Notes under the pieces: generated by a model | The model's database searches: none | What the model saw: only the letters and a program-made list of their open reading frames with translations | Told to the model about the DNA's origin: nothing | Program-made: the position numbers and the translations under genes | Source: an uncultured Deferribacteraceae bacterium | Lineage (GTDB): Bacteria > Chrysiogenota > Deferribacteres > Deferribacterales > Mucispirillaceae | DNA: 32,522 bases | Direction of reading: 5' to 3' | Assembly (NCBI GenBank): GCA_947041165.1 | Contig: CAMRCY010000026.1 | Coordinates: forward strand, 1 to 32,522 | Shown: piece after piece, positions 1 through 32,522 of the stretch | How the letters are laid out: each line of letters starts with the position of its first letter | How positions within the stretch are numbered: position 1 is the first letter of the stretch

Positions 1-129
1 ATAAATTTTCATCTATACAACATAGCTCTCAATATCATATCAAAATCATATCAAACTATTTAAAACAACTATATTAAACAATTCTGTATGACCATATCTA
101 AACTATTTAAAGTTATTTTATCTACTAAA

Positions 130-1419
130 TTACATCACATTTAAAAGCAGGTATACATTTGCAGATGTATAGTTGCCTGTTTTACTGCTTATCTGCCAAT
201 CTGTAAGTCTGATAAAATCATGCATACCTCTTTCACCCTCTTTCATTCCAACATCACCATATGGTTTGTTTAGAAGGATTGCATCAAAAAGCATCTTCTC
301 TTCATCAATATCTTTTATGTCGAACCAAAGATGTTCTTGTCCTTCATCTTCAGTGCCTTCATCTGCTGTGTATCCTAATTTCACTATAAATCTAAAATCT
401 TCACTATTTTTATGTGTATTGAAAAGTCCTGTAAAATAACCCACAGTTTCACGAGCTGCCTGTTGCATAAGGCTTGTTTCGAAACTGCTAAACATAAATA
501 CGGGGTGATCTGTTAACTCTGATTTATAATCTGCATATTCAACAGGCTTATTGTTCTTCATAGGTATGATAATAACAGCTTCGCTTGAATGAGAGTCATC
601 TCTATCATCTTCGCTACTACCCAATGTGCCTAATTGAAAAGAGTTTTGAACATTCTTAAATTCTTTTAACATAACATCAACATCTTTTGCAGGCATAAAA
701 ACTGTTCCAGCAGGTGGCATATCGTTTTCGATAATCAATTTAGCAACAGTGTTCACAAGTGTACCTATGCTATATGCGATATCTTTATCGTTGATACCGA
801 TAACCTCAACTTCAGGCAGATCTAATCTATTAAGCCCATGTGTGTGAAACCAATATTCATCACCCAGATCATTCTCGCCATGCACAGCATGTATATTATA
901 TAAATATTCTAATGATGGTAAAAGATCGAAATTAGAGTTATATCTCATCCAACGTCCACTTCTTGCAGAGCATGCTGAAAGATCTGAAAATAGTATAGAT
1001 TTAGGTGTAAGGATATTTAGTAATTTTAATTGTACTTGATAATCCTCTAATGGATCATTTTGAAATGAAGTTTCAAGAACGATAACTGTATCTTTCTTAA
1101 GAGCGTTTGCGATATCATTTTCATCTAAACTTATTTTTGTAAGTGATGAGCCTATCGTGTCTTCAAATAAATTCATAGGTGCTAATTGTATTTTAAACCC
1201 TAACTCACATTTAGCATCTTTTTCAAGAATAGATATATACTGAAGTTTTAAATCAATCTCTGCTAAAGCATCTTTACTAGCATTACTTTTATCAACTTCA
1301 CCTATCTTCAATATTGTAAAGTTTTCACTTTTACCGATACAATTTTTAACATAATCTAAACTTAAATCAATCTTATCTTCATCCACAGACACCATGCTTG
1401 AAATCTTTTTTCCACTCAT
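130..1419 (-). CDS. DUF4026/DUF2314-like hypothetical protein
   Basis: A 429-residue cytoplasmic protein with no signal peptide or membrane segment. The last ~70 residues (from about 360) look like a DUF2314 domain: an EHLWFDI segment, then acidic residues, and a conserved end around DFIRLTDWQI. The middle part (about 190-208) carries an FHTHGLNRLDLPEVEV segment typical of DUF4026 proteins as I remember that family. No enzymatic function is known for either domain, and I do not assign one. The start is supported by AGGAG six bases upstream of the ATG. It lies 42 bases downstream of topA on the same strand and could be read through from it. The family assignment comes from memory of motifs, not a search. 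Confidence 0.6.
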   Translation of the reverse strand: MSGKKISSMVSVDEDKIDLSLDYVKNCIGKSENFTILKIGEVDKSNASKDALAEIDLKLQYISILEKDAKCELGFKIQLAPMNLFEDTIGSSLTKISLDENDIANALKKDTVIVLETSFQNDPLEDYQVQLKLLNILTPKSILFSDLSACSARSGRWMRYNSNFDLLPSLEYLYNIHAVHGENDLGDEYWFHTHGLNRLDLPEVEVIGINDKDIAYSIGTLVNTVAKLIIENDMPPAGTVFMPAKDVDVMLKEFKNVQNSFQLGTLGSSEDDRDDSHSSEAVIIIPMKNNKPVEYADYKSELTDHPVFMFSSFETSLMQQAARETVGYFTGLFNTHKNSEDFRFIVKLGYTADEGTEDEGQEHLWFDIKDIDEEKMLFDAILLNKPYGDVGMKEGERGMHDFIRLTDWQISSKTGNYTSANVYLLLNVM

Positions 1420-1461
1420 AAACTACTCCTAGAATTTAATAATTTATTATAAGTAAAACTG

Positions 1462-3819
1462 CTACTTTTTCATACTCTTAGTGTTTTTACATTCAGGATA
1501 ACCCGAACACGCAATAAATGGTCCACGTCTACTTTTCTTAACAACCATAGCTTTACCACATTTATCACAAACTTCATCAGTTTCGATAACTCCATTACCT
1601 TTCGCCTCAACTGCTTTTAAATCATCACCTTCTAAAACTATATTAGCTGTGTGCTTACATTTAGGATATGCAGAACATGCTGCAAAAATACCGTTTTTGC
1701 CACCTTTAACAATTATATCTGAATTACATAAAGGACAAGGATCTCCAACCTTTTCACCTTGTGAAATGATCCTTAAAGTTCCATCTTCTTTCTTTATAAA
1801 ATTCTTAATATTCTTACATTCTGGATATCCAGAACAAGCAACTATATCACCAAATCTTGTAGATTTCATAACAAGCTCTTTACCACATAACTCGCAATCT
1901 ATACCTACAGTTTCTGCGTTGCTGTCTTCTTTTATAACGATCTCACCACTCTCTTCTCTCTCATAATTAGATGTAAACTTGCATGTCGGATAATCGGTAC
2001 ACGCAAGGAACACTCCGTTCTTACCATACTTGATGGTTAAAGGATGCTCATTACATTTAGGGCATTTTAGAGATGTTTGAAGATCAGTATAAAACTTGTC
2101 GTTACTTACAATAGATAGCTCTTTATTAAAATCTGTGTAGAAATTTTTGAGAACATCTTTCCAGTCCTCAACACCCTCTTCAACTTTATCTAACTCGCTC
2201 TCCATATAAGCAGTGAATTTTTGATCAAATACTTTTGAGAAATTTGAAACAAGCAATCTATTAACTAACCTTCCAAGCTCTGATGGAAAAAATTTCTTCT
2301 GCTTTAACTCTACATAATTTCTATCAATTATAGTAGATATAATTGAAGCGTATGTTGAAGGTCTACCTATTCCATCATTCTCTAAAACTCTTACAATAGA
2401 ACTCTCTGTATATCTTTTTGGAGGCTGAGTAAAATGTTGATGTTTATCAAACTTGTTGACTACTGCATCAGAACCCTGCTTCACATCAAATGATATAGTG
2501 CCTTTATCGCTACCTTCATCATCACTACCGTTTGCATCTTCTTCAACACTCTCTGAATATAAAGTTGTGAAACCTGCAAATTTTAAGACTCTTCCACCTA
2601 CTCTAAAATCATAAACTCCACCAGAAATTGTTACCGATGTTTGGTCGTAAATTGCGTTGCTCATTAAACTTGATACAAATCTTTCCCATATAAGTTTATA
2701 TAATTTATATTGATCATCACTTAAATGTTTTTTTACTTTATCAGGTGTGAAATGTACAGATGTAGGACGGATCGCCTCATGCGCATCTTGAACATTAGCA
2801 TTTGATTTCTTACTCTTAACTTTATACCCACCGTAGAAATCATCACCGTAACTATCAATGATATATTTTCTACCCTCTTCAATAGCATCAGGAGATAATC
2901 TTGTAGAATCTGTACGCATATATGTGATTAAACCTGTAGGACCATCATCACCTAGCTCTATCCCTTCATATAAACTTTGAGCGATCATCATAGTCTTTTT
3001 AGCTGTAAAATTTAATTTACGAATAGCCTCTTGTTGCATTCTCGATGTGATAAATGCAGGACTTGGTGACACTTTAACTTCTTTCTTTTCAACTTGTGCA
3101 ATCTTAAAATCTTTAGGCATATCAGCGATAATAGCTAATGCACCCTCTTCATTACTAATAACTGCTTTTTTACCTTGAATCTTATCTAACTTAGCTTTTA
3201 GAACACCAGCTTTTGAACCGTTTTCAGATACTGTGAACTCACTCTCTATTGACCATGATTCGGTAGTTGTAAATTTTTCAATCTCATCTTCTCTCTCACA
3301 GATCATCTTTAAGGCAACCGATTGAACTCGTCCTGCTGATAATCCTGGCTTCAATGGTTTCCATAAAAGTGGCGATACTAAATATCCAACTAACCTATCT
3401 AGAATTCTTCTTGATTGTTGTGCGTTCACACGATTGATATTTATATCAATAGGATTATTTATACCCTCTAGGACACCTTTCTTAGTTATCTCATTAAATA
3501 AAACCCGTGTGATGAATTTACCTTTTCCAGCAACTTGACTTGCAATATGCCACGCAATAGCCTCTCCCTCACGATCTGGATCGGGAGCTAGAAATATCTT
3601 GTCAGCTTTCTTTGCCTCAGATTTAAGAAGTTTAATTATCTTCTCTTTACCGTCTATTACAGTATATTTTGGTTCAAAATTGTTCTCTATATCAACTCCC
3701 AGTTCACTTCCTGGAAGATCAATAATATGACCAACTGATGCAATTACTCTATACTCGCTACCTAAATACTTTTCAATCGTCCGAGCTTTCGCTGGTGACT
3801 CAACTATTACTAAATTCAT
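1462..3819 (-). CDS. topA: DNA topoisomerase I (type IA)
   Basis: Relaxes negatively supercoiled DNA by cutting one strand through a 5'-phosphotyrosyl bond. The N-terminus has the TOPRIM domain (VESPAKA at 6-12, DPDREGE at 80-86). The catalytic tyrosine is Tyr300 in ITYMRTDSTRLSP. The toroid domains follow to about 580. The C-terminus holds four Cys4 zinc ribbons at about 586-613, 642-668, 695-721 and 751-777, each ending in a Y-P-x-C-K-type motif. At 785 residues it is full length. The start has AGGTAAAG upstream. It sits after dprA, a common bacterial pairing, in a minus-strand run that begins at secA. An acidic serine/aspartate-rich insert lies at about 425-440. Confidence 0.97.
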   Translation of the reverse strand: MNLVIVESPAKARTIEKYLGSEYRVIASVGHIIDLPGSELGVDIENNFEPKYTVIDGKEKIIKLLKSEAKKADKIFLAPDPDREGEAIAWHIASQVAGKGKFITRVLFNEITKKGVLEGINNPIDININRVNAQQSRRILDRLVGYLVSPLLWKPLKPGLSAGRVQSVALKMICEREDEIEKFTTTESWSIESEFTVSENGSKAGVLKAKLDKIQGKKAVISNEEGALAIIADMPKDFKIAQVEKKEVKVSPSPAFITSRMQQEAIRKLNFTAKKTMMIAQSLYEGIELGDDGPTGLITYMRTDSTRLSPDAIEEGRKYIIDSYGDDFYGGYKVKSKKSNANVQDAHEAIRPTSVHFTPDKVKKHLSDDQYKLYKLIWERFVSSLMSNAIYDQTSVTISGGVYDFRVGGRVLKFAGFTTLYSESVEEDANGSDDEGSDKGTISFDVKQGSDAVVNKFDKHQHFTQPPKRYTESSIVRVLENDGIGRPSTYASIISTIIDRNYVELKQKKFFPSELGRLVNRLLVSNFSKVFDQKFTAYMESELDKVEEGVEDWKDVLKNFYTDFNKELSIVSNDKFYTDLQTSLKCPKCNEHPLTIKYGKNGVFLACTDYPTCKFTSNYEREESGEIVIKEDSNAETVGIDCELCGKELVMKSTRFGDIVACSGYPECKNIKNFIKKEDGTLRIISQGEKVGDPCPLCNSDIIVKGGKNGIFAACSAYPKCKHTANIVLEGDDLKAVEAKGNGVIETDEVCDKCGKAMVVKKSRRGPFIACSGYPECKNTKSMKK

Positions 3820-3885
3820 TGTACACTTTACCTATCATTAATTATCGAAATAAATCAGCTACATAGCAAATTAATCAATACAATA

Positions 3886-5013
3886 TTAAACACAACTATA
3901 ATATTTATGATCTTTATCTTTATAAATATACCCTTCTATTTCCAGTTCCGTTAAGACAGATAAAACATCAATAACCTGCATATTCAATCTAAGACATAAC
4001 GAATCTATATCATGCGCACCTAAAATAATTACCTTATATATGCTGTGTTTCAATGCATTATTAAATACAGGGATCTCATTATTTTTTATAACATCTGATT
4101 TTTTAACACAACTATCATCTACAAATAGATATTTGAATTCTTCCAATATGTCAAGATAGTTTTCAATAAGTTTAGCACCTTCCTTAATTAACTTGTTTGT
4201 AGCCGAGTTAAATGCTGATGGAAAGTTTGGTACTGCGAAAACTTCTCTATTCTGTTCAACTGCAAATCTGCAAGTGATTAACGATCCACTTCTAGGTGAT
4301 GCTTCTATTACAACTATCCCTAACGATAAGCCAGATATAATTCTGTTTCTTCGTGGAAAATTTGTCGCAAGTGGTGGCTCTTCTAATGAAAACTCCGTAA
4401 CAAATAAACCGTTCTCTAAAACTTGATCGATATGTTTAATGTGTTGCTTAGGATACATATTTAAATATCCAGAACCTAGAACTGCAATAGTTGATCCTCT
4501 GCTTACTGCTCCAAGATGCGCTACGATGTCTATTCCTAGTGCGAAACCTGATACAACTGTAAATCCAATTGATGCTAAATCTGCTGATAATTTTCTAGTA
4601 AACTCTTCTGATATTCTGCTACACTTTCTTGCACCAACAATACCAACCGTTGTAGCATTTAATAAAGATACATCGCCTTTACAATATAAATATGGTGGAG
4701 GAGAAGAGATCTCTTTTAATAATTTAGGGTAGTTCTCATCTTCTAATGTAACAATTTCAACTTTATGTTTAGCCGATAATTCTAGCTCATGATCGATAAA
4801 CTTTTTATCATACTCTGATGTGATAATACGTTTTGCAATGGTTGGCGATAATCCGTATGATTGTAACTCTTCAAAAGTTAACCCCGATGCACCACTTATA
4901 GTGTTGCGATCAATGTATAAGTTATGGATTAAAGCATCGGTCATGCCTTTAACTGATTTTAAAGCTAAATAATCGTAGATCAAACTTTCTTTATCAATAT
5001 TATTATTTGGCAT
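3886..5013 (-). CDS. dprA: DNA-processing protein DprA (Smf family)
   Basis: DprA binds incoming single-stranded DNA and loads RecA during natural transformation. The family is also found in bacteria not known to be competent. The Rossmann-like core is clear: GIVGARKCS at about 124-132, SGFALGID at 155-162, PRRNRIISGLS at 220-230 and SGSLITCRFA at 242-251. The N-terminal region is helical and resembles the HhH/SAM-like extension. The last ~60 residues look like the winged-helix domain many DprA proteins carry. Length (375) is normal. The ATG has AAGG upstream and starts 13 bases after the lolA stop, so lolA-dprA-topA is probably one transcript. Confidence 0.95.
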   Translation of the reverse strand: MPNNNIDKESLIYDYLALKSVKGMTDALIHNLYIDRNTISGASGLTFEELQSYGLSPTIAKRIITSEYDKKFIDHELELSAKHKVEIVTLEDENYPKLLKEISSPPPYLYCKGDVSLLNATTVGIVGARKCSRISEEFTRKLSADLASIGFTVVSGFALGIDIVAHLGAVSRGSTIAVLGSGYLNMYPKQHIKHIDQVLENGLFVTEFSLEEPPLATNFPRRNRIISGLSLGIVVIEASPRSGSLITCRFAVEQNREVFAVPNFPSAFNSATNKLIKEGAKLIENYLDILEEFKYLFVDDSCVKKSDVIKNNEIPVFNNALKHSIYKVIILGAHDIDSLCLRLNMQVIDVLSVLTELEIEGYIYKDKDHKYYSCV

Positions 5014-5026
5014 GATCTATACCTTT

Positions 5027-5623
5027 CTAATATTCAAAAACTGAAGTATTGTCTGGCACAGTTTTCTTGAAAACAGTTTCGTCAATATTACCGTTGTAAA
5101 CCATTTCACTAAATTTAATCTCTACCTTGTTGCCATCAAAATCATAACTTACTATAGACTCAATATATGAGCCTTTAATAAATATTTCAATATATTTAGC
5201 TCCTATATCACCTATCGGATGAAGAGTTATTTTATCCCCAACTACAACCGTTTTGAATTTACTATTTATAATTGATAAGTCCATTAACATCTGTAGTAAC
5301 ACATTCTCAGATATTGAGAAATCTTTGTATACAACAAGCTGACTGTTTAAACTATCGTAATACTCTAACTTATCTTGTGAGAAAAGATACCAACTGTCTT
5401 GTGGTTTAGTGTAATCCCATAAAGCATACTTTTTAGATATAATGGTTAAATTACCTTCATATATATCCTCGCCAAAATCAACTATCTCATTCACTTGAAT
5501 AAAGTTGGCTTTGATACTTTTTATGTTAGCGATATTTCTGAGAAAATACTCAGCATCAGTTAACGCATATAAATTTGTCGTAACCATGAGAGAGATAAAA
5601 ATATATAAAATAAACTTTTTCAT
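5027..5623 (-). CDS. lolA: Periplasmic lipoprotein carrier LolA
   Basis: LolA carries lipoproteins across the periplasm from LolCDE to the outer membrane. The protein starts with MKKFILYIF, a typical signal peptide of about 20 residues ending LYA, so it is exported and cleaved. The mature part has the LolA pattern: an ADF/ANFIQ-like strand (IKANFIQ), then YEGNLTII, YALWDYTKP and a C-terminal VEIKFSEM strand. I chose the ATG at 5623 (198 residues) because GGGA lies six bases before it and translation begins directly with MKK. An ATG at 5635 would add four residues. It lies between secA and dprA, about 65 bases after the secA stop. It indicates an outer membrane. Confidence 0.85.
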   Translation of the reverse strand: MKKFILYIFISLMVTTNLYALTDAEYFLRNIANIKSIKANFIQVNEIVDFGEDIYEGNLTIISKKYALWDYTKPQDSWYLFSQDKLEYYDSLNSQLVVYKDFSISENVLLQMLMDLSIINSKFKTVVVGDKITLHPIGDIGAKYIEIFIKGSYIESIVSYDFDGNKVEIKFSEMVYNGNIDETVFKKTVPDNTSVFEY

Positions 5624-5687
5624 AAACATTCCCATTGAAATTTATTAAGATTAAATAATAGCAAACTTACAGCTGTATAATACAAAA

Positions 5688-8303
5688 CTACACTCCGTGA
5701 CAGTTCTTAAATTTCTTACCCGATCCACAATGACAAGGATCATTCCTGCCAACTTTAGGCTCAACTCTTCTAACAGGTACAACTTTTTTAACATTTCCTG
5801 AAGCTCTGCCTGATCTACCTGTTTGGCTTACTTGACTGCTTTCTGCACCAGCACTCTCTTTTAATTTAACAGCATTACTTTTCTCTAACTTTTTCATGCG
5901 ATCTTCTTCATTACTGTTTTGACTGATCTTAACGTGCATGATAAGTCTGATACTCTCTTTTTTAATTCTGTGTAACATATCTGCAAAAAGTGTGAACGCC
6001 TCTTTTTTAAACTCTGTTAATGGATCTTTCTGTCCATATCCTCTAAGCCCTACTGAATCTCTTAGATGATCCATCTGTAGTAAATGATCTTTCCATTTGC
6101 TATCTATACTATTAATTAATAGGTATCTTATTAAATCTTTAAAATGTGATCCTAACTCTTCTTTCTTATCTGTTAATTTTAATGAAAATTCATACGACAA
6201 ATCTTGAACTGATTTCATCAAATCTCTATTATTTAACTTATTCACATCTAAATCATAATTAAATATTCTGTGGAAAATAGTCTTAAACTCTTCTAACTCT
6301 TCATCATTAATTCTGCTACTTGAGAAATCATCTACTAGTGCTGATAAAGTTTCTGTTGCAAGCTCAATAACTATCTTCTCTAAATTTTCACCGATCAATA
6401 TCTCTTTTCTTAGATCATATATAACTTTACGTTGATTGTTTGACACATCATCATATTCAAGCAGGTGTTTACGCATCTCAAAGTGCATAGACTCAACTTT
6501 TTTCTGTGCACCTTCAATAGCTCTATTTAATACCGAATGTGATAACGGCTCTCCTTCTAAAGAACTATATCTCGCCATAAATCCTTTTAACTTATCCATA
6601 CCAAATATACGAAGAAGATCATCATCCATCGATAAGAAAAATCTTGATTCTCCGTTATCACCTTGACGACCAGATCTTCCTCTTAACTGGTTATCTATTC
6701 TTCTTGATTCATGTCTTTCTGTTCCTAGAATATATAAACCACCGATCTCTTCAACACCCTCACCTAACTTAATATCTGTTCCACGTCCTGCCATGTTTGT
6801 AGCTATTGTGATAGCACCAATTTGTCCAGCATTTTTAATTATAGCAGATTCATGTTCATGATTTTTTGCATTCAACACATCATGCTTAATACCTTTTTTA
6901 TTTAGAAAGTTAGATATATACTCTGACTTTTCAATCGATACAGTACCGATCAACACAGGTTGACCTTTCTCATGAATTCTCACAATCTCTTCAGATATCG
7001 CTTCATACTTCTCTTTAATTGTTGCAAATATAAGATCAGGATTATCCATACGTAACATCTTTCTGTGAGTTGGAACTGGGATTACTTCTAATCCATAAAT
7101 CTGTCTTAACTCTGATGCTTCAGTGAGTGCAGTACCTGTCATTCCTGATAACTTTTCATACATTCTAAAATAGTTTTGATATGTTATAGATGCGTATGTT
7201 TGATTTTCTTCATTTATCTTAACGCCCTCTTTAGCTTCTAATGCTTGATGAAGCCCATCTGAATATCTTCGCCCTTGCATCATTCTTCCAGTAAATTCAT
7301 CAATAATAATAACTTGATTATCGTTTACAACATAATCTACATCTTTCTTAAATATAGCGTGTGCTTTTAGAGCGTTATTTACAAAATGGATACTGTTAAC
7401 ATTTTCAGCACTATATAAATTATCTATATTCATTTTTGCTTCACAAACATTTATACCCTCTTCGGTAAGTTTTGCCTGTCTGCGTTTCTCTTCAATAGTA
7501 TAATGTATCTCTGGTTGTAAATCTTTAACAACTTCGTTGATAGCTACATATTGATTGTTCGTATCACCAGTTGGACCAGAAATAATTAAAGGCGTTCTTG
7601 CTTCATCAATTAATATTGAGTCAACCTCATCGACCATCGCAAAATTTAAAGTTCGTTGAACATATTGGTTGTAATCGTAACGCATGTTATCACGAAGATA
7701 ATCAAACCCAAACTCACTGTTTGTACCGTATACAATATCACAGTTATAAGCTGATTTACGATCTATCTCTTTAGTTGTTGTTGTGAATTCATCTTTCTTA
7801 TCCCAAACGATTTCTAACGATATACTACTTCCGATTACAGCAACAGATAAACCTAACGATAGATATATAGGTGACATCCACAACGCATCACGTTTAGCTA
7901 AATAATCGTTCACTGTAACAAGATGCACACCTTTACCAGATAATGCATTTAATGATAAAGCTAAAGTCGCAACTAAAGTTTTACCCTCACCTGTTTTCAT
8001 CTCAGATATCTTTCCAGAGTGTAGAACTATACCCCCGATTAACTGTACATCAAAATGTCGCATATTTAATGTACGCTTAGAGATCTCTCTTACAACTGCG
8101 AAAACTTCGCACATAATATCGTTTAGAGATTCTCCAGCAGAAAGCCTTGCTTTAAAATATTCGCCCTTATTTTCTAGATCATCTAATGATAATCCTAATA
8201 AAGAGTCTTCATATGAGTTGATCTCATTAACCTTTGGAGTAAGTTTTTTTACTATTTTTTCAGGAGTTATAGTAAAAACTTTATCTAATATTGATTTAAA
8301 CAT
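5688..8303 (-). CDS. secA: Preprotein translocase ATPase SecA
   Basis: The motor ATPase that drives preproteins through SecYEG at the inner membrane. Walker A is GEGKT at 105-109 and Walker B is DEVD at 225-228, followed by the family signature [12 protein letters not shown]. The preprotein cross-linking domain and second nucleotide-binding fold follow ([26 protein letters not shown]). The C-terminus ends in the SEC-C zinc motif [13 protein letters not shown] (about 857-869), which binds SecB or the ribosome in relatives. At 871 residues it is a normal single-copy SecA. The ATG has AAGGTG upstream and a promoter at 8350-8378. It is the first gene of the secA-lolA-dprA-topA run. Confidence 0.98.
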
Positions 8304-8349
8304 ATTTCGAGTTACACCTTTTATATTGTTGTTTTTTCGTTAATCTAGT

Positions 8350-8378
8350 ATTATAATATCATTATTGCTTAAATGCAA
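8350..8378 (-). promoter_or_regulatory. Promoter for the secA operon
   Basis: On the minus strand a perfect -10 box TATAAT (8355-8350) lies exactly 17 bases after TTGCAT (8378-8373), a weak -35. Transcription would start near 8343, giving a leader of about 40 bases before the secA ATG at 8303. No other promoter this good is visible between secA and the divergent hisB gene. Confidence 0.6.
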
Positions 8379-8445
8379 GATAACAATAACTATAAATACC
8401 AAACCACTTATTAGTAGTAAAAAATAATACACAGGTTACAAAACA

Positions 8446-9027
8446 ATGAAAAGATATTCAAACCAAGTTAGAAAAAGTAATGAAACAGATATTAAACTAG
8501 AATTAACGCTAGAAAAAGGTAGTGCAAATATCGACACTTCTGTTCCATTTCTAGATCACATGTTAAACCTTTTATCTCTGCACTCTGGTTTTGCATTAAA
8601 TGTAAAAGCGACTGGCGATACCGACATCGATTATCATCACACTGTTGAAGATATCGGAATTCTACTCGGTAAAGCTTTCTATGAGGCGGCAGGTGATAAA
8701 GTTGGTATTAGACGTTACGGACACTCTATACTACCGATGGATGAAGCGTTAATTGAAACAGCTATTGATTTTGGTGGTAGACCATTCCTTGTATTTAATG
8801 CTGAATTTAACTCAACTAAAATAGGCGAATTCGATATTGAACTTGTTGAAGAGTTTTTCACAGCTTTTACTAATAACGCAAAAATGAACCTACACATCAA
8901 TATGCGTTACGGAAAAAACTCGCATCACATCGTTGAAGGAATGTTTAAATCATTAGCAAAATCTCTCGCTATGGCATTAGAGGTTATATCAAACGATCTT
9001 GCATCAACTAAAGGGGTTTTAGAGTAA
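8446..9027 (+). CDS. hisB: Imidazoleglycerol-phosphate dehydratase
   Basis: Removes water from imidazole glycerol phosphate in histidine synthesis; cytoplasmic and manganese dependent. Signatures are FLDHML (35-40), HHTVEDIGI (64-72) and HHIVEGMFKSLAKSL near residue 165. These supply the metal-binding His and Glu residues. At 193 residues it is the monofunctional form, without the N-terminal histidinol-phosphatase domain found in enterobacterial HisB. It is the first gene of hisB-hisH-hisA-pgpA-cinA. AGGTT precedes the ATG. The hisH start follows four bases after its stop. Confidence 0.96.
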   Translation: MKRYSNQVRKSNETDIKLELTLEKGSANIDTSVPFLDHMLNLLSLHSGFALNVKATGDTDIDYHHTVEDIGILLGKAFYEAAGDKVGIRRYGHSILPMDEALIETAIDFGGRPFLVFNAEFNSTKIGEFDIELVEEFFTAFTNNAKMNLHINMRYGKNSHHIVEGMFKSLAKSLAMALEVISNDLASTKGVLE

Positions 9028-9031
9028 TATT

Positions 9032-9637
9032 ATGATAACAGTAGTAGATTATGGTGCAAGCAATTTAAAATCTGTTGAGAAAGCGTTTAAGAATTTAGGA
9101 CACGACGTTACAATTACTAACGATTATAAACTGATAGAAAGTGCAGATAAATTAGTGTTGCCTGGAAACGGTACTTTCGGCGATTGTGTAAGTAACCTTA
9201 AAAACCTAAACATATACGACTCGATCAAAGAGTTTATCGCTAAAGAAAGATATTTTTTAGGGATATGTATAGGTATGCAAGTTTTAGCTGATACTGGTAA
9301 CGAGTTTGGAATTCATAACGGATTTGGACTGATCGCTGGAAAAGTAGAAAAATTTGAACTTGAAAAAAAATATAAGATACCGCATATCGGGTGGAACATG
9401 GTGAAATATAATGAGGGTTCTAAACTGTTTAACGGAATTGACAACAACTCTCACTTCTATTTCGTGCATTCATACCATTTCGATGTTGAAGATAAGAAAA
9501 ATATTTCATCAAAAACAGAGTATGGAATAGAGTTTGTTTCATCAATAGAATATAATAATATATTAGGCACACAGTTTCATCCTGAGAAAAGTCAGAAAGT
9601 AGGACTTAAATTGTTAGAGAATTTTTGTAAACTATAA
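9032..9637 (+). CDS. hisH: Imidazole glycerol phosphate synthase, glutaminase subunit
   Basis: The class I glutamine amidotransferase partner of HisF; it releases ammonia from glutamine for imidazole ring formation. The catalytic triad is visible: Cys79 in GICIGMQ, His183 and Glu185 in FHPEKS. The oxyanion region reads PGNGTFGDC where most homologues have PGVGAF, a mild variation. Length (201) is normal. No hisF is present in the window, so its partner must be elsewhere. The gene is followed at once by the repeat array at 9652-10060, which separates it from hisA. Confidence 0.95.
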   Translation: MITVVDYGASNLKSVEKAFKNLGHDVTITNDYKLIESADKLVLPGNGTFGDCVSNLKNLNIYDSIKEFIAKERYFLGICIGMQVLADTGNEFGIHNGFGLIAGKVEKFELEKKYKIPHIGWNMVKYNEGSKLFNGIDNNSHFYFVHSYHFDVEDKKNISSKTEYGIEFVSSIEYNNILGTQFHPEKSQKVGLKLLENFCKL

Positions 9638-9651
9638 AAAGTTGGCGAGTT

Positions 9652-10060
9652 TGGCAACATTGGTGCGAGTGGCAACATTGGTGCGAGTGGCAATATTGGT
9701 GCGTTCAGCAAAGTTTGTGCATTCAGCAAAGTTTGTGCATTCAGCAAATGTTTGTGTATTCGGCAAAGTTTGTGCATTCAGCAAAGTTTGTGCGTTCGGT
9801 AAAGTTTGTGCGTTCGGGAAAGTTTGTACGTTTAGCATAGTTTGTGTATTCTACAAAGTTTGTGCATTCAGCAAATGTTTGTGCATTCAGCAAAGTTTGT
9901 GCGTTCGGGAAAGTTTGTGCGTTCAGCAAATGTTTGTGTATTCGGCAAAGTTTGTGTATTCGGCAAAGTTTGTGCGTTCGGTAAAGTTTGTGCATTCAGC
10001 AAAGTTCGTGCGTTTAGTAAAGTTTGTGCGAACTGGTGCGAGTGGCAATATTGGTGCGTT
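9652..10060 (+). repeat. 18-bp minisatellite array between hisH and hisA
   Basis: Twenty-one head-to-tail units span 9652-10032. The commonest form is GCAAAGTTTGTGCATTCA (18 bases). Three units (starting near 9742, 9869 and 9923) have one extra T (GCAAATGTTTGTG) and are 19 bases. The first three units use a different variant, GGCAACATTGGTGCGAGT. The same variant returns after unit 21, so a 26-base sequence (GGTGCGAGTGGCAATATTGG and the following GTGCGTT-type end) occurs at both 9680-9705 and 10035-10060 and brackets the array. No unit has a stop codon in any forward frame, which makes long but meaningless open frames. A decayed tail with scattered similar units runs on to about 10207. The array differs in composition (GT-rich on this strand) from its surroundings. 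Confidence 0.9.
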
Positions 10061-10240
10061 TGACGAGTTCATAAGTTCACAATCATCAAAGTTGTGCGAG
10101 TCGGTAAAATAGATTTCGTGTAAGCTTGGAGTTTGACAAGTTCTGTGCATAACAAAAGTTCGCATAATCAAAAATTGTGCGTTTAGCATAGTTCGGTGTG
10201 GTACAAAATTTAGCTAGGCAAAATCAACAATACACATTTT
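10061..10240 (+). repeat. Degenerate tail of the 18-bp array
   Basis: This stretch has no gene. It contains pieces that resemble eroded copies of the 18-bp unit, such as CAAAGTTGTGCGAGTC, CAAAAGTTCGCATAAT, AAAATTGTGCGTTTAG and CATAGTTCGGTGTG. After about 10207 the sequence becomes ordinary AT-rich leader that runs into the 70-bp hisA-start repeats. Confidence 0.6.
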
Positions 10241-10380
10241 AGATATAATTACGAGAAAGATTTGATAATTATTACAGCGAATAAAGTAATATACATTTTA
10301 GATACATTTTAGATATAATTACGAGAAAGATTTGATAATTATTACAGCGAATAAAATAATATACATTTTAGATACAATTT
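10241..10380 (+). repeat. Two extra 70-bp copies of the hisA start region
   Basis: Blocks at 10241-10310 and 10311-10380 are tandem copies (period exactly 70) of the segment that begins at 10381 and contains the hisA ribosome binding site, TTG start and first codons. The start triplets fall at 10262, 10332 and 10402 (real). The copied starts open 16-residue frames ending at 10312 and 10382. The two extra copies read ACGAG where the functional copy reads AGGAG, so their ribosome binding site is weakened. ATTTTAGA repeats at the edges are a plausible slippage point. Confidence 0.88.
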
Positions 10381-10401
10381 AGACATGATTAGGAGAAAGA
10401 T

Positions 10402-11130
10402 TTGATAGTAATTCCAGCGATAGATATTTTAGACAACAAAGTTGTAAGGTTAAAACAAGGGATAATGGAAGATGCTACAAACTACGATCTTGATATAATT
10501 ACTCTTGCTAAGAAATATGAAGATATAGGCGTGAAAAGATTGCACATCGTCGACTTGAACGCTGCCAAAGGTGAATTTACTACTAACGCAAAAAGTATCG
10601 AAAATATCGTTAAATCTGTCAACATAGATTTAGAACTTGGTGGTGGTATTCGTGAACTTAAAATCGCTACTCATCTTGACAATCTAGGTATTAAATATTT
10701 TATTATCGGAACACTCGCTGTTAAAAATATCGACGCTACTAAAGAGATCATAAACCACTTTCCTAACAGAGTTATTTTAGGACTTGATGCTAAAGGTGAA
10801 AATATCGCAACCGATGGCTGGTACGCTAAATCAGAACTTACATTAAATGATATGGTTGATATCTATAAAGAACTACCTGTTGAATCAATAATCTACACAG
10901 ATATTTTAAAAGACGGAATGCTTGAAGGATTGAACCTTAAATTAACTGACGCACTTGCAAAATATTCTCCATTTAAAGTTATAGCGTCAGGTGGATTATC
11001 ATCAAGTGATGACATAGAGAAACTTAAAAACCTTAACAACAAAAATATCTTCGGTGTGGTTGTTGGTAAAGCTATTTATGAAGGTAAAATCAGTTTTGAA
11101 AATTTAGCAAAATATATTTCTCATGATTAA
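10402..11130 (+). CDS. hisA: ProFAR isomerase HisA
   Basis: The (beta/alpha)8-barrel enzyme that performs the Amadori rearrangement of ProFAR to PRFAR, the fourth step of histidine synthesis. The catalytic aspartates are Asp8 (IPAIDIL) and Asp129 (VILGLDAKG). The phosphate-binding loops are ELGGGIRE near 78-85 and VIASGGLSS near 193. Length is 242. It starts with TTG at 10402, six bases after AGGAG. The TTG codon is confirmed by the conserved MIVIPAIDI beginning. The stop codon overlaps a copied pgpA start (ATGATTAA at 11123-11130). Confidence 0.96.
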   Translation: MIVIPAIDILDNKVVRLKQGIMEDATNYDLDIITLAKKYEDIGVKRLHIVDLNAAKGEFTTNAKSIENIVKSVNIDLELGGGIRELKIATHLDNLGIKYFIIGTLAVKNIDATKEIINHFPNRVILGLDAKGENIATDGWYAKSELTLNDMVDIYKELPVESIIYTDILKDGMLEGLNLKLTDALAKYSPFKVIASGGLSSSDDIEKLKNLNNKNIFGVVVGKAIYEGKISFENLAKYISHD

Positions 11131-11296
11131 AACAGATAACTTTTTTATAACAATAATTTCAACAGGTAAATATATTAACAATGATTAAAACACACAATTT
11201 TCTTATCACAATAATTTCAATAGGTAAATATATTAACAATGATTAAAACACATAACTTTCTTATCATAATAATTTCAACAGGTAAATAAATTAACA
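11123..11296 (+). repeat. Three extra 58-bp copies of the pgpA start region
   Basis: ATG triplets at 11123, 11181, 11239 and 11297 (the real pgpA start) are spaced exactly 58 bases apart. Each begins a copy of the first ~14 pgpA codons (MIKTHNFLI-like). The three copied starts open short frames: 11123-11188 (21 residues), 11181-11246 (21 residues) and 11239-11289 (16 residues). The first two overlap the next start by eight bases through ATGATTAA. The same ATGATTAA forms the hisA stop, so pgpA probably once overlapped hisA directly and was pushed away by the duplications. Because 58 is not a multiple of three, each copy is in a different frame. Confidence 0.9.
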
Positions 11297-11770
11297 ATGA
11301 TTAAAATACATAACTTTCTTATCACAATAATTTCAACAGGGTTTTATATCGGCAAGATGCCTTTTATGCCTGGAACGTTCGGATCTCTCATCGCTATTCC
11401 TCTTGGGTATCTTTTCACTTTTATACCATCATTAAAAGTTAAAATAACGGTTGTGGTTTTATCTATATTGATCGGTATATACGCATCAGACAGATATGCA
11501 AAATTGATCGGTAAAGATGATCCAGGAGAGATCGTTGTGGATGAATATTTAGCTCTTTTAATATTTTATATTATTTTTCCGTTTAAACCTTTATACATTA
11601 TCGCAGGGTTTATTCTTTTTAGAATTTACGATATATTTAAACCGTTTCCTATAAAACATTTTGAGGCATTACACGGTGGTGTCGGAATAATGTTAGATGA
11701 TATTATTGCTGTTGTTTATGCGATTATAACATTTTTGATTATTAAAAAATTGTACGAGGTATTTATATGA
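11297..11770 (+). CDS. pgpA: Phosphatidylglycerophosphatase A family protein
   Basis: Dephosphorylates phosphatidylglycerol phosphate to phosphatidylglycerol in the inner membrane. The family motif GKMPFMPGTFGS lies at about 19-30, DDPGEIVVDE at about 74-83, and the C-terminal HGGVGIMLDDIIA completes the active site. Hydrophobic segments around 33-60, 84-110 and 128-150 fit the small multi-helix membrane enzyme. Length (157) is typical. The start at 11297 is the last of four repeated starts and the only one that leads into the full frame. The upstream AGG is 14 bases away and weak. It overlaps cinA by four bases (ATGA). Confidence 0.92.
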   Translation: MIKIHNFLITIISTGFYIGKMPFMPGTFGSLIAIPLGYLFTFIPSLKVKITVVVLSILIGIYASDRYAKLIGKDDPGEIVVDEYLALLIFYIIFPFKPLYIIAGFILFRIYDIFKPFPIKHFEALHGGVGIMLDDIIAVVYAIITFLIIKKLYEVFI

Positions 11771-12987
11771 AACAAATAAAATGTGCAATTGTAGCTATCG
11801 GTTCTGAACTATTAGAGGGATCGGTGCTTGATACCAACTCTAACTATCTAGGTGCAAACCTCTCTAAAAATGGTTTCACTGTAACTGATGTTAGAATGGT
11901 TATTGATGATAAAGACAGAATTCTTAATACCTTTAAGGAACTATTTACTACCCACGATATCATCGTTACAACAGGTGGACTTGGACCAACATTTGATGAT
12001 CTAACAGCAGAGATTTTTGCAATAGCAACAGAGAGAGAGCTTAAACAAAATCCTGTTGCATATAAACATATGGCTGACAGATTAAATCAATTAGGTGTAA
12101 CAATAGGTGACGGACATCTTAGACAAGTTGAACTACCAGTTGGTTGCGATCTGTTTGATAACAATTTTGGCACAGCGTTAGGGTTCGGCACAGAGTATAA
12201 AGGAACATACATCGTATCACTTCCTGGTGTCCCTTTTGAAATGAAATACATATTTGAAAATCATCTCATACAATTTTTAATTGATAGATTTAAACCTGAA
12301 AAAATATTCTTCAAAGATCTAATATTTGCATCTCTTCCTGAATCTATTATAGATGAAGATATTAGAAAATTTGAACTTATAAACACTACCATAATTTTAA
12401 ACGCTGGTAAGGCTCAATTAAAGGTTAAACTACGTGGAAAAGATTTAGAAGAGATTGATAAATACACTAAAATATTAGTGAATAAATATCCTAAAAACTT
12501 TCTAGGATACGACACCGATTCTATCGCTCAACTTTTAGTTGATATGTGTAGAGAGAAAAAATGCACGATCGGTTTTGCAGAAAGTTGCACAGGTGGAATG
12601 GCTTCACAAATGATAACCGATATCCCTGGGACATCTGAAATTTTCATAGGCTCGATTATATCGTATAGCAACAAAGTTAAAATCAATCAGTTAAAAGTTG
12701 ATGCTAATATAATAGATACACACGGTGCTGTAAGTTCAAAATGTGCTGAAGCTATGGCTAAAGGTGCAAGAGAGGTTTTAGGTGTTGATTACTCAATCGC
12801 TATTACAGGGATTGCAGGACCAACTGGTGGCACTGATGAAAAACCTGTTGGACTAGTTTATATCGCAATCTCGTCTAATAAAAACACTGTGGTGTTTGAA
12901 GAAAGATTGAAAGGTGATAGAGAGTCGATCAGAATACGATCAACAAATATTGCACTCTTTAAACTTCTAGAAATAATCAAAGGTTGA
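11767..12987 (+). CDS. cinA: CinA family protein (NMN amidohydrolase / ADP-ribose pyrophosphatase)
   Basis: Two domains are visible. The N-terminal MoaB-like (COG1058) domain has IGSELLEGSVLDTNSNYL near 12-29 and TTGGLGPTFDD near 69-79. The C-terminal CinA/PncC domain has FAESCTGGMASQMITDIPG near 270-288 and GIAGPTGGTDEKPVG near 350-364. Known relatives hydrolyse ADP-ribose (N-terminal) and deamidate nicotinamide mononucleotide (C-terminal) in pyridine nucleotide recycling. Length (406) is full. The start overlaps the pgpA stop by four bases, so translation is probably coupled. It is the last gene of the operon, with 208 bases before ribF. Confidence 0.94.
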   Translation: MKQIKCAIVAIGSELLEGSVLDTNSNYLGANLSKNGFTVTDVRMVIDDKDRILNTFKELFTTHDIIVTTGGLGPTFDDLTAEIFAIATERELKQNPVAYKHMADRLNQLGVTIGDGHLRQVELPVGCDLFDNNFGTALGFGTEYKGTYIVSLPGVPFEMKYIFENHLIQFLIDRFKPEKIFFKDLIFASLPESIIDEDIRKFELINTTIILNAGKAQLKVKLRGKDLEEIDKYTKILVNKYPKNFLGYDTDSIAQLLVDMCREKKCTIGFAESCTGGMASQMITDIPGTSEIFIGSIISYSNKVKINQLKVDANIIDTHGAVSSKCAEAMAKGAREVLGVDYSIAITGIAGPTGGTDEKPVGLVYIAISSNKNTVVFEERLKGDRESIRIRSTNIALFKLLEIIKG

Positions 12988-13195
12988 TAAAGTCCTGCTT
13001 AAAATCTAAACGACTATAAAACTTATGTATATTAATGGATAATAATTAAATATCAATAACTATAAAACTTGTGAGAATTGAAATATTTAATTAAAATATT
13101 AACAGCATAAAAAAATATATTAGTTTTAAAAAGTTTAGTGTACAATATGGAAAGTGTACAGATTTCAATAGATAATAAAAAGGTAGTTTCGTTAA

Positions 13196-14122
13196 ATGAA
13201 GATAATTAAAAACTTGTCAGACTTTTTAGATGAAAATGTTAAAATTGCAACGACTATAGGCAACTTTGATGGACTACATATCGGGCATAGAAAATTAATT
13301 GAAAAACTTAAACTAGAAGCTAAAAGCTGTAACCTTAAAACAGCTGTAGTTACATTCTTTCCTCATCCTCAAAAATTCTTCAAAAAGAAAGTTGAACTCA
13401 TTAATACTTATGATCAAAAAATAGAAATATTTAGAGAGTTAGGATTAGATTATTATATAGAAATTCCGTTCGATGAAACAATATCTGAACTTACACCCAA
13501 TGAGTTTTTAAACACAATCTTAGTCGATAAACTAGATGTAAAAATGATCGTTGTTGGATCAAATTATAAATTTGGTTTCAAGCAAAAAGGTGATGCTGAT
13601 CTGCTTGAAAAGTTTGCAAAAAATAATGATATCAAAACTTTCTTTCTTGAAAGTATTAAAGATGAAAATGATATCGTAATATCAAGCTCTCGCTGTAGAC
13701 AACTTTTATATTGTGGAAATGTTGAAAGAGTGAAGCAGTTTCTTGAACGTCCGTTCTCTGTGAAAGGAGTTGTTGTGACTGGCGATGAAAAAGGTAGAGA
13801 GTATGGATTTCCAACTGCCAATATCGAAACAACTAGCGAGATTTTGCCAGGTAAAGGTGTCTATACTACAGAGATAATTATAGATAAAAAAACCTATAAA
13901 GCTATAACATATGTTGGCACAAGACCAACCATTGATGACGATCAGGGTCTTAGGAAAATTGAAACATATATCTTCGATTTCTCAGAATATATTTACGATA
14001 AAATATTAACAATTAACTTTTGTACATTTGTAAGAGCTGAAAGAAAATTTAGCTCGCTTGATAAACTTATCGCACAAATGAAATTAGACTCATCACTCGC
14101 AAAAAAAATCAATGACGATTAG
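13196..14122 (+). CDS. ribF: Bifunctional riboflavin kinase / FAD synthetase
   Basis: Makes FMN and then FAD from riboflavin. The N-terminal nucleotidyltransferase domain has GNFDGLHIGH at 22-31 and the downstream SSSRCRQLL (ISSSxxR-type) motif near 163-171. The C-terminal flavokinase domain begins near 185 and has GREYGFPTANI near 201-211 and the catalytic region around KIETYIFDF. Length (308) is normal. AGGTAG lies upstream of the ATG. A possible -10 box TACAAT at 13141-13146 has no good -35, and no FMN riboswitch is recognisable. Confidence 0.96.
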   Translation: MKIIKNLSDFLDENVKIATTIGNFDGLHIGHRKLIEKLKLEAKSCNLKTAVVTFFPHPQKFFKKKVELINTYDQKIEIFRELGLDYYIEIPFDETISELTPNEFLNTILVDKLDVKMIVVGSNYKFGFKQKGDADLLEKFAKNNDIKTFFLESIKDENDIVISSSRCRQLLYCGNVERVKQFLERPFSVKGVVVTGDEKGREYGFPTANIETTSEILPGKGVYTTEIIIDKKTYKAITYVGTRPTIDDDQGLRKIETYIFDFSEYIYDKILTINFCTFVRAERKFSSLDKLIAQMKLDSSLAKKINDD

Positions 14123-14262
14123 AAATAAAAACAAACTACATATTAAAAATATTTTGCACTTTAATCTGCACTCAATATAATTTCTAATTAACAAAATAAC
14201 TAAACTTTAAACTTTACTAAAATAATCTAATATATAATTTATCAAACTGTGGAATAGATCAG

Positions 14263-14751
14263 TTAGCTTATCTCTATCTCACGTTTTAAATCAGGATTAT
14301 GTATATCCATCATTTTTGCTTCTTCAATATTCTTTAAAATAACTTTATCAAAACCATCTACAATCACCTTTGATATATCTACTTTAATTGTTTTAAGATA
14401 CATTCTATTTACAAGTGTAACCGCTCTATCTGTCACGCTCTGAACCTCTAATCCATCATAAGGCATTATGTTGCACGCAAGAACATTTGTGATATAAAGA
14501 TGTGATTTGCCGTAATATAAAAATTTTATATACTGATCAGGAATTTCAAAACCACTCTCCCTATCACAACTATATCCACTATAATCATCGATAAATAAAC
14601 GTCGTCTTTTAGTTATAAAATAAATATTTATTAACCCTAAAACTGGAAGAAGAATTAACATAGGATATTTATACGCTCCTATCCCTATAAGAATAACTAA
14701 TGACGCAATACTAAGCATTGCATAGTAACTAAAATCAACTTTCTTTATCAT
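14263..14751 (-). CDS. Small membrane protein of unknown function
   Basis: I do not recognise this 162-residue protein. Two adjacent hydrophobic segments (about 9-26 and 28-46) form a membrane hairpin. They are followed by a basic KRRR patch that should stay in the cytoplasm, then about 110 soluble residues rich in beta-strand-like stretches (HLYITNVLA, AVTLVNRMYL, VDISKVIVDGFDKVIL). The layout (hairpin plus small soluble domain) recalls PH-like membrane proteins, but I see no diagnostic motif. The start is supported by GGGG seven bases upstream of the ATG. It is a single gene, convergent with ribF and divergent from rimO. Confidence 0.75.
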   Translation of the reverse strand: MIKKVDFSYYAMLSIASLVILIGIGAYKYPMLILLPVLGLINIYFITKRRRLFIDDYSGYSCDRESGFEIPDQYIKFLYYGKSHLYITNVLACNIMPYDGLEVQSVTDRAVTLVNRMYLKTIKVDISKVIVDGFDKVILKNIEEAKMMDIHNPDLKREIEIS

Positions 14752-14899
14752 CTGTTTTCCCCTTTAAAAAATCGTTGGACTTTATTTATATTAAAATAAA
14801 ACTCTTTATCTTGCAACAGTTTACAGTTTTATATACTTATTTGTATTTACATTATAAGATTTTTTATCTACCTTATAGTAATCTTATTTATACCATTAA

Positions 14900-14905
14900 T
14901 ATAAT
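14900..14905 (+). promoter_or_regulatory. Possible -10 box upstream of rimO
   Basis: A perfect TATAAT lies 33 bases before the rimO ATG. No convincing -35 box is found 16-18 bases upstream, so the call rests on the -10 alone. Confidence 0.35.
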
Positions 14906-14937
14906 GTAGATGAAATTAATCAAAATTGTGAGAGTTT

Positions 14938-16233
14938 ATGAAAGTTACATATATAAGTTTAGGTTGTGCAAAAAACCAAGTAGATTTTGAAAATTTAATA
15001 GGTGAGCTATCATCTAACGGATGTGAGATTGAAGATGATCTAACTCTGTCTGACGCTATAGTTATAAACACATGTGGGTTTATAGAATCAGCTGTTAAAG
15101 AGGCTATTGACACTATAATGGACGTTGCTAGCAAAAAGAAACCTGATGCGAAATTAGTTGTCGCTGGGTGTATGGTTGAAAGGTATAAAGATGATATCAA
15201 AACAGAACTGCCTGAGATAGATTTTTTCACAGGTGTGTATACATTATCAGATATCACAGATTATCTAATAGCTGATAGAGATAAAAATAGAGTAGATATA
15301 AATGATATTGAACGTCGTGTTATCACAAATTATTCATATTATGCTTATCTGAAAATTTCTGATGGGTGCGATAATAAGTGTTCGTTCTGCACTATTCCTA
15401 AAATTAGAGGCGAATTGAAATCTAAACCGATTGAAGATCTTGTGAATGAAACGAGAGTGTTAATATCTAAAGGTGTTAAAGAGATTATTATTATAAGTCA
15501 AGACACAACAGATTATCATTATGATATTGATAAAAATAAACGACTAATAGAACTGCTTGACAGATTAACGACTGAATTTAAAGATACATACTTTAGATTG
15601 TTATATATGAATCCTGATGGCGTAACAGCTGAACTTATACAATTTATTAAATCTAAAGAGAATATAATAAATTACTTCGATATACCTATTCAACATATTA
15701 ATGATAGAATATTAAAGGTTATGAAAAGGAAATCTAATCAGAAAATAATTAGAACCGTTATATCAAATATTAAAAAATATATTCCAGATGCTTTTATTAG
15801 ATCAACTTTTATCGTAGGATTTCCATCAGAAACAGATGAAGAGTTTAATGATTTGAAAGATTTTATTGAAGAAGGTAATATAGATTTTGCAGGTTTCTTT
15901 GAATATTCTGATGAAGATATCGCTGCGTCATATAAATATGATGATAAAATAGATAAACGTGTAGCTAAAAAACGAAGAGCAGTTTTAGAGAAAGCACAGA
16001 AAAAATGTACATCAAAAAGACTTAGAGGTTTAAAATCTACAATTTTTGATGCATATATAGAAACTGTGTCTGATCAATCTGATTATATCTTAGAAGGTAG
16101 AGCGTTATTTCAAACACCTGTTGTTGATGGAAAACTTTTCACATTGGACGGAGTAGCAGATAAAGGGTATGGACCTTATAAAGTTAAGTTAAAAAGAGTT
16201 ATATATCCTGACCTCTATGTGGAAATATTGTAG
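14938..16233 (+). CDS. rimO: Ribosomal protein uS12 methylthiotransferase RimO
   Basis: A radical-SAM enzyme that adds a methylthio group to the conserved aspartate of ribosomal protein S12. The N-terminal cluster cysteines are Cys10 (SLGCAKNQVD), Cys46 (NTCGF) and Cys78 (AGCMV). The radical-SAM cluster is Cys144, Cys148 and Cys151 (SDGCDNKCSFC). The C-terminal ~65 residues form a TRAM domain. The IRGEL and SLGCAKN sequences fit RimO rather than MiaB. Length is 431. The ATG has GAGAG upstream. It leads a tight run with bamD and serS, with gaps of about 32 bases. Confidence 0.95.
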   Translation: MKVTYISLGCAKNQVDFENLIGELSSNGCEIEDDLTLSDAIVINTCGFIESAVKEAIDTIMDVASKKKPDAKLVVAGCMVERYKDDIKTELPEIDFFTGVYTLSDITDYLIADRDKNRVDINDIERRVITNYSYYAYLKISDGCDNKCSFCTIPKIRGELKSKPIEDLVNETRVLISKGVKEIIIISQDTTDYHYDIDKNKRLIELLDRLTTEFKDTYFRLLYMNPDGVTAELIQFIKSKENIINYFDIPIQHINDRILKVMKRKSNQKIIRTVISNIKKYIPDAFIRSTFIVGFPSETDEEFNDLKDFIEEGNIDFAGFFEYSDEDIAASYKYDDKIDKRVAKKRRAVLEKAQKKCTSKRLRGLKSTIFDAYIETVSDQSDYILEGRALFQTPVVDGKLFTLDGVADKGYGPYKVKLKRVIYPDLYVEIL

Positions 16234-16268
16234 TTGATATATTAATGATTAGGTGGTAAAGTATCGTG

Positions 16269-17201
16269 ATGAATTTATCTTATATGAGAGTTTTACTATC
16301 TCTTCTACTAACATTTATATTAATAGCTTGTGGCAAACCTATCGAACCTGATAGAGATTTAGCATATTACAAGCAGTTAGGTGATGAATACTATGCGTCA
16401 AAAGATTATGACGTAGCGTTAGAAGCTTATCAAAATGCGTTGGCTAGAGCAGAAAATCCTATCCTTGCATCTGAAGTTCAATTAGCAATTGCTAACACAT
16501 ATTTTGCTGATAAAGATTATATTTTAGCGATAGGTGTGTATGAAACTTATGTTGAACTATACCCAACATCACCTAAATTAACTGAAGCATATCTTAATCT
16601 TGGACTTGCACATAATAAAATTAAAGAGTCGCCTAGTAGAGATTTAGTCGATGCTGAAAGTGCATTAATATATTTTGAAAAAGTGAAAAGACTTAACCCT
16701 TCATTATATCAAACTAATAATCTATCTGATATAAGTCGTGAATTAACAAACGATCTAGCATTGAAAAATTATAAAATCGCAAGATATTACACTCGTATTT
16801 TAAAATATCCGCAAGCGATATTAAGATACAAATATCTGCTTACAAATTATAGCAATACAGAAATTGCACCACTTTCTTTCTATCGATTAATAGTGTTACT
16901 GTTAAAAGCTGATAGCTATACAGAAGCTGAAGGATATATTAGAAATATGTCTTTACTTTATAAAGATACGAAAGATTATCAAAAAGCTGTTAAAAAATAC
17001 GATAAATATATTGTTAAAAAAGAGAAAAAAGAGCTTAAAGAATTTGAAAAAATTGCAGAAATTAAAGACGTTGAAGCAGTTGAAATAATTGAAGAAACTA
17101 AAACAGTTGAAGAAATTGATAAAGTTGACGTAGTTGAAGAAGTGAAAGAAATTGATGAAACTAAAAAGCTTGAAAATCTTGAAAACAAAGGAGAAAATTA
17201 G
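16269..17201 (+). CDS. bamD: BamD-like outer-membrane assembly lipoprotein
   Basis: A lipoprotein with a signal peptide and lipobox LIAC; the acylated cysteine is residue 21 from the ATG at 16269. A GTG at 16266 would add one residue. Residues 30-220 hold TPR-like helix pairs (YKQLGDEYYASKDYDVALEAY, then VQLAIANTYFADKDYILAIGVYETYVELYP). This matches the BamD/YfiO layout, in which TPRs bind BamA during beta-barrel assembly. The last ~70 residues are strongly charged and rich in Lys and Glu, probably coiled, which is longer than typical BamD. AGGTGG precedes the start. It lies between rimO and serS. Another TPR lipoprotein is possible. Confidence 0.82.
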   Translation: MNLSYMRVLLSLLLTFILIACGKPIEPDRDLAYYKQLGDEYYASKDYDVALEAYQNALARAENPILASEVQLAIANTYFADKDYILAIGVYETYVELYPTSPKLTEAYLNLGLAHNKIKESPSRDLVDAESALIYFEKVKRLNPSLYQTNNLSDISRELTNDLALKNYKIARYYTRILKYPQAILRYKYLLTNYSNTEIAPLSFYRLIVLLLKADSYTEAEGYIRNMSLLYKDTKDYQKAVKKYDKYIVKKEKKELKEFEKIAEIKDVEAVEIIEETKTVEEIDKVDVVEEVKEIDETKKLENLENKGEN

Positions 17202-17220
17202 ATCATAAAAATAATGATCT
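17200..17220 (+). other. Small hairpin between bamD and serS
   Basis: AGATCAT and ATGATCT form a perfect seven-base-pair stem around the loop AAAAATA, directly after the bamD stop and before the serS ribosome binding site (AAAGG). It has no T run, so it is not a normal terminator. It could mark an RNA processing point or be chance. Confidence 0.35.
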
Positions 17221-17233
17221 AAAAGGATTACTT

Positions 17234-18508
17234 ATGTTGGATATAAAATTAATCATATCAGATGTTGAAAATGTGAAATCAAAATGTATTGCAAGAGGGT
17301 TGAATATAGATTTCGACGCCTTAATCAAGCTTGATGCAGATAGAAGAAAATTAACTACTGAAATAGAAGTTCTACAAAACAAAAGAAATGAACTATCAAA
17401 AGAAGTTGGTAGATTAAAACAAAGTGGCAATGATACAACTTTAATTCAAGAAGAAGTTAAAAAAATATCAGAAAATTTCGCAGTTTTAGAAAAAAGTTTA
17501 AAAAACATACAACAAGATCTTGATACACAACTTCATGTTATACCTAATCTTGTTGACGACACTGTGCCTATCGGTAAAGATGAAAATGATAACACATTAG
17601 TTCGTACATGGGGCACACCGAAAAAATTTGATTTTAATGTCAAGTCGCATGCAGATATAGGTACTGATCTTAAAATGGTAGATTTTGAAAGAGGTGTTAA
17701 AACTTCTGGATCAAGATTTGCAGTTCTAACTGGCATGGGTGCAAAACTTGAAAGAGCATTAATATCTTTCATGCTTGATACTCATATAACTGACGGACGT
17801 GATGAAGTTATGACGCCGTTTCTTGTTAATTCTAAATCTATGTTTAACACAGGGCAGTTACCAAAATTTTCTGAAGAAGCGTTCACTTGCGAAAAAGATG
17901 ATCTATTCTTAATTCCAACATCTGAGGTTTCAGTTACGAACCTATACTCTAATGAAGTTATACCAACAGCGACATTACCGATCAAACACGTTGCATATTC
18001 TGCTTGCTTTAGACGTGAGGCTGGATCATACGGTAAAGATGTTAAAGGATTAATCAGACTACATCAATTTAATAAAGTTGAACTTGTTACAATTTGTAAA
18101 AAAGAAGATTCAGAAGTTGAGTTAGAAAATATATTAACATCAGCTGAAAAAATATTACAACTATTAGAAATTCCATATAGAACGATGCTTCTGTCATCAG
18201 GTGATATAGGATTTACATCATCTAAAACATATGATATCGAAGTTTGGTTACCTAGTGAAAATTGTTATAGAGAGATTTCATCATGTTCTAACTGTAAAGA
18301 TTTTCAAGCAAGAAGAGGATCAATTAGATATAAAGATGAAAACGGTAAAATGCAGTTCGCTCATACATTAAACGGTTCAGGATTAGCAGTTGGAAGAACA
18401 TTAGTTGCTATTTTAGAGAACTATCAGAACGCTGATGGATCTGTGACTATTCCTAAAATTTTGCGTCCATATTTTAATAATATGGAAAAAATAGAAGTGT
18501 CAAAATAA
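17234..18508 (+). CDS. serS: Seryl-tRNA synthetase
   Basis: Charges tRNA-Ser with serine. The N-terminal ~100 residues form the long coiled-coil arm that grips the tRNA variable arm. The class II core has TSEVSVTN (229-236, the serine-binding TxE), motif 2 FRREAGSYG (259-267) and motif 3 GSGLAVGRTLVAILENYQ near 380. Length (424) is normal. AAGGAT precedes the ATG. The stop codon overlaps the start of the next gene (TAATG), so the two are translationally coupled. No T-box is seen upstream. Confidence 0.97.
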   Translation: MLDIKLIISDVENVKSKCIARGLNIDFDALIKLDADRRKLTTEIEVLQNKRNELSKEVGRLKQSGNDTTLIQEEVKKISENFAVLEKSLKNIQQDLDTQLHVIPNLVDDTVPIGKDENDNTLVRTWGTPKKFDFNVKSHADIGTDLKMVDFERGVKTSGSRFAVLTGMGAKLERALISFMLDTHITDGRDEVMTPFLVNSKSMFNTGQLPKFSEEAFTCEKDDLFLIPTSEVSVTNLYSNEVIPTATLPIKHVAYSACFRREAGSYGKDVKGLIRLHQFNKVELVTICKKEDSEVELENILTSAEKILQLLEIPYRTMLLSSGDIGFTSSKTYDIEVWLPSENCYREISSCSNCKDFQARRGSIRYKDENGKMQFAHTLNGSGLAVGRTLVAILENYQNADGSVTIPKILRPYFNNMEKIEVSK

Positions 18509-19188
18509 TGCCTACACTATACGTTGCCTCAATTCCCATCACTGGTAATTACAAAGAAACATCTAAAGAAGTTATGGAAAAAATAAAAGAATCAGACTTC
18601 GTGATAGGTGAAGAGAGAAGAAATGTTTTAACTCTTCTAGCCGCATCTGATGCTAGAGAGAAAGAGTATTATTTGTTAAACGAACACTCAAAAGATGATG
18701 ATAGATTAGAGCTTTTACAACATCTGTTCAATTGCAGTACTGTTACTTTATTTTCTGATAATGGTACGCCTTGTTTATCTGATCCTGATTTTGAGTTCGT
18801 TAGGTTGTGTCGAGATAATAGTGTTGAAGTTAAATCAATAGGTGCAACTTCATCAATCACAGCAGCTATTTCTATATCAGGACTTGATTGTACTAAATTT
18901 AATTTCCTTTCATTTCCTCCTATAAAAAAAGATGAAAGAAAAAGGTTTTTTCATAACATAATAACTAGAGGCGTTGAAGAAACTAGTATATTTATGGAGC
19001 GTCCATACGCTTTGCAAAAAGTGTTAGAAGAGTTAGTTGATTTAAAATCTAAAATATTTTTAGGTGTAAATTTAGCGATGGAGAATGAATTCTCTATATA
19101 TGAAACTGCGAAAGAAATACTTAAAAAACCTAAAATACCAAAATCACCTTTCATTATTATCATACCTAAAATAAGTGAAGCATTTTAA
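18508..19188 (+). CDS. RsmI-like SAM-dependent methyltransferase
   Basis: A 226-residue member of the tetrapyrrole-methylase fold, related to RsmI (16S rRNA C1402 2'-O-methyltransferase). Visible family features are the N-terminal LYVASIPITGN (RsmI usually has VATPIGN), SDNGTPCLSDPD near 87-98 (RsmI: SDAGTPxxSDPG), and KSIGATSSITAAISISGL near 112-129 (RsmI: PGxSAxxxAL). The departures and the missing C-terminal extension of RsmI make it a shorter paralogue, so the substrate is uncertain. It overlaps the serS stop by one base and is the last gene of the rimO run. Confidence 0.8.
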   Translation: MPTLYVASIPITGNYKETSKEVMEKIKESDFVIGEERRNVLTLLAASDAREKEYYLLNEHSKDDDRLELLQHLFNCSTVTLFSDNGTPCLSDPDFEFVRLCRDNSVEVKSIGATSSITAAISISGLDCTKFNFLSFPPIKKDERKRFFHNIITRGVEETSIFMERPYALQKVLEELVDLKSKIFLGVNLAMENEFSIYETAKEILKKPKIPKSPFIIIIPKISEAF

Positions 19189-19320
19189 AATGTTTAACAA
19201 TTAGGTGCTACTGTAACATATCAAACAATAAACAGATAAAAACTTTTATAGAGAAACATTGTCTATAAATATATTAGGATAAACTAAATTAGATGTTTTA
19301 GCAGTATATTGTTGCGTAAT

Positions 19321-19326
19321 TATAAT
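19321..19326 (+). promoter_or_regulatory. Possible -10 box upstream of the first ketoacyl synthase gene
   Basis: A perfect TATAAT lies about 54 bases before the predicted start at 19380. The -35 region 17 bases upstream (TTTAGC-like) is poor, so this is only a candidate. It does argue that the gene is transcribed despite its unusual start codon. Confidence 0.35.
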
Positions 19327-19379
19327 ATCAATGATCTAATATATATTAGTAAGTCAATTATACAGAAATAAGGAGAGCG

Positions 19380-20399
19380 ATAATTAAACGGGCGTACATT
19401 AAATGCGTAGCATCACACTATCCTGAGAATATAGTATATAATAATCCTGATGGCAGAATAACATCAAAAATTAATATCTACTCATACCACTATGCAAATG
19501 AAAAAGAGTGTGCATCAGATTTAGCTATTGCGGCTGCTGAAAAATTGTTCGCCGAACAAAATATCGATCGAAGTTCTATTGAAGCTATAATTGTCTGTAC
19601 CCAATCTCCTGATTATATTATGCCATCTACATCATATATTGTGCATGGTGCTTTAGGACTTCCTGAAAGTACATTAGCATTTGATTATGCTCACGGTTGC
19701 TCAGGTTATGTATATGGTCTAGCTCTTGCAAAAAATTATATCGAAACAGGAATAGTTAATAATGTCCTATTAATCACAGCAGACACATATAGCAAATATG
19801 TCAACCAGAAAGATATGAGAACTAAACCATTATTTGGTGATGCGGCTGCTGCAACTTTAGTGCTTGGTAAAGAGTCATCAAAAGAGTTATTAAGCAACTT
19901 TAAATTTGGCACAAACGGTAAAGACTACGGTAAACTAATTGTTCATTACGGAAGATCAAGAATGGCAAATGCTGATGTTGAACTTGCTCACACAGATGTT
20001 TTTGATCAATTTGGTAATGCTCGAAACGATGCTCATATATATATGGATGGTAAAGCTGTTATGCAGTTCACACAATCTGTAGTTCCAAAAATGGTAGACG
20101 ATATTTTAAAATCAGCAAAACTAAATATTGAAAGTATCGACAATTTTATTTTTCATCAAGCAAACAAAGTTATTCTAGATAGCCTACGAACGCTATGTCA
20201 TATCCCTGATAATGATAAATATTGGAACGACACATCTGATATAGGTAACACTGTATCATCATCTATCCCTAATGCGATAAACAAAATTCAAGAGGCTAAC
20301 GTACCGTTAGGAAAAAGAGGATTGTTAGTTGGTTTCGGAGTTGGCTTATCATGGGCTGGATGTCTAGCTGATCTATCTATGATTGAAACTGGCAAATAA
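19380..20399 (+). CDS. Ketoacyl-ACP synthase III-like enzyme, copy 1, with non-ATG start
   Basis: A thiolase-fold condensing enzyme related to FabH. The catalytic Cys lies in HGCSGYVYG, the His in FIFHQANK and the Asn in DIGNTVSSSIPNA, so the triad is complete. It would condense an acyl group with a malonyl or similar thioester; the substrate is unknown. The frame matches its paralogue at 23616 over the whole length, giving exactly 339 residues from 19380. The codon there is ATA, where copy 2 has ATG. The next codon is ATT, seven bases after AGGAG (19371-19375). The first usual start in frame is a TTG at 19545, which would delete 55 conserved residues. So translation starts at ATA/ATT, or the gene is start-disabled. 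Copy 2 reads MIKRAYIK and this copy reads IIKRAYIK. A GLUG-type lipoprotein gene follows. Confidence 0.8.
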   Translation: MIKRAYIKCVASHYPENIVYNNPDGRITSKINIYSYHYANEKECASDLAIAAAEKLFAEQNIDRSSIEAIIVCTQSPDYIMPSTSYIVHGALGLPESTLAFDYAHGCSGYVYGLALAKNYIETGIVNNVLLITADTYSKYVNQKDMRTKPLFGDAAAATLVLGKESSKELLSNFKFGTNGKDYGKLIVHYGRSRMANADVELAHTDVFDQFGNARNDAHIYMDGKAVMQFTQSVVPKMVDDILKSAKLNIESIDNFIFHQANKVILDSLRTLCHIPDNDKYWNDTSDIGNTVSSSIPNAINKIQEANVPLGKRGLLVGFGVGLSWAGCLADLSMIETGK

Positions 20400-20647
20400 C
20401 TCTATATCTTTTCTACTATCCAATATCTTAACAACTATATATTTATTGAGAGTTAAAAGTGTCAAACAACTTCACACTAGTTTTTTATAACTTGGAGTAA
20501 TGAACTGATCTATAACTCTACTGTCTTATATTCAAAATAACTAACTTCTATTTTAATAAAAAAACTAACTTACAATACTACTCTTTAACTTATAAATTTA
20601 AAACAATCTATATATGAAAGATGTAATTGTAAACAAGAGAAAAATCT

Positions 20648-22219
20648 ATGAAAAAAATTCTATTAATTATAACAACATTGACAATATTTATAGCTTGTCA
20701 AACTGATAACCAAAACGGAAACGGTAACGGTGGGAATAATGGCGGAGGTACAGGTAATCCTTGTGATGAAGGAGAAACTGATGCGAACGGCAATCCTTGT
20801 GATGGCACTGGTGGCGGCGGTGGCGATGGTGGTACTGGCGGCGGTGGCGATGGTGGTACTGGTGGCGATGGAGATGGTGGCACTGGTGGCGGCGATGGTA
20901 GTACTGGTGGCGGCGATGGTAGTACTGGTGGCAATATATGCGATGATAGCAATAACAACGGCACAACCGAAAATAACAGTTCTGTATGGGACGGCAAAAC
21001 AATGACTAAGCCTACTATTGCAAACAATTATTATGTTATCCAATCACCAGCCAATTTAGCTTGGTTAGCGTGCAATGATATCACTCCTAATAAAAACCTA
21101 AAAGCTAATAACATAAATATTAAATTTGCATCAGATATTGATATGGGTAATAAACCATTTATAGGTATAAAAAAGTTTCAAGGTATTTTTGATGGTGATA
21201 ACAGAAGCGTAACAAATCTAAATATTCACGATCCAAAAGATAACAACACTATAGCTTTGATTAGAGAGATAACTGGCGACACTACCATAAAATATCTAAC
21301 TCTTGCATCAGGCAGATCTAACGGTAAAAATAATGTAGCAGGATTTGTGGGAAAAGTTACAGGAACGGCTAGTAACAAAATTAAGGTAACGATAGATAAC
21401 TCAACAAATAATCTAAGTATATCTGTTAACAATACGAACACATCAACTCCAACAGGTTTTGATAATCTTAGTGGGTTCATTGCAAATGCTGATTACGCAG
21501 TAGTGCGTATAACTAGATCTGCAAACTTAAACAACATAACAACCGTAACCAACTCCACTTCAAGAGCTGGTGGTATTATAGGAGCAGTTCAAAACTCAGA
21601 AGTAAATATTTATAACGTAATAAACACTGGAGAAGTTCTTGTAACAAATAGTAATAGTTCAGCAGGTAGTTCAACAGGTAGTTCAGCAGGTGGGATTGCA
21701 GGATATATAAACAATGGTGCTGATAAAGTTTTTGCAACCATTCATGAGAGTTACAGCACAGGAAATATAACAAATCAGAAAGGTTCAGCAGGTGGAATTA
21801 TAGGTTATATTCGTCGAAGTGACGACACGATTAATAACGAAAATAATATTATCACATATAATTATAACACAGGTGATATAACTGGATATACATCAGGAGG
21901 CATAATCGGAACAACTGATGGAGGCAATGCGTTAATAGGACATTCACTTAGTTATTCAAATGTTATCGGCACAAAAAAAGGTGCGATTATAGGTGAGAAT
22001 ATTGAGCCTTTCGGTAATGCTTATGACAATAGTTTCTGGCATGCAACAGATCTAAACAATGTACCTATTCAAGATGATACTGGAGGGGGACTTACTGAAA
22101 AAGAGCTTACTAACCGAAATACCTTTGTAGGTTGGAATATAGGTAACAACGGGAGTAAATGGGAGATATTAAATAATGCAATTCACCCTACTCTTATAAA
22201 TACTCCAGCCATTCACTAA
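20648..22219 (+). CDS. GLUG-type repeat lipoprotein 1 with glycine-rich stalk
   Basis: A predicted lipoprotein of 523 residues. The N-terminus MKKILLIITT is a signal peptide and the acylated cysteine is Cys17 (FIAC). Next comes a glycine-rich stalk (about 25-97, Gly/Asp/Thr/Ser) encoded by tandem repeats, then a region shared with the second lipoprotein (SPANLAWLA, ASDIDMG, FQGIFDGDN, IALIREITGDTTIKYLTL). Residues ~300-460 contain repeated AGGIIG.../NTG or STGNI motifs typical of GLUG-repeat (beta-solenoid) surface proteins. Each unit has about 25-35 residues. The C-terminal FWHATD...WEILNNAIHPTL resembles the end found after such repeats. No enzymatic motif is seen. Role is probably surface adhesion or binding, by family analogy. 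A strong terminator follows. Confidence 0.82.
   Translation: MKKILLIITTLTIFIACQTDNQNGNGNGGNNGGGTGNPCDEGETDANGNPCDGTGGGGGDGGTGGGGDGGTGGDGDGGTGGGDGSTGGGDGSTGGNICDDSNNNGTTENNSSVWDGKTMTKPTIANNYYVIQSPANLAWLACNDITPNKNLKANNINIKFASDIDMGNKPFIGIKKFQGIFDGDNRSVTNLNIHDPKDNNTIALIREITGDTTIKYLTLASGRSNGKNNVAGFVGKVTGTASNKIKVTIDNSTNNLSISVNNTNTSTPTGFDNLSGFIANADYAVVRITRSANLNNITTVTNSTSRAGGIIGAVQNSEVNIYNVINTGEVLVTNSNSSAGSSTGSSAGGIAGYINNGADKVFATIHESYSTGNITNQKGSAGGIIGYIRRSDDTINNENNIITYNYNTGDITGYTSGGIIGTTDGGNALIGHSLSYSNVIGTKKGAIIGENIEPFGNAYDNSFWHATDLNNVPIQDDTGGGLTEKELTNRNTFVGWNIGNNGSKWEILNNAIHPTLINTPAIH
20811..20932 (+). repeat. In-frame tandem repeats coding the glycine-rich stalk
   Basis: Units of 24, 24, 24, 21 and 21 bases follow each other, with the last two exact 21-base copies (20885-20905 and 20906-20926: GGTGGCGGCGATGGTAGTACT split across the unit). 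All lengths are multiples of three, so changes in copy number would keep the frame and only alter stalk length. The stretch is far more GC-rich than its surroundings. Confidence 0.85.
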
Positions 22220-22331
22220 AGATATTGAGTAGCTATGCAATAACAGAACTTTTTTACAATAAAATATAAAACTGTAAAAACATGAAAACATAAAATATGA
22301 AAATATTTTATACAAAAAAACATCAATAAAA

Positions 22332-22366
22332 AACCTCATAGTTTAACGCTATGGGGTTTTTGTTTT
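22332..22366 (+). terminator. Rho-independent terminator after lipoprotein 1
   Basis: AACCTCATAG (22332-22341) pairs with CTATGGGGTT (22349-22358) around the loop TTTAACG. The stem is 10 base pairs with one G-T pair, followed by a T-rich tail. The same type of hairpin occurs after lipoprotein 2. It is convergent with the dehydrogenase gene on the other strand. Confidence 0.92.
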
Positions 22367-22510
22367 ATTTCTATTTTAGTTTTAATACGATCTCTTAATA
22401 ACTAAATATACCCTTGCCTACATCTTCTAGTTTTCACACTATCAAATGTGGACAAGGTATAAAAATATTAATACTATAACTCTGCATAAATTAATTTTTA
22501 ATAGAACGCT

Positions 22511-23281
22511 CTAGCCTTCATACTGAAATTTTGGAGACATTAATTTAAATTTAAAATCTGCTAAATCAACTATCCCAACTGTTTCACTACTATCATACAG
22601 ATCAAGTAAAAAACCTGCCATCTGTTCGCTTGTGTGATATCTACTAAAATTTTTCTCATAATCGTATGCTTCAGCATTTGTAGCAACTGCTCCGAACTCA
22701 GTTTCAGTAGCAGCTGGTGCTAAAACTTTAGCTTGTAGTTTTGATTTATCAGCTTGTAACTCTCTTGCAAGCCCTTCTGTAAATGCACTAACATAAAACT
22801 TAGTCGCACTATAAGCAACAACTCCACCAACAACAATATATCCAGCACCTGATGAAACATTTATAAGTTGAGTTCCATCAACATCTTTATAATCTTTCAC
22901 ATAAAGTGCTGATAAAATTGTTAACGCTTCAATATTCACACGTAACATTGTTGACGTCATTTCTATACTTTGTTCTGCAACAGTTCCATAATTTCCTAAC
23001 CCTGCATTATTAATCCATGTGTCTATATGATAAGTTTTTAGACTCTCATACAGCTTGTATACATTCTCCATATCAGACAAATCTGCTAATTTTATTACTA
23101 CATCAATAGACGGTGAAATTTTCAGAATTTCTTCTCTAAGCTTCTCTAAATTTTCTTTACGTCTAGCAATAATAATCAAATTTTTATGACGTCCAGCGAA
23201 TGCTTTTGCAGCATCATATCCGATACCCGAACTTGCACCAGTGATCGCAACATAGCTATTTTTTGCTTCTTTATTTTCCAT
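22511..23281 (-). CDS. Short-chain dehydrogenase/reductase (classical SDR)
   Basis: An NAD(P)-dependent oxidoreductase of 256 residues. The cofactor loop is TGASSGIG (14-21), followed by NNAG (91-94). The catalytic residues are Asn116, Ser144 (or Ser143), Tyr157 and Lys161 (YSATK). An Arg-Arg pair at 40-41 after the second strand suggests NADP preference, an inference. AGGAGG lies nine bases upstream of the ATG. It is transcribed away from the second synthase gene, and its promoter overlaps a MerR-type operator. The substrate is not known. Its place between two condensing-enzyme cassettes would fit reduction of a ketoacyl product, but nothing in the sequence proves it. Confidence 0.92.
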   Translation of the reverse strand: MENKEAKNSYVAITGASSGIGYDAAKAFAGRHKNLIIIARRKENLEKLREEILKISPSIDVVIKLADLSDMENVYKLYESLKTYHIDTWINNAGLGNYGTVAEQSIEMTSTMLRVNIEALTILSALYVKDYKDVDGTQLINVSSGAGYIVVGGVVAYSATKFYVSAFTEGLARELQADKSKLQAKVLAPAATETEFGAVATNAEAYDYEKNFSRYHTSEQMAGFLLDLYDSSETVGIVDLADFKFKLMSPKFQYEG

Positions 23282-23311
23282 TTCTAAATCCTCCTAAAGT
23301 TTGTGTGTAAT

Positions 23312-23342
23312 ACACTACAACCTAGAGTGAACCTTAGGTCAA
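23312..23342 (-). promoter_or_regulatory. MerR-type promoter and operator for the SDR gene
   Basis: On the minus strand a -35 box TTGACC (23342-23337) and a -10 box TAGTGT (23317-23312) are separated by 19 bases. A dyad ACCT...AGGT (20 bases, 23320-23339) is centred in that spacer. A 19-base spacer with a dyad between the boxes is the hallmark of promoters activated by MerR-family regulators. No MerR-like gene is present in the window. The leader to the ATG is about 25 bases. Confidence 0.72.
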
Positions 23343-23615
23343 GCATTATTTTATTTATTAAATAAATGAACCACTCTACAGCTAAGTTTGAGGCTCTTAT
23401 AAATTTAGTCATATACACTTTTAAACTCTCTCACACTTTCAAATCATATCAATCACATATCAATATAATTAAATAATCACCTATCATTACATATAAAAAT
23501 ACCACATTCCTAATTTGCATATAAACATAATTTATGTTAATATAGTTAAGTTCTTTAACTGATTATAAGTATCTTGAAATATTAAATACTCAATTGAAGT
23601 ATCAAAGGAGAGGTG

Positions 23616-24635
23616 ATGATAAAAAGAGCGTATATTAAACATATAGCTTCTCATTATCCTGAAAAAGTTATACACAATGATCCGAATGGCAGATTGACAG
23701 CAAAAATCGGCGTCTATTCATATCATTACGCTAGAGAAGATGAGTGTGCATCAGACTTAGGTATATTAGCTGCTGAAAAATTATTCAAACAATATAATAT
23801 AGACAGAAATGATATTGATGGAATAATTCTTTGTACTCAAGCAGCCGACTATATCATGCCATCAACAGCGTGCGTTATGCAAGGAAGATTAAAACTGCGT
23901 GAGGATACTTTTGCATTTGATATAACTCAAGGATGTTCTGGGTATGCATATAGTTTATCTATTGCTAAAGGGTTTATCGAAACAGGAATGGCAAATAATA
24001 TCCTACTCATAAATGCTGACACATTAAGTAAAATCGTTCATCAAGGTGATATGCGTACAAAACCTATTTTTGGAGATTCTGCTGCTGCAACATTGATATC
24101 TGGAAAATACTCAAGAAGAGAGTTTTTAAGCAATTTTAAATTTGGTACAAACGGTAAAGATTATCATAAAATAATTATTCACTACGGTGGTACAAGAATG
24201 AAACACACCGATAGAGAGTTAGCATATAAAGATATCTACGATCAATTCGGTAATGCTAGAAACGATGCTCATATATATATGGACGGCAAATCTGTCATGA
24301 AGTTCACTCAAAAAGTTGTGCCGATAATGATGCATGAAATATTAGATAAAGCAAGATTGAACATAAGCGATATAGATAATTTTATATTTCATCAAGCTAA
24401 CAAGATGATGCTTGAAGATATACAAAAAGCGTGTAAAATACCAGATGATGGTAGATATTGGAACAACATATCTGACATAGGTAACACCACCCATGCATCA
24501 ATACCTAACGCCATCAACAGAATGCAAGCAAGAGATATTAAACTTGGACAGAGAGCATTATTAATGGGCTTCGGCGTAGGACTTTCTTGGTCCGGTTGCA
24601 TCGCTGATCTATCTATGATTGATAACGAGGAGTAA
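23616..24635 (+). CDS. Ketoacyl-ACP synthase III-like enzyme, copy 2
   Basis: Paralogue of the gene at 19380, 339 residues from ATG 23616 (AGGAG at 23606-23610). Counting from this ATG, the catalytic residues are Cys107 (QGCSGYAYS), His259 (FIFHQANK) and Asn290 (DIGNTTHASIPNA), as in FabH-like KAS III enzymes. The N-terminal part (YSYHYAREDECASDLG) is also conserved in copy 1. Family members of this type occur in pathways for acylated or branched lipids, sugars and secondary products, besides fatty-acid initiation, so the role is open. The window has no acyl-carrier or other fatty acid genes nearby. The following gene is again a GLUG-type lipoprotein. Confidence 0.86.
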   Translation: MIKRAYIKHIASHYPEKVIHNDPNGRLTAKIGVYSYHYAREDECASDLGILAAEKLFKQYNIDRNDIDGIILCTQAADYIMPSTACVMQGRLKLREDTFAFDITQGCSGYAYSLSIAKGFIETGMANNILLINADTLSKIVHQGDMRTKPIFGDSAAATLISGKYSRREFLSNFKFGTNGKDYHKIIIHYGGTRMKHTDRELAYKDIYDQFGNARNDAHIYMDGKSVMKFTQKVVPIMMHEILDKARLNISDIDNFIFHQANKMMLEDIQKACKIPDDGRYWNNISDIGNTTHASIPNAINRMQARDIKLGQRALLMGFGVGLSWSGCIADLSMIDNEE

Positions 24636-24779
24636 ATAGAACCCCTCACCCAAATTATAGTAACAATCCTAATACCGTAATCCAGATATATTAATTATCT
24701 ATTAAACACACATCCAAAAACTGATAATTAACTAAAATCATACACATCAATTAGTTACTATATATAAATAAAAATATTG

Positions 24780-24806
24780 TCAATATATGAATTTTACATA
24801 TATTGA
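24780..24806 (+). promoter_or_regulatory. Inverted repeat upstream of lipoprotein 2
   Basis: TCAATATATG and CATATATTGA form a perfect 10-base inverted repeat around the spacer AATTTTA, ending 36 bases before the start codon. It may be an operator or a leader hairpin. It has no obvious twin before lipoprotein 1. Confidence 0.45.
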
Positions 24807-24842
24807 TAAAAACCAAATAAAGAATATTTGCAAGGAGCAGTT

Positions 24843-26501
24843 ATGAAGAAAATTCTTATGTTATTAATGTTACTATCGATGATAGGAGCTTGTCAAAATG
24901 ATAATTCAAGTGGAGATGGTAATCCTATTATACCTATCGTACCAACTGATTTTTACTTAGGTGATGATTTTACTATTGATAGTATAGACGGCAAATCATT
25001 TACAAGTAGCGATAAATCTTTAGCCTATACAGTAGACAAAATAACTCACATCGGCAAAACAGTTCCAAATATAAAAGCTGAATTAAAAACTGCAATAGAA
25101 AGTGTGCTTAATAAAAATACTGATATAACTTATACTTTAGGCGAACCAACATCAACACCTGATGCGATAGGATTTGGTGTAAACTTAAATATTAAATTTC
25201 CTGTAACGATCAAAGAAAACAGTATCGACACTGAAGGCGAATACTCGTTTACGATAAGTTTTAAGGATGACACCCTACCATGGGACGGCTCAAGTATAGA
25301 GCCTGAACTATCTACAGATGGAAATTATTATCTTATAGATATCGCACCTAATTTAGCTTGGTTATCAGACCAAACAGTTAAGATTAAAAAGAATGTTAGA
25401 TTTATTAATGATATAGATATGGCGAACAGGTCTTTTAAAGGTATAAAAGAGTTTGGTGGTATTTTTGATGGTGATAACTATACTGTAAAAAATCTAAATA
25501 TAGATAAAACTTCAAGTATAAATACATTCGCATTAATTGAAAAAATTACTGGAGATAGTACAATAAAATATCTTACACTTAATACAGGAAAAGTTACTGG
25601 TGTAAGTAATACACCTGATAATAAAGAGAATGTAAGTGCATTTATAGGATTCGTTGAAGGAACTGCTGACAAAATAATTAAACTTACAATTGATAATTCA
25701 ACCACTAATCTAGGCTTAACATCTCTCATGACTAACAAAGAGGCAAACGTTTATATAGGTGGTTTTATCGCAAATATAGAGCTTGCAGATATATCTATAA
25801 TAAACTCAAAAAACTTAGGAAATATAAACAATACTGATAATGTATCATTTATTTATACAGGTGGGATTATAGGATATTCACTTGATAACAGTATGATAAA
25901 TATATCGGGTTCATCAAACAAAGGCGATATCGAAGTTAAGGCTATGGGCATTTATGCAGGCGGACTTATCGGAAGCAATAGTGGTGACGATGGTGGTAAC
26001 ATCTCTATAATAAACACGTTTAATACAGGAAACATAACAAGTAGTGGTGCAAAAGGTTTTACAGGTGGGTTTATCGGATACAACTATGGCTTTGATACTG
26101 GCAAGATAGATCTAGAAAACACATATAACACAGGCGATATATCTGCAACTAGAACTACTGGTGCTGATAAAACTTATTCAGGTGGACTTATAGGACAAAA
26201 TAAGAATCACCCACTTACAATAAAAACATCGTATAACTATGCAGATGTCGCTGGTACAGATTATGGAGCTATAATAGGTAGTGAAGAGCTGAACCCTACA
26301 AATACTTATACTAATAACTTCTGGTATATACCACCATTTGAAGGTGTAATTATTGGCACTCAAACTGGAGCAACAGAACTTACTGAGGAAAAATTTAAGT
26401 TGGCGGAAACTTTTACTGCTAACACTTGGGATTTTACAAATACATGGGAAATCTTAGATGGTGCATTATACCCTACTCTTAAAACAAATCCTAATCCATA
26501 A
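24843..26501 (+). CDS. GLUG-type repeat lipoprotein 2
   Basis: A 552-residue lipoprotein paralogous to the one at 20648. The start was chosen at ATG 24843 because AAGGAG lies five bases upstream; a TTG 15 bases earlier is not needed. The lipobox is IGAC with Cys17. There is no glycine stalk. Instead about 110 residues carry a different domain (DDFTIDSIDGKSF ... GVNLNIKFPVTIKEN), which resembles a repeated beta-sandwich domain of surface lipoproteins. The shared region (APNLAWLSD, NDIDMANRSFKG, FGGIFDGDN) and GLUG-like repeats (YTGGIIGYS, YAGGLIGSN, FTGGFIGYN, YSGGLIGQN) follow. A terminator lies after the stop. Confidence 0.82.
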   Translation: MKKILMLLMLLSMIGACQNDNSSGDGNPIIPIVPTDFYLGDDFTIDSIDGKSFTSSDKSLAYTVDKITHIGKTVPNIKAELKTAIESVLNKNTDITYTLGEPTSTPDAIGFGVNLNIKFPVTIKENSIDTEGEYSFTISFKDDTLPWDGSSIEPELSTDGNYYLIDIAPNLAWLSDQTVKIKKNVRFINDIDMANRSFKGIKEFGGIFDGDNYTVKNLNIDKTSSINTFALIEKITGDSTIKYLTLNTGKVTGVSNTPDNKENVSAFIGFVEGTADKIIKLTIDNSTTNLGLTSLMTNKEANVYIGGFIANIELADISIINSKNLGNINNTDNVSFIYTGGIIGYSLDNSMINISGSSNKGDIEVKAMGIYAGGLIGSNSGDDGGNISIINTFNTGNITSSGAKGFTGGFIGYNYGFDTGKIDLENTYNTGDISATRTTGADKTYSGGLIGQNKNHPLTIKTSYNYADVAGTDYGAIIGSEELNPTNTYTNNFWYIPPFEGVIIGTQTGATELTEEKFKLAETFTANTWDFTNTWEILDGALYPTLKTNPNP

Positions 26502-26562
26502 TTTTGTAATGTAGTAGTACCTATTAATTATTAGATACGAATATTTTAATAAATATCAATTA

Positions 26563-26592
26563 AGCCCCATAGTTTTATACTGTGGGGTTTTT
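26563..26592 (+). terminator. Rho-independent terminator after lipoprotein 2
   Basis: CCCCATAG (26565-26572) pairs with CTGTGGGG (26580-26587), with one G-T pair, around TTTTATA, followed by TTTTT. The stem shares its CCCATAG-type core with the terminator after lipoprotein 1, so the whole synthase-lipoprotein-terminator unit was probably duplicated. Confidence 0.9.
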
Positions 26593-26888
26593 ATATTATC
26601 GTTTATATTTTCATTAAATGACTTATTATTGATTATGAACTGATGTGATTTCATATTACACTAACATAACATAATAATAGTTGTTTTTAAAAACAACTCT
26701 TTTCTCTTTATTATCAACGAATTATTATCTATTAAAAGATGTTAGAAACATATTTATCTATAAATATAGAGAAAAGTATTGATGAATTTTAAAAGTTGTG
26801 ATAGTATAGATAAATCATGTGGTTTTGATGATCAACAAGGCGATTTCGTTAAGTCAATCTTAAAACATTTCAACCAAAATTTGTCTAT
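26593..26888. other. Gene-free AT-rich stretch before tRNA-Asn
   Basis: No credible gene is seen. A perfect 20-base palindrome (AGTTGTTTTT/AAAAACAACT, 26679-26698) followed by CTTTTCTCTTT is the only structure. A 38-codon frame at 26782-26898 has a weak ribosome binding site and runs into the tRNA, so it is not called. Confidence 0.5.
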
Positions 26889-26961
26889 TCCCCGGTAGCT
26901 CAGCTGGCAGAGCAAGTGACTGTTAATCACTGGGTCGGCGGTTCGAACCCGTCCCGGGGAG
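26889..26961 (+). tRNA. tRNA-Asn (anticodon GTT)
   Basis: A complete cloverleaf of 73 bases. The acceptor stem is TCCCCGG/CCGGGGA, the D arm GCTC...GAGC, and the anticodon arm AGTGA-CTGTTAA-TCACT with anticodon GTT. The T arm is GGCGG-TTCGAAC-CCGTC with one G-T pair. The 3' CCA is not encoded. It marks the boundary between chromosomal-type genes and the island-like minus-strand genes to the right; tRNA 3' ends are common integration sites. Confidence 0.97.
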
Positions 26962-27126
26962 CTTAGACTTTACTATTTCAAACATCCATCTCAATCACTA
27001 ACAATCAATTAAACTCAATGTAAATTTAATTACAATTTTTTTAATACACTTTAAATTCATTGCTCCACTACCATAATTTATTATAAATAAATTTAAACAA
27101 TTTGACCCTAATCTTTTTATCTAATA

Positions 27127-27140
27127 AGTTAGTGCTAACT
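27127..27140. promoter_or_regulatory. Repeated palindrome, copy 1
   Basis: AGTTAGTGCTAACT followed by TTTTTA lies just 3' of the helicase stop codon. It is the first of three copies of AGTYAGYRCTRACT. The six-base arms are perfect here. No minus-strand gene follows it, so its role at this position is unclear. Confidence 0.55.
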
Positions 27141-27171
27141 TTTTAGAGCAGTAAACAACATAATCAATCAC

Positions 27172-29778
27172 CTACCCTATCCCTAAAATAGCTATCTTAA
27201 GTTTCTGTTTTTCATTGCTACCAGTTGAAGGAAGTCGCAATAACTTAATACCAGCTTTTTCTAAAATACCGTCTTTAACAGAATCTCTATACAGTTGATC
27301 GCTATTATTTTTATGAAATTCATGTCCATCAATCTCAACTGCTAAGTATGGGATTTTATTCATTGTATTGTAAAACAAAAAATCAACATGTGAATTTCTT
27401 TCAATAAATATAAGTTCTTCATCAGTAAAATCTTCATCAGTTTTAATAAAGTTTTTTAAAGGCATGGCATGAATAAAATCAATCGAACTAATATTATTCT
27501 CCTGTAAAACTTCATTGATACAAGCGTATGCTAAATTTTCAGAATCATAAACTGATATAGCTTTATTCTTTCCTAAATATTTCATCTTCTCTTCTGCATA
27601 CTGTTTATATAGTAGATCGAAAATTGAACGTACTTTACTTGAAATAACATCAAAATTATTGTACTTAATATAATTAACAAGATCTAAAATATTCGAGCTA
27701 CTTTTAGGTTTCTCATTTGAGTACACTAGGAAAAAGTTTGTTACAGCTCTTGATACTGCAACATTAATCATATTCGCATTATCAACAAAATCTGTAATAT
27801 TATTATCAACCGTACAAAAAATTATTATATCTTTCTCTCTACCTTGAAATTTATGAATAGTATCTATCTCTATATTATCAGAAAAATGTTTTCTCATCTC
27901 TGTAACTTGATCTCTATATGGAGCGATAATTCCGATGCTTGCATTACTATCAATATTGGGCATAATTTCTTGCAAGATAATATCTATATGTCTTTGATTA
28001 TACCTACCCCTTGCATGATTACCCTCTACAGCTTTTATGGAGCTTAACGTATTTTTATCCTCAATATCTTCTGTCATAATAATCAGATCATCATTGTAAA
28101 ACTTTTTACTACAAAAATTAATTATTTTTGGATGACAACGATAATGTTCTTTCAACAACACCGATGGGGTTTCAGGATACAGCTCTGCGATAGATGATAG
28201 TAAACTATGTTGAAAATATTTATAAGCATTATCATAATTATACTTACTCCATATCGTTTCACCCTTTCTGATTACGTCACTCGTAATAACATTTGGAAGT
28301 TGTTTTAAATCTCCAACTATCACCATATTTTTAGCACAAGACATTCCAAGCACACTAGTTATAAGATCAGCTTGAGAGGCTTCATCAACAATAATATAAT
28401 CAAAAGAACTACCATCATTACACATATTCTTGATCGAATATAGTGTGCTAAATATTATAGGATACTCATCAATAAAACTTGTACTAATTGAAGACATCTC
28501 CTTGATTGAAACTTTTTTATGTTCTTTACCTTGATATCTATCAAACATTTTTCTTTGTAACACTTTTAGAGAATCAGTATTAAGATTTTTTAATATATCA
28601 TCCATATTAAAGTTGATTAGTGATGAGTTTATTTTATCGATACTATTTTCTAACTCTTTGATTTTAGAGTTGTAATACGCTTTCTGTATTGAGGCTACAT
28701 ATATGAAAAGGTTTTTGTCTTTTAAAGAAATATATTTAAATTTTAGTACCCTTAAGAAAAATAATTTATTTAAGAATGAATATGAATCGGTTTTACGATC
28801 TTTTTGACTAGTACAATAAAACCATAATTTAAATATCTTGTCTGTTGGCATATCGCTTAAGATTTTTTCTATCTCAATATCTCTATGCGTATCATTATAA
28901 TCTTTATCAAAATATGTATCTTCTAAAACATACTCTGCTTTTAATTGAATAAGTTTTGCTAACTCATTTTGATACGCTAACCCTGTTTCTATTTTGGTGA
29001 TATTATTGTAGATAGCATCTTCTAAGTAGCGAATGTCTTGATGTTCCCAAGCTGATAGATCGGGATATTTTTCAACTTGATTAGATATAAATTTTTCTTT
29101 ATTATCTTTTGAACCTAAGAACGCTGTTAGAAAATCAAAATTATATTTTGCAAGTTTATCATCTACGTTTTTAATAGCAGCATTATTATTTGAAACTACA
29201 GCTACAGAGTAGTTGTTCAATATTAGGTTAGCAATGATTGATAATATTACTTGAGTTTTACCTGTGCCAGGTGCACCTTCAATAATACTTATCTGTGATA
29301 AAAAAGTATTCTCTACAGCCTTTTTTTGACTTAGATTAATACCGAAAGGATAAATCAATCTATTTGTATCAAATGCTTTCTTAGCAATAGGTTGTTTAGA
29401 TAGATATGTTCCAAGAACAGAATAATCAGGAATTACATTAATCTTATCGAAATAACCTTTAAGAATACTATCGCCCTCTTCTTCATCTTCTACGTTTTTA
29501 AACTTTATGGTTTCAGACCCTTCAGCAAAATACTCCATCTTCTTTATATTTTCTGAATCACTTAAAATATTATTATTTTTTACTATCGTTACATTTTTAG
29601 AATTATATTTATATGGCTTTGAGTTACTAAAAAACTTTACATAAACATATTGGAGTTTTTTATACATATATTCAACTTCATTTGTTTTATCATTATTGTT
29701 GATAAAGACCGTAAAACAATATCTATCTTTAGAAGCCTCGTAAAACATTACCTTATCATCAGGTTTTAAAACACTCAT
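27172..29778 (-). CDS. Superfamily 1 helicase fused to a Vsr/DUF2726-type nuclease
   Basis: An 868-residue Upf1/Dna2-like SF1 helicase. Walker A is GAPGTGKT (168-175), Walker B VDEAS (463-467), motif III VGDLKQLPN (487-495), then EHYRCHP (543-549), APYRDQV (618-624), DTIHKFQGRE (638-647) and NVAVSRA (671-677). About 290 residues, partly coiled, separate the first two motifs. After 740 a PD-(D/E)xK fold of the DUF2726/Vsr type appears: HVDFLFYN (Asp798), AVEIDGHEFH (Glu814, Asp816) and RDSVKDGILEKAGIKLLRLP. The protein should unwind and cut nucleic acid. Helicase-nuclease fusions of this kind are frequent in defence islands, and the neighbouring ArdC-like gene and tRNA fit that, but defence is an inference. 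GGAG lies nine bases before the ATG. Confidence 0.88.
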   Translation of the reverse strand: MSVLKPDDKVMFYEASKDRYCFTVFINNNDKTNEVEYMYKKLQYVYVKFFSNSKPYKYNSKNVTIVKNNNILSDSENIKKMEYFAEGSETIKFKNVEDEEEGDSILKGYFDKINVIPDYSVLGTYLSKQPIAKKAFDTNRLIYPFGINLSQKKAVENTFLSQISIIEGAPGTGKTQVILSIIANLILNNYSVAVVSNNNAAIKNVDDKLAKYNFDFLTAFLGSKDNKEKFISNQVEKYPDLSAWEHQDIRYLEDAIYNNITKIETGLAYQNELAKLIQLKAEYVLEDTYFDKDYNDTHRDIEIEKILSDMPTDKIFKLWFYCTSQKDRKTDSYSFLNKLFFLRVLKFKYISLKDKNLFIYVASIQKAYYNSKIKELENSIDKINSSLINFNMDDILKNLNTDSLKVLQRKMFDRYQGKEHKKVSIKEMSSISTSFIDEYPIIFSTLYSIKNMCNDGSSFDYIIVDEASQADLITSVLGMSCAKNMVIVGDLKQLPNVITSDVIRKGETIWSKYNYDNAYKYFQHSLLSSIAELYPETPSVLLKEHYRCHPKIINFCSKKFYNDDLIIMTEDIEDKNTLSSIKAVEGNHARGRYNQRHIDIILQEIMPNIDSNASIGIIAPYRDQVTEMRKHFSDNIEIDTIHKFQGREKDIIIFCTVDNNITDFVDNANMINVAVSRAVTNFFLVYSNEKPKSSSNILDLVNYIKYNNFDVISSKVRSIFDLLYKQYAEEKMKYLGKNKAISVYDSENLAYACINEVLQENNISSIDFIHAMPLKNFIKTDEDFTDEELIFIERNSHVDFLFYNTMNKIPYLAVEIDGHEFHKNNSDQLYRDSVKDGILEKAGIKLLRLPSTGSNEKQKLKIAILGIG

Positions 29779-29978
29779 TGTTCATATCTCCAAAACTTTA
29801 ATCTATTATTTTATAGCTTACCTAAAACCTCATATATATTAATACTATATAAATTATCATTACAGTTATATTCTTATTTACCTACTTTCGCAAGTTTCTT
29901 TTTTACATCTATTTAATCATATATATGTAGATAATGTTGACATTCAGATAGGTAGTATAGGTGGCTTTATGTATAAAA

Positions 29979-29992
29979 AGTTAGCACTGACT
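29979..29992. promoter_or_regulatory. Repeated palindrome, copy 2
   Basis: AGTTAGCACTGACT; on the minus strand AGTCAGTGCTAACT followed by TTTTTA. It is inverted relative to copies 1 and 3 in its TTTTTA flank. On the minus strand a -10-like TATACT lies 19 bases after CTAACT at the edge of the palindrome, pointing to the helicase, whose start is 200 bases away. Confidence 0.55.
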
Positions 29993-30015
29993 ACTCTAAT
30001 ACTGGAGTAATATAA

Positions 30016-30043
30016 AAAGCGTAAGAGGTTAATCTTACGCTTT
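30016..30043 (-). terminator. Terminator after the ArdC-like gene
   Basis: AAAGCGTAAGA and TCTTACGCTTT form a perfect 11-base-pair stem around a six-base loop. On the minus strand the stem is followed by a TTTTTATA run, so it ends transcripts from the ArdC-like gene (stop at 30067). A near-identical hairpin lies at 31318-31345. Confidence 0.88.
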
Positions 30044-30066
30044 ATTAATAATATAAAAACTGAAAC

Positions 30067-30990
30067 CTATCTTTCAACTTCTTTATCTTTTTTTACACTC
30101 GTATGTTTCTCTATCAGATCTTTTTTCATTTCATCATCACCGATCAGATACCTACTTATAATATCTGCATCTTTGGAAGCTTTATAGATCTCATTCGGAT
30201 CATTCTCTAAGGCTTTAATCCAGCTACTCACATATGCAGCATTCTGTTCAATATTATTAGGAATACCAGTTTTCATAGCTAGAAAATAACTTGCGATCTC
30301 TGCTTTTAACTCCTCCTTTGCATACAACGTTTGATCGATATGTCCACCGTGTAATGTGTTTCTATCAAGTCTACTTTTATGTCCAGTCCAGTGAGCAAGT
30401 TCGTGTAACGCAGTACCATAATATCCTTTAGCATCTTTAAACTGCTCTTTGATTGGTAGAGTGATTTTATCATTTCTAGGATCATAATACGCACTGTTTG
30501 AAGTTTTATGAATTATAGATGCACCTGAACTTGTGATAATTTTCTCAGCTGTTTCAATCGGATTCCAATTCTTTTTATTTTCATCTATTTGGAGTGGTGG
30601 AACGCCGTTAATCTGTTCAAAATTAAATACATAAGCAGCTTTAACAATCGGAGATCTAAGTCGCATCGATACAACCTCTTCAACGCCGTCTTTGTTCTTC
30701 TCTTTGACGTCTTTGGTAAATTGCCAGTATTCAACATATCCAGCTTTAGCACCTTTCATAATACTATAGCCTTTAGTTTTGGCTTGATTAAATGTACACC
30801 ATCTAGGATCATCAAAACCTCTTGCACTTAATGCAATAAAATTACCACCTTGATACTCTTTGTTGCTGGTGGGATTGTACGGTATTAGATTTGAACCACT
30901 CCACGGTTTCTGCCACGGTGCAGTACCTTTTTTCATCTGATCGATTAGAAGATCGGCAAGCTCTTTTCTTTTATTATCCATCAAGCTCAT
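30067..30990 (-). CDS. ArdC-like antirestriction protein with zincin metallopeptidase domain
   Basis: A 307-residue protein with two domains. The N-terminal ArdC single-stranded-DNA-binding domain (DUF1738) runs from KRKELADLLIDQMKKG through APWQKPW (24-30), NPTSNKEYQGGN (39-50) and YVEYWQF (85-91). The C-terminal zincin domain has HELAHWTGH (196-204), giving His196, Glu197 and His200, with a later Glu (EELKAEIASYF, about 227-231) as the likely third ligand. ArdC proteins are carried by plasmids and integrative elements and shield incoming DNA from restriction. The last ~25 residues are charged. It overlaps the stop of the 71-residue gene upstream by four bases. Confidence 0.9.
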   Translation of the reverse strand: MSLMDNKRKELADLLIDQMKKGTAPWQKPWSGSNLIPYNPTSNKEYQGGNFIALSARGFDDPRWCTFNQAKTKGYSIMKGAKAGYVEYWQFTKDVKEKNKDGVEEVVSMRLRSPIVKAAYVFNFEQINGVPPLQIDENKKNWNPIETAEKIITSSGASIIHKTSNSAYYDPRNDKITLPIKEQFKDAKGYYGTALHELAHWTGHKSRLDRNTLHGGHIDQTLYAKEELKAEIASYFLAMKTGIPNNIEQNAAYVSSWIKALENDPNEIYKASKDADIISRYLIGDDEMKKDLIEKHTSVKKDKEVER

Positions 30991-31202
30991 TTCTCATCTC
31001 CTAGGCTAGGCTCTCCTAGGTTAGATGATTTTAGAGTGGATTTAGATAGACTAGATGTGTCTAGATTTAATTCTTCTAGTGAGATGAAATCATCATCGAT
31101 CATAGCCTCCATGGATTCATCTTCAAATGCTCCGAGTGCTAGTGCTTGCTTTAAACTGTACTCATTTTCTAAAAGTTTTTTGATTGGTTGTTTTGATTGC
31201 AT
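30987..31202 (-). CDS. Small acidic protein coupled to the ArdC-like gene
   Basis: I do not recognise this 71-residue protein. It is acidic in the middle (EDESMEAMIDDDFISLEEL) and Ser/Leu-rich at the end, with a basic start (KQPIKKLL). Translation is well supported: AGGAGGTG lies four bases before the ATG, and the gene overlaps the ArdC-like gene by ATGA. The coding part of its end is made of short CTAGG/TAGA repeats. Because it is coupled, it may be a regulator or partner of the ArdC-like protein; this is inference. Confidence 0.75.
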   Translation of the reverse strand: MQSKQPIKKLLENEYSLKQALALGAFEDESMEAMIDDDFISLEELNLDTSSLSKSTLKSSNLGEPSLGDEK

Positions 31203-31250
31203 AAAACACCTCCTATATACTACTACAAGAGGTGTAACAATTTATTAATT

Positions 31251-31287
31251 GATATAGAAAAATGAGTTTAAAAAGTCAGTACTAACT
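31251..31287 (-). promoter_or_regulatory. Promoter overlapping repeated palindrome, copy 3
   Basis: AGTCAGTACTAACT (31274-31287) extends to a near-perfect 24-base palindrome with A5 and T5 flanks. On the minus strand its edge supplies a -35-like CTGACT (31279-31274), and TATATC (31256-31251) follows after exactly 17 bases. Transcription would start about 40 bases before the 71-residue gene. A protein bound to the palindrome would block the -35, as expected for a repressor operator. Confidence 0.5.
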
Positions 31288-31317
31288 TTTTATTTATTGG
31301 AGTAAACGAACATTAAA

Positions 31318-31345
31318 AAAGCGTAAGAGGTTCATCTTACGCTTT
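31318..31345 (-). terminator. Terminator after the YobI-like gene
   Basis: AAAGCGTAAGA and TCTTACGCTTT around a six-base loop, followed on the minus strand by TTTTTT. It differs from the hairpin at 30016 by one loop base (GGTTCA against GGTTAA). It lies 32 bases after the stop codon of the gene at 31378. Confidence 0.88.
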
Positions 31346-31377
31346 ATGGTGATCTATAATATTTGAGTAACACTATA

Positions 31378-32522
31378 CTATTTTTTCTTTTTCTTCCTAG
31401 TAATACTATATCTAGAGCTATTTATATCTTCTTTAAATTCAGCAATCCATCCATTATTTTTAAAAGCAGTTAATAATGCCGTACTTGTATCGTCAATATC
31501 AAACTTAGGACGTAATTTAGTATTGAAAATATCTAAATATTCAGTAAGTTCCAGCGTAGCTAAATACTCCATACAAATGGTTTTGTCTAAATTTGATAAA
31601 TATGATACAAGTAAATCTATTTTTAGAGAATTATCTAAATCATCATTATTTATTAAATGATCTAGAAGTATATTAGATATCGGTATAGTTTTCGAAATAA
31701 CATCATCAATATTTTCTATTGCTAGTTCAAGTAAAATATTCTGGATGGATATATCAAAATCATCATAACCATTAATTAAATCAGGAACTTCTTCGTCATC
31801 AAGGTTATTTTCTAAAACATGAACATTAATAGCTGTTGAATATCCTTTTCCTAATATAGAGATCGGTGTTTTTGCAAAAGCAAGTAACTCCAGTTTTGTT
31901 TCATCTCCAATATCCAAAGTGAGTATTTCTATTAATTCATTAAGATTAAATAATGAAGCTGTCATTATTTTACCATATTCACTGATATTGTTTTCTATAA
32001 AATATAAAATATCAGTTGGATGACTTTCTCTGATAATTATTAACCATTCCTCAGTCATACCTGGAATTTTACAATCAATGAGAATATGTAGCTTTTCAGG
32101 ATTAACCTTCGTTATGTCTATAGTTCGACGAACTTTTAATGTGGATACTATCTCTTTGTATTTATGGTTCAGTAAGTTCATTTGTATTATAAAAGAATTA
32201 ATAAATGCTGTTTTATCATCAGTAGTATAACCTTCATTCAATTTTGAAAAATCTAATGATGTTTCACTAGCATTTATATAATCAATTAATAATTGATTAA
32301 ACTTGTTAAGTTTAAAGTATTCTAAAATATTATCCTCGGAGCATAATACTTTACGACTTTTTAATAAATAATTCCACAATGTTGTGTTTATAACATCTGA
32401 AATTACAGTTATAGGTGTTTCTAAAAAATCTAAATACTTTTGCTTTTGCTTAATAGATATATCATTGTCATTGTCATTGTCATTGTCATTGTCATTGTCA
32501 TTGTCATTGTCATTGTCATTGT
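31378..32522 (-). CDS. C-terminal part of a large YobI-like protein (5' end outside the window)
   Basis: The frame stays open from the stop at 31378 to the window edge, so the start lies beyond 32522; a TTG at 32379 is only an internal codon. The visible ~380 residues begin with an Asp-Asn repeat, then KQKQKYLDFLETP and ILEYFKLNKFNQLLIDYIN, followed by many short helices and acidic stretches. The order (a VxxLWxxLLxxRK-like helix, ENxLEYF, QLLxYIN repeats, and an ending NNGWIAEFKEDINSSRYSI with a lysine tail) reminds me of the C-terminal part of YobI-type P-loop NTPases. The NTPase domain itself would be outside the window, so this stays tentative. No membrane segment is visible. Confidence 0.6.
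   Translation of the reverse strand, partial: NDNDNDNDNDNDNDNDNDNDISIKQKQKYLDFLETPITVISDVINTTLWNYLLKSRKVLCSEDNILEYFKLNKFNQLLIDYINASETSLDFSKLNEGYTTDDKTAFINSFIIQMNLLNHKYKEIVSTLKVRRTIDITKVNPEKLHILIDCKIPGMTEEWLIIIRESHPTDILYFIENNISEYGKIMTASLFNLNELIEILTLDIGDETKLELLAFAKTPISILGKGYSTAINVHVLENNLDDEEVPDLINGYDDFDISIQNILLELAIENIDDVISKTIPISNILLDHLINNDDLDNSLKIDLLVSYLSNLDKTICMEYLATLELTEYLDIFNTKLRPKFDIDDTSTALLTAFKNNGWIAEFKEDINSSRYSITRKKKKK
32464..32522. repeat. Hexanucleotide microsatellite (ATTGTC)n
   Basis: At least nine perfect six-base units run to the window edge. On the minus strand, in the frame of the gene at 31378, they encode an Asp-Asn alternation. Six is a multiple of three, so changes in copy number keep the frame. 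The full length is unknown because the array leaves the window. Confidence 0.93.

Follow-up and report, generated by a model that had tools for sequence, protein, structure and literature searches.

Tandem copies of the pgpA start at the hisA–pgpA junction of an uncultured Deferribacteraceae bacterium

Overlapping bacterial genes can be translationally coupled by termination-reinitiation at the shared stop-start junction (Huber et al. 2019 PMC6728339; 2023 PMC10666635). In Escherichia coli, little coupling is left at a distance of +38 nt; the final 15 nt of an upstream gene have been reported to be enough for coupling, and reinitiation is less than 100% per step (PMC10666635). The limit of reinitiation has been placed at about 20–40 nt (PMC10666635), but reports differ and some find a longer reach (PMC12548453). 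Two further types of system resemble the locus described here, namely upstream ORFs that deliver ribosomes to a main gene (PMC12548453) and the bacterial VNTR or minisatellite loci used in MLVA typing. A natural chain of coupled mini-frames, or tandemly copied gene starts, was not reported in any of the published literature that we searched.

Structure of the hisA–pgpA junction

The window (the whole stretch of DNA analysed, 32,522 nt) carries hisA at 10402–11130 (Pfam His_biosynth, E 4.9e-67), which in the ORF list begins with TTG and whose stop codon TAA (11128–11130) lies within ATGATTAA. The intact pgpA gene (11297–11770; phosphatidylglycerophosphatase A, 157 aa; Pfam PgpA, PF04608, E 2.4e-41) is followed, with a 4-nt overlap (ATGA), by a Pfam-confirmed cinA (11767–12987) that has its own GAGG ribosome site. 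These genes and all frames between them are on the forward strand. ATG starts occur at 11123, 11181, 11239, and 11297, spaced by exactly 58 bp, and Tandem Repeats Finder returned an array with a period of 58 at 11123–11340 (3.8 copies, 91% matches, 0% indels, score 373). Chance is ruled out by such an array, which has the tandem direct repeats of fixed period that characterize a minisatellite.

Each 58-bp unit combines approximately 44 nt of the pgpA start (ATGATTAAAAYACATAAC...CAACAGG) with a 14-nt spacer that corresponds to the hisA bases immediately preceding ATGATTAA. The end of hisA (11109–11122) is the source of this spacer in every extra copy (compared with 11167–11180, 11225–11238, and 11283–11296). 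The result is four ATGATTAA junctions 58 bp apart, with three decoy frames upstream of the true pgpA start at 11297, which forms part of unit 4. Decoys 1 (11123–11188; 21 codons, MIKTDNFFITIISTGKYINND) and 2 (11181–11246; 21 codons, MIKTHNFLITIISIGKYINND) both terminate within the next ATGATTAA, an 8-nt overlap of the same kind as that between the hisA stop and decoy 1. Decoy 3 (11239–11289; 16 codons, MIKTHNFLIIIISTGK) ends 7 nt short of the pgpA ATG because a T-to-A change created a TAA. The stop-to-start distances are therefore −8 nt for hisA/decoy 1, decoy 1/decoy 2, and decoy 2/decoy 3, and +7 nt for decoy 3/pgpA, placing all four junctions in the range of coupled pairs (stop about −8 to +10 nt from the next start), while the pgpA start itself now lies 166 nt beyond hisA. 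An earlier, sequence-only reading had described three tandem copies of the pgpA start 58 bp apart, which is correct to the base. Its accompanying claims, that the extra copies open frames of 16–21 residues, the first two ending inside the next start, and that the same eight bases hold the hisA stop, also agree with the frames given above.

Relatives and wider tandem copying

The window comes from an uncultured gut bacterium related to Mucispirillum. Its nearest genomes are MAGs of uncultured Deferribacteraceae, the family to which the neighboring genus Mucispirillum also belongs, and the gene order hisH-hisA-pgpA-cinA is retained in most examined genomes of the order. Mucispirillum has hisA and pgpA 1–11 nt apart, with an AGG site before pgpA in the one example scored. 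Across three species of the window's genus, the pgpA start is present in four copies (window), two copies (L031, genome G001), and one copy (L032, genome G003); a fourth genome of the genus (G002) had no hisA or pgpA match, hence no fourth junction. In L032, hisA ends in CATGATTAA and the pgpA ATG is at −8, a direct 8-nt overlap. In L031, two ATGs lie 58 bp apart, the 21-codon decoy ends in the next ATGATTAA, and pgpA starts 50 nt beyond hisA. The count of 58-bp units in close relatives that the sequence-only reading had proposed was thus informative between species, and its contention that an ancestral hisA–pgpA overlap could be read from the array is upheld by the intact single overlap in L032. 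As far as these junctions indicate, the 8-nt overlap is the unduplicated state in the window's genus.

The decoys share ancestry. At position 11, the four decoys of the window and L031 all carry C, against T in each of the three genuine pgpA starts, and four derived bases (positions 11, 18, 27, and 41) are common to the L031 decoy and window decoy 2 (site overlap p about 0.005). Because derived bases missing from the genuine starts occur in the decoys of both duplicated species, the array predates the species split, and the equal unit length in both species likewise points to common descent. Copy number has therefore changed since that duplication. With up to 32 genes, the three species branch in what is nearly a trichotomy (supporting sites 38, 33, and 10; bootstrap 80 for L031 and L032 against the window), so L032 may represent the primitive state or may have lost copies. 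The array has lasted through a synonymous divergence of about 0.5–0.7.

A second start in the same operon, that of hisA, is copied in the same two species, a feature overlooked in the earlier reading. The window array (10234–10420, forward strand) comprises 2.7 copies of a 70-bp unit, with decoy TTGs at 10262 and 10332 opening 16-codon frames before the true start at 10402. L031 has 2.2 copies of a 59-bp unit (553–679), and the copies are absent from L032. The 70-bp unit differs from the 59-bp unit by an additional 11-bp internal repeat, and the L031 hisA decoy frame (20 codons) ends in TTGA, giving a 4-nt overlap with the true TTG. The true hisA start retains AGGAGAAAG (−7.3 kcal/mol) in all three species, and the decoy ribosome sites are weakened (−3.0, −3.0, and +0.4), a pattern of decay rather than maintenance. 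The adjoining hisH–hisA spacer measures 15–30 nt in Mucispirillum versus 532–764 nt in the window's genus, where it is a species-specific minisatellite (window 9638–10233, 18-bp unit; L032 3749–4230; L031 1–540). The G001 assembly breaks inside this spacer, leaving hisH on C78 and hisA on C9.

Tandem copying was also surveyed in 20-kb stretches picked regardless of content (400–660 kb per genome), using simple longest-ORF gene calls that make the counts of copied ends approximate. Intergenic tandem arrays numbered 42 in 433 kb of the window's genome versus 11 in 400 kb of Mucispirillum. In the 660 kb of the window's genome sampled outside the window, 10 of 506 genes had a copied 3' end that included the stop; the corresponding counts were 2 of 375 genes for G001, 1 of 388 for G003, and 1 of 363 for Mucispirillum. 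Expressed as a fraction of sampled genes, 3' ends standing in tandem two to three times after an intact gene amount to ~2% here and 0.3–0.5% in relatives. Examples are L047 9538–9825, L049 19348–19531, L050 14621–14824, and L136 12780–12980, with further cases at L143 10589–10891, L116 8741–8933, and L062 5036–5166. The only convincing clean start duplications in the samples were those of hisA and pgpA; other apparent ones (L045, L143 at 9304, L144, and L103) were rejected as in-frame coding repeats or spurious ORFs inside arrays. The junction array is one instance of this genome's general tendency to form 45–150-bp tandem duplications at gene edges.

Other repeats were noted in passing. A 59-bp unit occurs about ten times in an intergenic region (L144 13138–13734), and the window ends in ten perfect TCATTG copies (32462–32522) at the contig end, where assembly probably stopped. 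Judged by translation, window positions 19545–26501 hold two similar ketoacyl-synthase-like genes (19545 and 23613), followed respectively by repeat-bearing lipoprotein-like genes (20648 and 24828), an arrangement that resembles a duplicated gene pair.

Probable origin of the array and its possible effect on translation

The junction is probably a VNTR-like tandem-duplication locus. Its tolerance would rest on two properties: the gene downstream remains intact, and each copy, being 1 mod 3 in length, restores the stop-start overlap, which would permit a relay of ribosomes. A tandem duplication across a translationally coupled junction, most likely from ordinary DNA copying errors, would have produced the 58-bp unit in the ancestor of at least two species, and copies would later have been gained and lost by slippage or recombination. 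Ribosomes leaving hisA would bridge the 166 nt to pgpA by way of the short frames, and we infer that this passive relay has a small effect on PgpA. That ribosomes step through the short frames is plausible. Given the reported limit of reinitiation, the decoys are most likely all that keeps pgpA coupled to hisA across a gap of this size. The 14 nt of hisA that each unit carries before the overlap fit the 15 nt reported to suffice (PMC10666635).

When all possible duplications over the L032 junction were simulated, 48% yielded a coupled mini-frame, rising to 98% when the length was 1 mod 3; selection is therefore not required to explain the neat geometry. The tidy ATGATTAA chain is an automatic outcome of the 58-bp unit. 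Because a unit of length 1 mod 3 restores the coupling junction in each copy, roughly a third of tandem duplications over an overlapping gene pair repair themselves, and duplications of this kind can be tolerated and can turn into variable loci. Neutral slippage, which the sequence-only reading had offered as a fallback, is favored here, as gene-edge duplications are widespread in this genome. Counting against this explanation, all decoy units are exactly 58 bp with no indel, and the array is longer-lived and tidier than might be expected of neutral repeats. Two clean start duplications in one operon are also odd when such events are rare in the samples.

As the main alternative, it is possible, but unlikely, that the duplication instead gave pgpA a weak ribosome site of its own, from which it starts independently of hisA while the decoys are inert. 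The copied ACAGG/ATAGG (pgpA codons 14–15) now stands 14 nt before the next ATG, and anti-Shine-Dalgarno pairing is −3.9 kcal/mol at pgpA in the window and −3.5 in L031, versus +1.3 and −0.4 at the respective first, hisA-attached ATGs and −2.3 in L032. A similar AGGT site at long spacing precedes hisB in the window. However, 14 nt is long for Shine-Dalgarno spacing, and the identical site before decoys 2 and 3 cannot favor pgpA alone. No RNA structure beyond chance was found over the array (301 nt), which is less folded than its shuffles (z +1.75); such low folding would suit a relay or an independent weak site alike.

Doubtful is the proposal that each decoy costs one termination-reinitiation step, such that unit number sets PgpA and CinA levels and its variation is adaptive. 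The perfect stop-start overlaps, the copy numbers of 1, 2, and 4 between species, and the published incomplete reinitiation per step (PMC10666635) agree with it, and tuning by copy number is possible on the geometry. The decoys, however, show no sign of selection. Pooled decoy changes relative to each species' own pgpA start were 12 nonsynonymous and 5 synonymous (71%, with 75% expected without selection), and no purifying selection on the decoy peptides was detected from these few, not all independent, low-power sites. In addition, cinA has its own strong site (−7.3 kcal/mol) and need not follow, and comparable duplications occur at gene 3' ends, where such a function is impossible. The earlier claim that copy number tunes pgpA and cinA is thus unsupported. 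The fullest form of the idea, a natural translational rheostat in which the mini-frame relay exacts a fixed toll per step and the second array controls hisA in the same operon, is improbable. If it were true, 58-bp slippage would shift the output of the membrane-lipid and CinA genes with promoter and coding sequence untouched.

That the decoy peptides are functional leaders or small proteins is very improbable. The 16–21-codon frames are open in both the window and L031, but open decoy frames prove nothing, since a coupled frame survived in 73% of neutral simulations from a fresh unit at 10% divergence and in 58% at 16%. Moreover, there is no synonymous excess, the third frame is truncated, and RNA structure beyond chance that could serve attenuation is missing. 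Of the features of a regulatory leader peptide or attenuator, neither peptide conservation (at low power) nor an alternative RNA structure or terminator was found; the sole terminator-like site over the region (10808–10820, minus strand) is at chance level. A promoter made by the unit was also considered and rejected, the 9-of-12 matches at 11147 and 11205 belonging to a site count equal to the shuffled expectation. An assembly artefact is very improbable, for although the MAG is in 70 contigs and short repeats can be misassembled, the copies differ from one another by 2–6 of 44 nt and the 58-bp duplication recurs at this position in a sister species whose genome was assembled separately.

Comparison with known systems

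The natural series of 1, 2, and 4 copies of one stop-start junction is ready-made for testing serial reinitiation, and would allow the number of consecutive termination-reinitiation steps per ribosome, and the cost of each, to be measured. The locus resembles known termination-reinitiation pairs (Huber et al. 2019 PMC6728339; 2023 PMC10666635) in its 8-nt stop-start overlap (ATGATTAA), its successive frame distances of −8, −8, −8, and +7 nt, and the lack of a strong ribosome site at the pgpA start of the unduplicated relative. It differs in that the junction is tandemly repeated into a chain of mini-frames. As in ribosome-delivering upstream ORFs (PMC12548453), a short frame ends at the main gene's start codon or close to it, but the short frames here copy that gene's own start and lie within an operon, after hisA. 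The head-to-tail repeats, the copy number differing between relatives, and the setting in a genome rich in intergenic minisatellites are those of VNTR loci, with variation seen here between species only; unlike in those loci, the repeated unit straddles a gene boundary, taking in the end of the upstream gene and the beginning of the downstream one.
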